Positions 1 through 64,000 of a stretch of DNA of 64,000 nt are shown here, piece after piece. The notes beneath the pieces are model-generated. The model saw only the letters and a list, made by a program, of their open reading frames with translations, had not been told where the DNA came from and made no database searches. The DNA comes from Curtobacterium sp. 9128 (GTDB taxonomy: Bacteria > Actinomycetota > Actinomycetes > Actinomycetales > Microbacteriaceae). The DNA lies in the NCBI RefSeq assembly GCF_900086645.1, contig NZ_LT576451.1, forward strand, positions 558,001 to 622,000. Reading direction: 5' to 3'. A program made the position numbers and the translations under genes. Every line of letters starts with the position of its first letter. Position 1 is the stretch's first letter.

Positions 1-718
1 CAGCCGCGACGACGTCACCCCCGTCATCACCGGCGTCCAGCTCGAGGTCGGCGACAACGACCTCTCCCTCATCGCCACGGACCGCTACCGCGTCGCCGTC
101 CGCACCATCGCGTGGGACTCCGGCCGCGTCGGTTCCGAGCCGATGCATGCGCTCGTCCCTGCGCGCACCCTGCAGGAAGTCGGTCGTACGTTCGGCTCCG
201 CGTCGACGGTGTCGGTCTCGATCAGCGGCACCTCGGACCGCGAGCTCATCGCGTTCCACGCCGACGACAAGACGGTGACGTCCCTGCTCATCAAGGGCAA
301 CTACCCGCCGGTCCGCCGGCTCTTCCCCGAGACCGTCCAGGACCACGCCGTGATCAACACGGCCGAGCTGGTCGAAGCGGTCCGACGGGTCTCCCTCGTC
401 CTGGAGCGCGAAGCAGCGCTCCGGTTCTCCTTCACGGTCGACGGGCTCACGCTCGAGGCGATCGGTTCCGAACAAGCGCAGGCGTCAGAGTCGATCGATG
501 CGTTGCTGACCGGTGAGGAAACGGTGGTCTCGTTGAAGCCCGCCTTCCTCCTGGACGGGTTGAACGCGGTGCACTCCGAGTTCGTCCGCATCTCCTTCAC
601 CAAGACGGAGAACCCCAACAAGCCGGGCCCGGTGCTCATCACCGGCCAGTCCTCCCGCGACGAACCGGCGACGGACGGATACCGGTACCTGCTGCAGCCC
701 AATCTCCTGCTGCGGTAA
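1..718 (+). CDS. dnaN: DNA polymerase III beta subunit (sliding clamp), 3' part
   Basis: The C-terminal 238 codons are visible; the start lies upstream of the window, and the frame is open from base 2 to the TAA at 716-718. The product is the ring-shaped clamp that tethers DNA polymerase to DNA. The visible part carries typical clamp motifs, including LIATDRYRVAV near the left edge and a C-terminal end of the YRYLLQPNLLLR type, where the family normally ends in a PM(R/L)-like tail. It is followed by gnd, recF, dciA and gyrB, the usual actinobacterial order, so dnaA and the chromosomal origin should lie just left of the window. The call is secure; only the missing 5' end limits it. Confidence 0.96.
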   Translation, partial: SRDDVTPVITGVQLEVGDNDLSLIATDRYRVAVRTIAWDSGRVGSEPMHALVPARTLQEVGRTFGSASTVSVSISGTSDRELIAFHADDKTVTSLLIKGNYPPVRRLFPETVQDHAVINTAELVEAVRRVSLVLEREAALRFSFTVDGLTLEAIGSEQAQASESIDALLTGEETVVSLKPAFLLDGLNAVHSEFVRISFTKTENPNKPGPVLITGQSSRDEPATDGYRYLLQPNLLLR

Positions 719-788
719 GCGCAACAGCCGAACACTGCGCTGACGCGCCACCCCTGCATCAGCGCGACGACGAACAGAAGAGGAAATC

Positions 789-1676
789 ATGCACATCGGT
801 CTTGTCGGCCTCGGTCGCATGGGCAACAACATGCGTGCCCGTCTCCGCAACGCAGGCATCGAGGTCACCGGGTACGACGCGAACCCCGCCGTCTCCGATG
901 TCGCCAGCCTCGCCGAACTCGCAACCGCGCTCCCCGAGGGCAAGAAGCTCGTCTGGGTCATGGTCCCGCACGGCAAGATCACCGATGACGTGATCACCGA
1001 GCTCGCCGGGGTCCTCGGCGAGGGCGACCTCGTCATCGACGGCGGCAACTCGAAGTGGCTCGACGACACCAGGCACGCCGAGCAGCTCGCGGCGAACGGC
1101 ATCCGCTACATGGACGCCGGCGTCTCCGGTGGCGTCTGGGGCAAGGACAACGGCTACGGCCTGATGGTCGGCGGCGACGCCGCCGACGTCGAGTTCGCGA
1201 TGCCGGTCTTCGACGCGCTCCGCCCCGAGGGCCCGCGCGAAGAGGGCTTCTCGCACGCCGGTGCCGTCGGCGCCGGGCACTACGCCAAGATGGTCCACAA
1301 CGGCATCGAGTACGCGATCATGCAGGCCTACGGCGAGGGCTACGAGCTCCTCGAGGCGAAGGACATCATCACCGACGTCCCTGCCGTCTTCGCCGGATGG
1401 CAGCGCGGCACCGTCGTGCGCTCCTGGCTGCTCGACCTGCTCGTCCTCGCGATCAACGAGGACCCGAAGCTCGCCGAGCTCGAGGGCTACGTCGACGACT
1501 CGGGTGAGGGTCGTTGGACCCTCGAAGAGGCGATCGAGCTCGCGGTCCCGATGCCCGCGCTCTCCGCGGCCATGTTCGCGCGCTTCGTCTCGCGTCAGGG
1601 CAGCGAGTCCCCGACGATGAAGGCCGTCGCGGCGCTCCGCAACCAGTTCGGCGGCCACGCCGTCAAGAAGTCCTAG
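789..1676 (+). CDS. gnd: 6-phosphogluconate dehydrogenase (decarboxylating), short form
   Basis: This 295-residue enzyme oxidises 6-phosphogluconate to ribulose 5-phosphate and CO2, making NAD(P)H in the oxidative pentose phosphate pathway. The N-terminus has the Rossmann motif GLVGLGRMGNNM, followed by the family signature VIDGGNSKW and the substrate/catalytic segment GAGHYAKMVHNGIEY near residues 160-175. At 295 residues it is the short GntZ-type form, not the ~470-residue E. coli form. AGAGGAAAT just upstream is a good ribosome binding site for the ATG. It lies 70 bp after dnaN and 31 bp before recF. A gnd gene at this spot is common in actinobacteria and need not imply a role in replication. 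Confidence 0.93.
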   Translation: MHIGLVGLGRMGNNMRARLRNAGIEVTGYDANPAVSDVASLAELATALPEGKKLVWVMVPHGKITDDVITELAGVLGEGDLVIDGGNSKWLDDTRHAEQLAANGIRYMDAGVSGGVWGKDNGYGLMVGGDAADVEFAMPVFDALRPEGPREEGFSHAGAVGAGHYAKMVHNGIEYAIMQAYGEGYELLEAKDIITDVPAVFAGWQRGTVVRSWLLDLLVLAINEDPKLAELEGYVDDSGEGRWTLEEAIELAVPMPALSAAMFARFVSRQGSESPTMKAVAALRNQFGGHAVKKS

Positions 1677-1707
1677 GACTTCCCGGGGAAACCCGGCATC
1701 GGCCCGC

Positions 1708-2934
1708 GTGCACGTCGACCATCTCCAACTGACCGACTTCCGGAACTACCGGGAGGCGGACGTCGACCTCGCACGCGGGCCGAACCTCTTCGTCGGGAGG
1801 AACGGCCAGGGCAAGACGAACCTCGTCGAGTCCATCGCCTACCTCTCCACCCTCGGCTCGCACCGCGTCCCCACCGACGCGGCACTCGTCCGGCAGGGCT
1901 GTGACGCGGCGATCGTCCGCGCACGGCTCGCCCACGAGGAACGCAGCATCCTCGCCGAGGTGCAGATCAACCGCTCCGGGTCGAACCGGGCGCAGATCAA
2001 CCGGGCTCCGATCAAGCCCCGCGAACTCCCGCGGTACTGCGCGAGCGTCCTCTTCGCACCGGAGGACCTGGCACTCGTCCGCGGCGAGCCGTCCGGTCGA
2101 CGCCGCATGCTCGACGAGCTCCTCGTGCAGATCGCCCCGCGGATGCAGGGCGTCCTCGCCGACTACGACCGGACGCTCCGGCAGCGCAACACCCTGCTGA
2201 AGTCCGCCAGGGCGACCGGTGCGAAGTCGGGATCGCTCGCGACGCTCGACGTCTGGGACGAGCGGCTCGTGGCGTTCGGCTCCGAGATCATCGCCGCGCG
2301 GGACCATCTCACCCGTCGGCTCGCACCGTTCGTGGCGGAGGCCTACGCGACCGTCGCCGGTGAGCGGCACGAGGCATCGATCACCGGTGTCCTGTCGGTC
2401 CGCGGCGGCGATCCGGAAGACGCGGCGGCGACCGATCCGGTGCTCGGGACACCGGACGAGCCGGTTACCGTGCCGGCAGCCGCCGAGGCGTTCCGGGGTG
2501 CGCTCGAACGCCGTCGCCGCGACGAGCTCGACCGGGGTCTGACGCTCGCCGGCCCGCATCGCGACGACGTGCTCTTCCAGCTCAACGGGTTACCGGCCCG
2601 AGGATACGCGAGCCATGGCGAATCGTGGTCGTTCGCCCTCGCCATCCAGCTCGCGAGTGCATCGATCCTCCGCGCCGAGTCGACCCTCGGCGACCCGATC
2701 ATCATCCTCGACGACGTGTTCGCGGAGCTCGACGAGTCGCGACGCGAACGCCTCGGCAACGCGGTGGCGGACTACGAACAGGTCCTCATCACCGCTGCGG
2801 TGTTCGGTGACGTGCCCCAGCAGCTGGCGGCGCACACGGTCCGGATCGAGCACGGCACCATCGTGACGGACGATGCGGACCCGGCCCCTGCCTCCAGTCC
2901 GGCCGAGCCGGACGTGTCGGAAGCCGGCAACTGA
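1708..2934 (+). CDS. recF: DNA replication and repair protein RecF
   Basis: RecF is an SMC-like ATPase that loads RecA at single-strand gaps with RecO and RecR. The 408-residue product has the expected N-terminus (HVDHLQLTDFRNY), a Walker A motif GRNGQGKTN near residues 28-36, and a C-terminal ABC signature and Walker B region (IIILDDVFAELDESRR) near residues 330-345. The start is a GTG at 1708, chosen because the conserved FRNY motif then sits at the usual distance from the N-terminus. The stop overlaps the start of the DUF721 gene by one base (TGATG), so the two are translationally coupled. Confidence 0.96.
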   Translation: MHVDHLQLTDFRNYREADVDLARGPNLFVGRNGQGKTNLVESIAYLSTLGSHRVPTDAALVRQGCDAAIVRARLAHEERSILAEVQINRSGSNRAQINRAPIKPRELPRYCASVLFAPEDLALVRGEPSGRRRMLDELLVQIAPRMQGVLADYDRTLRQRNTLLKSARATGAKSGSLATLDVWDERLVAFGSEIIAARDHLTRRLAPFVAEAYATVAGERHEASITGVLSVRGGDPEDAAATDPVLGTPDEPVTVPAAAEAFRGALERRRRDELDRGLTLAGPHRDDVLFQLNGLPARGYASHGESWSFALAIQLASASILRAESTLGDPIIILDDVFAELDESRRERLGNAVADYEQVLITAAVFGDVPQQLAAHTVRIEHGTIVTDDADPAPASSPAEPDVSEAGN

Positions 2935-3434
2935 TGCCGCGCCCCTGGAAGCCGACCGAACCCAGCCGGGTCTACATGCACTTCAAGCAGGTCTTCGGCG
3001 ATCCGTCCAAGCGTGGCATCGACGCACGCCGCCGGCGGGCGAAGGAGTTCGAGTCCGACACGGTGCCCTACGGCCGCGGCCGGGAACCGAAGGGCCTCGG
3101 CGACATCGTCGGATCCCTCGCCGCCGAACTCGGCTGGACCGAGCCCCTCGCCCGCTCGGAGCTCTTCACGGACTGGCCGAGCGTCGTCGGCGACGAGCTC
3201 GCCAAGCACTCCCGACCCGTCACGATCGAGGACGGTGCCCTCGTCATCCGATGCGACTCGACGGCATGGGCGACGCAGCTCCGACTGATGCGCGCGAGCG
3301 TCACGACGACCATCGCGGAACGGCACCCGCAGGCGGGGGTGGAATCGATCCGGGTTTCCGGGCCGGACGCCCCCACCTGGAAACGCGGCCCCAGGACGGT
3401 CCAGGGGCGCGGTCCTCGCGACACCTACGGTTGA
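2934..3434 (+). CDS. dciA: DciA-type DUF721 protein, replicative helicase operator
   Basis: The 166-residue protein contains a DUF721 domain in about residues 50-150 (the DWPSVVGDELAKHSRPVTIEDGALVIRCDSTAWA region; only its ends are distinctive). DUF721 proteins of the DciA family help load or operate DnaB helicase in bacteria that lack DnaC or DnaI. The N-terminal ~45 residues are basic and probably disordered. It begins within the recF stop codon and is the counterpart of mycobacterial Rv0004 between recF and gyrB. A strong hairpin follows at 3459-3487. The family call is firm; the helicase role is inferred from the family. Confidence 0.88.
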   Translation: MPRPWKPTEPSRVYMHFKQVFGDPSKRGIDARRRRAKEFESDTVPYGRGREPKGLGDIVGSLAAELGWTEPLARSELFTDWPSVVGDELAKHSRPVTIEDGALVIRCDSTAWATQLRLMRASVTTTIAERHPQAGVESIRVSGPDAPTWKRGPRTVQGRGPRDTYG

Positions 3435-3458
3435 GCAGACGAAATCATCCTCTGGTCG

Positions 3459-3487
3459 CGAAATCGGCCGTCAAACGGCCGATTTCG
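3459..3487 (+). terminator. Hairpin terminator after the recF-dciA genes
   Basis: A perfect 13-bp stem (CGAAATCGGCCGT at 3459-3471 with ACGGCCGATTTCG at 3475-3487) encloses a 3-base loop, 24 bases after the dciA stop. There is no clear T-tract, which is common in high-GC actinobacterial terminators. Confidence 0.7.
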
Positions 3488-3511
3488 CCCTCGAAAGAGG
3501 GGCTCCTGGGA

Positions 3512-5551
<2,040 letters not shown>

Positions 5552-5683
5552 TCCCCGACCAGGAGGCGCGGTGCCAGCCGCGCGCCCTGGTCCAGACCAC
5601 CTGTGGTCGCGCGCGGCGCGACGAACGGAACCACGGCCTCCAGGTCGGGTCGGCCGGATGGCCGAGAAAGGTACTGAAGCCAC

Positions 5684-8306
<2,623 letters not shown>

Positions 8307-8314
<8 letters not shown>

Positions 8315-8714
8315 TGTCGCCGAGAAGCTCCAGAAGAAGGCGAAGCGGCCCGTCGGCACCCGTCAGGTGCGGCTGCGGCTCGTGTACGTCGACTTCTGGT
8401 CGATGGTGAAGCTCAGCTTCCTGATCGCCCTGGCCGGCAGCATCGTGATCGTCGTCGCGACGGCGCTGGTGTGGGTCATCCTCAACCAGACCGGGGTGTT
8501 CACCCAGGTCGACGCCCTGCTCAAGGACGTCACCGGGCAGAACAACTACTCGATCATGGACCAGTTCTCGCTGGGCCAGGTGCTCGGGTTCTCCATCGTG
8601 GTGGGCATCCTCAACGTAGTCGTCGGCACCGTGCTCGGCGCGATCGTGAGCGTGCTGTACAACCTCAGCGTGCGCATCACGGGCGGTCTGCTCGTGGGCT
8701 TCACGAACAACTGA
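8307..8714 (+). CDS. DUF3566 membrane protein
   Basis: This 135-residue protein belongs to the DUF3566 family found directly after gyrA in most actinobacteria (Rv0007 position in mycobacteria). The N-terminus is basic ([21 protein letters not shown]), followed by two hydrophobic segments at about residues 32-58 and 88-125 that look membrane-spanning. The ATG at 8307 lies inside the last codons of gyrA and follows GGAGAG, so it is probably translated from the gyrA mRNA. The role is unknown; the conserved position suggests a link to topology or division genes, but nothing in the sequence shows this. Confidence 0.85.
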
Positions 8715-8746
8715 CACACCCGGTCCGGATGGGCCGCCCGCTCGAT

Positions 8747-8775
8747 TTCGTTCCGACGGATTCGTACGGTAGGCT
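8747..8775 (+). promoter_or_regulatory. Predicted promoter of tRNA-Ile
   Basis: TTCGTT at 8747-8752 and TAGGCT at 8770-8775 are separated by 17 bp, and the -10 box ends 14 bases before the mature tRNA-Ile. It could drive both tRNA genes. Confidence 0.45.
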
Positions 8776-8789
8776 TTCATCCGGTCTGA

Positions 8790-8866
8790 GGGGCTATAGC
8801 TCAGGCGGTTAGAGCGCTTCGCTGATAACGAAGAGGTCCAAGGTTCAAGTCCTTGTAGCCCCACCA
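8790..8866 (+). tRNA. ileT: tRNA-Ile (GAT anticodon)
   Basis: Acceptor stem GGGGCTA (8790-8796) pairs with TAGCCCC (8856-8862), followed by A and an encoded CCA at 8864-8866. The anticodon arm has the loop CTGATAA, giving anticodon GAT. The T-arm contains GGTTCAAGTCC. It is 10 bases from tRNA-Ala, the usual actinobacterial pair downstream of gyrA. Confidence 0.97.
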
Positions 8867-8876
8867 TCCCCTTCCG

Positions 8877-8949
8877 GGGGCCTTAGCTCAGTTGGTAGAG
8901 CGCCTGCTTTGCAAGCAGGATGTCGGGAGTTCGATTCTCCCAGGCTCCA
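8877..8949 (+). tRNA. alaT: tRNA-Ala (TGC anticodon)
   Basis: Acceptor stem GGGGCCT (8877-8883) pairs with AGGCTCC (8942-8948) with one G-T pair, followed by the discriminator A. The anticodon loop TTTGCAA gives anticodon TGC. No CCA is encoded (the next bases are CAA), unlike the neighbouring tRNA-Ile. Confidence 0.97.
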
Positions 8950-9120
8950 CAATCTCATCCCCGCCGCCGCCCCTGCGGCGCGACGTCGCTGACTGTTCGG
9001 TCGTCGTGCTTGTCTACGCCTCCGGCGCGCCGCTCCGCGATGGCCGGGTCGGCGCGTGCCGCGTCCGTCCGGTGCGTGGTCCTTTGTGCGCGGCCGTCCG
9101 GTGAGTGGTTCGTTGTCGCG

Positions 9121-9162
9121 GGCTGGAGGCTCCGTGTCCGGCCGCCACGAGCCTCCCGTCCG
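9121..9162. repeat. Dispersed palindromic repeat, degenerate copy
   Basis: The left arm resembles CTGGAGGCTCCGTG and the right arm CACGAGCCTCCCGTCCG, with mismatches and a longer centre than the best copies at 31899, 32749 and 33673. It lies between the plus-strand tRNAs and a minus-strand gene, a convergent setting like the others. Confidence 0.5.
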
Positions 9163-9334
9163 TCGCCCCCGCTCCCCGCACCGCGGCGAGTGGTCGCGAC
9201 TCCCCGCCGGGACACCCTCGACTGGTCAGGAACCGTCGGTTCGGACCTGTGTCGGCGACCGGATGCGACCAGTCGGTGGGCGTGAGCGGGGTGTCGTGAC
9301 CGCTGGGGACGGCGTCGCTCGGGCGAAGGACCCC

Positions 9335-9447
9335 GGGACGCCCTCACGCCCGGACCCTTGGGACGCCCGGGCACCCGGGCGCCCGGGAAGCCCTCACGCC
9401 CGGGACGCCCTCACGCCCGGGACGCCCGGACGCCCGGGACGCCCGGA
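9335..9447. repeat. G/C-rich minisatellite (25-bp and 17-bp units)
   Basis: The core GGGACGCCC (one variant GGGAAGCCC) recurs at 9335, 9360, 9385, 9402, 9419 and 9436. The spacing is 25, 25, 17, 17 and 17 bases. The 17-base unit reads GGGACGCCCTCACGCCC in its commonest form. It is non-coding and likely to vary in copy number between strains. Confidence 0.75.
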
Positions 9448-9467
9448 TACCGGGCTGGCGCGGACGA

Positions 9468-9499
9468 CGAAGGGCCCCGGCGTGTGCCGGGGCCCTTCG
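9468..9499 (-). terminator. Terminator of the CwsA-like gene
   Basis: CGAAGGGCCCCGG (9468-9480) and CCGGGGCCCTTCG (9487-9499) form a perfect 13-bp stem with a 6-base loop, 14 bases downstream of the minus-strand stop at 9514. It could also stop transcription from the tRNA side. Confidence 0.75.
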
Positions 9500-9513
9500 T
9501 ACGAACCGGGAGG

Positions 9514-10089
9514 TCAGGCGGCGGACTTGTCCGCCGAGTCGGCGTCGTCGGCGACCCAGAGGTCGTCGTCGGCGCGCAGCGTCTGGTACGCGGCGTAGGC
9601 GGCACCGGCGACGGCGACCACACCCACCACGATCAGTGCGACTCCGCCGAAGCCGATGCCCTTCTTCTGCTGCGACGGCACGTACTTGGCGGCAGCCTTC
9701 TTCGCCTTCTTGCCCTTCTTCTGGGCGTCCTTCACGATCTTCTTGACCCGGGGGTCCTTCGCGAGGTCGACCACGCTGAGCACGGATCCCGCAGTGGACA
9801 CGAGGCCGGGGACGACCTCGGACTGGAAGCGGTGCGAGGCGTTCTGCGCGGCAGACGTCGCTGCGTGCACGCCCGTCGCGACAGCCGGGCGGATCCCGCT
9901 GTCGATCGCGTGCTGGACGCGGGGGGCGATGTCCTTGCGAGCAGCATCGGCTGCGTTCGAGCGGGCCTCGGCGAGGATCGCGTTCGCGTGCTCGAGCACC
10001 TTGCGCTGCTCACCGAGGAGCGAGGCGGTCTGGCCCTTGAGCTTCTTGATCTGCTTCCGGCGCTTGCGCGGCAGTTCGATCGTCGTCAT
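9514..10089 (-). CDS. Small membrane-anchored protein at the CwsA position
   Basis: This is a 191-residue protein. The first ~20 residues are very basic (PRKRRKQIKKLKG), followed by a long helical, probably coiled-coil stretch, a lysine-rich linker (about residues 105-140), and a single C-terminal membrane segment (ALIVVGVVAVAGAAYAAY, about residues 151-170) with a short acidic tail. The ATG at 10089 is preceded by GGAGGTACC. It sits on the minus strand between tRNA-Ala and the cyclophilin gene, exactly where mycobacteria have cwsA (Rv0008c), a division/polar growth membrane protein that binds CrgA and Wag31. Position and architecture agree, but I cannot show sequence homology, so the role is a hypothesis. 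Confidence 0.7.
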   Translation of the reverse strand: MTTIELPRKRRKQIKKLKGQTASLLGEQRKVLEHANAILAEARSNAADAARKDIAPRVQHAIDSGIRPAVATGVHAATSAAQNASHRFQSEVVPGLVSTAGSVLSVVDLAKDPRVKKIVKDAQKKGKKAKKAAAKYVPSQQKKGIGFGGVALIVVGVVAVAGAAYAAYQTLRADDDLWVADDADSADKSAA

Positions 10090-10206
10090 CTGGTACCTCC
10101 ATCGGAACGGCGTGACACCCATCCTGCCACCGGAGCACCTGACAGGTCACGGAGCCTCACCTGTGGGTACCGTCTGTACGCAGCGGACGCATGCGAGAAT
10201 CGGAAC

Positions 10207-10746
10207 ATGTCTCTGCACACCGCTGTCGCAACGATCCACACGAACAAGGGCGACATCCGCGTCAACCTGTTCGGCAACCATGCTCCGAAGACCGTCAAGA
10301 ACTTCGTCGACCTCGCGACGGGCCAGCAGGAGTGGACCCACCCGGGGACCGGCAAGGTCTCGACGGACAAGCTCTACGACGGTGTGGTCTTCCACCGCAT
10401 CATCAAGGACTTCATGATCCAGGGCGGCGACCCGCTCGGCCAGGGAATCGGCGGCCCCGGCTACCGCTTCGACGACGAGATCTCGCCCGAGCTCACCTTC
10501 CAGAACCCCTACATCTTCGCGATGGCGAACGCCGGCATCCAGGGCGGCCGCGGCACCAACGGGTCGCAGTTCTTCATCACGACCGTGGCCACGCCGTGGC
10601 TCCAGGGCAAGCACACCATCTTCGGTGAGGTCGCCGACGACGAGTCCCGCGCGGTCGTCGACGCGATCGAGGGCGTCCCCACCGACGGCCGCGACAAGCC
10701 GCTCGAGGACGTCGTCATCAACAGCATCGACGTCGAGTCCGTCTGA
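10207..10746 (+). CDS. ppiA: Peptidyl-prolyl cis-trans isomerase, cyclophilin type
   Basis: The 179-residue enzyme catalyses prolyl isomerisation during protein folding. Cyclophilin signatures are present: FHRIIKDFMIQGGDP, YRFDDE and GTNGSQFFITT, plus the tryptophan motif TPWLQGKHTIFGEV. No signal peptide is visible, so it is probably cytoplasmic. The ATG at 10207 is supported by GAGAAT at 10195-10200, a -10-like box six bases upstream, suggesting a leaderless mRNA; frames extending further upstream are not coding. The rhomboid gene follows after 2 bases. Confidence 0.93.
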   Translation: MSLHTAVATIHTNKGDIRVNLFGNHAPKTVKNFVDLATGQQEWTHPGTGKVSTDKLYDGVVFHRIIKDFMIQGGDPLGQGIGGPGYRFDDEISPELTFQNPYIFAMANAGIQGGRGTNGSQFFITTVATPWLQGKHTIFGEVADDESRAVVDAIEGVPTDGRDKPLEDVVINSIDVESV

Positions 10747-10748
10747 CC

Positions 10749-11603
10749 TTGACCGACCAGGCGTACAACCCGGCCAACTACTGCTACCGGCACCCGGACC
10801 GGCAGAGCTTCGTCCTGTGCCAACGGTGCGGGCGGACGATCTGCCCCGAGTGCCAGACGCCGGCGGCGGTCGGGGTGCACTGCCCTGAGTGCGTGCGTGA
10901 ACAGCGCGCGCAGTTCACGGCGAACCGCCGCGCGTCCGGAGCCCCGAGCAGGGTCACGGTCGCGCGGCGGCGCTTCGCCATGCTCGACCAGAAGGCGACC
11001 GTCGTCATCGTCGCCGTCTCCGTGGTCATCTGGCTGCTGGACCAGGTGTCCAACCGGGCGCTGACCCAGCTGCTCGGCTACAACGCCTACTACCTGCCGA
11101 CGCAGCCGTGGCGGATGGTCACGTCGTTGTTCGTCCACTCGGGCTTCTTCCACATCGCGTTCAACATGTGGGCGGTGTGGATCTTCGGCAGGATGCTCGA
11201 GAACATGCTCGGGACCTGGCGGTTCCTGGCGTTGTACTTCATCTCGGGCCTGGCTGGATCCATGGCGGTCACGCTGCTCGCTCCCCAGACGTCGGTCGTC
11301 GGCGCCTCCGGAGCGATCTTCGGCCTGTTCGCCGCCTTCTTCATGATCCAGCGCAGCCTCGGTGGCAACGCCGTCTCGTTGCTCGTGATCATCGGCCTGA
11401 ACCTGCTGATCGGGTTCCTGCCCGGGACGAACATCTCGTGGCAGGCGCACATCGGCGGGATCGCTGCGGGCTTCCTGACCGGGTACATCTTCGCGAAGAC
11501 CCGGAACGTCCGGAAGCGCGGCTTGCAGATCACCCTGCTCGGCGCCGAGGCGGTGCTGATAGTCGTCCTGGCGTACGTCGGGTACGCGATCGCGTTCAAC
11601 TGA
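10749..11603 (+). CDS. Rhomboid family intramembrane serine protease with N-terminal zinc finger
   Basis: The 284-residue protein starts with a Cys/His-rich module (CYRHPDRQSFVLCQRCGRTI, then CPEC twice; residues ~13-50) resembling a B-box-type zinc finger, followed by six or seven membrane segments. The protease motifs are GASGAIFGL with the catalytic serine (Ser187) and the histidine in AHIGGIAAG (His234), plus the HxxxN-type segment HIAFNMWAVW. The start is a TTG at 10749, two bases after the ppi stop; it is the only start that keeps the zinc finger whole. Coupling with a cyclophilin gene is usual in Micrococcales. Substrates are unknown. Confidence 0.9.
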   Translation: MTDQAYNPANYCYRHPDRQSFVLCQRCGRTICPECQTPAAVGVHCPECVREQRAQFTANRRASGAPSRVTVARRRFAMLDQKATVVIVAVSVVIWLLDQVSNRALTQLLGYNAYYLPTQPWRMVTSLFVHSGFFHIAFNMWAVWIFGRMLENMLGTWRFLALYFISGLAGSMAVTLLAPQTSVVGASGAIFGLFAAFFMIQRSLGGNAVSLLVIIGLNLLIGFLPGTNISWQAHIGGIAAGFLTGYIFAKTRNVRKRGLQITLLGAEAVLIVVLAYVGYAIAFN

Positions 11604-11629
11604 AGCGCATCGACCGCACGAGCATCCAA

Positions 11630-11663
11630 CGCCCCGTCACTCTTCGGAGTGGCGGGGCGTTTT
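11630..11663 (+). terminator. Rho-independent terminator after the rhomboid gene
   Basis: The stem is CGCCCCGTCACTC (11630-11642) with GAGTGGCGGGGCG (11647-11659), containing one G-T pair. The loop is TTCG, and TTTT follows at 11660-11663. Confidence 0.85.
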
Positions 11664-11669
11664 CGTACC

Positions 11670-11827
11670 TGTGGACAACTCGGTGAGTTACACGGGTGTG
11701 ATTATCCCCACTGTGGATTCACCTGTGGATAACTCCGGGACGGGGGTGTGGAACAGCGTGTGGAGAACTCGTCGAACTGTGGAGAACGGGGGAAAACCGC
11801 GCTGCTCCCACAGCGGCCTGTGGAAAA
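11670..11827. promoter_or_regulatory. Cluster of DnaA-box-like sites
   Basis: Within 160 bp, seven sites resemble the 9-mer TT(A/G)TCCACA. Two match perfectly in the minus orientation: TGTGGACAA (11670-11678, the actinobacterial form) and TGTGGATAA (11724-11732, the E. coli form). Single-mismatch sites are TTATCCCCA (11702-11710, plus), TGTGGAGAA (11759-11767 and 11778-11786) and TGTGGAAAA (11819-11827). A weaker site is TGTGGAACA (11747-11755). Nearly all face the same way. The segment lies between two convergent terminators, about 11 kb from dnaN, and contains no gene. It could be part of the origin, a DnaA-titrating site or another DnaA-controlled element. Confidence 0.7.
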
Positions 11828-11830
11828 CGA

Positions 11831-11866
11831 GAACGCCCGCCGCACCGATCGGTGCAGCGGGCGTTC
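11831..11866 (-). terminator. Terminator of crgA
   Basis: GAACGCCCGCCGCACC (11831-11846) pairs with GGTGCAGCGGGCGTTC (11851-11866) around GATC, with one mismatch. On the minus strand the hairpin is followed by TTCTCGTTTTCC, a T-rich run. It lies 22 bases beyond the crgA stop. Confidence 0.8.
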
Positions 11867-11887
11867 GACGACGCGGAAGCCGGGATG

Positions 11888-12142
11888 TCAGCGCCAGCGA
11901 GTGGTCATGAGGAAGCCGATGAACATGATGCCGAAGCCGATGAGGATGTTCCACGAGTTCAGCGAGGGAACCGGGAGGGTGCCCTGCGAGACGTAGAACA
12001 CGATCACCCAGGCGAGTCCGACGAGCATGAAGCCGAACATGACCGGCTTGAACCACACGGGGTTGGGCTGGTCGCCCGCCGTGTCGACCGAGTCGGCTCG
12101 GGTCCTCCGGGCGGGCTTGGTGCGGTCCTTGTCCTTGGCCAT
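11888..12142 (-). CDS. crgA: Cell division protein CrgA
   Basis: CrgA is a small actinobacterial divisome protein that helps coordinate Z-ring activity and recruits septal peptidoglycan enzymes. The 84-residue product has a basic, soluble N-terminus (MAKDKDRTKPARR), the family's NPVWFKPVMFG entry motif, and two membrane segments (about residues 32-50 and 61-80) ending in TTRWR, the typical C-terminus. The ATG at 12142 was chosen because MAKDKDR begins the conserved protein and TAGGAT (12150-12155) is a -10 box seven bases upstream, predicting a leaderless mRNA. It faces the division kinase operon, as in mycobacteria. Confidence 0.93.
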   Translation of the reverse strand: MAKDKDRTKPARRTRADSVDTAGDQPNPVWFKPVMFGFMLVGLAWVIVFYVSQGTLPVPSLNSWNILIGFGIMFIGFLMTTRWR

Positions 12143-12224
12143 GGCCGGTATCCTACCGTGAACATGTGTGTGCACAGGCTCCACGGAGGCTGCACACGAC
12201 CCCCACGAGTACGGTGAACCGACC

Positions 12225-12869
12225 ATGACCAGGATCCTCGTCGTCGACAACTACGACAGCTTCGTCTACACGCTGAACGGCTACGTCCAGCAGCTCGGCG
12301 CGGAAACCGACGTCGTGCGCAACGACGCGTTCCCCGAGTCCGAGATCGCGGACCGGATCGCCGAGTACGACGGCGTCCTGCTCTCTCCCGGCCCGGGCAC
12401 ACCCGCAGCCGCCGGCATCTCGATCGCGACCGTCCACGCGTCCATCGCGGGCGACAAGCCGCTGCTCGGTGTCTGCCTCGGCCACCAGGCGATCGCCGAA
12501 GCCCTCGGCGCCACGGTGACCCACGCCGAAGAGCTCATGCACGGGAAGACCTCGCAGGTCGACCACGACGGCAGCACCCTCTTCGCCGGCGTCCCGCACC
12601 CGTTCACGGCGACCAGGTACCACTCGCTCGCGATCGTCGACGGCACCGTGCCCGACGAGCTCACCGTGACCGCGCGGACCGGCGGCGGCGTCATCATGGG
12701 TGTCCAGCACCAGGACGCCCCGGTCTACGGCGTGCAGTTCCACCCGGAGTCGGTCCTCACCGAGGGCGGCTACCGGATGGTCGGCAACTGGCTCGAGACG
12801 ACCGGACTCTCCGGCGCTGCCGAGCGCGCAGCGGGCCTCGGCCCGCTCATCGCGGCGCACCGCGCCTGA
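12225..12869 (+). CDS. trpG: Glutamine amidotransferase, anthranilate/aminodeoxychorismate synthase component II
   Basis: The 214-residue class I glutamine amidotransferase hydrolyses glutamine and passes ammonia to a chorismate-using partner for p-aminobenzoate (folate) or anthranilate (tryptophan). Motifs are VVDNYDSFVYTL at the N-terminus, the oxyanion segment LLSPGPGTP, the nucleophile elbow GVCLGHQAI (Cys near residue 84) and HPESV (His/Glu near residues 170-172). The ATG at 12225 precedes MTRILVVDNYDSF. The position next to crgA and pknB is the trpG/pabA position of mycobacteria. No component I gene is in the window, so folate and tryptophan roles cannot be separated; this locus is often called pabA. 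Confidence 0.9.
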   Translation: MTRILVVDNYDSFVYTLNGYVQQLGAETDVVRNDAFPESEIADRIAEYDGVLLSPGPGTPAAAGISIATVHASIAGDKPLLGVCLGHQAIAEALGATVTHAEELMHGKTSQVDHDGSTLFAGVPHPFTATRYHSLAIVDGTVPDELTVTARTGGGVIMGVQHQDAPVYGVQFHPESVLTEGGYRMVGNWLETTGLSGAAERAAGLGPLIAAHRA

Positions 12870-12936
12870 GCGGTCCCGCGATCGGTCACCTGACCTGATC
12901 GGCCCACCCGGGCCGTGGACGCGGCCGGTGGGGGGC

Positions 12937-12975
12937 CTGGAGGCTCGTGGCGGGCTGGCACCGTGCCTCCCGTCC
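12937..12975. repeat. Dispersed palindromic repeat between trpG and pknB
   Basis: GGCCTGGAGGCTCGTGG and GGCACCGTGCCTCCCGTCC form an imperfect inverted repeat between the convergent trpG and pknB genes. The right arm is identical to the copies at 32775 and 33697. No other terminator was seen for pknB. Confidence 0.65.
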
Positions 12976-13014
12976 GGCGGTCGGCCGGGACCAACGGTCG
13001 GTCGGGACCGGCGG

Positions 13015-14817
13015 TCAGTTGCCGTCGCCGCCGTCGCCCCCGTTGTCCTTGCCGTCCCCACCGTCGCCGCCGCTCGGGGTCGCCGGGGCACTCGGCTGGT
13101 TCGACGCGGCGCAGTACGTGAGCACGACCGTGCTGCCCTGCGCGACGTCGCCGGCCGGCTGGTCCTGCTGCGTCACCGTGCCACCGGTGCACGAGTAGGA
13201 CGCCTGCTGCTTCACGGTGAGACCGAGGTTGGCGAGCGTCGAGTTCGCGGTCGAGAACGGCTGCTGCGTGACGTCCGGGAGCTGCACCAGGCCGTTCGAC
13301 ACCGTGAGGTTCACGACCGTGCCCTTGGTGTGCGAGGAGCTCGCCGCGGGGTCGGTGGACATGACGGTGCCCTCCGGCACGGTCGGCGAGTAGGTCGAGT
13401 TGACCGCCCCCACTGCGAAGCCAGCGGCCTCGAGCGCCTGCTGTGCGGCGTCCTGGGACTGGTTGGCGACGTCGGGGACCGCGATCTGCTCCGGCCCCAG
13501 TGAGACGACCACACGCACGTTCTGCTGTCTGGCGACGTTCGTGCCGGATCCCGGCTCGGTGCGGATGACCGACCCCTTGTCGACCTTGTCAGAGTTCTGC
13601 TCCACCTTGACCGGCACGAGGTCCCGCTTGTCGAGGGCCTTGGCGGCGGAGTCGTAGGTGGCGCCGACGACGTTCGGCACGCTCACCGACGACGACACCG
13701 GGGCCTGACCCGGCTGCAGGTTCGCCACCCAGAAGATCACACCGGCGATCACGGCGATCGTCAGGACGATGCCGACCCAGATCCACGCCACCGGCGGACG
13801 GTTCTGCGTGCGCTGCGGACGGTGCTCCTGCGTGTCGTCGAGCTCGCGGAACGCCACCTCCGGGTTGGAGGTCGTCCGCGGGTTCACGCCGAACAGCACG
13901 GTCGAGGCGTCGTTCGCGCTCTGCTGCAGCTTCTTCGTCGACGCGGGGACCTGTCCGGCGGCGGCCTGCTCGAGGTCGCGGCGGAACTCGGCGGCGTTCT
14001 GGAACCGGCGCGTGCGGTCCTTCACCAGGGCGTGCAGCGTGACCGCGTCGAGCGCCGGCGACACCGCGGGGGTGATCGTCGACGGGGCGACGGGCTGCTC
14101 GCTGACGTGCTGGTAGGCGACGGCGACGGGCGAGTCGCCGAGGAACGGCGGACGGCCGGTCAGGAGCTCGAAGAGGACGATGCCGGTCGAGTAGAGGTCG
14201 GTGCGCGCGTCGACGGTCTCGCCGCGGGCCTGCTCCGGGGAGAAGTACGACGCGGTGCCGAGGATCGAAGTGGTCTGCGCGACCGTGGCCGACGTGTCGG
14301 TGATGGCGCGGGCGATGCCGAAGTCCATCACCTTGACCTGCCCGGTGGCCGTCACCATGACGTTGGCGGGCTTGATGTCGCGGTGCACGACGCCGGCGCG
14401 GTGGGAGTACTCGAGCGCGGTGAGGATGCCGCTCGTGAGGCGGACGGCCTCGTCCGGCTCGACGGGTCCGTCGCCGATGACCTCGCTCAGCGGGCGGCCC
14501 TCGACGTACTCCATGACGATGAACGGCACCTGCACCTCGGCGCCGGACTGCTCGGTCACGGTCTCTTCGCCGGCGTCGTAGACGCGGACGATGGTCGGGT
14601 GCGCCATGCGTGCGGCGGCCTGTGCTTCCTGCCGGAAGCGCGTGCGGAACGCCGGGTCGTTGGCGAGGCTCGGCTTCAGGAGCTTGACGGCGACACGGCG
14701 GCCGAGCCGCGTGTCCTGGCCCACGTGCACGGTGGCCATGCCGCCACGACCGATGACATCACCGATCTCGTAGCGATTTGCGAGGAGCGTGATCCCCGCG
14801 GTCACACCTTCTGGCAC
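13015..14817 (-). CDS. pknB: Serine/threonine protein kinase PknB with PASTA repeats
   Basis: This 600-residue transmembrane kinase senses peptidoglycan fragments and controls cell-wall synthesis and division. The kinase domain (residues ~13-275) has the glycine loop IGRGGMATVHVG, the lysine in VAVKLL (near 42), the HRDIKPANV catalytic loop and DFGIAR. A membrane helix (about residues 342-364, WIWVGIVLTIAVIAGVIFWV) leads to three extracellular PASTA domains (about 372-573). A Ser/Pro/Gly-rich tail ends the protein. It is the last gene of the fhaA-to-pknB series but is separated from pknA by 118 bp with a hairpin, so it may also have its own promoter. Confidence 0.95.
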   Translation of the reverse strand: MPEGVTAGITLLANRYEIGDVIGRGGMATVHVGQDTRLGRRVAVKLLKPSLANDPAFRTRFRQEAQAAARMAHPTIVRVYDAGEETVTEQSGAEVQVPFIVMEYVEGRPLSEVIGDGPVEPDEAVRLTSGILTALEYSHRAGVVHRDIKPANVMVTATGQVKVMDFGIARAITDTSATVAQTTSILGTASYFSPEQARGETVDARTDLYSTGIVLFELLTGRPPFLGDSPVAVAYQHVSEQPVAPSTITPAVSPALDAVTLHALVKDRTRRFQNAAEFRRDLEQAAAGQVPASTKKLQQSANDASTVLFGVNPRTTSNPEVAFRELDDTQEHRPQRTQNRPPVAWIWVGIVLTIAVIAGVIFWVANLQPGQAPVSSSVSVPNVVGATYDSAAKALDKRDLVPVKVEQNSDKVDKGSVIRTEPGSGTNVARQQNVRVVVSLGPEQIAVPDVANQSQDAAQQALEAAGFAVGAVNSTYSPTVPEGTVMSTDPAASSSHTKGTVVNLTVSNGLVQLPDVTQQPFSTANSTLANLGLTVKQQASYSCTGGTVTQQDQPAGDVAQGSTVVLTYCAASNQPSAPATPSGGDGGDGKDNGGDGGDGN

Positions 14818-14881
14818 GTACTCCTCCGAATGTCCGTCGGGGCAAGTGTACGACAGCCCATCCTGGTGAGACGCTGGCTGC

Positions 14882-14925
14882 GGGGCCGCCGCGCGAACCG
14901 TTACCGGAACGGTGTCGGCGGCCCC
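14882..14925 (-). terminator. Hairpin between pknA and pknB
   Basis: GGGGCCGCCG (14882-14891) pairs with CGGCGGCCCC (14916-14925), with an inner ACCGTT/AACGGT stem. It begins 10 bases past the pknA stop. There is no T-run, so it may be a partial terminator or a processing site that lowers pknB expression. Confidence 0.55.
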
Positions 14926-14935
14926 ATCAGGCCCG

Positions 14936-16651
14936 CTACTTGTCGGGTTCGGCGGTCGCGGACGGGCTGCTCGTCGGTGTCGGCGTGTACGTGGCCGACG
15001 CGGTGTCCGACGACGCCGACTGCAGGTCGCCGCAGTTCACGACGTAGCTCAGGCTGACGTCGCCCGGCTGCGCGGCGGTGACCTGGACGGCCGTGCCGCG
15101 GGTCGCCCCTGAGCTGTTGCCGGACGAGTCCGTGCCGTTCGTGATCGTGTAGGTGTACCCGGTGAGCTCGTAGCCGGCGGGGCAGCTCCCGTACGCACTC
15201 CACGAGAACGTCACCTTGCCGTCGGTCGACACCGTGCCGGCGGTCGGTGCTGCCGGGCCCTCGAGCGTGGGCTGCGCGGTGTACGCACGCAGCACGATCG
15301 CGGTGCCGGCGGTCAGGCTGCCGGTCGGGCTGATCGACTGGACGGTGCCCTGCTTGTCGGAGCTCGGTGCGGCGTCGCCGTCCTCGATGCTCGTCTGGAA
15401 GCCGAGGGCGTCGAGCTCGGCCTTCGCCTGGTCGGCGTTCTTGCCGATGTAGTCGCTCTGGTTCACCGTGATCCGCGTCTGGGTCGGCGACGCACTCGGC
15501 GTGCGTGACGGTGTCGGGCGCGGCTTGGCGCTCGACGACGACGGGGACGGAGTGGGTTCGGCCGCACCGTTCGCGAACGCGAACGCTGCGATGACGCCGC
15601 CGGCGATCAGCACGACCGCTGCCGCCACGACCCACCAGATCCAGGCGCGCTTCTTCTTCGGTTCCTCGTCCTCGGTAGTCGTGGGCGAGCCCGGTGTCCG
15701 GGGGCCGCCACCGACGGCACCCGCCGACTGCGTCCCGATCAGCGCGGTGGCCGCGTCGTTCCCCTGCGGCGGGTTGAACGCGACGGTACCGGCGCCACCG
15801 AGGGCGGGCACGGCGACCGTGGCCGCTGCGACGTCACCGCGACGGAGGGCCTGTGCCGCACGGGCCAGGTTCGCAGCGGTGGCGGGACGGTCGGCCGGCT
15901 TCTTCGCGATGCAGGACATCACGAGGGCGGCGACCGGCTCCGGGATGTCCCCGGGGAGCGCCGGTGGCTGCTCGTTGATGTGCGCCATCGCGATCGCGAC
16001 CTGCGACTCGCCCGTGAAGGGACGGCGTCCGGCCAGGCACTCGTACGCGACGATGCCGAGCGAGTAGATGTCGGTCGACGGGGACGCCGGGTGACCGCTC
16101 GCCTGCTCGGGTGACAGGTACTGGACGGTTCCCATCACCTGTCCGGTGGCGGTGAGGGGCACCTGGTCGGCGATGCGCGCGATCCCGAAGTCGGTGATCT
16201 TGACGCGGCCATCCGGGGTGATGAGCAGGTTGCCCGGCTTGATGTCGCGGTGCACGAGGCCCACGGCGTGCGCTGCCTGGAGCGCGTTGGCCGTCTGCGC
16301 GACGATGTCGAGGACCTTGTCGACGGGCAGGGTGTGCTCGCGCTCGATCATCGTCGAGAGCGCCTCGCCGGGGACGAGCTCCATGACGAGGTAGGCGCTG
16401 CCGTCCTCCTCGCCGTAGTCGAACACGTTGGCGATGCCCTCGTGGTTGACGAGCGCCGCGTGCCGGGCCTCCGCGCGGAAGCGCTCGAGGAACCCGGGGT
16501 CGCCGAGGTACTCGTCCTTGAGGATCTTCAGGGCGACGGTCCGGCCGATGACGAGGTCGGTCGCCTGCCACACCTCTCCCATGCCGCCGATGGCGACCCG
16601 GGACGAGAGCTGGTACCGCCCACCGAAGGTGAGTCCGCTGGTGGGTCTCAT
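14936..16651 (-). CDS. pknA: Serine/threonine protein kinase PknA-like, with extracellular domains
   Basis: This 571-residue transmembrane kinase probably phosphorylates division and cell-wall proteins alongside PknB. The kinase domain (residues ~12-270) shows [25 protein letters not shown] and DFGIAR. A Pro/Ala-rich linker precedes a membrane helix (about 335-357). The outside part has one PASTA-like module (about 390-455) and a C-terminal fibronectin-III-like module (about 460-560). Mycobacterial PknA lacks a PASTA sensor, so the outer part is a notable difference. The ATG at 16651 overlaps the pbpA stop (ATGA). Upstream in-frame codons are arginine-rich antisense of pbpA and not coding. 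Confidence 0.92.
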
Positions 16652-18102
16652 TTGTTCAGCACCGCCTCCATGACTTTCTTCGCGACCGGGGCCGCGACCG
16701 TGTTGCCGACGCCGGACTGTCCGAGTCCGCCACCGTTCCCGACGACGACGGCCACCGCGACCTCGGGGTCCTTCGCGGGCGCGAACCCGGTGAACCACAG
16801 GGTGTACGGGTCGCCCGTTCCGCCTTCGGCCGTCCCGGTCTTCCCGGCGACGTCGACCCCGTCGATCTTCGCATTCGTGCCGGTCCCCGCGTTGACGACG
16901 CTCTGCATCGCCTCGGTGAGGTCCGATGCCTCTGACGAGGACAGCGGGTCGCTGTACTGCTTCGCCGAGAAGGACTCGACCTGCTTGAGGTCGCTCGTCG
17001 TGATCGAGTCGACGAGCGACGGCTGCATGACCTTACCGCCGTTCGCGATGCCGGCGGAGACCATCGCCATCTGGAGCGGCGACACGCGGACGCTCGCCTG
17101 CCCGAACGAGCTCAGCATGAGCTGCGCCGTCGAGTCGACGTCGGGGTACTGGCTCGCCGTCGCCTTCATCGGGACCTCGATCGCGTCGCCGAAGCCGTAC
17201 TTGTCGGCCATCGCCTTGATCGTGTCGTACCCGAGCTTCTGCCCGAGCTCCGCGAACGGGATGTTGCACGAGTACTGGATCGCGGTGCGGAGCTTGACGG
17301 TGTCGCCGCCGCCGCACGAGCCGCCCTCGGCGTTGTTGATGTACGTGCTCGTCCCCGGCAGCTGCAGTCGCGAGGGGTTCGGGAACTCGGAGTCGAGGTC
17401 GTACTTGCCGCCCTCGAGCGCGGCGGACGCGACGACGAGCTTGAAGACCGATCCCGGCGTGTACAGGTCGCCGCCGATCGCGCGGTTCTGCAGCGGCGTC
17501 GGGGACTGGTTCAGCAGCGCGTCGTACTGCGCCTTGACGTTCGCGGTGTCGTGCGAGGTCAGCGAGTTCGGGTCGTAGTCCGGCTTCGACACCATCGCGA
17601 GGATCTTGCCGGTCTTCGGCTGGATCGCGACGACGGCGCCGGTGTTGGACCCGAGCGCGTCGTACGCGGCCTGCTGGACGTCGGGGTCGATCGTCAGGTT
17701 GACGTTGTCGCCCTGGACGTCCTGGCCGGTGAGGATCGAGTTGAGGTTCTGGAAGAACGAGTCGTCCGAGTTGCCGGACAGCACGGTGTTCTCCGCACTC
17801 TCGATGCCGGTGTTGCCCTGGCCGATCGTGAAGTACCCGGTCACCGCCGAGTAGAGCGCGCCGTTGGAGTACTTCCGCTGGTACTGGTACTGGTCGTCGA
17901 CCGCGGTGGACTCGGCGATCGGCGTGCCGTTGACCAGGATCGCGCCGCGCTTCGTCGAGTAGCTGTCGAGGATGGTGCGGGAGTTCCGGGGATCGGCGCG
18001 GAGGGAGTCCGCCGAGAAGAACTGGATCGACGTCGTCGACACGAAGAGTGCGACGAACATGAGCACGACGACCGTGGAGACGCCGCGGAGCTGCCGTTTC
18101 AT
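16648..18102 (-). CDS. pbpA: Penicillin-binding protein 2-like transpeptidase
   Basis: The 484-residue class B penicillin-binding protein cross-links peptidoglycan, partnered with the adjacent RodA/FtsW glycosyltransferase. It has one N-terminal membrane anchor (about residues 9-28), a dimerisation domain, and a transpeptidase domain with TPGSVFK (Ser218 nucleophile), the SxN motif YSCN and [10 protein letters not shown]. The ATG at 18102 overlaps the rodA stop by ATGA and precedes [15 protein letters not shown], a typical anchor. It sits in the conserved order fhaA-fhaB-pstP-rodA-pbpA-pknA-pknB. Confidence 0.95.
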
Positions 18103-19523
18103 CGACGCCCCTTCCTGGTCCGGCCGAGGGCGTCGCCACGCTCGGACAGGACCCGTTGTTCCGCCGGGATGGAGTCGGTCAGCCGCAGCAGCATCGCCGC
18201 GATGATCCAGTTCGCCACCAGGGAGGAACCACCTGCGGCCATGAAGGGTGTCGTCAGACCGGTCACGGGGATGATCCGGGTGATGCCGCCGACGACGACG
18301 AACACCTGCAAGGCGATCGTGAAGCCGAACCCGATGCCGAGGAGCTTGCCGAAGTCGTCCTGCGCCATGAAGCCGACGCGGATGCCGCGGGATGCGAGGA
18401 CGATGAAGAGCGCGAGGATCGCGAAGACCCCGATCAGCCCGAGTTCCTCGCCGAGCGACGCGATGATGTAGTCCGCGTTGGCGACCGGGGTGATGTACGG
18501 GCGGCCCTGGCCCAGGCCGGTGCCGGTGATCCCGCCGTTCGCGAACCCGAACAGGCCCTGCACGAGCTGGTAGCTCGCCTGGGTGCTCGCGTTGTAGATC
18601 GTCGGGTCGAACGGGTTCAGCCACTGCTCGAAGCGGCCGTGCACGTACACGAGCGCACTCGCCGCGATCAGCGCACCACCGACGAACAGCACCAGACCGA
18701 TGATCACCCAGCTGAGCCGCGCCGTGGCGACGTAGATCATCACGAGGAACAGGCCGAAGTACAGCAGCGCGGTGCCGAGGTCGCGCTGGAACACGAGGAC
18801 GCTCATCGCCGCGCCCCAGACGATGAGGATCGGGCCGAGGTCACGGGCACGCGGGAACGTCATGCCGAGGAACTTCTTGCCGACGATCGACAGGCTGTCG
18901 CGCGCGGTCACGAGGTACCCGGCGAAGAACAGCGCCATCGTGATCTTGGCGAGCTCACCTGGCTGGAACGAGAACGGTCCGAACCGGATCCAGACCCGGG
19001 CGCCGCCCGGGGCGTACCCGATGCCGGGCAGCATCGGCAGGAGCAGCAGCACGATCGTCAGGAACATGAAGATGTACCGGTACCGCTGCAGGAACCGGTG
19101 GTTGCGCACGACGATGATCGTGACGAGGGCGAGCACCATCGCGAGCAGCGTCCAGACGATCTGCTTGACGCCGATCGCGTTCCACCCGGACAGGCCGTTG
19201 TGGATGTCGATGCGGTAGATCTCTGCGATCCCGATGCCGTTCAGGACCAGGGCTACCGGCAGGATGAACGGGTCGGCGTTCTTCGCGACGATCCGCAGCA
19301 CGATGTGCATGATCAGCGCGAGGCCGAGGATCGTCGAACCGACCCAGAGCACCGACGTGTCGAACAGCTTCCCCTTGGTGCCGAGCTGCACGAGGACCAT
19401 CGCACCGGCGCAGATGCCGCACGCGATGACGAGCAGGACGAGCTCGAGGTTCCTGGCGCGCGCGGGCTCCCGGAGCTTGATCGTGATCGCCTGGGTGAAG
19501 GACTGCGGGGTGGTCGCGGTCAT
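18099..19523 (-). CDS. rodA: RodA/FtsW-family peptidoglycan glycosyltransferase
   Basis: The 474-residue SEDS protein polymerises lipid II and works with PbpA. It has about 10-12 membrane segments and family signatures (PGGARVWIRFGPFSFQPGELAK, of which the GARVWI and FQPGE parts are diagnostic; DLGTALL; and GGSSLVANW near the C-terminus). The start ATG overlaps the pstP stop (ATGA) and its stop overlaps the pbpA start. Whether it serves elongation or septation cannot be read from the sequence; by synteny it equals mycobacterial rodA (Rv0017c). Confidence 0.95.
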   Translation of the reverse strand: MTATTPQSFTQAITIKLREPARARNLELVLLVIACGICAGAMVLVQLGTKGKLFDTSVLWVGSTILGLALIMHIVLRIVAKNADPFILPVALVLNGIGIAEIYRIDIHNGLSGWNAIGVKQIVWTLLAMVLALVTIIVVRNHRFLQRYRYIFMFLTIVLLLLPMLPGIGYAPGGARVWIRFGPFSFQPGELAKITMALFFAGYLVTARDSLSIVGKKFLGMTFPRARDLGPILIVWGAAMSVLVFQRDLGTALLYFGLFLVMIYVATARLSWVIIGLVLFVGGALIAASALVYVHGRFEQWLNPFDPTIYNASTQASYQLVQGLFGFANGGITGTGLGQGRPYITPVANADYIIASLGEELGLIGVFAILALFIVLASRGIRVGFMAQDDFGKLLGIGFGFTIALQVFVVVGGITRIIPVTGLTTPFMAAGGSSLVANWIIAAMLLRLTDSIPAEQRVLSERGDALGRTRKGRR

Positions 19524-20881
19524 CGGGCATCACCCGATGGGGACGGCGACGGCGTCCCGGTGCGACCGGGTGTCGGGGTCGGCGAGGACGACGCGCCGCC
19601 GGAGCCACCGGTTCCGCTCTGGTCCTGGCCCGTCCTGGCCGCGGTCCGCAAGCGGTCGACGATGTCGCGCGCGTCGGACAGGGACTGCGCGTTGATCGTG
19701 GACCGGACGTTCTCCCTGGTGTACTCCGGCAGGTCCGACACGCTGATGTCGGAGTCCTCGTACACGTCGGAGAGCTTGATCGGACCGATCTGCTGCTGCA
19801 CGCCCTTGTAGATCGCGACCGTGCCGCGATCGGTGCCGACGTAGTAGTGGTCCTGCACGATGCGCCAACCGAGGAACACCGCACCGACGAGCGCTGCGAC
19901 GGCGAGAACGAGCGCGATCGTCCACGAGATCCGGCGGCGCACCCGGCGTCGACGGTCCTCGGCGATGAGCTCGGCGAAGTACTGGTCGCTCTCCGGCTCG
20001 AAGTGCGAGTCCTCCGGTGCCGACGTGACCTTGAGCGGGTGCAGCAGGATCGTGGGGAGGCGGATCGGCTTGCGGCCGGTCGACGCCTCGAACGTGAGGG
20101 GCGCTGCGGCTGATCCGACCGTCGTGGCCGCGTCGTCGTCGTCCTCGGTCGGGACGGCGTCGGTGACGTCCATCACGACGACCGTCACGTTGTCGGGGGC
20201 GCCGTGGTCGAGCGTCTCCTTGACGAGGCGCTGCGTGACCTGGTTCGCGTCCATGTTCGACGCGAGCGCGTGCCGGATGCGCTCCTCGGCCAGGTAGGAC
20301 GACAGGCCGTCCGAGCAGAGCAGCCAGCGGTCGCCCGGTCGGATGTCCATGATCGCCGTGTCGACCTCCGGAGCGGCGTCGACGTCGCCGAGCACGCGCA
20401 TCAGGACGGAGCGGCGGGGGTGGACCGCGGCTTCTTCCGGCGTGATGCGACCGCTGTCGACGAGACGCTGCACGAACGTGTGGTCGGACGTGATCTGCTG
20501 CAGCTCGCCGTCGCGGTGCCGGTAGATCCGGGAGTCGCCGATGTGCGCGATCGCGATCTGGTCGCCCACGCGGATCATCGCACTCACCGTGGTGCCCATG
20601 CCGGTGAGCTCCTGGTGCTCGAACACCGTCTCGGTGATGAGCTGGTTCGCGGCGATCAGCGCCGACTGCAGCGCGAACTCGGCGTCGTGCGCCGAGGGGA
20701 ACTCGCGGTCGACCTCGCGGATGCGACGGATCGCGATGGCCGAGGCGACGTCGCCGCCCGCGTGCCCGCCCATGCCGTCCGCGACGGCGAACAGGTGCGC
20801 CCCGGCGTAGCCGGAGTCCTGGTTGTTCGCGCGGATGCGTCCGACATGGGACACAGCGGCGCTCAGCGTGCGAGCCGTCAT
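19520..20881 (-). CDS. pstP: PP2C-family serine/threonine phosphatase PstP
   Basis: The 453-residue membrane phosphatase removes phosphates placed by PknA and PknB. The PP2C domain (residues ~5-235) shows NNQDSGY, VADGMGGHAGGDVAS, HIGDSRIYR and GAPDNVTVVV, whose aspartates bind the two metal ions. A membrane helix lies around residues 316-340. The outer part (about 345-430) is a small unknown domain with a Ser/Thr/Pro/Gly-rich tail. It starts 7 bases after fhaB and overlaps rodA by 4 bases. Confidence 0.95.
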   Translation of the reverse strand: MTARTLSAAVSHVGRIRANNQDSGYAGAHLFAVADGMGGHAGGDVASAIAIRRIREVDREFPSAHDAEFALQSALIAANQLITETVFEHQELTGMGTTVSAMIRVGDQIAIAHIGDSRIYRHRDGELQQITSDHTFVQRLVDSGRITPEEAAVHPRRSVLMRVLGDVDAAPEVDTAIMDIRPGDRWLLCSDGLSSYLAEERIRHALASNMDANQVTQRLVKETLDHGAPDNVTVVVMDVTDAVPTEDDDDAATTVGSAAAPLTFEASTGRKPIRLPTILLHPLKVTSAPEDSHFEPESDQYFAELIAEDRRRRVRRRISWTIALVLAVAALVGAVFLGWRIVQDHYYVGTDRGTVAIYKGVQQQIGPIKLSDVYEDSDISVSDLPEYTRENVRSTINAQSLSDARDIVDRLRTAARTGQDQSGTGGSGGASSSPTPTPGRTGTPSPSPSGDAR

Positions 20882-20888
20882 CTGGGGG

Positions 20889-21446
20889 TTACCGCCGCAG
20901 CTCGAACGTCGTCGTCCCGATCGTGATCGGCGTGCGCTCCGCCACGGTCACGGGAGCGCTCACCTTCTGACCGTTGACGAAGGTGCCGTTCGTGGACTCG
21001 AGGTCGATGACGACCCATCCCGACGGCTGCAGTTCGAGCCGGGCGTGGTTGGTGGACGTGTAGTCGTCGCGGATCACGACGTTGCTCTCGCTGGAGCGTC
21101 CGATGGTGATGGGGCCGCGACCGAGGGGCATCTCCATGCCCTCTCGTGCGCCCTCGGTGATGACGAGCCGGGTGGCGACGTCTGTCGCCGGCTGCGCCGA
21201 GCCGCCGGACTGCGCCTGGTTGATGATGTCCGTGAAGGCCCCGCCACCCGCTGGCGCTGCTGCGTTCGCAGCGGGGATCGTCGGTGTCGTCGGGCCGGAC
21301 GGTGCACCCTTCGGATCGGTCGGGATCGTGCGGACGCGCTGGCCGAAGAGATCGCTCCGCAGCGCGAACACGATGACGAAGACGAACAGCCACAGCACCG
21401 CGAGGAACGCGAAACGCAGGACGAGCAGTGTCAGTCCTGTGGTCAT
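20889..21446 (-). CDS. fhaB: FHA-domain protein FhaB (FipA-like)
   Basis: The 185-residue protein has an N-terminal membrane segment (residues ~5-27) and a C-terminal FHA domain (about 100-180) that binds phosphothreonine. The FHA signature GRSSESNVVI, TSTNHARLEL and DLESTNGTFVNG is complete. In mycobacteria this protein links kinase signalling to FtsZ/FtsQ and cell-wall enzymes. The ATG at 21446 overlaps the fhaA stop (ATGA) and pstP follows after 7 bases. Confidence 0.93.
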   Translation of the reverse strand: MTTGLTLLVLRFAFLAVLWLFVFVIVFALRSDLFGQRVRTIPTDPKGAPSGPTTPTIPAANAAAPAGGGAFTDIINQAQSGGSAQPATDVATRLVITEGAREGMEMPLGRGPITIGRSSESNVVIRDDYTSTNHARLELQPSGWVVIDLESTNGTFVNGQKVSAPVTVAERTPITIGTTTFELRR

Positions 21447-22120
21447 CGCGCACCTCCGTTCTCCGGGATCACCCGGAACACCATACGGGTACGACCGATC
21501 TCGATGGTGGAGTCCGGCTCCACGATCGCCTGCTGGAAGCGCTCACCGTTCAGCTTCGAGCCGTTCGTCGAGCCCAGGTCGTTGGCCTGTGCGTGCTTGC
21601 CGTCCCACACGATCTCGACGTGCTTCCGGCTCGTGCCGGTGTCCGCGACGGTGATGTCGGCGTCCGTCCCGCGGCCGATCACGGTGCGTCCGCGCTGCAG
21701 CTTGTGGCGCTGCGAGCCGATGTCGAGCACCGCGACCCACGCGACGTCCCGCTGCACGGTCGTGGAGTCGATCTGCAGGATCCCGGTCGACAGGGTGCCG
21801 TCCTGCTGCAGGCGGATCGTCACGGGACCGGAGAACGAGTAGTTCTGCGCGACGGCGTGCTGCTGCACCATCTGCGTGAGTTCGTCGATGAGGGGACGAC
21901 CGACGTCGTTCATGCGCGTGCAGTCCGGCGGTGCCAGACGCACGGTGAACTCGTTCGGCACGAGGATGCGGTCGCGTGAGACCACCGCGGCCTTGGTGTC
22001 GAGTTCTCGTCGGAGCGCGCTCGAGATCTCGACGGGCTGCACACCGGAGCGGAAGGTCTTCGCGAACGCGCCGTTGACGGCGCGCTCCAGCCCTCGCTCG
22101 AAGTTGTCCAGCAGTCCCAT
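21443..22120 (-). CDS. fhaA: FHA-domain protein FhaA (DUF3662 + FHA)
   Basis: The 225-residue first gene of the division-signalling operon joins an N-terminal DUF3662 domain (residues ~1-115; FERGLERAVNGAFAKTFRSG) to a C-terminal FHA domain (about 140-220; GRGTDADITV, TSRKHVEIVW, LGSTNGSKLNGE). Mycobacterial FhaA regulates the lipid II flippase MviN. The linker is much shorter than in mycobacterial FhaA (527 residues). A GGAG ribosome binding site lies 7 bases before the ATG. The operon promoter should lie in 22121-22205, opposite the tRNA-Leu promoter. Confidence 0.94.
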   Translation of the reverse strand: MGLLDNFERGLERAVNGAFAKTFRSGVQPVEISSALRRELDTKAAVVSRDRILVPNEFTVRLAPPDCTRMNDVGRPLIDELTQMVQQHAVAQNYSFSGPVTIRLQQDGTLSTGILQIDSTTVQRDVAWVAVLDIGSQRHKLQRGRTVIGRGTDADITVADTGTSRKHVEIVWDGKHAQANDLGSTNGSKLNGERFQQAIVEPDSTIEIGRTRMVFRVIPENGGAR

Positions 22121-22205
22121 GGGTCTCCACGTTCTCGGTCGTCGACCCCTGCATGGTAGTAGGTGGCACCTGGGGGGCTCTGTGCATGGTAGTGTTTTCG
22201 GGCTG

Positions 22206-22292
22206 GCGCGAGTGGCGGAATTGGTAGACGCGCACGGTTCAGGTCCGTGTGCTGGAAACGGCGTGGGGGTTCAAGTCCCCCCTCGCGCACCA
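22206..22292 (+). tRNA. leuT: tRNA-Leu (CAG anticodon)
   Basis: GCGCGAG (22206-22212) pairs with CTCGCGC (22282-22288), with A and an encoded CCA at 22290-22292. The anticodon loop TTCAGGT gives CAG. A long variable arm (GTGCTGGAAACGGCGT) is typical of leucine tRNAs. tRNA-Leu directly behind fhaA is also the mycobacterial arrangement. Confidence 0.97.
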
Positions 22293-22316
22293 GGCACTGT
22301 GTTCACGACACAGGGA

Positions 22317-22348
22317 GAAGGCCCCCGATCGGAAGATCGGGGGCCTTC
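22317..22348 (+). terminator. Terminator after tRNA-Leu
   Basis: GAAGGCCCCCGATC (22317-22330) and GATCGGGGGCCTTC (22335-22348) form a perfect 14-bp stem with a GGAA loop. Downstream at 22371-22386 is a half copy (CTGGAGGCTCGGTG) of the dispersed palindrome. Confidence 0.85.
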
Positions 22349-22492
22349 GTCGTAGAGGCGCGCTCCGCGGACTGGAGGCTCGGTGTGCGTCCGCCTCGCC
22401 GGCCCGGTCCGGCCGTGGTCGTGTGGTCGTCTCGCTGATCGTCGCGGGCTCGGACCTCGACTCCTTCTGGTACTACCGGTCATACTCAGCCC

Positions 22493-22732
22493 ATGAAGAC
22501 GGCGATCTCGGTTCCCGACGCTGACTTCCTGCGGTTCGAGCGGGTCGCCAGACAGCACGGCATGAACCGGTCGCAGTTCTACCGGACGGCCGCCTCGCGG
22601 CTCGCCGACGAACTCGAGGGGACGTCCGAGCTCACCGCCCTCGCGAACGCTGCTCTTGCCGTGTCCGGGCGCGACGACGACCTCTTCGTCCGTGAGAGCG
22701 AGCGCAACCGTGTCGAAGGCGACGAGTGGTGA
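22493..22732 (+). CDS. mazE: MazE-like antitoxin (ribbon-helix-helix)
   Basis: The 79-residue protein begins MKTAISVPDADFLRFERVA, then a helix-turn-helix-like GMNRSQFYRTAA, the usual ribbon-helix-helix DNA-binding antitoxin layout; the acidic C-terminal half would bind the toxin. It overlaps the toxin gene, so the two are coupled. CATACT at 22481-22486 is a -10-like box ending six bases before the ATG, predicting a leaderless mRNA. By family it binds the MazF toxin and represses its own promoter. Confidence 0.87.
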   Translation: MKTAISVPDADFLRFERVARQHGMNRSQFYRTAASRLADELEGTSELTALANAALAVSGRDDDLFVRESERNRVEGDEW

Positions 22733-23073
22733 TCGAACGCGGCGACGTGGTCTGGGCCGATTTCGGTTCCCCGGGGGGCTCCGAGCCGGCGAAGGTGCGA
22801 CCGTGCGTCGTGCTGCAGGCCGACTGGCTCATGGCATCGAAGATCCAGACCGTGCTGACCGTTCCGCTCACTTCGAACACGGCGATGGAGCGCTTTCCCG
22901 GCAACGTCCTCGTGCCATCGGGAGCATCTGGCCTCGACAAGGACTCGGTCGCGAACGTCACCCAGGTCGGTCCGGTCAGCCGCGAGTTCGTGGACCCGCA
23001 TCCGGTCGGCATGCTGCCCGCCTACCTGCTCGGCCAGGTCGAAGCCGGAGTGAGACTGGCACTCAGTCTCTGA
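22726..23073 (+). CDS. mazF: MazF/PemK-type toxin (endoribonuclease)
   Basis: The 115-residue protein has the PemK/MazF fold signatures: IERGDVVWADFG at the N-terminus, KVRPCVVLQ (conserved Arg/Pro), LTVPLTSN and SVANVTQVGPVSR. MazF toxins cut single-stranded mRNA at short motifs. The start is a GTG at 22726 (or the next GTG at 22729, which gives a GTGA overlap with the antitoxin stop). The pair sits directly downstream of a tRNA gene, a common landing place for acquired modules, but no attachment repeat was seen. The sequence recognised by the toxin cannot be predicted. Confidence 0.87.
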   Translation: MVIERGDVVWADFGSPGGSEPAKVRPCVVLQADWLMASKIQTVLTVPLTSNTAMERFPGNVLVPSGASGLDKDSVANVTQVGPVSREFVDPHPVGMLPAYLLGQVEAGVRLALSL

Positions 23074-23127
23074 CGCGATCGGGTTGCCGGCGCCGGTCCG
23101 CAGCCGCACCGGCCTACCGTGACCGGC

Positions 23128-24114
23128 ATGAGCAGCAACCAACGCGTCGTGGTCATCGGCGGTAGCGGACACATCGGCACGTTCCTGGTCCCACGGCTCG
23201 TCCGTGCCGGACACCGGGTCGTGAACATCAGCCGCGGGCAGCGCCGCGCGTACGCCGACGCGCCCGAGTGGCAACTCGTCCAGCAGGTCACGGCCGACCG
23301 CGAGCAGGAGGACCGCGACGGCACCTTCCCCGACTGCGTCGCCGAGCTGCAGCCCGACGTGGTGATCGACCTGGTCTGCTTCACGCTGGAGTCCGCGACC
23401 GCCCTGGTCGAGCGGCTCCGCGGCACCGGCGTGCACCTGATCCACTGCGGCTCGGTGTGGCGCGCGGGTCCGAGCGAGGTGCTGCCCATCACCGAGGACG
23501 CGATGACCCCGCCGTTCGGGACCTACGGCATCCAGAAGGACCGCATCGCCCGGATGCTCAAGCAGGAGACCGCCGACGGCGGTCTCGTCACGACGAGCCT
23601 GCACCCCGGGCACATCAGCGGCCCCGGCTGGGCGCCGATCGGTCCGCTCGGGAACCTGGATGCGTCGGTGTGGCGCACGTTGGCTGCTGGGGAGGTCCTC
23701 GAGGTGCCCGGGATCGGCGCCGAGACGATGCACCACGTGCACGCGGACGACGTCGCGCAGGCGTTCGAGCTCGCGGTCGAGCACCGGGACGCCGCCGCCG
23801 GCGAGGACTTCTCCGTCGTCGCTCCGGACGCCCTGAACGTCCGTGGCTACGCGGCGGTCGCCGCGTCGTGGTTCGGACAGGAGGCACGGCTCGAGTCCGT
23901 CACGTGGGACCGGTTCCGCGAGACCACCGACCAGGACGCGGCCGGCGCGAGTTGGGACCACCTGTCCCGGAGCCAGGTGTTCAGCATCGAGAAGGCGCGC
24001 CGGCTGCTCGGGTACGACCCGCGGCACACGGCCGGCGCGACGGTCGAGGAGGCCGTCCGGTGGCTCGTCGACCACGGCGAGCTCGAGGTCGCTGCGCCCT
24101 TCTCGGCCGCCTGA
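23128..24114 (+). CDS. NAD(P)-dependent epimerase/dehydratase-like oxidoreductase
   Basis: The 328-residue extended short-chain dehydrogenase has an N-terminal Rossmann motif VVIGGSGHIGTFLV. The usual YxxxK motif is replaced around GTYGIQKDRIARML, where Tyr and Lys are retained as YGIQK. Members act on nucleotide sugars or similar substrates; this one cannot be assigned a substrate. The ATG at 23128 was chosen over the GTG at 23119 because TACCGT (23115-23120), a -10-like box seven bases before the ATG, overlaps that GTG. It converges with the fic gene, 5 bases apart. Confidence 0.8.
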   Translation: MSSNQRVVVIGGSGHIGTFLVPRLVRAGHRVVNISRGQRRAYADAPEWQLVQQVTADREQEDRDGTFPDCVAELQPDVVIDLVCFTLESATALVERLRGTGVHLIHCGSVWRAGPSEVLPITEDAMTPPFGTYGIQKDRIARMLKQETADGGLVTTSLHPGHISGPGWAPIGPLGNLDASVWRTLAAGEVLEVPGIGAETMHHVHADDVAQAFELAVEHRDAAAGEDFSVVAPDALNVRGYAAVAASWFGQEARLESVTWDRFRETTDQDAAGASWDHLSRSQVFSIEKARRLLGYDPRHTAGATVEEAVRWLVDHGELEVAAPFSAA

Positions 24115-24119
24115 GGAGA

Positions 24120-25307
24120 TCAGTACCGCGGGTGCTCGCGCCGCCCGCTTCGTTCGGCGAACGCGTCGAGAGCGTCGACAACGTCATCGTTGATCCAGAC
24201 CCGGTTGCGCTGCTTCGAGTTCGCCAACCGCAGGACTCCGAGATCGACCAGCTGCGCGAGTCCGTTCAGCACGGCCGGACGCGTCGCGCCGATCCGCTCG
24301 ACCGCGAGCCGGGAGTTGAGCACCGGGTATTCGATCGAGAACCGGGCGATCCGCCGTGCGGCTGCGTCGGAACGGAGCTCGCGCATGGCGAAGTCCCAGC
24401 GGGACTCGAGCTGCCGCAGGTCGTCCGCGAGCACGGACGCGTTCCGGACGCCGGCGAGCGAGGCGTCGGCGAAGACCTCGACGATGGGCGTCGCATCGCC
24501 GCCGCGGTAGGCCCCGAGTGCACCGAAGTAGGCATCCAGATCCGTGAGGAGTCCACTGCTCACGGGGATCGTCAGGTGCTGCAGCACCCCGCGACGGCGC
24601 AGGATCGACTGGACGAGTGCGCGTCCGGTGCGGCCGTTGCCGTCCGGGAACGGGTGGATGGTCTCGAACTGGGCGTGCGCGACCGCCGCCTGGACGAGCA
24701 CGGGGACGTCGTCCCGGCGGACGAACGCCACGAGGTCGTCCATGGCTGCTTGGACACCGCTCTGGTGGGGCGGAACGAACTCCGCGGTGTGCGGGAGTCG
24801 CCCGCCGATCCACACCTGCTCGTCCCGGTAGTGCCCGACCATCGACGGTGCCGACTCGGCGAGCAGGGCGCGGTGCATCGCGATGATCGTCGCTTCGCCG
24901 ATGTCGTCCGCGAGGGCGATCGCTGCTTCCATCGCGCGGACGTTCCGCACGATCTGCGGTGCGTTCCCGGTGACGCGCTCGTCGATCTCTGCCTCGGAGA
25001 TCGCCCGGGCACCCGCGGTCAGCTGTTCGATCTCGGAGCTCGATGCCGACTCGCTCCGGAGCAGGACACCGGAGAAGGGCGCCGGGAAGTGTGCGAACTC
25101 CGCGTCGAACCGGGTGATCGCGCCAGACGCGTCGTCTGCATCGGCCCGAGCGTGCGCGGCGACCTGCACGTCGAGGTCCGCGATGCGCGGCACGACGGCT
25201 GCTCGGTACGGGCTGTCCCACAGCTCGCGCTGACGCCGTGGGAGCAGGTCCGGGGTCTCGAACCGGGGGAGGGCGCGCTGCTCCCACCTGACCGCCGTGG
25301 TGCCCAT
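24120..25307 (-). CDS. fic: Fic domain protein (AMP-transferase) with C-terminal winged helix
   Basis: The 395-residue protein contains the full Fic motif HPFPDGNGRTGR (about residues 216-227), which transfers AMP from ATP to hydroxyl groups of target proteins. Upstream, SSSEIEQL (about residue 90) resembles the class II inhibitory motif (S/T)xxxE(G/N), with Q in place of G/N, so it is probably self-inhibited by an N-terminal helix. The C-terminus (about 320-395; RLAVERIGATRPAVLNGLAQ) looks like a winged helix-turn-helix for DNA binding. The ATG at 25307 follows AAGGGAAAGG. A large inverted repeat just upstream may be its operator. The target is unknown. Confidence 0.88.
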   Translation of the reverse strand: MGTTAVRWEQRALPRFETPDLLPRRQRELWDSPYRAAVVPRIADLDVQVAAHARADADDASGAITRFDAEFAHFPAPFSGVLLRSESASSSEIEQLTAGARAISEAEIDERVTGNAPQIVRNVRAMEAAIALADDIGEATIIAMHRALLAESAPSMVGHYRDEQVWIGGRLPHTAEFVPPHQSGVQAAMDDLVAFVRRDDVPVLVQAAVAHAQFETIHPFPDGNGRTGRALVQSILRRRGVLQHLTIPVSSGLLTDLDAYFGALGAYRGGDATPIVEVFADASLAGVRNASVLADDLRQLESRWDFAMRELRSDAAARRIARFSIEYPVLNSRLAVERIGATRPAVLNGLAQLVDLGVLRLANSKQRNRVWINDDVVDALDAFAERSGRREHPRY

Positions 25308-25324
25308 CGAACCTTTCCCTTCCA

Positions 25325-25367
25325 CCGTCCTTGGTGAAGGATACTGCACAACCTTTACCAAGGACGG
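25325..25367. promoter_or_regulatory. Inverted repeat upstream of fic, candidate operator
   Basis: CCGTCCTTGGTGAAGG (25325-25340) and CCTTTACCAAGGACGG (25352-25367) form 16-base arms with one mismatch and an 11-base spacer, starting 18 bases before the fic ATG. Position and symmetry suit autoregulation by the Fic protein's winged helix. Confidence 0.55.
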
Positions 25368-25370
25368 AAT

Positions 25371-25410
25371 GGAGGGTCGGATCCGGGCCGGCACCGAGCC
25401 TCCAGTCCTG
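25371..25410. repeat. Dispersed palindromic repeat downstream of the TetR gene
   Basis: GGAGGGTCGGATCC and GGCACCGAGCCTCC form imperfect arms. The right arm is identical to the copy at 31922. It lies 14 bases past the TetR stop and so could be its terminator. Confidence 0.6.
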
Positions 25411-25423
25411 ATCGTGGGTGCCT

Positions 25424-26038
25424 TCAGGACGTGAGCTGCTCCGGTGACAGGCCCACGGCTCCGGCGATGGTGGCGACCACCAGGTCCTCGCGCTCCGAGC
25501 GGGACCGGTAGTCGACGAGCGCGTAGCCGTTCGTGGCGTCGACGAGTGCGAAGAGGAGGAGCGCGACGCGCTCCGCGTCGTCGGTGTGCATCGATCCGTC
25601 CGCGACGCCGTCGGCGACGACCGACCGGGCGAGGGCCTGCCAGTCGTCCATCACGGAGCGGGTGGCCTCGGCGAGGGAGGGGTTGGTCCGGCCGATGCTC
25701 CATGCGTCCGCCCACAGTGCCGCGACGTCGTCGCGCACGGGGTCGTTGATCGACGCGAGCAGGACCGCGAGCCGTGCGACCGGGTCCGGCCGCTCTTCGA
25801 CGATCGCGCCGACCTCGGTGACCTCGGCCGATGCGATCGCACGGAACGTGTCGGCGAGGAGGGACTCCATCGACGGGCGGTAGTGCGCGACGAGCGAGGG
25901 CGCGACACCGATCGACGCGGCGACCGACCGCAGCGTGACCCCGGCGAGGCCGTCCGCGCGTGCGACGGTGACGGCTGCGTGGTCGATCTGGGACAGACGG
26001 TCCGCGGCGCTCAGTCGACGGCGGGGCTGGGCGGTCAC
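25424..26038 (-). CDS. TetR-family transcriptional regulator
   Basis: The 204-residue protein has an N-terminal TetR helix-turn-helix (about residues 15-55; GLAGVTLRSVAASIGVAPSL) and a helical ligand-binding domain. The start is a GTG at 26038. This is supported by TAGGCT at 26045-26050, a -10 box exactly six bases upstream, so the mRNA should be leaderless. It ends 28 bases from the PucR gene to its right and reads the same way, with a dispersed palindrome downstream. Its ligand and targets are unknown; the neighbouring polyamine/GABA genes are one possibility. Confidence 0.88.
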   Translation of the reverse strand: MTAQPRRRLSAADRLSQIDHAAVTVARADGLAGVTLRSVAASIGVAPSLVAHYRPSMESLLADTFRAIASAEVTEVGAIVEERPDPVARLAVLLASINDPVRDDVAALWADAWSIGRTNPSLAEATRSVMDDWQALARSVVADGVADGSMHTDDAERVALLLFALVDATNGYALVDYRSRSEREDLVVATIAGAVGLSPEQLTS

Positions 26039-26066
26039 ACCGTCAGCCTAGGCAGTGGACCGTGCT

Positions 26067-27584
26067 TCACGCGGCTGGCAGGGCGACGAACGCGGCCCAG
26101 ACGTCGGCGCGGGTCGCGAACAGCCCGAGGTCCCGATCGAGGAGCCGCGCGGCGTGCTCGATCCGGGCGCGGGCGGTGTGCCGGTGGACACCGAGGACCT
26201 GCGCGGCGCGGTCGTACTCGCAGTTCTGCTCGAGCCAGGTGCGGAGCGTCCGGGTGAGGTCGGTGCCGGCCGCGGCGTCGTGCTCCGTCACCGGGGCGAG
26301 GAACGCCCTCGCGATGTCCGCGGCGTCCGTGTGCGCGAGGTGGGCGAGGACGCCGTCGCGGGCCAGGTCGCCGAACTCGACGATGCCTGGGCGGCCCTCG
26401 CGGCTGCGGTCGAGTGCCTGGACGGCCTCGGCGCGGGCGCGCCCGAAGTACCCGTACCCGGCACCGTCGGACAGCCCGGCGTGCAGGCCGTACTGCGTGG
26501 TGAGGCGTTCGACCGGGCGAGGGTCCTCGGCGCTCACGCAGAGGAACAGCGCGTCGTCGACGGCGAAGAACAGCTGTCCGGGGGACTCCTGCACCCAGAG
26601 CTCGAGGAGGTCCACCACGGAGTCCGTCTGGTGGTCGGGCACGTCGATCGCGGCGACGCGGATCGGCTCGGTCGGCAGTGGCCCCCAGAGCTCGCGTGAC
26701 GTGGTCTCGACGACCTCGGGGTCGCCGAACGACAGCATCGTCAGGAGTCCGGTACGGAGCAGCCCGCGGGCACGAGCCAGCTCGCGGTTCTGCTGGAGCG
26801 CGAGTCCGGCGAGGGCGATGACCGCGGTGACGACCTCGCGGCCGGCCTGGTCGAGCGACCCGGTCGCGATGGCCAGCACGCCGTCGAGATGCCCTCCCGA
26901 CCCGAGCGTCTGCAGGGTGAAACCCCCTGTGGCGGTACTCATCGGCAGGCTCGCACGCTGTCCGCCGCGGAGGAGTCGAGCCCCCTCGGCCTCGAGCTGT
27001 TCGCGCTCGTCGGACGGGATGCCGTCCGCCGGGAATTCGCGGTCGATCCGCCCGGACACGTCGAGCAGCCCCACCCAGCAGTCGAGTTGCCGGGAGAGTT
27101 CGGCGAGGGTGGCGCCGAGTCCGTCCGGGCGCAGGGCGGCGAGGGAGATGGCGCGCTGTGCCGCGAGGGCCCATGCGCTCCTGGCGTTCGCGTCGCGGGC
27201 GATCGTCTCCGCGTTGGCCTGCACCACGGCGATGAACGAGGTCTCGTAGGGGACCTCGAAGAGCGGCAGCCCGTGGGCGCGGCACGCCTCGACGAGGGCG
27301 TCCGGCGTGCCGGCCCTGACGACCTCCGTCCCGAAACCGAGCGCGACGACCCCGCGGTCGGTCAGTCGTCGGACGTACGCGTCCGCCGCCTCGGTCGACA
27401 CCTCGGCGTCGGAGTCGAACTGGGTGCCCGTGGTCAGCAGTGCCTGCCCGGTCCCGAGGAACGGCGTCGGGTCGGGGAGGTCGGAGCTGTGCAGCCACGT
27501 GATCGGGACGTCGGGGTCTGCGTCGGTCAGCATGCGGAGCCGCAGGTCGCGACGGTCGAGCAGGGATCGCAGGGTGGCCGGCAT
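26067..27584 (-). CDS. gabR: PucR-family regulator, probable GABA-utilisation activator
   Basis: The 505-residue protein has an N-terminal PucR ligand-binding domain (about residues 1-130), a middle region with the CdaR/GGDEF-like fold, and a C-terminal helix-turn-helix (about 430-495; CEYDRAAQVLGVHRHTARARI). PucR proteins usually activate nitrogen-compound catabolism. It is divergent from gabT with 89 bp between, and the PucR-type GabR of Corynebacterium glutamicum activates gabTDP, so the same role is likely. The ATG at 27584 is preferred to the GTG at 27599 because GATACT (27591-27596) is a -10 box six bases before it. Confidence 0.85.
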   Translation of the reverse strand: MPATLRSLLDRRDLRLRMLTDADPDVPITWLHSSDLPDPTPFLGTGQALLTTGTQFDSDAEVSTEAADAYVRRLTDRGVVALGFGTEVVRAGTPDALVEACRAHGLPLFEVPYETSFIAVVQANAETIARDANARSAWALAAQRAISLAALRPDGLGATLAELSRQLDCWVGLLDVSGRIDREFPADGIPSDEREQLEAEGARLLRGGQRASLPMSTATGGFTLQTLGSGGHLDGVLAIATGSLDQAGREVVTAVIALAGLALQQNRELARARGLLRTGLLTMLSFGDPEVVETTSRELWGPLPTEPIRVAAIDVPDHQTDSVVDLLELWVQESPGQLFFAVDDALFLCVSAEDPRPVERLTTQYGLHAGLSDGAGYGYFGRARAEAVQALDRSREGRPGIVEFGDLARDGVLAHLAHTDAADIARAFLAPVTEHDAAAGTDLTRTLRTWLEQNCEYDRAAQVLGVHRHTARARIEHAARLLDRDLGLFATRADVWAAFVALPAA

Positions 27585-27673
27585 GTCACCAGTATCCACC
27601 GTGGCGATCTCTCCCCGCGCGCCTGTACGTGGTGGACAGTGAGTCGGCCGCGATGGGCTCCTACGATCGCCGC
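27585..27673. promoter_or_regulatory. Divergent leaderless promoters of gabR and gabT
   Basis: On the minus strand GATACT (27591-27596) ends six bases before the gabR ATG. On the plus strand TACGAT (27662-27667) ends six bases before the gabT ATG. The remaining ~65 bp should hold the GabR binding site; no clear dyad was identified. Confidence 0.6.
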
Positions 27674-29029
27674 ATGACCTCCACCGCTGTCCCCGCGACC
27701 ACCACCGGCGGACCCGGGCTCCCGCAGGAGCGCCGCCTGGTCACCGCGATCCCCGGCCCGCGCTCCCAGGAGCTCCTCGCACGCAAGGCGGCCGCCGTGC
27801 CGTCCGGAGTCGGTGTCGCGGTGCCGATCGCGGTCGTCGCGGCCGGTGGCGGCGTGGTGGTCGACGCCGACGGCAACTCCCTGGTCGACCTCGGGTCCGG
27901 GATCGCCGTGACGAGTGTCGGGAACGCGCACCCCGGCGTCGCCGCAGCGGTCGCGGCGCAGGCGGTCGCCTTCACCCACACGTGCTTCACCATCGCGGCC
28001 TACGACGGGTACGTGGAGGTTGCCGAGGCGCTCAACCGCCTGACCCCCGGTGACCACGAGAAGCGGACGGCCCTGTTCAACTCCGGCGCCGAGGCCGTCG
28101 AGAACGCCGTGAAGATCGCGCGCAAGCACACCGGCAAGCAGGCGATCGTGGTGTTCGACCACGCGTACCACGGGCGCACGAACCTCACGATGGCGCTCAC
28201 CGCGAAGAACCAGCCCTACAAGAGCGGCTTCGGTCCGTTCGCCCCCGAGGTCTACCGGGTGCCGATGTCCTACCCGTTCCACGACGGGCTCTCGGGCGCC
28301 GAGGCCGCAGCACGCGCGATCAGCCAGATCGAGAAGCAGGTCGGCGTCGAGAACACCGCGGCCGTGCTCATCGAGCCGATCCAGGGCGAGGGCGGGTTCG
28401 TCGTCCCCGCGTCGGGCTTCCTGCCGGCGATCGCCGAGTGGGCGCGCACGAACGACGTCGTGTTCATCGCCGACGAGGTGCAGACCGGCTTCGCCCGCAC
28501 CGGCGCGATGTTCGCCAGCGAGCACGAGGGCGTCGTCCCCGACATCGTGACCACGGCGAAGGGCATCGCCGGCGGCCTCCCGTTGTCCGCCGTGACCGGC
28601 CGGGCGGAGATCATGGACTCGCCGCACGCCGGCGGCATCGGCGGCACCTACGGCGGCAACCCGATCGCCTGTGCGGCAGCGCTCGCCGCCATCGACGCCT
28701 TCGAGCACGACGGACTGATCGAACGCGCCCAGCAGATCGAGACGGTGCTCCTCGGCGCACTCCGCGCGGCGCAGGAGCGGGACCCCCGAATCGGCGACGT
28801 CCGCGGGCGGGGCGCGATGATCGCCATGGAGCTCGTCGATCCGGACACGGGTGCTCCGGACCCCGGGTTGACCGGGCGTATCGTCCGGTATGCGTACGAA
28901 CACGGCGTGATCGCGCTGACGGCCGGCACGTACGGGAACGTCGTGCGCTTCCTCCCGCCGCTCGCCATCGACGACGCACTGCTCGTCGAAGGCATCGGCA
29001 TCGTCCTCGAAGGGCTGGCAACGGCATGA
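27674..29029 (+). CDS. gabT: 4-aminobutyrate aminotransferase
   Basis: This 451-residue class III PLP enzyme converts GABA and 2-oxoglutarate to succinate semialdehyde and glutamate. It shows FNSGAEAVENAVKIAR for phosphate binding, EPIQGEGGF, DEVQTGFARTG and the PLP lysine in TTAKGIAGG (Lys296). Length and motifs match GabT. The ATG at 27674 lies six bases after TACGAT. The stop overlaps gabD (ATGA). gabT-gabD-amine oxidase form one operon. Confidence 0.93.
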   Translation: MTSTAVPATTTGGPGLPQERRLVTAIPGPRSQELLARKAAAVPSGVGVAVPIAVVAAGGGVVVDADGNSLVDLGSGIAVTSVGNAHPGVAAAVAAQAVAFTHTCFTIAAYDGYVEVAEALNRLTPGDHEKRTALFNSGAEAVENAVKIARKHTGKQAIVVFDHAYHGRTNLTMALTAKNQPYKSGFGPFAPEVYRVPMSYPFHDGLSGAEAAARAISQIEKQVGVENTAAVLIEPIQGEGGFVVPASGFLPAIAEWARTNDVVFIADEVQTGFARTGAMFASEHEGVVPDIVTTAKGIAGGLPLSAVTGRAEIMDSPHAGGIGGTYGGNPIACAAALAAIDAFEHDGLIERAQQIETVLLGALRAAQERDPRIGDVRGRGAMIAMELVDPDTGAPDPGLTGRIVRYAYEHGVIALTAGTYGNVVRFLPPLAIDDALLVEGIGIVLEGLATA

Positions 29030-30519
29030 CCCACGACCTCCTCTCCCGCATCCCCACCGGACTGTTCATCGACGGCACGTGGCAGGACGCATCAGACGGC
29101 AGCACCTTCGCGGTGCACGACCCGGCAACGGGGGACGTCCTGGTCGAGGTGTCGAGTGCCACCGCGGCCGACGGTCTCCGCGCGCTCGACGCCGCCGACC
29201 GGGCCCGTGCCGACTGGGCAGCGACGCCGCCCCGGCAGCGTGCAGAACTCCTCCGAGCCGCGTTCGACCTGCTCCAGGAGCGCCGCGACGACTTCGCGCT
29301 GCTGATGACCCTGGAGATGGGCAAGCCCCTCGCCGAGGCGAACGGCGAGGTCACCTACGGCGGCGAGTTCCTCCGGTGGTTCGCCGAGGAAGCGGTCCGC
29401 ATCGGCGGCTCGTACGGCACGAACCCCGAGGGCTCCGGCCGGACGATCGTCTCCCACAAGCCCGTCGGTCCCGCGTACCTGATCACCCCGTGGAACTTCC
29501 CCCTCGCGATGGCGACCAGGAAGATCGCCCCGGCGCTCGCCGCCGGGTGCACCGTCGTCGTGAAGCCGGCGGAGCTCACGCCGCTGACGACGCTGCTGTT
29601 CGTGGACCTGCTCCGCGAGGTGGGCGTGCCGGACGGCGTCGTGAACGTCGTCCCGACCAGCGACGCGAAGGCGGTGTCCGCCCCGATCCTCGAGGACTCC
29701 CGGCTCCGGAAGCTGTCCTTCACGGGATCGACCCCCGTCGGCCGGTCCCTGCTCGCGCAGGCGTCCGAGAACGTCCTCCGCACCTCGATGGAGCTCGGCG
29801 GCAACGCCCCGTTCCTGGTGTTCGCGGACGCCGACCTCGACGAAGCAGTGGCCGGCGCCCTCGCCGCGAAGTTCCGGAACACCGGGCAGGCGTGCACCGC
29901 GGCGAACCGGTTCCTGGTGCACGAGGACGTCGCAGCGGAGTTCGCCGACCGGCTCACCGCCCGCGTCGAGGCGATGCGGGTCGGCCCCGGCACCGAGGAC
30001 GGCGTCGCGATCGGGCCGCTCATCGACGACCGTGCCGTCGCGAAGGCCGACCGGCTCGTCTCCGACGCGGTCGAGCGCGGTGCGGTCGTCCGCACCGGCG
30101 GTCACCCGATCGACGGCCCCGGGACGTTCTACGCGCCCACCGTCCTCACCGACGTGCAGCCGGGCAGCGCCATCCTGACCGACGAGATCTTCGGTCCGGT
30201 CCTGGCGATCGCGACGTTCGCCACCGACGACGAGGCGATCACCCGTGCGAACGACACCGAGTACGGTCTCGTGGCGTACGCCTTCACCGAGGACCCGGCA
30301 CGCGGACAGCGTCTGATGGAGCGGCTCGAGACCGGGATGCTCGGCCTCAACACCGGCGTCGTGTCGAACGCCTCGGCGCCGTTCGGGGGCGTGAAGCAGT
30401 CCGGCATGGGCCGCGAGGGCGGTGCGGAGGGCATCTCCGAGTACCTCGAGACGATGTACACGCTGACGCCCGATCCGTTCCGGAAGCGCAGCACGACCAC
30501 GACAGGAGACGCACGATGA
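29026..30519 (+). CDS. gabD: Succinate-semialdehyde dehydrogenase (NAD(P)+)
   Basis: This 497-residue aldehyde dehydrogenase oxidises succinate semialdehyde to succinate. Motifs include ITPWNFPLAMATRKIAPALA, FTGSTPVG, the general base in MELGGNAPF (Glu256) and the nucleophile in NTGQACTAANR (Cys290). It overlaps gabT by 4 bases and the amine oxidase by 4 bases. This tight coupling supports the GabD role over other aldehyde dehydrogenases. Confidence 0.92.
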   Translation: MTHDLLSRIPTGLFIDGTWQDASDGSTFAVHDPATGDVLVEVSSATAADGLRALDAADRARADWAATPPRQRAELLRAAFDLLQERRDDFALLMTLEMGKPLAEANGEVTYGGEFLRWFAEEAVRIGGSYGTNPEGSGRTIVSHKPVGPAYLITPWNFPLAMATRKIAPALAAGCTVVVKPAELTPLTTLLFVDLLREVGVPDGVVNVVPTSDAKAVSAPILEDSRLRKLSFTGSTPVGRSLLAQASENVLRTSMELGGNAPFLVFADADLDEAVAGALAAKFRNTGQACTAANRFLVHEDVAAEFADRLTARVEAMRVGPGTEDGVAIGPLIDDRAVAKADRLVSDAVERGAVVRTGGHPIDGPGTFYAPTVLTDVQPGSAILTDEIFGPVLAIATFATDDEAITRANDTEYGLVAYAFTEDPARGQRLMERLETGMLGLNTGVVSNASAPFGGVKQSGMGREGGAEGISEYLETMYTLTPDPFRKRSTTTTGDAR

Positions 30520-31886
30520 TCGAGCGAGACGTCGTCATCATCGGCGCCGGCGTGACCGGCCTGACCGCGGCGACCCGGCTCCGCGCCGAGGGCAGGACCG
30601 TCGCCGTCCTCGAGGCACGTGACCGGGTCGGTGGTCGCACGTGGACCAACGACATCGAGGGCGTCACCCTCGAGATCGGCGGACAGTGGGTGTCGCCGGA
30701 CCAGACCGCCCTGCTCGAGACCCTCGACGAACTCGGCCTCGAGACGTACGACCGGTACCGGGAGGGGCAGAGCGTCTACATCGACGCGGACGGCACCCGC
30801 ACCGAGTACACCGGCGACATCTTCCCGCTGCCGGCGGCCACGGCGAACGAGATCGAACGCCTGGTGTCCGTCGTCGACGAGTACGTCGCGCACGTCGATC
30901 CGGCCCGACCGTGGGAGTCGCCCGACGCGAAGCGCCTCGACGAGACGTCCTTCCGTGACTGGCTGCACGGCGTCAGCGACGACCGCGTCGCGACCGACAA
31001 CGTCGAGCTGTTCATCGCCGGTGCGATGCTCACCAAGCCCGCACATGCCTTCTCCGCGCTGCAGGCGTTCCTGATGGCCGCGTCCGCCGGGAGCTTCACG
31101 AACCTGGTCGACGCCGACTTCATCCTCGACAAGCGCGTCGTCGGCGGGATGCAGCAGGTCTCCCTCCGGCTCGCCGAGCAGCTCGGCGACGACGTGCACC
31201 TGGACGCCCCGGTCCGCACGCTGCGGTGGACCGACGACGGCGTCGTCGCGATCGCCGACGGTGGCATCGAGGTGCACGCGCGCCAGGCACTCGTCGCCGT
31301 CCCGCCGCCCCTCTACACGCGGATCTCGTACGACCCGCCGCTGCCCCGACGGCAGCACCAGCTCCACCAGCACCTGTCGATGGGCTTCGTCATCAAGGTG
31401 CACGCCGTCTACGACCGGCCGTTCTGGCGGGAGGCCGGGCTCTCCGGCACGGCGTTCAGCCCGTACGAGCTCGTGCACGAGGCGTACGACAACACCTCGT
31501 ACGGCAAGGAGCAGGGGACGCTCGTGGGCTTCGTGTCCGACGAGCACGCCGACGCGGTGTTCGCGCTCGAGCCTGCGGAGCGCAAGGCACGGGTCCTGGA
31601 GTCCCTGGTCCACTACTACGGACCGCAGGCAGCCGACCCGGTCGTCTACTACGAGAGCGACTGGGGCACCGAGGAGTGGACGCGCGGTGCGTACGCGGCG
31701 AGCTTCGACCTCGGTGGTCTCGCACGCTACGGCGCCGACCAGCGCGCAGCGGTCGGGCCGATCCGCTTCGCCTCGAGCGACCTGGCCGGTGCCGGTTACC
31801 AGCACGTCGACGGTGCGGTCCGGATCGGCCGCGAGGTCGCTGCGGAGATCGCAGCGGCCCTGCCCCAGCCGGCCACGGTCCGGTAG
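30516..31886 (+). CDS. puo: Putrescine oxidase-like flavin amine oxidase
   Basis: This 456-residue FAD amine oxidase has the dinucleotide-binding motif IIGAGVTGLTAATRL and EARDRVGGRTWT at the N-terminus, EIGGQWVSPDQ, and the C-terminal FAD motif SDLAGAGYQHVDGAV. Actinobacterial putrescine oxidases (Kocuria, Rhodococcus) are about 450-480 residues with this layout and give 4-aminobutanal, NH3 and H2O2. It is third in an operon with gabT and gabD, so its product would feed GABA formation. Tyramine/monoamine oxidation is an alternative; the operon favours putrescine. Confidence 0.82.
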   Translation: MIERDVVIIGAGVTGLTAATRLRAEGRTVAVLEARDRVGGRTWTNDIEGVTLEIGGQWVSPDQTALLETLDELGLETYDRYREGQSVYIDADGTRTEYTGDIFPLPAATANEIERLVSVVDEYVAHVDPARPWESPDAKRLDETSFRDWLHGVSDDRVATDNVELFIAGAMLTKPAHAFSALQAFLMAASAGSFTNLVDADFILDKRVVGGMQQVSLRLAEQLGDDVHLDAPVRTLRWTDDGVVAIADGGIEVHARQALVAVPPPLYTRISYDPPLPRRQHQLHQHLSMGFVIKVHAVYDRPFWREAGLSGTAFSPYELVHEAYDNTSYGKEQGTLVGFVSDEHADAVFALEPAERKARVLESLVHYYGPQAADPVVYYESDWGTEEWTRGAYAASFDLGGLARYGADQRAAVGPIRFASSDLAGAGYQHVDGAVRIGREVAAEIAAALPQPATVR

Positions 31887-31898
31887 TCACCACGGTGC

Positions 31899-31940
31899 GG
31901 ACGGGAGGCTCGGTGCCGGCTGGCACCGAGCCTCCCGTCC
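31899..31940. repeat. Dispersed palindromic repeat, perfect copy
   Basis: GGACGGGAGGCTCGGTGCC (31899-31917) and its exact complement (31922-31940) flank a GGCT loop, between the convergent puo and GNAT genes. The 19-bp perfect stem should act as a bidirectional terminator. Confidence 0.85.
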
Positions 31941-31949
31941 GTCAGCGGG

Positions 31950-32480
31950 TCAGGACCGCCGCATCTCCACCGTCGGACCGAGCGCGCCGGTGAACTCGGT
32001 GCCGACTTCCCGGAAGCCGGCCTTCTCGTACCCGCGCCGCGCGCGGGCGTTGCCGGTGTGCACGGACAGCCGCAGCGGTCCGTCCGCCCAGCTGGCGATC
32101 GCGTCGAAGAGGGCGGCGAGCACCTTCCCGCCCCGCGCTTCGGGTGCCACGAAGACGCCGACGACCGAGCAGCCGTCTCTCGGGATCGGGCGGCCCTCGT
32201 AGTCCGGGTCGCCGACACGCTCGAGGAGCCCGGTCGCAGACCCGATCCACGTTCCGGACTCGTCCTCGGCGATGAACTGCCGCGCCGTGGCTGCGTCGCC
32301 GGCGTCGTCCGACCCACCGGCTGCGCGATCCTGCCAGAACGTGTCGGGCAGCGATGCCGTGTGCTCGGCGGAGTCGACGAACGCCATCGCGGCGACGGGG
32401 TCGTGCACGGCGCGGAGACGAAGCTCACGGACGTGTTCCCACTCGTCGGCGTGGATCGGACGGACGGTGAACCGCTGCAT
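31950..32480 (-). CDS. GNAT-family N-acetyltransferase
   Basis: The 176-residue protein has the GNAT acetyl-CoA motif A in VVGVFVAPEARGGKVLAALF (R-x-x-G-x-A-like loop) and the later motif B in GNARARRGYEKAGFREVG. The substrate is unknown. The ATG at 32480 was chosen because AAGACT (32487-32492) is a -10-like box six bases upstream. A polyamine acetyltransferase role would fit the location, but nothing in the sequence indicates it. Confidence 0.85.
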   Translation of the reverse strand: MQRFTVRPIHADEWEHVRELRLRAVHDPVAAMAFVDSAEHTASLPDTFWQDRAAGGSDDAGDAATARQFIAEDESGTWIGSATGLLERVGDPDYEGRPIPRDGCSVVGVFVAPEARGGKVLAALFDAIASWADGPLRLSVHTGNARARRGYEKAGFREVGTEFTGALGPTVEMRRS

Positions 32481-32589
32481 CACCGCAGTCTTGCAGAGCG
32501 GCTCAGATCACGCTGGCGGCGGCGGTCGGATCGCGGTCTGAACGCACTCCTGTGCGGCTGCGGTCCGGGCCGCGCGTACGGTCCGGTCC

Positions 32590-32748
32590 ATGAGTGACAC
32601 GACCCACCACGGATCCGGCCAGCCCTCCGACGAAGCCCGGCAGTACACCGAGGACCTCCCCGACGGCTCGCGCACCGGCGACGCCACGGAGGACCCGGAG
32701 CAGGACAGCGACGTCGACTCGGGCGGCGAGCCGGCGGACCCGCAGTAG
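32590..32748 (+). CDS. Small acidic hypothetical protein
   Basis: This is a 52-codon frame from ATG 32590 to TAG 32748. The product is hydrophilic, very acidic and rich in Asp, Glu, Gly, Ser and Thr, without Cys or a membrane segment; it ends GGEPADPQ. TACGGT (32577-32582) lies seven bases before the ATG, as in the other leaderless genes here. A dispersed palindrome begins directly at the stop. No family is recognised; it is likely an intrinsically disordered protein. Confidence 0.6.
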   Translation: MSDTTHHGSGQPSDEARQYTEDLPDGSRTGDATEDPEQDSDVDSGGEPADPQ

Positions 32749-32796
32749 GACGGACGGGAGGCACGGTGCCAGACGGCACCGTGCCTCCCGTCCGTC
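32749..32796. repeat. Dispersed palindromic repeat, perfect copy
   Basis: A 22-bp perfect stem (32749-32770 with 32775-32796; core GACGGGAGGCACGGTGCC) has the loop AGAC, between convergent genes. Its right edge supplies the first bases of the stop codon of the minus-strand gene at 32795-33259. Confidence 0.88.
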
Positions 32797-33259
32797 AGTC
32801 CTGTCGAAGGATGCGTTCGCCGGTCTCCGGATCCCAGCCGATGGTCTCCGGCTGCTGCGTCGCGGCGCGCGGCGTACGTTCCGCGCGCGGGAACCACGGG
32901 CGCGCCGCCGGGAGGAACAGGAGCACCGTTGCGACGATGGTCAGCGCGATCATCGCGAGGGGGAGCGGCGCGAGCGCGAACCCGAGCACGGCTCGGGCCG
33001 CCGCCACGACGACGAGCACGACGCGGGCGCGACGCGACCCCGCCGCGGTCCGGAACACCGCCCAGGCGATCGCGGCGTACAGGAGCACCGCCACGACCTC
33101 GGCCGGGAGCAGTGCGCTCCCGTGGGCCGAACCCGGCCCGACCGCCGCGGTGACCGCCCGCACGACGATGAGCGCGACGGCCACGGCGACGATGAGCAGC
33201 CAGAGCGCGACGGCGACGGTGACGATCGTCGGACGGCGGTGTGGACGTGCGTCGGTCAT
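32795..33259 (-). CDS. Small multi-pass membrane protein, function unknown
   Basis: The 154-residue protein has a short basic N-terminus and four hydrophobic segments (about residues 12-38, 50-68, 74-92 and 95-112), then a soluble tail ending ETIGWDPETGERILRQD. The tail's WDPETGE-like motif recurs in Micrococcales membrane proteins. The ATG at 33259 follows AGGGGAGA at a good distance; longer open frame upstream has no coding character. No specific function can be assigned. Confidence 0.65.
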   Translation of the reverse strand: MTDARPHRRPTIVTVAVALWLLIVAVAVALIVVRAVTAAVGPGSAHGSALLPAEVVAVLLYAAIAWAVFRTAAGSRRARVVLVVVAAARAVLGFALAPLPLAMIALTIVATVLLFLPAARPWFPRAERTPRAATQQPETIGWDPETGERILRQD

Positions 33260-33452
33260 CGATGTCTCCCCTGCCGCCGGTGTGGCGGACCAGGGCGATC
33301 CTAGGGCCAACTCCGCCTCGGGCGGCCCCCACAACGGGTGGAGCAGCCGTCTCCGACAAAAAACGATTCGGTACGACTTCTTGCATTGAAGTGTAGAACT
33401 GCAATAAGGCCAACTCAATGATCGGCCCTCGTCGGCCACGAAACGGGACTTC

Positions 33453-33659
33453 ATGAGGATGATCGACGTCATGGTCATCGCGGTCGCCGCGATGCTGCTG
33501 GGAGCGGGCTTGGCACTCATGGTGTGGTCCACGTCGGTCGCGGAGGGAACCGCGCTCTGGAACCGAACCATGTCCGCGGGCAGCGCTCTGTCCATCGCCT
33601 CGGCGATGGTCGGCGCTGTCGGAACGATCTTCATCAGGAGGAACCGCACCCGGCGGTGA
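33453..33659 (+). CDS. Small two-helix membrane protein
   Basis: The 68-residue product has two hydrophobic segments (about residues 3-27 and 43-62) and ends RRNRTRR, a positive-inside tail. It is preceded by an unusually AT-rich stretch (33355-33420). A weak TTGCAT (33381-33386) and ATAAGG (33404-33409) pair with 17-bp spacing might be its promoter. It is followed by a dispersed palindrome. No family is recognised. Confidence 0.5.
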   Translation: MRMIDVMVIAVAAMLLGAGLALMVWSTSVAEGTALWNRTMSAGSALSIASAMVGAVGTIFIRRNRTRR

Positions 33660-33672
33660 ACGCCGAGGACGA

Positions 33673-33716
33673 CGGACGGGAGGCACGGTGCCAGCTGGCA
33701 CCGTGCCTCCCGTCCG
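33673..33716. repeat. Dispersed palindromic repeat, perfect copy
   Basis: CGGACGGGAGGCACGGTGCC (33673-33692) and its exact complement (33697-33716) flank AGCT, making a 44-base perfect palindrome. It lies between the small membrane protein gene and the convergent aldehyde dehydrogenase gene. Confidence 0.88.
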
Positions 33717-33742
33717 GTGTGGAGTCGGGTCCGCGGATGACG

Positions 33743-35107
33743 TCAGCCGATGCGGATCAGCTTCTTGTTCACGAACTCGTCGGCCCCCAGGGGGCCGAGT
33801 TCGCGGCCGAAGCCGCTGGCCTTGACGCCGCCGAACGGCAGCTCCGGGCTGTCCGCGCCGACGATGTTCACGTAGACCATCCCCGCCTCGATGCGGTCCG
33901 CGACCCGGAGGGCCTGGTCGGCATCGGTCGTGAACAGGTACGAGCCGAGACCGTACGGGGTGTCGTTCGCGAGCCGGATCGCGTCGTCCTCGTCGGTGAC
34001 CCGGTAGACGGCCGCGACGGGGCCGAAGAACTCCTCGCGGTACGCGTCGTTGTCCGGCGTGATCCCGGTGAGCACGGTCGGGGTGAACGCGTTGCCCGAG
34101 CGCTCGCCGCCGGTGACGACGGTCGCGCCCTGCTCCTTCGCCGCGTCGAGCTGTTGCTCGAGCCGGTCGGCGGCCGCCGGGGAGGACAGGGGCCCGAGTT
34201 CCGCGCCGGGGGTCGTCGGGTCGGTCGGTGCCACGGCCGACATCGCGTCCGTGAACTTCGCCAGGAAGTCGTCGTACAGGTGGTCGGCGACCAGGAATCG
34301 CTTCGCGGCGTTGCAGACCTGCCCGTTGCCCTCGAGCCGGGTGGCGACGGCGGACTCCACGACGGCGTCGAGGTCGTCGGTGGACAGCAGGATGAAGGGG
34401 TCGGAGCCGCCCAGCTCGAGGACGACCTTCGTCAGGTTCCGACCGGCGATCTCGGCGACTGCGGCTCCGGCACGGGCCGAGCCGGTGAGGGAGACGCCCT
34501 GCACGCGGGGGTCGGCGATGACGTCCGCTGCCTGGTCGTTCGTCGCGAAGACGTTCGTGTAGGCCCCCTCGGGGAACCCGGCGTCGTGGAAGATCCGCTC
34601 CACCGCGAGGGCCGACTCGGGGCACTGCGGGGCGTGCTTCAGCAGGACGGTGTTGCCGATGAGGAGGTTCGGGCCGGCGAAGCGGGCGATCTGGTACGCC
34701 GGGAAGTTCCACGGCATGATGCCGAGGAGCACCCCGACCGAGTCCTTGCGGATGAAGGCACTGCCCTCGGAACCCGGTGCGAGGGTGATCGGCTCGTCCG
34801 CCAGGAAGCCCTCCGCGTGGTCGGCGTAGTAGTCGTAGATGTCGGCGCAGAAGTCGACCTCGCCGATCGCCTGGTCGATGGGCTTCGCCATCTCGCGGAC
34901 GATCGTGGCGGCCAGCTCGTCGCGGCGCTCGCGGTAGAGGTCGGCGACCCGGTGCATGACCGCGGCGCGCTCGGCGACGGTGCTGATGCGCTCGCGGTGG
35001 GCGCGGTCAGCGGTGTCGATCGCGGCGCGGAGCTCCTCGTCGGTGATGGTCGGAAAGGTGCTGAGCACCTCGCCGGTCGTCGGGTCGGTGACGGCGTAGT
35101 CGGTCAT
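33743..35107 (-). CDS. Aldehyde dehydrogenase, second succinate-semialdehyde dehydrogenase-like
   Basis: The 454-residue enzyme has MPWNFPAYQIARFAGPNL, SLTGSARAG, VLELGGSDPFIL with the general base and GNGQVCNAAKRF with the nucleophile (Cys265). The C-terminal segment PFGGVKASGFGRELG is typical of GabD2-like succinate-semialdehyde dehydrogenases. It lies 9 bases after the APC permease and is probably cotranscribed with it. The substrate could also be 4-aminobutanal or another semialdehyde. Confidence 0.85.
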   Translation of the reverse strand: MTDYAVTDPTTGEVLSTFPTITDEELRAAIDTADRAHRERISTVAERAAVMHRVADLYRERRDELAATIVREMAKPIDQAIGEVDFCADIYDYYADHAEGFLADEPITLAPGSEGSAFIRKDSVGVLLGIMPWNFPAYQIARFAGPNLLIGNTVLLKHAPQCPESALAVERIFHDAGFPEGAYTNVFATNDQAADVIADPRVQGVSLTGSARAGAAVAEIAGRNLTKVVLELGGSDPFILLSTDDLDAVVESAVATRLEGNGQVCNAAKRFLVADHLYDDFLAKFTDAMSAVAPTDPTTPGAELGPLSSPAAADRLEQQLDAAKEQGATVVTGGERSGNAFTPTVLTGITPDNDAYREEFFGPVAAVYRVTDEDDAIRLANDTPYGLGSYLFTTDADQALRVADRIEAGMVYVNIVGADSPELPFGGVKASGFGRELGPLGADEFVNKKLIRIG

Positions 35108-35116
35108 CGTTTCCTC

Positions 35117-36532
35117 TCAGGCCTGTTCGTCGGTCAGCTGCTTGTTGACGCCCGTCACCGGCTGGTTCTCGTCGAAGCCCTTCGGCTGGACGCGGAACCC
35201 CTTCGTGATGACCAGGAGGTACACGAAGCCGATGGCGGCCCACACGCAGCCGGCGATGAGCGCGTCGGCGTGCAGCTGTGACCAGAGAACACCGGTGAGG
35301 AGCATCGCGACCCCGGGGAGCACGATGTACGCGAACCGGTCGCGCGCGGTGTGGCGGCGGCCCTGGCGGACGGCGAAGTGCACGATGACGGTCGCGTTGA
35401 CGAACGTGAACGCGATGAGGGCGCCGAAGTTGATGTACGACGAGATCGTGTCGAGCGAGAACGTCATCGCCAGCAGGGTCACCGCGCCCACGATGACCAC
35501 GTTCGGGATGGGCGTCCGCGTGCGGGGGCTGACGTAGCCGAACACGCGCTTCGGGAGGACGTTGTTCCGACCCATCACGAGCAGCATGCGGGCGACGCTG
35601 GCGTGCGACGCCAGTCCGGACGCGAGCGCCGCGACGAATCCCGCCGCGACGAGGATCGCCTGGAACACGGGGCCGCCGACGATCAGCCCGATCTGGGGGA
35701 GCGGGTCGTCCGTGAACTCGCCGAACGGGGCGTTCGTCGGGAAGCGCAGCTGCGCGAAGTACGCCGACACCAGGAAGATCAGGCCGCCGATGAGCACCGT
35801 CATCAGGATGGCCTTCGGCATGATCCTGATCGACTTCGCCTCTTCGGTGTACATCGTGACCGCGTCGAACCCGATGAACGAGAAGCAGACGACGGTGGCG
35901 CCGGTGAGGAGCGCCGACATCGTCACGCCGTCGTGCACGAACGGCTCGGTGCTCGCGATGGTGCCGGCCCCTGCACCGTGCACGAGCTCGATCACCGTGA
36001 AGACCACGAACGCGATCATCGCCAGGATCGCGCCGATGAGCAGGACCATGTTGAGGTTCGACGTGCCGCGCATCGACAGGCAGATGACCGTGGTGACGAA
36101 CACCGTGTAGACGACGACCGTCACCCATGCGGGCAGCGCCGGGAAGACCTGCTCGAGGTACAGCCGGATGATCAGCGCGTTCACCATCGGGAGCAGCAGG
36201 TAGTCGAGCAGGGACGCCCAGCCGACCATGAAGCCGGCGTTGGGGTGGATCGACTCGCGCACGTACGTGTAAGCGGATCCGGCTGCCGGGTAGACGCGGA
36301 CCATCTTCCCGTAGCTCACGGCGGTCAGGAGCATGATCACGAGGGCGATCAGGTAGGCGCTGGGAACGGCACCCTCGGTCTCTCCGGAGACGATCCCGAA
36401 GGTGTCGAAGACGACGGTCGGGGTCATGTAGCCGAGGCCGAGGCCGACGATCGCCCAGAGCCCGAGGCTCCGCTTCAGGGAACCGCCGCGCGCCGGTGTT
36501 GCCGGGGCGGTGACCGCGATGGGTGATGCCAT
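35117..36532 (-). CDS. APC-family amino acid/polyamine permease (PuuP-like)
   Basis: The 471-residue protein has 12 predicted membrane segments and the APC signature near the N-terminus (LWAIVGLGLGYMTPTVVFDT). FSFIGFDAVTMYTEEAKS in the middle is characteristic of the PuuP/YcaM-type group. The ATG at 36532 follows AGGAGGA at 7 bases. It is upstream of, and probably cotranscribed with, the aldehyde dehydrogenase. Context suggests uptake of putrescine or GABA, but APC substrates cannot be read from sequence. Confidence 0.82.
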   Translation of the reverse strand: MASPIAVTAPATPARGGSLKRSLGLWAIVGLGLGYMTPTVVFDTFGIVSGETEGAVPSAYLIALVIMLLTAVSYGKMVRVYPAAGSAYTYVRESIHPNAGFMVGWASLLDYLLLPMVNALIIRLYLEQVFPALPAWVTVVVYTVFVTTVICLSMRGTSNLNMVLLIGAILAMIAFVVFTVIELVHGAGAGTIASTEPFVHDGVTMSALLTGATVVCFSFIGFDAVTMYTEEAKSIRIMPKAILMTVLIGGLIFLVSAYFAQLRFPTNAPFGEFTDDPLPQIGLIVGGPVFQAILVAAGFVAALASGLASHASVARMLLVMGRNNVLPKRVFGYVSPRTRTPIPNVVIVGAVTLLAMTFSLDTISSYINFGALIAFTFVNATVIVHFAVRQGRRHTARDRFAYIVLPGVAMLLTGVLWSQLHADALIAGCVWAAIGFVYLLVITKGFRVQPKGFDENQPVTGVNKQLTDEQA

Positions 36533-36761
36533 GGGCGTTCCTCCTGAGCGTTCGGTTCGGTGCACAGTACCGACGCCATGGGGTTCGCCGGACCCGCCGT
36601 GACGTACACCGGCACCCCGCTGGCTGTACTCCGGGGCGATTGCAGACCAGCACCCGCGTGGATGCCGGGAACCAGCCGCCGGGGAGCGTCGAGAACCCTC
36701 AGGAGTGGCGATCTCCCGGTCGGCGGACTTCCCGGCGGTGCTCCCTACGATCGGCCTTCCC

Positions 36762-37883
36762 ATGCAACGGACATCTCGCTCTCAGACCGTCACCGTGGTG
36801 GTCGTCGTCCTGGCGGTGTTGACCGCGGTGAACCTCGGCGTGTCTGCGACGTGGTGGACCAGGGCTGCCGCGGGTTCCCCGACGACATCCAGTGCCGCTG
36901 CTCCGCCGACCTCGGCCACGACCGCGATGCCGAGTGCGATCCCGAGTGCGATCTCGACCGCGGTCGCGACCGCCGAGCCCCCCTCCGACGGGATCCCGGC
37001 CGCCGAGGCGCCGGGGAAGACGGCCGCCCCGGCCACCGAGGACCTCGCGACGACCTGGACGCCCCCGGCCGGCATGCCGACGACCGGGCGGCTCGTCCGC
37101 GTCGCGATCCCGGCCACCCGGTCGCACTTCACGGCGCGCGACGCGCTGCTCTGGCTGCCGCCGGCCGCGCTCACGGCCGATCCGCCGCACCTGCCCGTCG
37201 TGGTCCTGATGTCCGGCCAGTCGAGGGGCGCTGGACCCGAGGACCTGCAGACCGGCGGGCACATCGAGGCGACGATGGACGCGCTCGCCACCCTGCACCG
37301 AGGCCTCGCGCCCATCGTGGTGGTGCCGGACCAGCTCGGCCCGGACTCGGCCAACCCGATGTGCGTGGACGGTCCCCTCGGCAACAGTGCCACCTACCTC
37401 GAGGACGACGTGCCCGCGTGGATCACCTCGCACCTCACGGTCCAGTCGGGGGCCGCTGCGTGGACCGTCGGCGGGTTCTCGCAGGGTGGCACGTGCGCCA
37501 TCCAGATCGGTGCGGGAGATCCGGAACGGTTCGGGAACATCATCGACGTGTCGGGCGAGGACGGACCGAGTCTCGGATCCGTCCAGAAGACCATCGCGGA
37601 GGGGTTCTCCGGCAACGCGGCGGCCTACCGACGAGCGCAGCCCGCGGCGATCCTCACGACGCACGGGCCGTACCGGGACACGGACGCGTTCTTCGCCGCC
37701 GGCGGTGACGACCACGCCTACGGGCAGGTGACGCCCGTCCAGGCGCAGCGGGCGCGGGCCGCCGGGATGCACGTCACCACGTGGATCCTCCCCGGCGGCA
37801 GGCACAGCTGGAGCACCGCAGGGCCGGCGATCGCCGCCGGGCTCGCGTGGCTGGCGCCACGACTCGGCATCGCACCGAGCTGA
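36762..37883 (+). CDS. Exported alpha/beta hydrolase (esterase D-like)
   Basis: The 373-residue protein has an N-terminal signal or anchor (residues ~8-30), a long Ala/Ser/Thr/Pro-rich linker (to about 95), and an alpha/beta-hydrolase domain with the nucleophile elbow GGFSQGGTCA. A histidine in PGGRHSWSTAG completes the likely triad. It resembles surface-anchored esterase/mycolyltransferase-fold proteins. The ATG at 36762 (MQRTSRSQ) was chosen because it starts the signal peptide and TACGAT (36746-36751) lies 10 bases upstream. The gene converges with aguA. The substrate is unknown and a link to polyamines is not apparent. Confidence 0.78.
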   Translation: MQRTSRSQTVTVVVVVLAVLTAVNLGVSATWWTRAAAGSPTTSSAAAPPTSATTAMPSAIPSAISTAVATAEPPSDGIPAAEAPGKTAAPATEDLATTWTPPAGMPTTGRLVRVAIPATRSHFTARDALLWLPPAALTADPPHLPVVVLMSGQSRGAGPEDLQTGGHIEATMDALATLHRGLAPIVVVPDQLGPDSANPMCVDGPLGNSATYLEDDVPAWITSHLTVQSGAAAWTVGGFSQGGTCAIQIGAGDPERFGNIIDVSGEDGPSLGSVQKTIAEGFSGNAAAYRRAQPAAILTTHGPYRDTDAFFAAGGDDHAYGQVTPVQAQRARAAGMHVTTWILPGGRHSWSTAGPAIAAGLAWLAPRLGIAPS

Positions 37884-37893
37884 GCCCGGCGAC

Positions 37894-38907
37894 TCAAACG
37901 GGCTGTTGCTGCGTGATGCAGTGCAGGCCGCCGCCGCGGGCGAAGACCTCGCGTGCGTCGACCGTGCGGATCTCACGGCCCGGGTAGACGTCGGCGAGGA
38001 TGCCCCGTGCGCGGGCGTCTGCTGCTTCCTCGCCGAACCCGCACACGATCACGGCGCCGTTCACCACGACGTGGTTGACGTAGTTCCAGTCCACCGGGCC
38101 GCCGTCGTCGGTCAGGGTCGCCGGCGCCGGGATCTCGACGATCGTGGCGTCGGTTGCCTGTTCGATCGCGCGACGGATCTGCGGCATCACGAGGTGGTCG
38201 GGGTGGTCGGGGTCGGGTTGGGCGTGGAGCAGGACGACGTCGGTCGCTGCTCCCGCGAACGTGGCGACCATGTCGACGTGTCCACGGGTTCCGAGCCCGT
38301 CGTAGTCGCGCGTCAGGCCCCGCGGCAGCCAGATCACGTCCGTCGCACCGATCGTCCGGGCGAGTTCCTCCTCGACGCGGGCGTGGTCCGCGTAGGGGTT
38401 CCGCCGCGGGTCGAGCTGCACCGTCTCGGTCACGAGCACCCGGCCGCGGCCGTCGACGTGGATCGCGCCGCCCTCGTTGACCAGCAGTGACGGGATCCGT
38501 CGGACACCGGCGGACCGTGCGACGGACGCGGCGATCTCGGCGTCGCGGGTCCACGTCGACCACGAGTTCGCACCCCAGCCGTTGAACACCCAGTCGACGG
38601 CGCCCCGTTCGCCGGTCTCGTCGTCGACGACGAAGGTCGGGCCGATGTCGCGCATCCAGAAGTCGTCGAGCGGCGCCTCGAGCACGTCCACCGAGCGGGA
38701 CAGCAGGCGGTCGGCGTCGGGTCGTGCGACCGGGTCGACCACCACGGTGACGGGCTGGTACTCGCTGATGGTGTTCGCGGTCGTCGCCCACGCGGTGCGC
38801 GCGGCCTCGGCGCTCGCCGGATCGTCACCGAGGGTGTTGCCCGGTCGCGGGAACGCCATCCACGTCCGCTCCTGCGGAGCCGTCTCCGCCGGCATCCGCC
38901 AGGTCAC
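37894..38907 (-). CDS. aguA: Agmatine deiminase
   Basis: The 337-residue enzyme converts agmatine to N-carbamoylputrescine and ammonia. Signatures are TWRMPAETAPQERTWMAFP at the N-terminus, WMRDIGPTFVV, NEGGAIHVDG, GHVDMVATF and the catalytic cysteine in GGGLHCITQQ. The start is a GTG at 38907 that overlaps the aguB stop (GTGA) and restores the conserved TWRMP start; the ATG at 38895 would remove four residues. It is coupled to aguB, and the two catalyse consecutive steps. Confidence 0.92.
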   Translation of the reverse strand: MTWRMPAETAPQERTWMAFPRPGNTLGDDPASAEAARTAWATTANTISEYQPVTVVVDPVARPDADRLLSRSVDVLEAPLDDFWMRDIGPTFVVDDETGERGAVDWVFNGWGANSWSTWTRDAEIAASVARSAGVRRIPSLLVNEGGAIHVDGRGRVLVTETVQLDPRRNPYADHARVEEELARTIGATDVIWLPRGLTRDYDGLGTRGHVDMVATFAGAATDVVLLHAQPDPDHPDHLVMPQIRRAIEQATDATIVEIPAPATLTDDGGPVDWNYVNHVVVNGAVIVCGFGEEAADARARGILADVYPGREIRTVDAREVFARGGGLHCITQQQPV

Positions 38908-39953
38908 GAGCGTGCTCCCGTCGGTCGTGCGGCCGTCTTCCGCGGTGACGGTCGGTCCGGGATGGAGGCTCGGATCGCCTCCGTCGCGCCGTGGTCGTCC
39001 CGATCGGGGTCGACCGGGGCCACCAGGGAGTCGTACAGGTCGGGTCGCCTGGTCAGCGCGAAGGGGAACAGGCGGAGCCACTCGGTGCGGGCATCGAGGT
39101 CGAGGTCCGCCACGAGCACGACGCTCGCGTCACGAGGTGCCTCGATGAGCACGCGACCGAACGGGTCGGAGATGAACGACGATCCGTAGAAGGTGATGTC
39201 GCCCTCATCGCCCCACCGGTTCGGGACGACCATGAACTGCCCTGCGGTGATGCCGTTCGCCACGATGACGTGCCGCCAGATCGGCGCCGTGTCGAACGCG
39301 GGGAACGTCGGCTCCGAGCCGATGGCGGTCGGGTAGACGAGGACCTCGGAGCCCGCGAGGTCGTAGGAGCGGGCGACCTCGGGGAACCACTCGTCCCAGC
39401 ACGTCGGGAGTCCGACGCGGGCCCCGAGTCCGGGCGGCTCGTAGACGGGGAAGGCGTCGTCGTCGCGACCCGGGCGGAAGTAGGTGTCCTCGTAGTACCC
39501 GGCGCTGATCGGGATGTGCGTCTTCCTGGTGCGTCCGACGAGCGAACCGTCCGGTGCCACGAGGACCGCCGTGTTGTAGCCGCGCGGGTCGGCCGGGTCG
39601 TCGTCCTCGGCCGGCCGTTCGTACAGCGACGCGTGTACGAGGATCCCGTGCTCGCGGGCCTGTTCCCGCGCGAAGGTGATCGTCGGGCCGTCGTCGATCG
39701 ATTCGGCGAGGTCCTTCGGGACACCGCTCGCCGGAGTGTCGCCGGGGTACCGCAGCAGCGTCAGCTCGGGTAGGAACACGGCCTGCGCACCGTTCGCGGC
39801 CGCGGCGGCGATGCCCTCGGCGAGCTGGGCTCGGTGCGCTGCCGGGTCCTCGAGCCACCGCATCTGCACGAGGGCGACACGGGTGGTCCGACGGGAGTCT
39901 GTGCTCGCGTCGCGGAGCGGTGATGCGAGGTCCTGTGCGGTGACGACGTCCAT
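38904..39953 (-). CDS. aguB: N-carbamoylputrescine amidase (carbon-nitrogen hydrolase)
   Basis: The 349-residue nitrilase-fold enzyme hydrolyses N-carbamoylputrescine to putrescine, CO2 and ammonia. The catalytic triad is visible: Glu in FLPELTLL, Lys in GRTRKTHIP and Cys in PTCWDEWFPEVARSYDLAG. The CWDxWFPE motif and VLVYPTAIGSEP are characteristic of AguB rather than other nitrilases. It is longer than usual (about 290) because of a ~30-residue N-terminal and a ~35-residue polar C-terminal extension. Its stop overlaps aguA. A dyad upstream may be its operator. Confidence 0.9.
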   Translation of the reverse strand: MDVVTAQDLASPLRDASTDSRRTTRVALVQMRWLEDPAAHRAQLAEGIAAAAANGAQAVFLPELTLLRYPGDTPASGVPKDLAESIDDGPTITFAREQAREHGILVHASLYERPAEDDDPADPRGYNTAVLVAPDGSLVGRTRKTHIPISAGYYEDTYFRPGRDDDAFPVYEPPGLGARVGLPTCWDEWFPEVARSYDLAGSEVLVYPTAIGSEPTFPAFDTAPIWRHVIVANGITAGQFMVVPNRWGDEGDITFYGSSFISDPFGRVLIEAPRDASVVLVADLDLDARTEWLRLFPFALTRRPDLYDSLVAPVDPDRDDHGATEAIRASIPDRPSPRKTAARPTGARS

Positions 39954-39962
39954 GGCGCCATT

Positions 39963-39980
39963 GTTGACCACATGATCAAC
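39963..39980. promoter_or_regulatory. Dyad upstream of aguB-aguA, candidate operator
   Basis: GTTGACCACATGATCAAC is an 18-base imperfect palindrome with outer GTTGA/TCAAC arms, 10-27 bases before the aguB ATG. The position would block transcription initiation if bound; the regulator is unknown. Confidence 0.45.
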
Positions 39981-40181
39981 GATCGCAATGGTCACGGAAC
40001 GGTCACGACGAGAATCCGGTCCAAACCGTTTCCGGTGGGGTGCCGAATCCCATGCACAGACCGGGAAACACCCGGAGCGCTCACCAGCCGCAGATAGCTG
40101 GTTCTCCACTCCTTGTCGGAGTGTGTTCGGCGCGCTTTCAGTACGCCGCGCCGAGCGCGACACAGCAAAGGAATGACCATC

Positions 40182-40862
40182 ATGCGCAAGTCCCTCAAGA
40201 CCACCATCACCCTCGCCACGACGGGTGCCCTCGTCCTCGGCGGTGCCGCGTTCGGTGTCTCCGCCGCGAACGCCTCCACCCCCGCGATCCACACCGTCGC
40301 ATCGTCGTCGTCGAAGATCCCCGCACCGGTCGCGTCGGTTCCCGAGGTCCTCGGTGGCGACACCTCCGTCGCGCTGGACTCCGGCTTCACCGACGCCCTC
40401 ACCTCGCTGAAGCTGACCCCGGGTGTGTCCGGCAACGCCAAGCTCGCCGACGGCGCCGTGTCGTTCCCGATCACCTCCGGCTCGGTCACCTACTGGTCCC
40501 CGGACGGCAAGTACCGTCCGTACGTGCAGGGCCTGCTCAACCACGACGACTCGGGTCTGACCCTGAAGGCCGGCGACACGACGGTGACGTTGGAGAACTT
40601 CGTGGTGAACCCGGGTTCGTCCAAGCTCTACGGTGACGTCCTGGTCAACGGGCAGGTCGCCGCAGCGAACGCGTACCTGTTCTCCCTGCACGGTGGGACG
40701 CTCAAGCCCCTGCAGCTCGAGGGTGACAACGCGATCCTCACCGGCACCACCGTCCACGTCTCCGCGGACGCCGCGAAGCTGCTCAACAGCACCTTCAAGA
40801 CCGACGCCGTCAAGAGCGGCCTCCTGGTGGGTACCGCGACCATCACGGCCAAGATCAAGTAA
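40182..40862 (+). CDS. Secreted protein, possibly HtaA-like fold
   Basis: The 226-residue protein has a Sec signal peptide (residues ~1-31: [20 protein letters not shown], cleavage after ANA). The mature part is rich in Ser, Thr, Val, Gly and Leu and appears all-beta. The segment around residues 105-170 ([38 protein letters not shown]) loosely resembles the HtaA heme-binding domain (PF04213 type), but the match is weak and no heme ligands are evident. The ATG at 40182 is chosen because AAAGGA is 9 bases upstream; the ATG at 40173 abuts the same AAAGGA. The 5' region contains a small hairpin at 40107-40123. A GAAA-loop terminator follows. Confidence 0.7.
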
Positions 40863-40898
40863 GCACGTCGCCTTACTCGAGACACCGTTCTCGACGCG

Positions 40899-40926
40899 AA
40901 ACGCCTCCGGAAACGGAGGCGTTTCG
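40899..40926 (+). terminator. Terminator after the secreted protein gene
   Basis: GAAACGCCTCCG (40899-40910) and CGGAGGCGTTTC (40915-40926) form a perfect 12-bp stem with a GAAA tetraloop. It can also serve the convergent XRE regulator gene. Confidence 0.85.
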
Positions 40927-40998
40927 TCGTCGAAGCGGTGGTTCGGCGTTCCGGCGGCGCCGGGCCGGTCGGCTCCGTCGACCATCCGGCTCCGCGGT

Positions 40999-41841
40999 TC
41001 AGCGAGCGGCGGTGGTCGTGCCGATGACCGAGAGCAGCCGGAGTCGCTCCGCGGTCACGCTGCCCGGCTCGGCGGTGTGCACGAGGAGCACGTGCGACTG
41101 CTCGGGGTCGTGCAGCACCTGGCAGTGCAACGTCAGCTTCCCGACCTCGGGGTGGACGTACCGCTTGACCTCGCGCGGACGGACCCCGACCTCGTGCAGC
41201 GCCCAGACCTCGCGGAACTCGGCGCTCCTCGCGAGCAGGGTCTCCGCGAGGTGTGCCGCCCGCGAGCCGGGACCGCGCCGAGCGACGACCTCTCGGAGCC
41301 CGGACGCGTACATCCGGGACATGAAGGCGTGGTCCTCGACCGGGTAGAGCTCCCGGACCTCGGTCTGGGTGAACCACCGGAACCCGGAGCTCCGTGCGTC
41401 ACCGGCGTACCGCGAGTGGTCGCCGACGAGAGCCACGCCGAGTGGTGTCTGCCGCAGGGTCTCGCCGACCTCGTTCGACACCTCGGCCGCGGTGTCCACC
41501 AGGCTGTCGAGGATGCGCATCATCCCCGGCGACACGTGAGCCCCACCTGCGCTCCGTGTCGGCGGTTCGTGTCCGGCCAGGCGGAAGAGGTGGTCGCGCT
41601 CGTCGATCGTCAGCCGGAGGCCCTGCGCGATCGCGGCGAGCATCTGCTCCGACGGCTGTGGGCCGCGCTCGCGTTCGAGTCGTGCGTAGTAGTCCGTCGA
41701 CATGTTCGCGAGCAGGGCCGCCTCTTCGCGACGGAGCCCGGCGGTCCGCCGACGCTGCCCACGCGGCAGCCCGACGTCCTCCGGCTGCAGGGCATGCCGG
41801 CGACCACGGAGGAAGTCCGCGAGTGCGCTTCGATCGATCAC
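40999..41841 (-). CDS. XRE-family regulator with MmyB-like ligand domain
   Basis: The 280-residue protein has an N-terminal helix-turn-helix (about residues 8-80; [30 protein letters not shown]) and a C-terminal MmyB/PAS-like domain (about 110-275) with [14 protein letters not shown] and [14 protein letters not shown], the standard layout of this actinobacterial family. The GTG at 41841 starts the conserved protein ([12 protein letters not shown]) and follows GAGGATG. It is divergent from a short-chain dehydrogenase gene, which family members at such positions often control. Confidence 0.88.
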
Positions 41842-41964
41842 GCCGTCATCCTCTCGCGACGCGTCCGGCCGAGCCACGGATCGTCAGGCCGTGGATGTCG
41901 TGCGCGCGGTCGGCGCATGCTCGACCGAGGCGCCACGAGGTGCCGCGAACGAGGAGACGACACG

Positions 41965-42945
41965 ATGCCACGTACCCACGACGACGTCACGATCCCTGAC
42001 CTCACCGGCCGGCGGGCCCTGGTGACCGGCGCCAGCGACGGCATCGGACTCGGCATCGCCACCCGGCTGGCCGCAGCCGGCGCCGAGGTCGTGATGCCGG
42101 TCCGCAACCGACGGAAGGGCGAGGCCGCCGCCGACCGCATCCGGCAGCAGTACCCGGACGCGATCCTGCGGCTCGAGGAGATGGACCTGTCGTCCTTGCG
42201 CTCCGTGGCGTCGCTCGCCGATCGCCTCCGTTCGCAGGGCGACCCCCTGCACCTGCTGATCGGCAACGCGGGTGTGATGACACCACCGGAGCGGCAGGAG
42301 ACGGAGGACGGCTTCGAACTGCAGTTCGGCACGAACCACCTCGGACACTTCGCGCTCGTCGGTCAGCTCCTCCCGCTCCTGCGAGCCGGCAGCGCACGCG
42401 TGGTGATGCAGACGAGCATCGCGGCCCGACGTGCCCGGATCGACTGGGAGGACCTGCAGTCCGAGCGGCCGTACGACGGCAACCGCGCCTACGCGGCGTC
42501 GAAGCTCGCCTGTGCACTCGTCGGGTTCGAGCTCGGCAGACGGAGTCGAGCGGGCGGTTGGGGGATCACGAGTGCGGTGAGCCACCCGGGTGTCGCACCG
42601 ACGAGTCTCCTGGCCGCCCGTCCGGAAGTCGGGCGAACGCAGGACACGACCGCGGTCCGGGTCATCCGGTGGCTCTCGTCGCGCGGGCTCCTCGTCGGGA
42701 CCGTCGACTCCGCCGGGGAGCCCGCACTGCTCGCGGCGACCGGCTCCGACCTGGACGGGGCCTTCACCGGTCCGGGGTGGCCTGGTGGGCTTGGCGGACC
42801 CGCTGCCAGGCACCAGTCGTGGAAACCGATGCGGGACGAAGCCGCAGCGGCACGGCTGTGGACCGTCTCCGAGGAGCTCAGCGGCGTCCGGTTCCCGGAG
42901 ACGACCGGACGCGACCAGGAGCCCCGGCCGATGATGGCGGGATGA
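41965..42945 (+). CDS. Short-chain dehydrogenase/reductase
   Basis: The 326-residue NAD(P)-dependent oxidoreductase has [10 protein letters not shown] for cofactor binding, GNAGVM, and the catalytic Y-x-x-x-K in RAYAASKLA preceded by a Ser-containing TSI segment. It resembles the retinol dehydrogenase/WW-oxidoreductase-like subgroup ([17 protein letters not shown]). GAGGAGA is 8 bases before the ATG at 41965. It is divergent from the XRE gene and overlaps the VOC gene downstream. The substrate is unknown. Confidence 0.87.
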
Positions 42946-43412
42946 ACGATCCCATCGTGGTGCCGCTCGGCTTCTCGCACTTGCGGCTCACCGTCACCGA
43001 CATCCACCGGAGCAAGGCCTTCTACGAGCGGCTGTTCGGCATGCCGCCCGGGAGCGACTTCAGCGACCAGATCGATGACCCGACGATCCACGACGACCCG
43101 TGGCGGACCTACGGCGGGTGCTCGTTCACGTTCGGCGGCCAGACCCTCGGACTGCGTCCGGTGGCGGAGCCCGGTGACCGGTTCGATCCGGACCGCGTCG
43201 GCCTCGATCACGTGTCCTTCCGGGTCGGATCGGTCAGCGACCTGCACGATGCGGTGGCGCGGCTCGACGAGGCGGGCATCGAGCACGGTGCGGTGACGGA
43301 CCTCCCACCGTTCGGTCTCGTGATCCTGTCCGTCCAGGACCCCGACGACGTGAACCTGGAGTTCGCCGCGCCCCGTCCGGAAGGCGCATCCGCCACCCGG
43401 ACCTCCAGCTGA
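42942..43412 (+). CDS. Glyoxalase/VOC-superfamily protein
   Basis: The 156-residue protein has two betaalphabetabetabeta modules typical of the vicinal oxygen chelate fold: [23 protein letters not shown] at the start and [22 protein letters not shown] in the second half. A metal-binding His/Glu set is plausible (H12, H72-region, E near VNLEF). It overlaps the upstream SDR by ATGA. It could be a detoxification enzyme, a dioxygenase or a binding protein; the substrate is unknown. Confidence 0.83.
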
Positions 43413-43462
43413 CTCCGAAGGTCCCGGCGTTGCGTGGCCGGCGTCAGACAACAGGAGGACAC

Positions 43463-44281
43463 ATGAGCACGACCTGGTTGATCACCGGCGCATCGAAGGG
43501 CTTCGGCCGCGAGTGGGCCGAAGCCGCCCTCGAGCGCGGGGACTCCGTCGCCGGCACCGCACGGAACCCCGACGACGTGCAGGCGCTCGTCGAGCAGTAC
43601 CCGGAGACGTTCCTCGGCATCCAGCTCGACGTCACCGACCGCTCGGCCGACTTCGCCGCGGTGCAGCGCGCAGCAGACCACTTCGGATCCCTCGACGTCG
43701 TTGTGAACAACGCCGGCTACGGCCACTTCGGCATGGTCGAGGAGCTCACCGAGGACGAGGTCCGTGCCCAGCTCGAGACGAACCTGTTCGGCGCGCTCTG
43801 GGTCACCCAGGCGGCGCTGCCGATCATGCGCGAGCAGGGTTCGGGGCACATCATCCAGGTGTCGAGCATCGGTGGGATCAGCGCGTTCCCGACCGTCGGC
43901 GCGTACCACGCGTCGAAGTGGGCGCTGGAGGGACTCTCGCAGTCCCTCGCGCAGGAGGTCGCCGGCTTCGGCATCCACGTCACCCTGATCGAACCCGGCG
44001 GGTTCTCGACCGACTGGTCCGGACCGTCGTCGAAGCAGAGCGAGCCGATCGACGCGTACGCCGACGTGCGCGAGGCGGCCTCGAAGCGCCCTTCCGCCGC
44101 GGACCCGGGCAAGCCCGAGGCGACCCGCTCGGCGATCCTCAAGGTGGTCGACGCCGACGAGCCGCCGCTGCGGGTCTTCTTCGGCAAGGCGCCGCTCGGC
44201 ATCGCGGAGAAGGACTACGAGTCGCGTCTCGCGACGTGGCGGGAGTGGCAGCCCGTGTCCGAGGAGGCACACGGCGCCTGA
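43463..44281 (+). CDS. Short-chain dehydrogenase/reductase, classical
   Basis: The 272-residue protein has WLITGASKGFGREWAEAAL, NNAGYGHFG and the catalytic GAYHASKWALEGLSQSLAQE with an upstream VSSIGG serine. GGAGGACAC directly precedes the ATG at 43463. It lies 50 bases after the VOC gene and may share its transcript. Members of this subgroup are commonly annotated as oxidoreductases without known substrate. Confidence 0.87.
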   Translation: MSTTWLITGASKGFGREWAEAALERGDSVAGTARNPDDVQALVEQYPETFLGIQLDVTDRSADFAAVQRAADHFGSLDVVVNNAGYGHFGMVEELTEDEVRAQLETNLFGALWVTQAALPIMREQGSGHIIQVSSIGGISAFPTVGAYHASKWALEGLSQSLAQEVAGFGIHVTLIEPGGFSTDWSGPSSKQSEPIDAYADVREAASKRPSAADPGKPEATRSAILKVVDADEPPLRVFFGKAPLGIAEKDYESRLATWREWQPVSEEAHGA

Positions 44282-44307
44282 CGCGGGACGAGCGGGCAGC
44301 CCACCGC

Positions 44308-44961
44308 TCAGGCGATGATGTTGACCGCGCGCGAGATGACCAGGGCCATCAGGATGAACCCGCCGACGGACTGGTAGGCCATGATCATCTTCGCGCGGAC
44401 CGTCATCGGCATCGTGTCGGTCGGGCTGAACGCGACCATGTTCGTGAGCGCCACGTAGAGGTAGTCGAGGTACACCGGACGCCAGGCGGCGGTGCGCGAG
44501 TCGGTCTCCTGCGGGAACTGGAAGTCCGCCTCGTCGGACTCCCAGAGGCCGGGACGCCGTCGTGCGACCGGCCCGCCGCGGTCGAGTTCCCAGTACACGA
44601 GCCCGAACGCGATGATGCTGCTCACCCACACCTGCAGCGCGGTGAGCAGCACGGCTCCGCCGTCGGCATGACCGAGGAGGAGCTCCATCACCGTGCGGAC
44701 GACGGTGAGCTGGTTCGCGACCGTGAGCATGATCGCGAGCCCGAACGACAGCCACCGCGACCACGTCGTCTCGCGGGACAGCCGCCGCGGGTTGAACACG
44801 ATCAAGGGCACGAGCAGCAGGACACCGAGGAGCGGCACGACCCACGACGGGAAGAACAGCACCCGGCTCGGCAGGAGCAGCGCGAGCGCGAGGTTGACGA
44901 GGATCGCGACGGCGACCGGGAAGCGGTGCTCGTGCTGGTGTCTGACCTTCGACGGGCTCAC
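44308..44961 (-). CDS. DUF1345 membrane protein
   Basis: The 217-residue protein has five to six membrane segments, a DUF1345-type C-terminal block (DYLYVALTNMVAFSPTDTMPMT and AKMIMAYQSVGGFILMALVIS) and a His/Lys-rich N-terminus (KVRHQHEHR). The YVALTNMVAFSPTD motif resembles the pore region of small potassium-channel-like proteins. The GTG at 44961 overlaps the stop of the amine oxidase (GTGA). It is the last gene of the lrp-led operon. The function is unknown. Confidence 0.75.
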   Translation of the reverse strand: MSPSKVRHQHEHRFPVAVAILVNLALALLLPSRVLFFPSWVVPLLGVLLLVPLIVFNPRRLSRETTWSRWLSFGLAIMLTVANQLTVVRTVMELLLGHADGGAVLLTALQVWVSSIIAFGLVYWELDRGGPVARRRPGLWESDEADFQFPQETDSRTAAWRPVYLDYLYVALTNMVAFSPTDTMPMTVRAKMIMAYQSVGGFILMALVISRAVNIIA

Positions 44962-46292
44962 GCGCCGAGTGTAGAGGCCAGCTCGTCCGCCGGGACGTCC
45001 CGTCCGAGGATGCGCGACGCCGCCCGCAACCCGGACAGCAGCGCCCCGTGCACGGTCGCGGGGTCGTCGCCCCACGTCGCCTCGCCCGCGAGCTGCACGC
45101 GACCGACGGGTGTCCCGAGCAGGTCGTGGTCATCAGGGGACGAGCCGACGTGCAGGTACGAGTACGACCCCTTCGCGAACGGGTCGGCCGCCCACCGGGT
45201 GATGCGCACGGCCTCGGGTTCGGGCACCGCCGGGCCGAACAGCAACCGCAGGGCCGCCAGCCCCTCGGCGACGATCTCGGCGTCGGACAGGGTCTCGAGT
45301 CGACGTGCTCCGGAGCCGCCGACGAGGGCAGCCAGCACCGGTGCGCCGGTCACCCGGGACATGTCGTACCAGGAGTGCCAGTCGACGCCGGCGTCCCCCT
45401 GCTGCCGGACCACCCAGGAGTCCCAGAACGCCGAGGGGAACCGGAAGAACACCTTGTCGTAGACACCCATCCCGAGCCGCCCGAGCGCACCGGTGAGGGG
45501 TTCGGACAACGCCGGCGAGAACGTGATGTCCCCGGCCTTGAGCACCCCGAGCGGCACGGTCACGACCACCTGGGACGCGGACACGGACGACCCGTCGGCG
45601 AGGTCGACCCGGACGGACGACGGCGTGGTGGTCACCGCACGGACCACGGACGACAACCGGACGTCGAGCCCGGCGGCCAGCCGAGCGGCGTACTGCCCGT
45701 ACCCGCCGGGGAACACGACCTCGTCCCCGGCGACGTGCTCCTCGTCGAGCCCGTGGGCGTCGAGGTCGGTGACGGGCGCGCCGCAGAGGTCCTCGGAGCG
45801 GTGCGCCATGTACTCGGTCACGCGATCGGCCCGCGAGCCGGTCCACCCGAGGGAGTCCAGTACCGAGGAGACGGCTGTTGCGTACGTGGTCCCGGGAGGT
45901 GCGGCGTCGACGACGGACGGCAGGAGTTCGTCGACCGAATGCAGGTCAGTGACCAGCGACGAACCGGACACCCGGACGCCGGACGGGTCGTGCCACGCGA
46001 TCGGCCGCCCGTCGAACTGGAAGCTCCCGACCGTGAACTCCACGGTCTCGATCCCGAACGCCGACGCCAACGACCAGAGCGGGTTGCCCTCGATGCCGTG
46101 GATCCACGACGCCCCGAGGTCGACCGGCACCCCGAGCGCGGCGTCCGTCCATGTGCGCCCACCGACGCGGTCGCGGGCCTCGAGCACGACGACCCGCTGC
46201 CCGCCGAGCGCGAGCGCCCGGGCGGCAGCGAGCCCCGACACCCCCGCACCGACCACCACGACGTCGTACGCCGACGGAGGAACGACGGCCAT
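44958..46292 (-). CDS. FAD-dependent polyamine oxidase-like amine oxidase
   Basis: The 444-residue flavoprotein has VVVGAGVSGLAAARAL and EARDRVGGRTWT at the N-terminus, DLGASWIHGIEGNPL (typical of plant and fungal polyamine oxidases), and the C-terminal FAD motif LAGEATWGDDPATVHGAL. It differs clearly from the putrescine oxidase at 30516-31886, so it probably uses a longer polyamine such as spermidine, or an acetylated one. The ATG at 46292 overlaps the upstream oxidoreductase stop (TGATG). Confidence 0.82.
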   Translation of the reverse strand: MAVVPPSAYDVVVVGAGVSGLAAARALALGGQRVVVLEARDRVGGRTWTDAALGVPVDLGASWIHGIEGNPLWSLASAFGIETVEFTVGSFQFDGRPIAWHDPSGVRVSGSSLVTDLHSVDELLPSVVDAAPPGTTYATAVSSVLDSLGWTGSRADRVTEYMAHRSEDLCGAPVTDLDAHGLDEEHVAGDEVVFPGGYGQYAARLAAGLDVRLSSVVRAVTTTPSSVRVDLADGSSVSASQVVVTVPLGVLKAGDITFSPALSEPLTGALGRLGMGVYDKVFFRFPSAFWDSWVVRQQGDAGVDWHSWYDMSRVTGAPVLAALVGGSGARRLETLSDAEIVAEGLAALRLLFGPAVPEPEAVRITRWAADPFAKGSYSYLHVGSSPDDHDLLGTPVGRVQLAGEATWGDDPATVHGALLSGLRAASRILGRDVPADELASTLGA

Positions 46293-47653
46293 CAGTGCCC
46301 CGTCACCTTCTCGCGCACCCGGGCGGCCATGCTCGGTCGTCCGGTCAGTCGTTCCTCGCGGTCGGCGATGTCCGTCGCCACGAGTCCGGCGTTCGCCCCG
46401 AGGAACCGGAGCGGCTCCGGCTCCCAGTCCGGCGAGTGGTGCCCGACCCATGGCAACCCCGTCAGCGACGACGACACACCGCGGACGAGGTCGGCCAGCG
46501 TCCGCCCCGCCAGGTTCGTCGTCGAGAGCCCGTCGCCGACGTACCCGCCGGCCGACCCCACGGAGCCGTCCCAGGTCACCGAGGCGCACCAGTCACGGGG
46601 TACCCCGATCGGGCCGCCCCACGTGTGCGTGACCCCGACGTCACCGACGTCGGGGAAGAGCTCGGCGAGCGTCGTGCGCAGGTGGCGGAACACCCGCGGC
46701 ACGCGGTCGTACGAGTTCCGGATCGTGGAGCCCCAGTGGTAGCGGGCTCCGCGGCCGCCGAACGCGAACCGGTCGTCCGCGGTGCGCTGTCCGTAGATCA
46801 ACAGGTGCCGGTAGTCCGAGAACGTCTGCCCGTGCTCCAACCCGATGCGCCCCCACGCCGCCTCGGACAGCGGCTCGGTCGCGATCATCAACGAGTACAG
46901 CGGCATGATCCGGCGTCTGGTCTGCGGCATCGTCGCCCCGTAGCCCTCGAGCGCGACGACGACCGCGCCGGCCGAGACGGTCCCGGAGGTGGTGACCACA
47001 CGCCCTGGAGCCCACGACACGGCGGGCGTGCGCTCCGCGATCACGACGCCACGGGCCTCCAGTGCGGCCGCCAGGCCACGGACCAACGCGGCCGGCTGCA
47101 GGCGGGCGCAGTCCGGCGTGAACGCGACCCCGACGCTGCCTGCGGCGTCGCCGGGGAGCGCGGACCGGTAAACCATGTCGTCGCCGAAGGCGGCGGACGC
47201 GTCGACCTCTGCTCGAGCTGCGCGGTCCTGCACCGCCGACCGGGCGTAGAGCACGGTGCCGCCCTTGACGAAGTCGCAGTCGATCCCGGCCTCGTCCGCT
47301 GCGCGGCCGACCTCGTCGACCGTCTCGCGCATCGCCCGCCGCATGGCGAGTGCCGCGTCGCGGCCGGTGTGCTCGGCGATCTCTGCCGCTTCGCGCGGGA
47401 AAAGCGCCGAGCACCACCCGCCGTTCCGTCCGGAGGCGCCGAATCCGGCGATCTCCTTCTCGACGACGACGATCTGGAGGCTCGGGTCGGCCTGGTGCAG
47501 GTACCACGCGGTCCAGAGACCGGTCAGTCCACCGCCGATGACGCAGACGTCCGCCGAGCGGTCGCCGTCGAGCGGCGGCCGTGGTGTCAGGTCGTCGCGG
47601 CCGGAGGCCACGAGCTGGTCCATCCAGAACGAGACCCGCCGGTAGCCGGACAC
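46292..47653 (-). CDS. DAO-family FAD-dependent oxidoreductase (PuuB-like)
   Basis: The 453-residue enzyme has VCVIGGGLTGLWTAWYLHQ (FAD binding, about residues 36-55), GFGASGRNGGW (characteristic of PuuB/OrdL-type amine oxidases) and the C-terminal GYVGDGLSTTNLAGRTLADL motif. PuuB oxidises gamma-glutamylputrescine, but no gamma-glutamylpolyamine synthetase or hydrolase gene lies in the window, so this enzyme may act on another secondary amine. The start is a GTG at 47653, two bases after the aminotransferase stop. Confidence 0.8.
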   Translation of the reverse strand: MSGYRRVSFWMDQLVASGRDDLTPRPPLDGDRSADVCVIGGGLTGLWTAWYLHQADPSLQIVVVEKEIAGFGASGRNGGWCSALFPREAAEIAEHTGRDAALAMRRAMRETVDEVGRAADEAGIDCDFVKGGTVLYARSAVQDRAARAEVDASAAFGDDMVYRSALPGDAAGSVGVAFTPDCARLQPAALVRGLAAALEARGVVIAERTPAVSWAPGRVVTTSGTVSAGAVVVALEGYGATMPQTRRRIMPLYSLMIATEPLSEAAWGRIGLEHGQTFSDYRHLLIYGQRTADDRFAFGGRGARYHWGSTIRNSYDRVPRVFRHLRTTLAELFPDVGDVGVTHTWGGPIGVPRDWCASVTWDGSVGSAGGYVGDGLSTTNLAGRTLADLVRGVSSSLTGLPWVGHHSPDWEPEPLRFLGANAGLVATDIADREERLTGRPSMAARVREKVTGH

Positions 47654-47655
47654 GG

Positions 47656-49098
47656 TCAGATCTTCGACGAGGCCTCGGACAGGACGCTCCGCAGGATCGA
47701 GGTGATCTCGCGGAACTCCGGCTGCCCGATGGTCAGCGGCGGAGCGAGCTGCACGACGGGGTCGCCGCGGTCGTCGGCGCGGCAGTACAGCCCCGCGTCG
47801 AACAGCGCCTTCGACAGGAACCCGCGGAGCAGCCGCTCGGACTCGTCGTCGTCGAACGTGGTCTTCGTGGCCTTGTCCTTGACGAGCTCGATGCCGTAGA
47901 AGTACCCGTCACCGCGGACGTCGCCGACGATCGGCAGGTCGAGCAGGGTGTCGAGTTCGGCGCGGAAGAGCGGGGCGTTCTGCTGGACGTTCTGCAGCAG
48001 CCCCTCTTCCTCGAAGATGTCGAGGTTCTCCATGGCGACGGCGGCGGAGACCGGGTGCCCGCCGAACGTGTACCCGTGGTAGAAGGTCGTGTCGCCCTCG
48101 GCGAACGGCTCGAAGATCTTGTCGCTGATGATCGTCGCGCCGATGGGGGAGTACCCGGAGGTCATCGCCTTCGCGCACGTGATCATGTCCGGGACGAAGC
48201 CGTACGTGTCGCAGGCGAACATCGTGCCGATGCGGCCGAACGCGCAGATGACCTCGTCCGAGACGAGCAGCACGTCGTACTCGTCGCAGATCTCACGGAC
48301 CCGCTGGAAGTACCCGGGCGGCGGGGTGAAGCAGCCGCCGGAGTTCTGCACCGGTTCGAGGAAGACGGCCGCGACGGTGTCCGGTCCCTCGAACTCGATC
48401 ATCTCGCGGATGCGCTCGGCCGCCCAGTAGCCGAACTCCTCCTCGCTCTGCCCGGCGAAACCCATCTCGTCGGCGCGGTAGTAGTTCGTGTTCGGGACAC
48501 GGAGCCCGCCGGGGGTCAACGGCTCGAACATCTGCTTCATCGCGGGGATGCCGGTGATCGCGAGGGCGCCCTGCGGGGTGCCGTGGTAGGCGACCGCGCG
48601 GGAGATCACCTTGTGCTTCATCGGCTTGCCGCGGAGCTTCCAGTAGTACTTCGCGAGCTTGAACGCCGTCTCGACCGCTTCGCCGCCGCCGGTGGAGAAG
48701 AACACCTTGTTGAGGTCGCCGGGGGCGTGGTCGGCCAGGCGGTCGGCGAGCTCGATGGCCGCGGGGTGCGCGTACGACCAGATCGGGAAGAAGGACAGCG
48801 TCTCGGCCTGCTTGGCGGCCATCTCGGCCAGGCGCTTCCGCCCGTGGCCGGCGGCGACGACGAACAGGCCGGAGAGCCCGTCGATGTAGCCCTTGCCGTG
48901 GCTGTCGTAGACGTGGTGACCCTCGCCGCGGACCATGATCGGGACCTCGGCACCCGCCTGGTTCGCGCCGTGCCTGGCGAAGTGCATCCAGAGGTGGTCG
49001 CGGGACTTGCGCTGCAGGTCCTCGTTGTCGACCGGTGCGAACGGGTCGTAGGAGCCGAGTCGCGTGGACTGTTCGGTCTTCTGGTCGGAGATGGTCAT
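47656..49098 (-). CDS. Class III omega-aminotransferase, probable putrescine transaminase
   Basis: The 480-residue PLP enzyme shows FFSTGGGEAVETAFKLAKYYWKLRGKP (only the GGGEAVETA part is diagnostic), FLEPVQNSGG, SDEVICAFGRIG and the PLP lysine in ITCAKAMTSGY. Members transfer the amino group of putrescine, cadaverine or beta-alanine-type donors to pyruvate or 2-oxoglutarate. It follows lrp by an ATGA overlap and precedes two amine-oxidising flavoproteins. Together with the divergent 4-aminobutanal dehydrogenase and pot transporter this supports putrescine as the donor. Confidence 0.83.
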   Translation of the reverse strand: MTISDQKTEQSTRLGSYDPFAPVDNEDLQRKSRDHLWMHFARHGANQAGAEVPIMVRGEGHHVYDSHGKGYIDGLSGLFVVAAGHGRKRLAEMAAKQAETLSFFPIWSYAHPAAIELADRLADHAPGDLNKVFFSTGGGEAVETAFKLAKYYWKLRGKPMKHKVISRAVAYHGTPQGALAITGIPAMKQMFEPLTPGGLRVPNTNYYRADEMGFAGQSEEEFGYWAAERIREMIEFEGPDTVAAVFLEPVQNSGGCFTPPPGYFQRVREICDEYDVLLVSDEVICAFGRIGTMFACDTYGFVPDMITCAKAMTSGYSPIGATIISDKIFEPFAEGDTTFYHGYTFGGHPVSAAVAMENLDIFEEEGLLQNVQQNAPLFRAELDTLLDLPIVGDVRGDGYFYGIELVKDKATKTTFDDDESERLLRGFLSKALFDAGLYCRADDRGDPVVQLAPPLTIGQPEFREITSILRSVLSEASSKI

Positions 49099-49565
49099 CG
49101 CGTTCCCCAGTCGTAGAGCTGTTTGCGGAGTTGCAGGTAGACGAAGGTCTCGGTGCCGGTCACGCCGGGGATGGCCCGGATCGTGCCGTTGAGCAGTTCG
49201 ATGAGGTCGTCGTCGTCCTCGCAGACGACCTCCACCATGAGGTCGAAGCTGCCGGCGGTCATCACGAGGTAGTCGACCGCCGCCAGCTGCTCGAGTGCGT
49301 CGGCGACCTTGCGGGTGTCGCCGTTCACACGGATGCCGATCATCGCCTGCCGGTGGAAGCCGAGCTGCATCGGGTCGGTGACCGCGACGATCTGCATGAC
49401 GCCGGTCTCGGTGAGCTTCTGCACGCGCTGCCGGACCGCCGCCTCGCTGAGACCGACCGCCTTGCCGATCTCGCCGTACGGACGGCGCCCGTCTGCCTGG
49501 AGTTGCTCGATGATCCGCTTGGAGATGTCGTCGATCGGTCCCGGACGTCGTGGTGCTGCCGCCAT
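49095..49565 (-). CDS. Lrp/AsnC-family transcriptional regulator
   Basis: The 156-residue protein has an N-terminal helix-turn-helix (about residues 10-60; DISKRIIEQLQADGRRPYGE, GLSEAAVRQRVQKL) and a C-terminal RAM domain (about 65-150) with GSFDLMVEV and GVTGTETFVYLQL. It leads the five-gene minus-strand operon and is divergent from the aldehyde dehydrogenase-potABCD operon, so it probably controls both in response to a polyamine or amino acid. The ATG at 49565 was chosen at the conserved N-terminus (MAAAPRRPGPIDD). Confidence 0.9.
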   Translation of the reverse strand: MAAAPRRPGPIDDISKRIIEQLQADGRRPYGEIGKAVGLSEAAVRQRVQKLTETGVMQIVAVTDPMQLGFHRQAMIGIRVNGDTRKVADALEQLAAVDYLVMTAGSFDLMVEVVCEDDDDLIELLNGTIRAIPGVTGTETFVYLQLRKQLYDWGTR

Positions 49566-49586
49566 GCCGCACAGCATGGCAGTGCA

Positions 49587-49683
49587 TTCCGGCGGAAAGC
49601 AAGGGATTCCGTTGTGAACACCGTGTTTCGCGACGATTTCCGTTGTTACAAGTCTTCCGAACGAGCGGTTTCCGTGCCAGTAT
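49587..49683. promoter_or_regulatory. Divergent control region with repeated TTCCG motifs
   Basis: TTCCG occurs at 49587, 49607, 49638, 49655 and 49670. The 9-base TTCCGTTGT is repeated exactly 31 bases apart (49607-49615 and 49638-49646), and TTCCGGCGGAA (49587-49597) is a palindrome. For the plus-strand operon, TTCCGA (49655-49660) and CAGTAT (49678-49683) are spaced by 17 bp, and the -10 ends seven bases before the ATG. Repeated sites in helical phase suit the Lrp-type regulator encoded next door. Confidence 0.6.
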
Positions 49684-49690
49684 CGCCGCC

Positions 49691-51142
49691 ATGCTGGACA
49701 GCACGAAGACGGCGTCGGACACGGCGACCCGTGACCTCCGGAACTTCGTCGGGGGCGAGTGGACCCCGTCCAGGACGAACACGTCGTTCGGCCTGGTGGA
49801 CCCGACGACCGAGGCCGAGTACGGCATCTCGCCGATCTCCACCGCCACTGACGTCGACCAGGCCTTCCGCACCGCCGCCGAGGCGTTCGAGACCTGGCGG
49901 CGCACGACCCCGGGGGAGCGCCAGCTCGCGCTCTTCCGGATCGCCGACGCGGTGGAGGCCCGCGCGGAGGAGTTCGCGGACCTCGAGTCGCGGGACACCG
50001 GAAAGCCCCGCGCCACCCTGGTCGAGGACGAGATCATGCTCTCCGTCGACCAGATCCGCTTCTTCGCCGGCGCCGCCAGGAACCTCGAGGGCCGGAGCGC
50101 CGGCGAGTACCTGGCCGACCACACGTCCTTCGTCCGGCGCGAGCCCATCGGCGTCGTGGCCCAGGTCACCCCGTGGAACTACCCGCTCAACATGGCGGTG
50201 TGGAAGATCGCCGCGGCGCTCGCCGCCGGCAACACCACCGTCCTGAAGCCGAGCGACACGACACCGCTCTCCACGCTGCTGCTCGCCGAGGTCGCCGCGG
50301 AGTTCCTGCCGCCGGGGGTCCTCAACGTCGTGCTGGGCGACCACTCCACCGGCGCCGCGATGATCGACCACCCGACCCCGCAGCTCGTCTCCATCACCGG
50401 GTCCGTCCGCGCGGGCATGGCGGTCGCCCGAGCTGCGGCCGGTGACCTCAAGCGCACGCACCTCGAACTCGGCGGCAAGGCACCCGTGATCGTGTTCGAC
50501 GACGCCGACATCCCCTCCGCGGTCGCCGGCATCGTCGCCGCCGGGTTCTTCAACGCCGGACAGGACTGCACCGCTGCCACCCGGCTCCTGGTGCAGGAGG
50601 GCATCCACGACGAGTTCGTGGCGGCGCTCGCCGCGGAAGCCCGGACGAACGCGAGGACCGGCACGGACGGGTACTTCGGGCCGGTCAACAACGTGAACCA
50701 GCTCACGCACGTGCAGGACTTCCTCGACACGCTCCCCGACCACGCGACGATCGAGCTCGGCGGCCACCGCGTCGGCGACGTCGGGTACTTCCACGAGGCG
50801 ACGATCGTTTCCGGGCTGCGGCAGGACGACCGCATCGTGCAGCAGGAGGTGTTCGGCCCCGTGCAGACCGTCCAGCGCTTCCGCACCGAGGCGGACGCAC
50901 TGCGTGCCGCGAACGACGTCGAGTACGGCCTGGCGAGCTCGGTGTGGACGACCGACCACGCCAGGGCGATGCGCTTCGCCCGCGACCTCGACTTCGGGTG
51001 CGTGTGGATCAACACGCACATCCCGATCGTCGCCGAGATGCCGCACGGCGGCTTCAAGCACTCCGGCTACGGCAAGGACCTGTCCCAGTACGGGTTCGAC
51101 GACTACACCCGCATCAAGCACGTCATGTCCTACATCGGCTGA
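49691..51142 (+). CDS. patD: 4-aminobutanal (gamma-aminobutyraldehyde) dehydrogenase, PatD-like
   Basis: The 483-residue enzyme oxidises 4-aminobutanal to GABA. Beyond general aldehyde dehydrogenase motifs (VTPWNYPLNMAVWKIAAALA, LELGGKAPVIVFDDAD with Glu259, NAGQDCTAATR with Cys293), it has features of the PatD/YdcW group: FRFFAGAAR-like IRFFAGAARNLEG, EYLADHTSFVRREPIG and the C-terminal VNTH-like WINTHIPIVAEMPHGGFKHSGYGKD. It heads the operon with potABCD. Confidence 0.9.
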   Translation: MLDSTKTASDTATRDLRNFVGGEWTPSRTNTSFGLVDPTTEAEYGISPISTATDVDQAFRTAAEAFETWRRTTPGERQLALFRIADAVEARAEEFADLESRDTGKPRATLVEDEIMLSVDQIRFFAGAARNLEGRSAGEYLADHTSFVRREPIGVVAQVTPWNYPLNMAVWKIAAALAAGNTTVLKPSDTTPLSTLLLAEVAAEFLPPGVLNVVLGDHSTGAAMIDHPTPQLVSITGSVRAGMAVARAAAGDLKRTHLELGGKAPVIVFDDADIPSAVAGIVAAGFFNAGQDCTAATRLLVQEGIHDEFVAALAAEARTNARTGTDGYFGPVNNVNQLTHVQDFLDTLPDHATIELGGHRVGDVGYFHEATIVSGLRQDDRIVQQEVFGPVQTVQRFRTEADALRAANDVEYGLASSVWTTDHARAMRFARDLDFGCVWINTHIPIVAEMPHGGFKHSGYGKDLSQYGFDDYTRIKHVMSYIG

Positions 51143-51178
51143 ACCCGACTCCCGGGCCCGCGAACACCAGGAGGCACC

Positions 51179-52366
51179 ATGGCAACGACCGGCACCTTCG
51201 CCGAATCCGGAGCAGATCTCCGGCTCGAGCAGATCACGAAGTCCTTCCCGGGACACACCGCGGTGGACGCCCTCGACCTCACCGTGCCGGCCGGGTCGTT
51301 CTTCGCGCTGCTCGGGCCGTCCGGCTGCGGGAAGACGACCACGCTGCGGCTCGTCGCCGGCCTCGAGGAACCGACGAGCGGCAGCATCCTGCTCGGCGGG
51401 AAGGACGTCACCGACACGAAGCCGTACCAGCGGCCGGTCAACACCGTCTTCCAGAACTACGCGCTGTTCCCGCACATGAGCGTGCTCGACAACGTCGCGT
51501 TCGGCCTGAAGCGCCGGCGCATCCCCGACCCGATGACGAAGGCGCGGGAGGCACTGCACCTCGTGGAGCTCGACTCGTCCGCATCGAAGCGACCAGCACA
51601 GCTCTCCGGCGGCATGCAGCAGCGCGTCGCCCTGGCGCGCGCGATCGTGAACCGGCCCGCGCTCCTGCTCCTCGACGAACCGCTCGGCGCCCTCGACCTG
51701 AAGCTCCGGCACCAGATGCAGCTCGAGCTCAAGACGATCCAGGCCGAGGTCGGGCTCACCTTCCTGCACGTCACGCACGACCAGGAAGAGGCGATGACGA
51801 TGGCCGACACCGTCGCCGTCATGAACGGTGGCCGGATCGAGCAGATGGGCAGCCCCCAGGACCTCTACGAACTGCCCCGCACCGCCTTCGTCGCGAACTT
51901 CCTCGGCCAGTCGAACCTGCTCGAGGGCGAGGTCCGCGGCACCGAGGGCGAGCTGCTCGTGGTCGCCACGGCGGCGGGCACCATCGCGGTCCCGACGGCG
52001 CGTGCGGTCGCGACCAGCGGTCGCGTGGTCGTCGGCGTCCGTCCCGAGAAGCTCAAGATCCGCACCGCAGAGCCGTCGCACGAGGCGGGACGCAACATCC
52101 TCGGACCCGGCCGTGTCGTCGACGTCTCGTTCTCCGGCGTCAGCACGCAGTACCTCGTCGACGTCCCCGGCGCCGGCCGCGTCTCCGTCTTCGCGCAGAA
52201 CACGAAGGGCGGCCCCCGCATCGCCACGGGGACCGAGGTCTGGCTCACCTGGGGCGTCGACCACGGCTTCGGACTGGAGGCTCCCATCGCGTCCGACGCG
52301 AGCGTCACCACCCAGCCCGCACCGGGCCTCCAGGCCGAGACCGCCACCGCAGGTGCGGTCGCGTGA
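51179..52366 (+). CDS. potA: Spermidine/putrescine ABC transporter ATP-binding protein
   Basis: The 395-residue ABC ATPase has Walker A GPSGCGKTTT (about residues 50-59), Q-loop NTVFQNYALFPHMSV, signature LSGGMQQRVALARA, Walker B LLLLDEPLGALD and a C-terminal TOBE-like domain (about 285-370). GGAGGCACC is just before the ATG at 51179. It overlaps potD by GTGA. The operon partners give the polyamine assignment; the ATPase alone would not. Confidence 0.93.
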   Translation: MATTGTFAESGADLRLEQITKSFPGHTAVDALDLTVPAGSFFALLGPSGCGKTTTLRLVAGLEEPTSGSILLGGKDVTDTKPYQRPVNTVFQNYALFPHMSVLDNVAFGLKRRRIPDPMTKAREALHLVELDSSASKRPAQLSGGMQQRVALARAIVNRPALLLLDEPLGALDLKLRHQMQLELKTIQAEVGLTFLHVTHDQEEAMTMADTVAVMNGGRIEQMGSPQDLYELPRTAFVANFLGQSNLLEGEVRGTEGELLVVATAAGTIAVPTARAVATSGRVVVGVRPEKLKIRTAEPSHEAGRNILGPGRVVDVSFSGVSTQYLVDVPGAGRVSVFAQNTKGGPRIATGTEVWLTWGVDHGFGLEAPIASDASVTTQPAPGLQAETATAGAVA

Positions 52367-53571
52367 ACGCCGGACCGGACCTGGTGCGCGGACTGACGTC
52401 CGCGCGGGTCAGCCGGCGCGGCTTCCTGGCAGGCGGCGGTGCCGCGGCGGTGGCCGCCCTGCTCGCGGGCTGCAGCATCAAGGGCTCGGCGGCGTCGACG
52501 GGACCAGCGGTGGACTGGACGGCCTTCTGGAAGGACGCGAAGGCGACCAAGGAGCTCAACTTCGCGAACTGGCCGCTCTACATCGACTCCGACCACGGCA
52601 AGTCCGAGTCCCTCGCGCTCTTCAAGGAGGAGACGGGGATCGCGGTCGACTACCAGGCGGTGATCCAGGACAACGCGACGTTCTACGCGACGGTCTCGCC
52701 GATCCTCCGGGCGCAAGGGGCCACCGGCTACGACATCGTCGTCATGACGAACGGGTACGAGCTCACCGAGATGATCAAGAACGGCTTCGTGTGCGAGCTC
52801 GACCACACGCGGTTGCCGAACTTCGCCGCCAACGCCTCTGCGTCCGTCAAGAACCCGAACTACGACCCGGGCAACAAGCACTCCGTCGTCTGGCAGACCG
52901 GGTTCACGGGGCTCGCGTACAACCCGAAGTACACCGGGCGGAAGATCACGTCGTTCCAGGACCTGAAGGACCCCGCCTTCAAGGGGCGCATCGGGCTGAT
53001 GAGCGACAACACCGAGCTCGGCTCCCTGGCACTGCTCGCGCTCGGCATCGCCCCCGAGACGTCGACCCCGGCCGACTGGCGCAAGGCCCAGGCATGGCTC
53101 CGCGAGCTCCGGCCGAGCGTGACCGGGTTCTACGACCAGAGCTACATCAACCGGCTCGAGAACGGTGACACCTGGATCACCCAGGCGTGGTCGGGCGACG
53201 TGTTCCAGGCGCAGCAGTCCGGGTTCCCCGACCTGGAGTTCGTCACGCCGGAGGAGGGGCAGATGACCTGGCACGACAACATGCTCATCCCGAAGCAGGC
53301 GGCGAACCCGGTGTCGGCGCTCGCGTGGATGGACTTCTACTACACGCCGAAGATCGCGGGGATCGTCGAGGACTACGTCAACTACGTGTGCCCGGTGCCC
53401 GCGGCCGAGGACTACGTCAGGAACGTGCTCGACGACGCGACGGTGGCGGACAGCCCGCTGGTGTTCCCGTCCGCTGCCGTGTTGGACGCGTCGCACGAGT
53501 TCCGGGTGTTCGAGAACTACGACGAGTACTCGGAGTGGAACGGCATCTTCAACGCGGTGGTGCAGTCGTGA
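52363..53571 (+). CDS. potD: Spermidine/putrescine-binding lipoprotein (PotD-like)
   Basis: The 402-residue extracellular substrate-binding protein begins with a twin-arginine-type signal (VSRRGFLAGGG, Arg18-Arg19) that ends in a lipobox LAGC, so the mature protein is a lipid-anchored protein starting at Cys37. The mature part has ELNFANWPLYID, the polyamine-binding-family start, and WQTGFTGLAYNPKY. The GTG at 52363 overlaps the potA stop, and the stop overlaps potB. Putrescine and spermidine preference cannot be separated. Confidence 0.92.
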   Translation: MNAGPDLVRGLTSARVSRRGFLAGGGAAAVAALLAGCSIKGSAASTGPAVDWTAFWKDAKATKELNFANWPLYIDSDHGKSESLALFKEETGIAVDYQAVIQDNATFYATVSPILRAQGATGYDIVVMTNGYELTEMIKNGFVCELDHTRLPNFAANASASVKNPNYDPGNKHSVVWQTGFTGLAYNPKYTGRKITSFQDLKDPAFKGRIGLMSDNTELGSLALLALGIAPETSTPADWRKAQAWLRELRPSVTGFYDQSYINRLENGDTWITQAWSGDVFQAQQSGFPDLEFVTPEEGQMTWHDNMLIPKQAANPVSALAWMDFYYTPKIAGIVEDYVNYVCPVPAAEDYVRNVLDDATVADSPLVFPSAAVLDASHEFRVFENYDEYSEWNGIFNAVVQS

Positions 53572-54488
53572 CGGCGCTCGGGGTCGCGCCCGGGATCGGT
53601 CTCGACCCGGCGCCGGTCCGTCGCGGTCGTCGTCGCAGCACGCCGTTCCTGCTCGCGCTGGTCGGGACCGCGTACCTCTGCGTGTTCTTCGTCATCCCGC
53701 TCGTGTCCGGGCTCATCGTCTCGCTCATGTCGGGCAACCCGGACGACGGGTACACGTTCACCTGGAACTTCGGGATCTACTCGTCCCTGTTCGTCGACCC
53801 GCAGGTGCCGTACCTGACGTTCCTGCTCCGATCGCTCTGGTACGGCTTCGCCGCGACCCTCGTGACCATCGTCGTCGGGTACCCCGTGGCGTACTTCATC
53901 GCGTTCCGGGTGTCACCGCGGTGGAAGAACCCGCTCCTGATGCTCGTCTTCGTGAGCTTCCTGGTGTCGTTCATCATCCGCACCGACATGTGGGCGTTCG
54001 TGCTCGCGTCCCAGGGGCCCGTCGTCACGTTCCTGCAGGGGATCGGGGTCGCCGGCAAGGACTTCCACATCCTCGGCACCGGCGGGGCGGTGATCTTCGG
54101 CGACGCGTACAACGACCTCGCCTTCATGGTGCTGCCGATCTACGCGGCGCTCGAGCGCATCGACCCGAGACTCGGTGAAGCCGCGCACGACCTGTACGCG
54201 GGGAGGTTCCGGGCCTTCTGGCACACCACGCTGCCCCTGTCCCGTGCCGGCATCTTCGCCGGGGTCCTGCTCGTGTTCATCGACTGCGTGGGGGACCCGG
54301 TGAACTCGGCGCTCCTCGGCGGCACGAACACGTACACGATCGGGCAGGCCATCCAGGACGCCTACTCCGGCAACCAGCAGTACAACGTCGCCGCTGCGCT
54401 GTCGACCGTGCTCATGGTCGTGCTCGGCATCATCCTGTTCATCTACGCCCGGGTCTCCGGCACCGACGACCTCGAGGACCTCGTATGA
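53568..54488 (+). CDS. potB: Spermidine/putrescine ABC transporter permease PotB
   Basis: The 306-residue inner-membrane permease has six membrane segments and the EAA-like loop GEAAHDLYAGRFRAFWHTTLPLS that docks to PotA. LVSFIIRTDMWAFVL is typical of PotB. The GTG at 53568 overlaps the potD stop (GTGA), and the stop overlaps potC (ATGA). Confidence 0.93.
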   Translation: MTALGVAPGIGLDPAPVRRGRRRSTPFLLALVGTAYLCVFFVIPLVSGLIVSLMSGNPDDGYTFTWNFGIYSSLFVDPQVPYLTFLLRSLWYGFAATLVTIVVGYPVAYFIAFRVSPRWKNPLLMLVFVSFLVSFIIRTDMWAFVLASQGPVVTFLQGIGVAGKDFHILGTGGAVIFGDAYNDLAFMVLPIYAALERIDPRLGEAAHDLYAGRFRAFWHTTLPLSRAGIFAGVLLVFIDCVGDPVNSALLGGTNTYTIGQAIQDAYSGNQQYNVAAALSTVLMVVLGIILFIYARVSGTDDLEDLV

Positions 54489-55306
54489 CCGCCGTCGCAC
54501 CGCGCCGTCACGGCGTGAACCGTCGTGGGCCCTGGCTCGCCATCGTCTACTGGGTGGTCATCGCGATCACCCTCGTGCCGATCGTCTACATGATCGCGTA
54601 CTCGTTCAACGACGCCCCCACCAACCGGCTGACCTTCGCGTGGAACGGCTTCACCACGTACTGGTACGCCAACCTCGTGAACGTCTCCGGGCTCGGGTCC
54701 GCGTTCGTCACGTCGGTCGTCGTCGCGTTCCTCGCGGCGATCGTCTCGGTCGCGATCGGGCTCCCGCTCGCCCTGGCGCTCGAGCGCTACCGGTTCCCCG
54801 GGCGGGGGGCCGTCAACGCCGTCGTGTTCGCGGACATCGCGGCGCCGTCGATCGTCGTCGGGTCCGCGTCGCTGTCGTTCTTCCTGTCGATCGGGCTCGG
54901 TACCGGGTTCCTCACGGTGCTGCTCACCCACGTGGCGTTCGACGTCGCGTACGTCGTCGTCGTCCTCCGGGGGCGGATCGCCGGGACGTCGCGTGCGCTC
55001 GAGGAGGCCGCCGGCGACCTCGGCGCGACGCCGTTCCAGGCGTTCCGGCTCGTCACGCTGCCGTTGCTCGCGCCGGGGATGCTCGCCGCCGGGCTGCTGG
55101 CGCTGGCGATGTCGATCGACGACTACGTCATCACGTCGTTCGTCGCCGGACCCGCTGTCACCTTCCCGCTGTTCGTGTACGGCGCCGCGAAGGCCGGGAT
55201 GCCGCCGCAGGTGCTCTGCTTCGGGACGCTGGTGTTCGCGGTGGGGCTGCTCGTCGCGTTGCTCAACGGGGCGCTCAACCGTCGCTTGTCCCGCACGCGC
55301 GGCTGA
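54485..55306 (+). CDS. potC: Spermidine/putrescine ABC transporter permease PotC
   Basis: The 273-residue permease has six membrane segments and the EAA loop EEAAGDLGATPFQAFRLVTLPLL. MSIDDYVITSFVAGP in the last third is a signature of PotC. It is the last gene of the patD-potABCD operon; a terminator follows at 55319-55352. Confidence 0.94.
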   Translation: MTAVAPRRHGVNRRGPWLAIVYWVVIAITLVPIVYMIAYSFNDAPTNRLTFAWNGFTTYWYANLVNVSGLGSAFVTSVVVAFLAAIVSVAIGLPLALALERYRFPGRGAVNAVVFADIAAPSIVVGSASLSFFLSIGLGTGFLTVLLTHVAFDVAYVVVVLRGRIAGTSRALEEAAGDLGATPFQAFRLVTLPLLAPGMLAAGLLALAMSIDDYVITSFVAGPAVTFPLFVYGAAKAGMPPQVLCFGTLVFAVGLLVALLNGALNRRLSRTRG

Positions 55307-55318
55307 CCCCACGCCGGA

Positions 55319-55352
55319 ACGTGCCGCACCGATCGAGACCGGTGCGGCACGT
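55319..55352 (+). terminator. Terminator after potC
   Basis: ACGTGCCGCACC (55319-55330) and GGTGCGGCACGT (55341-55352) form a perfect 12-bp stem, 12 bases past the potC stop. It faces the small minus-strand gene at 55360. Confidence 0.8.
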
Positions 55353-55359
55353 CCTTGTC

Positions 55360-55470
55360 TCAGTCCTTCCGGACCAGGTCGACCAGGAGCCTGGCGAGGT
55401 TCACGAGCAAGCCCGCGACCCCCAACCAGAACACCCGACGCCCGGGCTTGGGATCGGTGTCGTTCGACAT
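55360..55470 (-). CDS. 36-residue membrane peptide
   Basis: This is a short frame from ATG 55470 to the stop at 55360. The product has a polar start (MSNDTDPKPGRR), one hydrophobic helix (VFWLGVAGLLVNLARLLVDLV) and ends RKD. GGAGGTGG lies 7 bases before the ATG, one of the strongest ribosome binding sites in the window, which is the main reason to call it real. No family is recognised; it resembles small single-pass regulatory peptides. Confidence 0.6.
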   Translation of the reverse strand: MSNDTDPKPGRRVFWLGVAGLLVNLARLLVDLVRKD

Positions 55471-55559
55471 CGAGACCACCTCCGGTGTCAGCGCCGGCGG
55501 ACACGAGGAGCGGGGACCGGGACGGGCGTGCAATCGGGCCGGGGCTCGATTACACTGGA

Positions 55560-55657
55560 CCCGAGCGTTCAGACTCGGGAACGGATTGTGCCCGTCCTCG
55601 GCTTTCCACTCGGAGAGCAACCCGAAGCCCATCACCGTCCTACCGGTGGTGGGCTTC
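55560..55657 (+). ncRNA. Possible small RNA or structured leader
   Basis: GTGCAA (55528-55533) and TACACT (55551-55556) are spaced by 17 bp and look like a promoter. The predicted transcript begins with a CCCGAG/CTCGGG hairpin (55560-55579). It ends with a 14-bp stem, GAAGCCCATCACCG (55624-55637) with CGGTGGTGGGCTTC (55644-55657). No coding frame fits. No known RNA family is recognised; the final hairpin could simply be a terminator. Confidence 0.35.
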
Positions 55658-55764
55658 ACGCTTGCCCCAGGACCACGACCCGGCGGTGTCGGAGTCCACA
55701 CGACCAGCCTACGTGGAATGTCACCGGACACCACGGGCTCCGGACGATCTCGTAGGCTCGATCG

Positions 55765-56628
55765 ATGGACGCCATCGAGGTCGACGAGCGCGACAGCACC
55801 TGGGAGAACCACCACCCGCACTTCCGGGTGTACGTGCAGGAGCGCTCGGGCGAGGTCTTCACCACCGAGACCACCGATCTCGCGGGTGGCGACGTGCTCC
55901 AGGCGATCGATTGGGCGCAGTGCCAGGCTGCCGCCCGCGCTGACGCCGTCTGGGCGCTCGCGCTGGTCGGCCGGGACAGCCGTGCACTCCGCGGGCTGAC
56001 GTGGCTCGTCGGCATGGACGCGAACGACCCGCCGTCGGACGAGCACGAGATCGACCTGCGCCTGCGGATGGCCACCAGGGCGACCAGGCCCGTCGGCGTC
56101 CCGTCTCGCGACCAGTGGGAACCGGACCGGTCGGCCGCTGCGGTCGTGCACGCGAATCCGTGGTTCACCGTCACGGAGACGATCGACGACACGGACCGGA
56201 GCTGGTTCCGGCTCCGGTCGTCGGACAGCGTCATCGTCGCAGCCTCGGTCGGCGAGCGACTCGTCTTCGTGCACGGTGTCCGAGACACGACCGGACCAGA
56301 GCCGCGTTACGAGCTGCCGTCGGGCGCGATCGAGCCGGACGACGACTCGGCAGCGGGTGCCGCCGCTCGGGAACTCCTCGAGGAGACCGGTGCCGTCTGC
56401 GACGAACTCGTCCAGGTCGGGACGTTCGTGGCCGAACCGGGGGTGTCCGACGTCAGGACGCACGTGTTCGTCGGCACCGTCGCCGAGCACCGCGGTGCCG
56501 CACTCGAGCCCGGTGAGGACTGGACCACCGTCGAGCTCGGCCCCGACGAGGTCGACGCCGCGATCGCCGCCGGGACGATCACGGACGGTGCGACGCTCGC
56601 GGCGCTGCTGCTCGTCAGGCGGCGGTGA
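55765..56628 (+). CDS. Nudix hydrolase with an extra N-terminal domain
   Basis: The 287-residue protein has an N-terminal domain (about residues 1-115) with no recognised family (YVQERSGEVFTTET, CQAAARADAVWALALVGRD). The C-terminal Nudix domain (about 155-285) has the box GAIEPDDDSAAGAAARELLE followed by ETGA; compared with the consensus G-x5-E-x7-REUxEExGU it has Asp for the first Glu and one extra residue before REL. Nudix enzymes cleave nucleoside diphosphates linked to another group. TAGGCT (55753-55758) ends six bases before the ATG. The 3' end overlaps the convergent GMC gene by 14 bases. Confidence 0.8.
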   Translation: MDAIEVDERDSTWENHHPHFRVYVQERSGEVFTTETTDLAGGDVLQAIDWAQCQAAARADAVWALALVGRDSRALRGLTWLVGMDANDPPSDEHEIDLRLRMATRATRPVGVPSRDQWEPDRSAAAVVHANPWFTVTETIDDTDRSWFRLRSSDSVIVAASVGERLVFVHGVRDTTGPEPRYELPSGAIEPDDDSAAGAAARELLEETGAVCDELVQVGTFVAEPGVSDVRTHVFVGTVAEHRGAALEPGEDWTTVELGPDEVDAAIAAGTITDGATLAALLLVRRR

Positions 56629-58204
56629 CCAGGGCCTCCGCCCGGTCGGCCGACGCGTCGTCGCGCAACATCCGGTCGGCGGTGCGGAGGGACAGCGCCA
56701 TGATCGTCAGCGCCGGGTTCGCGATGAGGGAGCTCGGGAAGACCGAGTTGTCGACGATCCACATGTTCGGCACGTCCCACGACCGGCCGGCAGCGTCCAC
56801 GACGGAGCGCTCCGGGTCGGTGCCCATCCGAGCGGTCCCGACGGTGTGCGCGGTGCGGTCCAGCACCCGGACGTCGCGGCCGCCAGCAGCCTCGACGATC
56901 GACGTCATCGTCCGGACGGCGTGCCGGGTGATCGCCGCCTCGTTCGCACCGGGGGAGAACGTCACGCGGGCCTTCGGCACCCCGTTCGCGTCGACCTCGT
57001 CGGACAGCACGAGGCGGTTGTCGTCGTACGGCAGGCACTCGGCGTTGATGCCGACGCCGGCCATCTTCGGGTAGTCCCGCAGCGCCTGGACGAGCGCAGC
57101 GCCCCGCAGCCCACCGCCACGGACCAGCGAGGTGGCGAGGGTGAGCGGCTGCGCGCCGAGGCTCTGGATGAGGTAGCCACCGGCGAAGTCGGCGTCACCC
57201 GGTCGGATGAAGTCCTCGGTGATGATCGACGACGGGTACCCGCGGTAGGAGCGCATCGACTCGTCGAACGTCGCCCAGACCTGGGTGGCCCCGTGCGCGG
57301 TGAAGTTCCGGCCGACCTGGCCGCTGCTGTTCGCCAGCCCGGTGTGCAGCAGCAGTCGCGGGGTCTCGATGCCGCCGGCGGCGAGCACGAGCGATCGGGT
57401 CCGCTGCCGGTGGTCGCGGCCACCCTGTCGGTACACGACGGCCTCGACCTCGCCGCGGGCGTCGAGCTCGATGCCGTGCACGAACGAATCGGCGCGGATC
57501 TCGGCACCGAAGGCGACCGCGGCGGGCAGGTACGTGGTGTCCATCGACACCTTCGCGCCGTTCCGGCAGCCCTGGTGACAGGAACCGCAGGCGACGCACG
57601 CGTGCCGGAGGCCGTGGTGCTCCTGCATCCGGTCCTCGGTCGTCAGGCCGACGGGCGCGTCCGTCGCGGTGATCCCGACGGCAGCGGCACCGCGCATCAT
57701 CATGTCCGAGGACGCGTTGCGCGCCGGCGGTCCCATCCGGTAGCGACGGGCTGGGTCCCACGGGTAGTGCGCCGGGCCCGCGACGCCGACGTCGTGCTCG
57801 GCCTGCTCGATCCAGCGAACGAGTTCGGCGTGCTCGATCGGCCAGTCCTCGCCCTCGCCGGAGTCGGTGCGGAGCCGGATGTCGTGCTCGTTCGGGCGCG
57901 GGGTGAACGCTCCCCAGTGCAGCGTCGATCCGCCGACGCCCGTCCCGCTGTTGTTCGGGCCGAACGCGGTCGGGGCGTCCCCGCCGCTGATGCGCTCGTC
58001 CATCCAGTTGATGTCACCGGGGGCCTCGACCTCGTCCGGTGTGAACCGTTCCGGGTCGGTGTTCGGGCCCGCTTCGAGCGCGACGACGCGGAGGCCCTTC
58101 CGTGCGAGGGTGGCGAGGAGCGGTGCGCCGCCCGCCCCGGTGCCGACGACGACCGCGTCGACGACCTCGTCCTCGTCGTAACGGCGCTGGTGGTCGAGTC
58201 TCAT
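56615..58204 (-). CDS. GMC-family FAD oxidoreductase (gluconate/glucose dehydrogenase-like)
   Basis: The 529-residue flavoprotein has VVVGTGAGGAPLLATLARKG (about residues 16-35) for FAD, a cysteine-rich segment CVACGSCHQGCRNGAK near residue 200, and the GMC C-terminus HTVGTARMGTDPERSVVD with SSLIANPALTIMALSLR. It resembles the large subunit of gluconate 2-dehydrogenase-like enzymes. Its start overlaps the stop of the hydrolase fusion (ATGA), whose C-terminus looks like the matching small subunit. The electron acceptor and substrate are unknown. Confidence 0.85.
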   Translation of the reverse strand: MRLDHQRRYDEDEVVDAVVVGTGAGGAPLLATLARKGLRVVALEAGPNTDPERFTPDEVEAPGDINWMDERISGGDAPTAFGPNNSGTGVGGSTLHWGAFTPRPNEHDIRLRTDSGEGEDWPIEHAELVRWIEQAEHDVGVAGPAHYPWDPARRYRMGPPARNASSDMMMRGAAAVGITATDAPVGLTTEDRMQEHHGLRHACVACGSCHQGCRNGAKVSMDTTYLPAAVAFGAEIRADSFVHGIELDARGEVEAVVYRQGGRDHRQRTRSLVLAAGGIETPRLLLHTGLANSSGQVGRNFTAHGATQVWATFDESMRSYRGYPSSIITEDFIRPGDADFAGGYLIQSLGAQPLTLATSLVRGGGLRGAALVQALRDYPKMAGVGINAECLPYDDNRLVLSDEVDANGVPKARVTFSPGANEAAITRHAVRTMTSIVEAAGGRDVRVLDRTAHTVGTARMGTDPERSVVDAAGRSWDVPNMWIVDNSVFPSSLIANPALTIMALSLRTADRMLRDDASADRAEALVTAA

Positions 58205-59550
58205 CGTGCTGCTCCCGTCGGTTCCCACGCTTCGCGCTGCCCGGCGGCGAGCAGCTGGAAGCCCTGTTTGCGGACGCCGTCGCCACCGTTGGCGAAGCCG
58301 TCGTAGTCGATATCGGCCATCGTCGCCGGGTGTGCGGCCCACTGCCTGACGAGGTCCACCGCGGCGTCCTCGGCCCATGCCCTGAGCTGCTCCGCGTCGA
58401 AGGGTCCGACCGCGGGGGTGTGTTCTCCGGCGGTCACCGCGTCGAGCACCGCGGCGAGGTGCTCGTCTCCTCGTGCGGCCTCCGGAGCGAGCGCGTCGAG
58501 TCCGGCCCGGTAGGCATCGACGTCGGCCGGCAAGCCGTCGGGCCGCCACCCGTCGCCGAGCCCCGCGGAGAGTTGCGCGTCGACCCGCAGCGCGAGGTCG
58601 ATCGTCGTTGCGCCGGGCTGCGGGACGACGATCCTGGCCACCGCGCGGAGCGTGTCGAGCTGGTCGACGCTGAGCGACGCGGGGGTCGCTGCGGAGTCGT
58701 CGGGCAGGGCGCGCACGGCCAGGATGCCCCTGGTCCGCGCGCTGACCCGCGGCGAGGCGATCACCCGGACGGTCGCCGGCGGGACGACCGGTCCGCCGGC
58801 GATCCGGCGCTCCCAGAAGTCCCTGATGCGCTCGGCCACCGCGTCGGGCTGCTCCCACGGCATCAGGTGTGCGGCGTCCGGGACGACGTCGAGTTCGCCG
58901 GTGGTCCAGTGCGGCAGGTTCAGCGTGCGCTGCGCGTCCTCGCCGAGGTCACCGTCGGCAGCACCGGCCAGGATCAGCGCGGGCACCGGGTTCGGTGGGA
59001 AGGTGGTCGACCAGTCCTCGCGGCTGCCGCGGACCAGCCAGTCCGTCCAGGCGCGTGGATCGGCCCGCTGCACGTCGTGGACGGCCATCGCGTGCGGTTC
59101 CGGGGGGAGGGGGGCGTCGACGTTCGCCGACACGAAGGTCTCGGCGTCGCTCGGACCGATCGGGCCGTCGGAAGCCCAGCCGAGCATCGTCGCGCGACGC
59201 TCCTCGTCCATGGGCTCCTGGGACAACGGCGAGGCGGCGAGCAGCACGACCGCGCGGAGCCCGAAGAGCCCGTTGGACCCGTCGATCGTGCGGGAGGCGA
59301 CGACCGAGGCGACCTTGCCCCCCATCGAGTGCCCGATGAGGACCCAATCGGTGGCGCCGCTCTGCCCGATGACCCGCTCGACCTGTTCGACCATCTCCTC
59401 GACGGTCGTGCCCGTCGCCGCGGAGGAGCGGCCGAAGCCGGGGAGGTCGATGCCGACGAGGTCGAGGGTGCCCGCCAGGCGGGTGCGGAGCGTGGCGAAC
59501 TCCTCGGAACTCGACCCGAGGGCGTGCAGGCAGAACGCGGTTGCCGTCAT
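58201..59550 (-). CDS. Alpha/beta hydrolase fused to a gluconate 2-dehydrogenase subunit 3-like domain
   Basis: The 449-residue protein joins two parts. Residues ~1-245 form an alpha/beta hydrolase with FCLHALGSSSEEF (oxyanion region), the nucleophile elbow VLIGHSMGGKVAS (Ser near 95) and DAAHLMPWEQPDAV (His). Residues ~265-445 resemble gluconate 2-dehydrogenase subunit 3 (LDTLRAVARIVVPQPGATTI, and DYDGFANGGDGVRKQGF near the end), normally a separate small subunit of GMC dehydrogenases. It is coupled to the GMC gene. The fusion suggests that the hydrolase makes or clears the dehydrogenase substrate, for example opening a lactone. Confidence 0.78.
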   Translation of the reverse strand: MTATAFCLHALGSSSEEFATLRTRLAGTLDLVGIDLPGFGRSSAATGTTVEEMVEQVERVIGQSGATDWVLIGHSMGGKVASVVASRTIDGSNGLFGLRAVVLLAASPLSQEPMDEERRATMLGWASDGPIGPSDAETFVSANVDAPLPPEPHAMAVHDVQRADPRAWTDWLVRGSREDWSTTFPPNPVPALILAGAADGDLGEDAQRTLNLPHWTTGELDVVPDAAHLMPWEQPDAVAERIRDFWERRIAGGPVVPPATVRVIASPRVSARTRGILAVRALPDDSAATPASLSVDQLDTLRAVARIVVPQPGATTIDLALRVDAQLSAGLGDGWRPDGLPADVDAYRAGLDALAPEAARGDEHLAAVLDAVTAGEHTPAVGPFDAEQLRAWAEDAAVDLVRQWAAHPATMADIDYDGFANGGDGVRKQGFQLLAAGQREAWEPTGAAR

Positions 59551-59624
59551 CCTTCGTTTCTACGGCCCACGGTGACCGTGTTCCCAGACGGGTGTACCCC
59601 CGGGCGCTCGACAGGCGTCACGGG

Positions 59625-59630
59625 TAGGTT
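59625..59630 (+). promoter_or_regulatory. -10 box of the amidoligase operon
   Basis: TAGGTT ends six bases before the ATG at 59637, the spacing of a leaderless transcript. The divergent hydrolase gene starts at 59550, so both promoters share 86 bp. Confidence 0.55.
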
Positions 59631-59636
59631 CGGTGA

Positions 59637-62189
59637 ATGAGTGCAGAGCTGACGCTCGGCGCCGAGGAAGAGCTGCACCTCATCGACCTCGAGTCCGGCC
59701 GACTTTCCGCGAAGGCCCCGCGCCTTCTGCCCAAACTCCCAGCAGACCGCTTCGGCGCAGAACTCCAGCGCACGACGATCGAGACGAACACCCCGGTGGT
59801 GACGACGCTCGACGACCTCCGGCGGGTGATCGTCGACCTCCGGCAGGAGCTGGCGGGAGCGATCGCGCCGGCGGGTGTCACCATCGCCGCCGCCGGCACG
59901 GCTCCCAGGTCGGAGTACGCCGACTTCGAACTGACCTCCGGTGGCCGCTACGGCCGCATGCAGGAGCAGTACCGGATGCTCGTCGACGAACAGCTCATCT
60001 GCGGCCTGCAGGTGCACGTCGGCGTGAGCGACCGCGACCTGGCGGTCCAGATCGCCCAGCGCGTCGCACCGACGCTCCCGGTCCTGCTGGCGCTGAGTGC
60101 GTCGAGTCCGTTCTGGAACGGCCAGGACACCGGGTACGCGTCGTTCCGGAGCATCATCTGGCAGCGCTGGCCGTCCGCCGGCAGCTTCGGCCGGGTCGAG
60201 AGCGCTGCCGAGTACGACAAGGTGCTCGAGGACCTCATCGCGTCTGGCGTGATCGCCGACAAGAAGATGGCGTACTTCGACGTCCGTCCGTCCTCGCACG
60301 CACCGACGCTCGAACTGCGGGTCTGCGACGCGACACCCGTGGTCGACGACGCGGTGCTCATCGCCGGGCTGTTCCGCGCAGCGGTCCGCAAGGCCGAGAT
60401 CGCGGTCGAGTCCGGCGCCGAGTGGCATCCCAGGAGCGAACCGCTGCACCGCGCGGCGATGTGGCAGGCCGCACGCAGTGGACTGAGCGGCGACCTGCTG
60501 GGGCTCGGGCAACACCCGGAGCGGCTGCCGGCCGAGATCGCGGTGCGCCAGCTCGTCTCGCGGCTCCGCCCCGAGCTCGAGGAACTCGGCGACTGGGGGA
60601 CCGTGAGCGCCCTGCTCGAGGACACCCTTGCGCGCGGCAACTCCACGGACCGGCAGCGGACCGCGTACGCCGAGCGGGGTTCGCTCGACGACGTCGTGGC
60701 GCTCGTGGTGGAGGACACCGCTGGCACCCCGTCCGGTCGGGACGACCACCCCGTCGTCGCGATCCCGTCGTACCGCGTCCGTGCCGGCGACGAGGCGGTC
60801 GGACCGGGCGCACGCCCCCGTCCCGCGTTCCGCGACCTGGCCGCGTTCTTCCGTGGCTGGGACGCCGAGACGACCATCGACCGCTGCACCGCCCGCGACG
60901 CCTGGACCCGGGAGCACGAGGTCGGCTTCGTGGTCGCCGGCGCCGTGCAGGACTTCGGCTGCGACCTCGTCCCGCGTACCGTCAGCGCCTACGAGTGGGA
61001 CCAGCTCGCGAAGGGCCTCGGGCAGCGTGCCCGCGCGATCGAGCTCTTCCTCCGTGACGCGTACGGCGACCGGCGGATCGTCGCGGACGGCGCGATGGAC
61101 GAGCGCGACTTCGTCGGCCGCAACGGGTGGGATCCCGACGCCATGCGCCTGCCGAGGGACGCCGTCCGTGCCCCGGTGCTGGGCTTCGACCTCGTGCGGA
61201 ACGAGTTCGGCGGGTGGCGTGTGCTCGAGGACAACGTCCGCTCGCCCTCCGGCGTGGCGTACGGCATCGCGTTGCGCGAACTCATGGACGAGGTCGTCCC
61301 CGACGCGCCCCGGCCGGAACACCTGCGCGATCCGCACGGCGTCATGGACCGGATCGCCCACACGCTCCGCACCAACGCGACGGCCGTCACCGGTGAACGC
61401 GAGGCGGTGCTGGCGCTGATCAGCGACGGCCCCGCCGCCGGCGCCTGGTACGAACACCGCAGGCTGTCCGACGGAGCCGGGATGCGCCTCCTGACCGAGT
61501 CGGACCTGGACGTCCGCGACGGCCACGTCGTCGAGGCCGCGACCGGTGACGTCCTGCACGCGCTCTACCTGCGGGTGGACCGCGACGCCAGCGCCCTCCG
61601 GACCGACCTGACCCCCGATCTCGGCGCGCGGATCCTCGACGCGGCCGAGGCCGGGCGCGTCTACCTGGCGAACGCGCCGGGCAACGCGCTCGTCGACGAC
61701 AAGGCGATGTACGTCAACGTGCCCGACCTGATCTGGTACTACCTCGACGAGAAGCCGCTGCTCGAGTCGGTGCCGACCTACCGGACCAGCATCGAGGGCG
61801 AACGGATGTCCGTGCTCGACCGCGTCGGCGAGCTCGTGACGAAGCCCGTCGACGGCGAAGGCGGCCGCGACGTCCTCATCGGGCCGGCCGCGAGCGCGCC
61901 GGAGGTCGCGGAACGCCGACGCGCGATCGCAGCGGATCCCGCGGGGTGGGTCGGGCAAGAGGTCGTCCAGCTCTCGTCGCACCCCACCATCGGACCAGCC
62001 GGGCTCGACCCACGGCACGTGGACCTCCGCGCGTTCGTGTACGTGACCGGCACGGGTCCGGACGACACCCACCTGGCGGACGTGGCGCTCACCAGGGTCG
62101 CGCCGGAGGGCAGCCTCGTCGTGAACTCGTCGCGGGGTGGCGGCGCCAAGGACACGTGGATCGTCGGCACGGACCGGGAGGACAGCTGA
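59637..62189 (+). CDS. Carboxylate-amine ligase (GCS2) fused to circularly permuted ATP-grasp enzyme
   Basis: The 850-residue protein carries two ligase domains. Residues ~1-365 match the glutamate-cysteine ligase family 2 (YbdK/GCS2): ELTLGAEEELHLIDLESGRL, the ETNTPV segment, CGLQVHVGVSD and FDVRPSSHAPTLELRVCD. Residues ~395-845 match the type 2 circularly permuted ATP-grasp family (COG2308-like): DLVPRTVSAYEWDQLAKGLG, VLEDNVRSPSGVAYGIALRE and NAPGNALVDDKAMYVNVPDL. Both domains form amide bonds with ATP. The stop overlaps the asparagine-synthase-like gene by one base, so the two should make one product. The substrates are unknown. Confidence 0.88.
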   Translation: MSAELTLGAEEELHLIDLESGRLSAKAPRLLPKLPADRFGAELQRTTIETNTPVVTTLDDLRRVIVDLRQELAGAIAPAGVTIAAAGTAPRSEYADFELTSGGRYGRMQEQYRMLVDEQLICGLQVHVGVSDRDLAVQIAQRVAPTLPVLLALSASSPFWNGQDTGYASFRSIIWQRWPSAGSFGRVESAAEYDKVLEDLIASGVIADKKMAYFDVRPSSHAPTLELRVCDATPVVDDAVLIAGLFRAAVRKAEIAVESGAEWHPRSEPLHRAAMWQAARSGLSGDLLGLGQHPERLPAEIAVRQLVSRLRPELEELGDWGTVSALLEDTLARGNSTDRQRTAYAERGSLDDVVALVVEDTAGTPSGRDDHPVVAIPSYRVRAGDEAVGPGARPRPAFRDLAAFFRGWDAETTIDRCTARDAWTREHEVGFVVAGAVQDFGCDLVPRTVSAYEWDQLAKGLGQRARAIELFLRDAYGDRRIVADGAMDERDFVGRNGWDPDAMRLPRDAVRAPVLGFDLVRNEFGGWRVLEDNVRSPSGVAYGIALRELMDEVVPDAPRPEHLRDPHGVMDRIAHTLRTNATAVTGEREAVLALISDGPAAGAWYEHRRLSDGAGMRLLTESDLDVRDGHVVEAATGDVLHALYLRVDRDASALRTDLTPDLGARILDAAEAGRVYLANAPGNALVDDKAMYVNVPDLIWYYLDEKPLLESVPTYRTSIEGERMSVLDRVGELVTKPVDGEGGRDVLIGPAASAPEVAERRRAIAADPAGWVGQEVVQLSSHPTIGPAGLDPRHVDLRAFVYVTGTGPDDTHLADVALTRVAPEGSLVVNSSRGGGAKDTWIVGTDREDS

Positions 62190-63973
62190 TGTGTGGACTC
62201 GCTGGAGAGATCCGGTTCGACGGGACGTCCCCCGACGTCGGGACGGTCGCCCGGATGACCGGGTGCCTGGTGCACCGGGGGCCGGACGGCGACGGACTCT
62301 GGGCGCGCGGCCCGGTGGCGCTCGGGCACCGTCGTCTGTCGATCGTGGACCTGTCGACCGCCGGCGCGCAGCCGATGGTCGTCACGCGCCTCGGCCTGAC
62401 GATCGCCTACAACGGGATGGTCTACAACTACCGGGACCTCCGCGAGGAACTGCACGGCAAGGGCCACACGTTCGACTCGACGTCGGACACCGAGGTCATC
62501 GTCGCCGCCTACGCCGAGTGGGGCGAGTCGTTCGTCGACCACCTGATCGGGATGTTCGCCATCGCGATCTGGGAGCACGCCAGCGGCCGACTCGTGCTCG
62601 CGCGCGACCGGCTCGGGATCAAGCCGCTGTACGTGGCGGAGGTCCCCGGTGGCGTCCGGTTCGCGAGCTCCCTGCCGGCGATCCTGGCCGGCGGTCAGGT
62701 GGACACGTCCATCGACCCCGTCGCCTTCGCGTCGTACATGAGCTTCCACTCGATCGTCCCCGCACCCCGCACGATCCTGTCCGGCGTCGGCAAGCTCCCG
62801 CCGGCGACCGTGCGGGTCTACGAACCGTCGGGAGCGTTCCGCGACACGACGTACTGGCAGCCCCGGTTCGAGCGTGACCCCGCCCGTGCCGGTTGGTCGG
62901 ACGAGGACTGGCAGCAGGCGTTCACCGCGTCGCTCCGCACCGCGGTCGAGCGCCGCATGGTCGCCGATGTCCCGGTCGGGGTGCTGCTCTCCGGCGGCAT
63001 CGACTCCTCGCTGGTGGTCGCCCTGCTCGCCGAGGCCGGTCAGCAGGACCTCGCCACGTTCAGCATCGGCTTCGAGTCGGCCGGTGGGGAGTCCGGCGAC
63101 GAGTTCGAGTACTCCGACGAGGTCGCCCGGCACTTCGGCACCGACCACCACCGCATCCGCATCCCCTCGTCACGCCTGCTCGACGGCATCGACGGGGCGA
63201 TCCAGGCGATGAGTGAGCCGATGGTCAGTCACGACTGCGTCGCGTTCTACCTGCTCTCGCAAGAGGTCTCGCAGCACGTCAAGGTCGTGCAGTCCGGGCA
63301 GGGTGCCGACGAAGTCCTCGGCGGCTACAGCTGGTACCCGCCGCTCGCGGACGTCCCCCGGGACCAGGCCGCCGAGGCGTACCGGTCGGTGTTCATGGAC
63401 CGGCGCTGGCCTGCCCTGCAGGGGTTGCTCGGGGAGCGCTGGCGGAGCGACGACGACACCCCGTCGGCGTTCGTGGACGCGGAGTTCGCGCGGCCGGGAG
63501 CCTCGACCAGTGTCGATGCCGCACTCCGCAGCGACACGACGATCATGCTGGTGGACGACCCGGTCAAGCGGGTCGACAACATGACGATGGCGTGGGGGCT
63601 CGAGGCGCGCGTGCCGTTCCTCGACCACGAGTTCGTCGAGTTCGCGGGCACGATCCCGCCGGAGCTGAAGCTCGCCGACGGCGGGAAGGGCGTGATGAAG
63701 CGTGCGGCGCGCGGCATCGTCCCCGATGCCGTCATCGACCGGACGAAGGGGTACTTCCCGGTGCCGGCGATCCGGCAGCTGGAGGGTCCGTACCTGGAGC
63801 GCGTCCGCGAGGCGCTGCACGCCCCTGAGGCCCGGGAACGCGGGCTCTTCGACGCAGGGGAGGTCGAGCGGATGCTCCAGGACCCGAACAGCACGAGGAC
63901 CGAGATCGGCGCGAACGCGCTCTGGCAGCTCGGCCTGATCGAGATGTGGCTGCAGCACCAGGGGGTGCGGTGA
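62189..63973 (+). CDS. Asparagine synthetase B-like amidotransferase (N-acetylglutaminylglutamine amidotransferase type)
   Basis: The 594-residue protein has an N-terminal glutaminase domain with the catalytic Cys2 (MCGLAGEIRFDG), NGMVYNYRDLR and RDRLGIKPLY, followed by a synthetase domain with the PPi-loop VLLSGGIDSSLVVALL (about residues 264-280) and GQGADEVLGGYSWY. It uses glutamine nitrogen to amidate a carboxylate activated with ATP. The length and details such as EVLGGYSWYPPLA match the amidotransferase that makes the osmoprotectant N-acetylglutaminylglutamine amide more than AsnB for asparagine. It is coupled (TGATG) to the fused ligase, so the likely substrate is that ligase's product. 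Confidence 0.85.
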   Translation: MCGLAGEIRFDGTSPDVGTVARMTGCLVHRGPDGDGLWARGPVALGHRRLSIVDLSTAGAQPMVVTRLGLTIAYNGMVYNYRDLREELHGKGHTFDSTSDTEVIVAAYAEWGESFVDHLIGMFAIAIWEHASGRLVLARDRLGIKPLYVAEVPGGVRFASSLPAILAGGQVDTSIDPVAFASYMSFHSIVPAPRTILSGVGKLPPATVRVYEPSGAFRDTTYWQPRFERDPARAGWSDEDWQQAFTASLRTAVERRMVADVPVGVLLSGGIDSSLVVALLAEAGQQDLATFSIGFESAGGESGDEFEYSDEVARHFGTDHHRIRIPSSRLLDGIDGAIQAMSEPMVSHDCVAFYLLSQEVSQHVKVVQSGQGADEVLGGYSWYPPLADVPRDQAAEAYRSVFMDRRWPALQGLLGERWRSDDDTPSAFVDAEFARPGASTSVDAALRSDTTIMLVDDPVKRVDNMTMAWGLEARVPFLDHEFVEFAGTIPPELKLADGGKGVMKRAARGIVPDAVIDRTKGYFPVPAIRQLEGPYLERVREALHAPEARERGLFDAGEVERMLQDPNSTRTEIGANALWQLGLIEMWLQHQGVR

Positions 63974-63978
63974 GCCGG

Positions 63979-64000
63979 CCGGGAGGCTCGGTGCAGGTGG
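63979..64000. repeat. Dispersed palindromic repeat, cut by the window end
   Basis: CCGGGAGGCTCGGTGCAGG matches the left arm of the dispersed palindrome and starts 6 bases after the amidotransferase stop. The right arm lies outside the window. Confidence 0.55.

What the first reader, a model, noticed from the sequence alone, without database searches (positions are those of the whole stretch)
11670..11827. DnaA-box cluster 11 kb away from dnaN, between rhomboid and crgA
Two perfect DnaA 9-mers (TGTGGACAA and TGTGGATAA) and four single-mismatch sites lie within 160 bp of a gene-free interval bounded by two terminators that stop transcription on both sides. Almost all point the same way. The standard actinobacterial origin is between dnaA and dnaN, which should lie just left of this window. 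A second cluster would mean a bipartite origin, a DnaA-titration (datA/DARS-like) element, or that the true origin lies here. The isolation from transcription makes chance less likely.
Basis: partly seen in the sequence, partly recalled or inferred. Interest (0 to 1): 0.85.

Follow-up and report, generated by a model that had tools for sequence, protein, structure and literature searches.

The report
Conserved DnaA control site beside crgA
A short non-coding stretch about 11 kb from dnaN, found beside the cell-division gene crgA in most actinobacteria examined, carries sequence boxes for the replication initiator DnaA plus an unexplained palindrome, and it likely tunes DnaA activity rather than being a second origin; published work shows DnaA binding what appears to be the same site in mycobacteria.

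Summary
The cluster is real. All five TTNTCCACA of the window lie in 158 bp between rhomboid and crgA, the densest group among 56 such sites in this 3.94-Mb Curtobacterium-like genome. Inside is a conserved ~50-bp element: two DnaA boxes one way, a third inverted, then a 16-bp palindrome (consensus ATTACACnnGTGTAAT). Curtobacterium carries it flipped, with extra boxes. It lies between rhomboid and crgA in 47 of 48 named Micrococcales loci with both genes (20 of 21 outside the training set; no hit in reversed sequence), within 2 kb 3' of crgA in 78 of 92 class genomes placed, and beside crgA in 8 of 18 selected loci outside the class. It can persist where crgA has moved away. Published work found DnaA bound at the Rv0010c-Rv0011c(crgA) site in two mycobacteria (PMC7738170) and saw no correspondence in other species. 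Best reading: an ori-proximal DnaA-regulating site, somewhat more DARS- than datA-like, likely with an unknown palindrome-binding partner. A second or true origin is not supported. New here: breadth of conservation, the palindrome as a likely separate module, independence from crgA.

The parts
11684..11734 (-). Conserved core element (three DnaA boxes plus palindrome)
   Evidence: Sequence-only profile R1 from 44 copies (this one included) matches here with 60 bits, E 7.2e-16 in the whole own genome; the only match in the genome to the 25-mer TGGGGATAATTACACSSGTGTAATT at up to 3 mismatches, control 0
11724..11732 (-). DnaA box 1, TTATCCACA (perfect)
   Evidence: aligned across relatives
11712..11720 (-). 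DnaA box 2, degenerate (GAATCCACA)
11702..11710 (+). DnaA box 3, inverted (TTATCCCCA)
   Evidence: end of box 1 to start of box 3 is 12-14 bp in the 43 of 44 aligned copies that the script could measure
11687..11702 (.). 16-bp palindrome ATCACACCCGTGTAAC (consensus ATTACACnnGTGTAAT), likely binding site of an unidentified dimeric protein
   Evidence: pattern TNACANNNNTGTNA in 77 of 119 crgA 3' flanks against 0 in the same flanks reversed
11670..11678 (-). Accessory DnaA box TTGTCCACA (perfect), beyond the palindrome
   Evidence: a TTNTCCACA at the same 54-bp spacing from box 1 in six of the eight Curtobacterium loci L051-L058 and in L027, L028
11759..11767 (-). Accessory DnaA box TTCTCCACA
11778..11786 (-). 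Accessory DnaA box TTCTCCACA
11819..11827 (-). Accessory DnaA box TTTTCCACA
11628..11663 (+). Terminator-like hairpin after rhomboid
   Evidence: one search reports its inner stem at 11642-11657; outer stem read from the sequence
11831..11866 (-). Terminator-like hairpin after crgA
10749..11603 (+). Rhomboid-family membrane protease gene (left flank)
   Evidence: PF01694, E 2.8e-37
11888..12142 (-). crgA, cell division protein (right flank)
   Evidence: PF06781, E 1.3e-29

Best explanation
This is a conserved non-coding element of three DnaA boxes and a 16-bp palindrome, extended here by four further boxes, which is likely bound by the replication initiator DnaA and would adjust how much active DnaA is available, as the DARS and datA sites of E. 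coli do, rather than start replication itself. Shown by the sequence: boxes, palindrome, their order and spacing, and conservation beside crgA across the class and in some genomes outside it. Shown in print for mycobacteria: DnaA binds the intergenic site next to Rv0011c (CrgA), and base changes there lengthen cells as dnaA mutations do. Inferred: that the element seen here and the mycobacterial site are one element; that a second protein reads the palindrome; and that the complex changes DnaA's nucleotide state or availability. Between the two E. coli models, reactivation (DARS-like) fits somewhat better, because the conserved core has two boxes one way and one opposite, as a DARS core has, and because the mycobacterial site mutants share the long-cell trait of weakened dnaA; titration or inactivation (datA-like) remains possible.
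For: Density and rarity of boxes. Profile R1: between rhomboid and crgA in 47 of 48 named loci that hold both genes, no hit in the same loci reversed; 27 of the 48 helped train the model, and 20 of the other 21 have it. Family: R1 matched 115 of 120 genomes; of 111 best matches placed from the listed rows, 97 lie within 500 bp 3' of crgA, 9 at 0.7-2.5 kb and 5 elsewhere; outside the training genomes 81 of 95 are within 500 bp. Class: 149 of 197 genomes match at E 0.05; of 92 with both rows listed, 78 have a match within 2 kb 3' of crgA. Model-free: TTNTCCACA in 95 of 119 crgA 3' flanks, against 1 in the flanks reversed and 8 of 118 on the 5' side; palindrome in 77 of 119, against 0 and 0. Outside the class: crgA directly beside it in 8 of 18 selected loci. 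Not tied to crgA: crgA lies elsewhere but the element stays at the rhomboid end in G163 and G292, or lies between gyrB and a response regulator in G144 and G181. Orientation relative to crgA: 102 of 106 opposite, same strand in Curtobacterium (G000, G105, G031) and G106. No RNA fold or pair covariation beyond shuffles. PMC7738170 (abstract, sections 7, 9, 10, 12, passages): DnaA's five top regions in M. tuberculosis in vitro and M. smegmatis in vivo include oriC, rpmH-dnaA, upstream of dnaB, and Rv0010c-Rv0011c; these four correspond to the four box groups of this genome. Rv0011c is CrgA (PMC6656915 passage). DARS and datA architecture: PMC5742627 passages.
Against: No DnaA binding has been measured in this organism or family. 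In M. tuberculosis the dnaA mutants showed no change in initiation rate and the discussion speaks of longer cells with unchanged initiation rate for dnaA and site mutants together, so an effect of the site on initiation is unproven. The full core is not universal: 48 of 197 class genomes have no R1 match at E 0.05; 14 of 92 lack a listed match near crgA; of 119 flanks 24 lack TTNTCCACA and 42 the palindrome pattern, and among the 42 flanks from the class sample only 23 show the palindrome. Streptomyces-like loci keep boxes but not the palindrome (L157, L158, L176, L178). Arthrobacter-like loci carry several copies. The partner protein is unknown; HigA2 of M. tuberculosis binds there in vitro only at micromolar levels (PMC11205783 passages). 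The authors of PMC7738170 read their palindrome as two DnaA-like boxes, and in this window its left arm is within two mismatches of TTATNCACA, so a separate partner is not certain.
Confidence: 0.62

Rival explanations
1. datA-like sink: the element and its extra same-direction boxes titrate DnaA or promote hydrolysis of its ATP soon after the site is copied, damping re-initiation.
For: Ori-proximal position (best match 9-71 kb from dnaA in 45 of 53 class genomes measured), so its copy number rises soon after initiation, as argued for datA (PMC5742627 passages). In Curtobacterium most extra boxes point one way, as datA's essential boxes do. [quoted passage not shown] subtilis and Streptomyces coelicolor. 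A Streptomyces-like genome, G299, has four TTRTCCACA at crgA.
Against: The conserved core contains an inverted box and a palindrome, unlike the datA minimum as described. Most Microbacteriaceae gaps keep only one or two TTNTCCACA, few for titration. Mycobacterial site and dnaA mutants are long-celled like strains with weakened dnaA.
Confidence: 0.25
2. Second half of a bipartite origin, or the true origin.
For: Densest box cluster in the genome; cumulative GC skew minimum of the 262-kb stretch falls in the block holding it; parts of the profile also match the dnaA-dnaN interval weakly.
Against: In the shortest relatives the whole gap is 55-66 bp; distance from dnaA varies widely; no marked AT-rich stretch; skew is weak everywhere sampled. 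In mycobacteria oriC and this site are separate DnaA peaks.
Confidence: 0.04
3. DnaA-dependent control of neighbouring transcription: a road-block that ends or tunes rhomboid and crgA transcripts.
For: Usually sits between two convergent genes, sometimes with no other room for a terminator. In G144 and G181 it lies in front of two divergent genes.
Against: Neighbours change while the element stays: a thiolase instead of rhomboid (L148), a Fe-S oxidoreductase instead of crgA (L187), gyrB and a response regulator. Here both genes have their own hairpins. No RNA fold. Rv0010c and Rv0011c expression was unchanged in M. tuberculosis dnaA mutants.
Confidence: 0.07
4. Chance or compositional by-product of a GC-rich intergenic region.
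For: None found.
Against: Reversed-sequence controls 0-1; expected number of such windows about 4e-10; conservation across families.
Confidence: 0.01

Closest known systems
Rv0010c-Rv0011c DnaA interaction site of M. tuberculosis and its M. smegmatis homologue (Hicks et al. 2020, PMC7738170)
   Same: Intergenic site next to crgA near oriC; DnaA-like boxes and a small palindrome; part of the same set of DnaA loci (oriC, rpmH-dnaA, upstream of dnaB). Mycobacterium-like genomes sampled here (family f7) carry the layout 3' of crgA (L135, L136, L150, L154).
   Different: The neighbour on the other side is rhomboid here. The authors read the palindrome as two DnaA-like boxes and saw no correspondence in other species; I read it as likely a separate module, because the column matching the fixed C6 of a DnaA box is T, C or G. 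DnaA binding is untested here.
DARS1 and DARS2 of E. coli
   Same: Three-box core with one box opposite to the other two at near-fixed spacing; accessory-protein sites beside the core (DARS2); non-coding.
   Different: IHF and Fis sites were not looked for; a palindrome lies beside the core instead. E. coli box spacing was not compared. ADP release untested.
datA of E. coli, and DnaA-box clusters of S. coelicolor and B. subtilis
   Same: Non-coding DnaA-box cluster outside oriC; ori-proximal.
   Different: Core contains an inverted box; few boxes in most relatives; no IHF site was looked for. Whether the crgA cluster of Streptomyces-like genomes is one of the clusters studied in S. coelicolor in 2006 could not be checked (paper not held).
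oriC (dnaA-dnaN)
   Same: DnaA boxes; weak partial matches to the profile.
   Different: Position, size, and no marked AT-rich stretch here.

Membership tests
Mycobacterial DnaA site next to crgA (PMC7738170) | Located beside crgA near oriC | tested here: met
   crgA identified by PF06781; site 12.9 kb from dnaA
Mycobacterial DnaA site next to crgA (PMC7738170) | DnaA-like boxes with an adjacent palindrome | tested here: met
   Mycobacterium-like f7 loci L135, L136, L150, L154 show the layout; f7 is unnamed, CrgA of L135 closely matches PDB 2mmu CrgA. The M. tuberculosis sequence itself was not compared
Mycobacterial DnaA site next to crgA (PMC7738170) | Bound by DnaA in vitro and in vivo | not testable with these tools
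   published for mycobacteria only
DARS | Core of three DnaA boxes, one opposite to the other two, at constant spacing | tested here: met
   12-14 bp between box 1 and inverted box 3 in the 43 of 44 copies measured; box 2 is degenerate
DARS | Same box spacing and head-to-head geometry as in E. coli DARS1 and DARS2 | tested here: inconclusive
   E. coli stretches were fetched from recalled positions but no core was identified with confidence
DARS | IHF and Fis sites (DARS2) | not tested
   no IHF or Fis site was searched for
DARS | Promotes ADP release from DnaA and stimulates initiation | not testable with these tools
   biochemistry needed
datA | Essential boxes all in the same direction | tested here: not met
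   box 3 of the conserved core is inverted; which boxes are essential here is unknown
[quoted passage not shown]
   biochemistry and genetics needed
oriC | Between dnaA and dnaN | tested here: not met
oriC | AT-rich unwinding stretch | tested here: inconclusive
   lowest 40-bp GC 0.475 here, 0.425 in dnaA-dnaN, window mean 0.699

The most novel reading that the evidence does not exclude
Actinobacteria share an ancient DARS-type switch: a ~50-bp ori-proximal element in which a dedicated, locus-specific palindrome-binding protein (playing the part of IHF and Fis) acts on DnaA bound to an inverted box trio and resets it to its active form, and the cryptic mycobacterial DnaA site under selection in clinical strains is this switch.
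Probability: 0.27. Interest if true: 0.92.

Novelty: new variant of a known kind. Interest (0 to 1): 0.76.

Why it matters
How actinobacteria control DnaA is poorly known; a paper seen here in passages states that hda and datA are absent from M. tuberculosis (PMC2607554). A short element found beside crgA in most class genomes in which it could be placed, and in some genomes outside the class, gives a concrete, testable candidate for that control. It also gives an evolutionary setting to the mycobacterial DnaA site whose mutations alter cell length and isoniazid susceptibility, and which its discoverers reported as having no obvious correspondence in other species. The palindrome, single-copy in the two genomes where its strict form was found, points to a possible undiscovered partner of DnaA that a pull-down could identify.

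Tried and rejected
RNA element or terminator: in 11500-12000 six Rfam matches at E up to 1, all below their family's gathering score; fold no better than shuffles; for pairs across the palindrome, shuffles reached the observed value in 103 to 413 of 500 on the five measures. crgA regulation: neighbours change. Regulon-type transcription-factor site: the strict palindrome occurs once per genome in 2 of 5 genomes searched and not in the other 3, including this one, whose copy departs from the strict pattern. GC skew as an origin test: too weak. E. coli DARS spacing comparison: positions recalled, cores not identified. The first dnaN query was out of frame; corrected. Literature: ten searches, most with capped listings; none of the listed papers is, by its title, listed abstract or the passages I opened, about this element outside mycobacteria. 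The library lacks most subscription journals, and the 2006 Streptomyces paper is not held; that it names three box clusters H69, H24 and D78 is recalled only.

Full report
WHAT WAS CHECKED. Two of them are the only perfect R-type DnaA boxes, and five of them the only TTNTCCACA, in 64 kb. The window is G000:C1:558001-622000 of a 3,943,501-bp single-contig genome; the closest named relatives found are Curtobacterium species. The whole genome holds 20 TTRTCCACA and 56 TTNTCCACA. Fourteen of the 56 lie in 46 kb, in four groups: 523.8-523.9 kb upstream of dnaB (PF03796 and PF00772; sequence), 554.6-555.5 kb in the rnpA-rpmH-dnaA region, 557.2-557.4 kb between dnaA and dnaN, and 569.67-569.83 kb, the finding, which is the densest. 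From the background rate about 4e-10 windows like it are expected.

THE ELEMENT. Aligning them revealed a core of about 50 bp: box 1 (TTATCCACA), a short spacer, a degenerate box 2 ending mostly CCACA or AACA, a short spacer, an inverted box 3 (TTATCCCCA on the other strand), and directly after it a 16-bp palindrome, ATTACACnnGTGTAAT. From the end of box 1 to the start of box 3 is 12-14 bp in the 43 of 44 copies the script could measure. The palindrome is at 11687-11702. Curtobacterium adds a box beyond the palindrome, 54 bp from box 1 in six of eight named loci and in two unnamed ones, and in most of them further boxes before box 1.

HOW WIDELY IT IS KEPT. A sequence-only profile (R1, 44 sequences) was used. 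Named loci with both rhomboid and crgA: 47 of 48 have the element between them and reversed sequence gives no hit; 27 of these loci trained the model, and 20 of the other 21 have it. Family: 115 of 120 genomes match; of 111 best matches that I could place from listed rows, 97 lie within 500 bp 3' of crgA, 9 at 0.7-2.5 kb, 5 elsewhere; 81 of 95 genomes outside the training set are within 500 bp. Class: 149 of 197 genomes match at E 0.05; of 92 genomes for which both crgA and R1 rows were listed, 78 have a match within 2 kb 3' of crgA, 77 of them within 300 bp. A count without the model: of 119 distinct crgA 3' flanks of up to 400 bp, 95 hold TTNTCCACA (1 in the same flanks reversed; 8 of 118 on the 5' side) and 77 hold TNACANNNNTGTNA (0 and 0); in the 42 flanks from the class sample the figures are 31 and 23. 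Phylum: 63 of 119 genomes match at E 0.01, nine of them from the class or nearer, and many matches are partial. I fetched 18 loci outside the class, chosen mainly from the better matches; 8 have crgA directly 3' beside the element (L210, L212, L214, L220, L222, L224, L226, L227), one is in dnaA-dnaN (L225), and in the other 9 no crgA was recognised among the frames scanned.

WHAT IT IS NOT. It is not a fixed crgA part: in G163 and G292 (unnamed 1.4-1.5-Mb genomes of family f29) crgA is about 40 kb away (for G163 if the contig is circular), yet the element lies at the rhomboid 3' end, the palindrome forming the last rhomboid codons in G163. In G144 and G181 it lies between gyrB and a response regulator. 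In L148 the rhomboid neighbour is replaced by a thiolase. It is usually opposite to crgA but same-strand in Curtobacterium and G106 (102 opposite, 4 same), so polarity is not fixed. It is not a structured RNA. It does not look like a regulon site: the 25-mer occurs once in this genome at up to 3 mismatches, and the strict palindrome once per genome in the two of five genomes that have it. It is unlikely to be an origin (see rivals). Weak partial matches to the profile in dnaA-dnaN (17.9 bits in this genome) and, in Arthrobacter-like loci, upstream of dnaA suggest related parts at the origin, but these are near the noise.

PUBLISHED WORK. Hicks et al. 2020 (PMC7738170; read: abstract, sections 7, 9, 10, 12, passages) mapped DnaA in M. 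tuberculosis in vitro and M. smegmatis in vivo. Five regions stood out: oriC, Rv0010c-Rv0011c, upstream of dnaB, Rv3843c-RVnc0040, rpmH-dnaA. Four of the five correspond to the four groups found here from sequence alone. They report recurrent mutations in a small palindrome at Rv0010c-Rv0011c, longer cells, altered isoniazid susceptibility, and no obvious correspondence in other species. Rv0011c is CrgA (PMC6656915 passage). Mycobacterium-like genomes in my sample (f7; CrgA of one closely matches PDB 2mmu) carry the layout beside crgA, in L150 and L154 with palindrome ATCACACGCGTGTGAT; the M. tuberculosis sequence itself was not at hand. HigA2 of M. tuberculosis binds this site at micromolar concentration (PMC11205783 passages). 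The palindrome's column matching the fixed C6 of a DnaA box is T, C or G in 22 class sequences (those sequences were picked by a pattern that fixes eight other columns, so only the variable columns are informative). I therefore read it as likely a separate protein site; this is inference, and the authors of PMC7738170 read theirs as DnaA-like boxes.

MECHANISM. Proposed: DnaA binds the trio; a partner binds the palindrome; the complex changes DnaA's state or amount. DARS cores have one box opposite to two others and an accessory-factor region; datA's essential boxes all point one way (PMC5742627 passages). The conserved core resembles the former; the extra Curtobacterium boxes resemble the latter. 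Site mutants in M. tuberculosis are long-celled like dnaA mutants, a trait of weakened dnaA elsewhere, which leans to reactivation; but initiation rate was unchanged in the dnaA mutants, and the discussion words this for both kinds of mutant. My confidence that this is a real conserved DnaA-box element is about 0.95; that it regulates DnaA about 0.6; that it does so by reactivation about 0.3.

LIMITS. Tables were cut, so fractions refer to listed rows. 48 of 197 class genomes have no match at E 0.05 and 14 of 92 lack a listed nearby match; 24 and 42 of 119 flanks lack the box or palindrome pattern, some because crgA lies far from the element (L061, L063, L071).

Noticed in passing
L007:3787-3947 (G000:C1:523787-523947), outside the window: A further DnaA-box cluster directly upstream of dnaB, 33 kb from dnaA; perfect boxes 55 bp apart. 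A pair 57 bp apart lies 29 kb from dnaA in G265, its gene context not checked.
   Followed up: partly
L187:10711-10729: In an unnamed 1.4-Mb genome (G163) the palindrome of the element serves as the last codons and stop of the rhomboid gene.
   Followed up: partly
L193:12459-12509 and L194:2104-2152: The element lies between gyrB and an OmpR/PhoB-type response regulator instead of beside crgA.
   Followed up: partly
L100, L109, L116, L118, L119, L122, L123, L126, L127, L128: Loci of Arthrobacter and relatives carry profile matches beyond gyrA, in most of them several over up to about 3 kb, and several also show a palindrome-like site upstream of dnaA.
   Followed up: partly
G299:C1:4164556-4273517: A Streptomyces-like genome has groups of TTRTCCACA at crgA and at 34, 77 and 88 kb from dnaA, possibly the clusters studied in S. 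coelicolor in 2006 (recalled).
   Followed up: no
G000:C1:400001-662000: GC skew is weak; the cumulative minimum of this stretch is in the 568-572 kb block, not the dnaA-dnaN block.
   Followed up: partly
window 789-1676: A 6-phosphogluconate dehydrogenase-family gene (PF03446, PF00393) lies between dnaN and recF.
   Followed up: no
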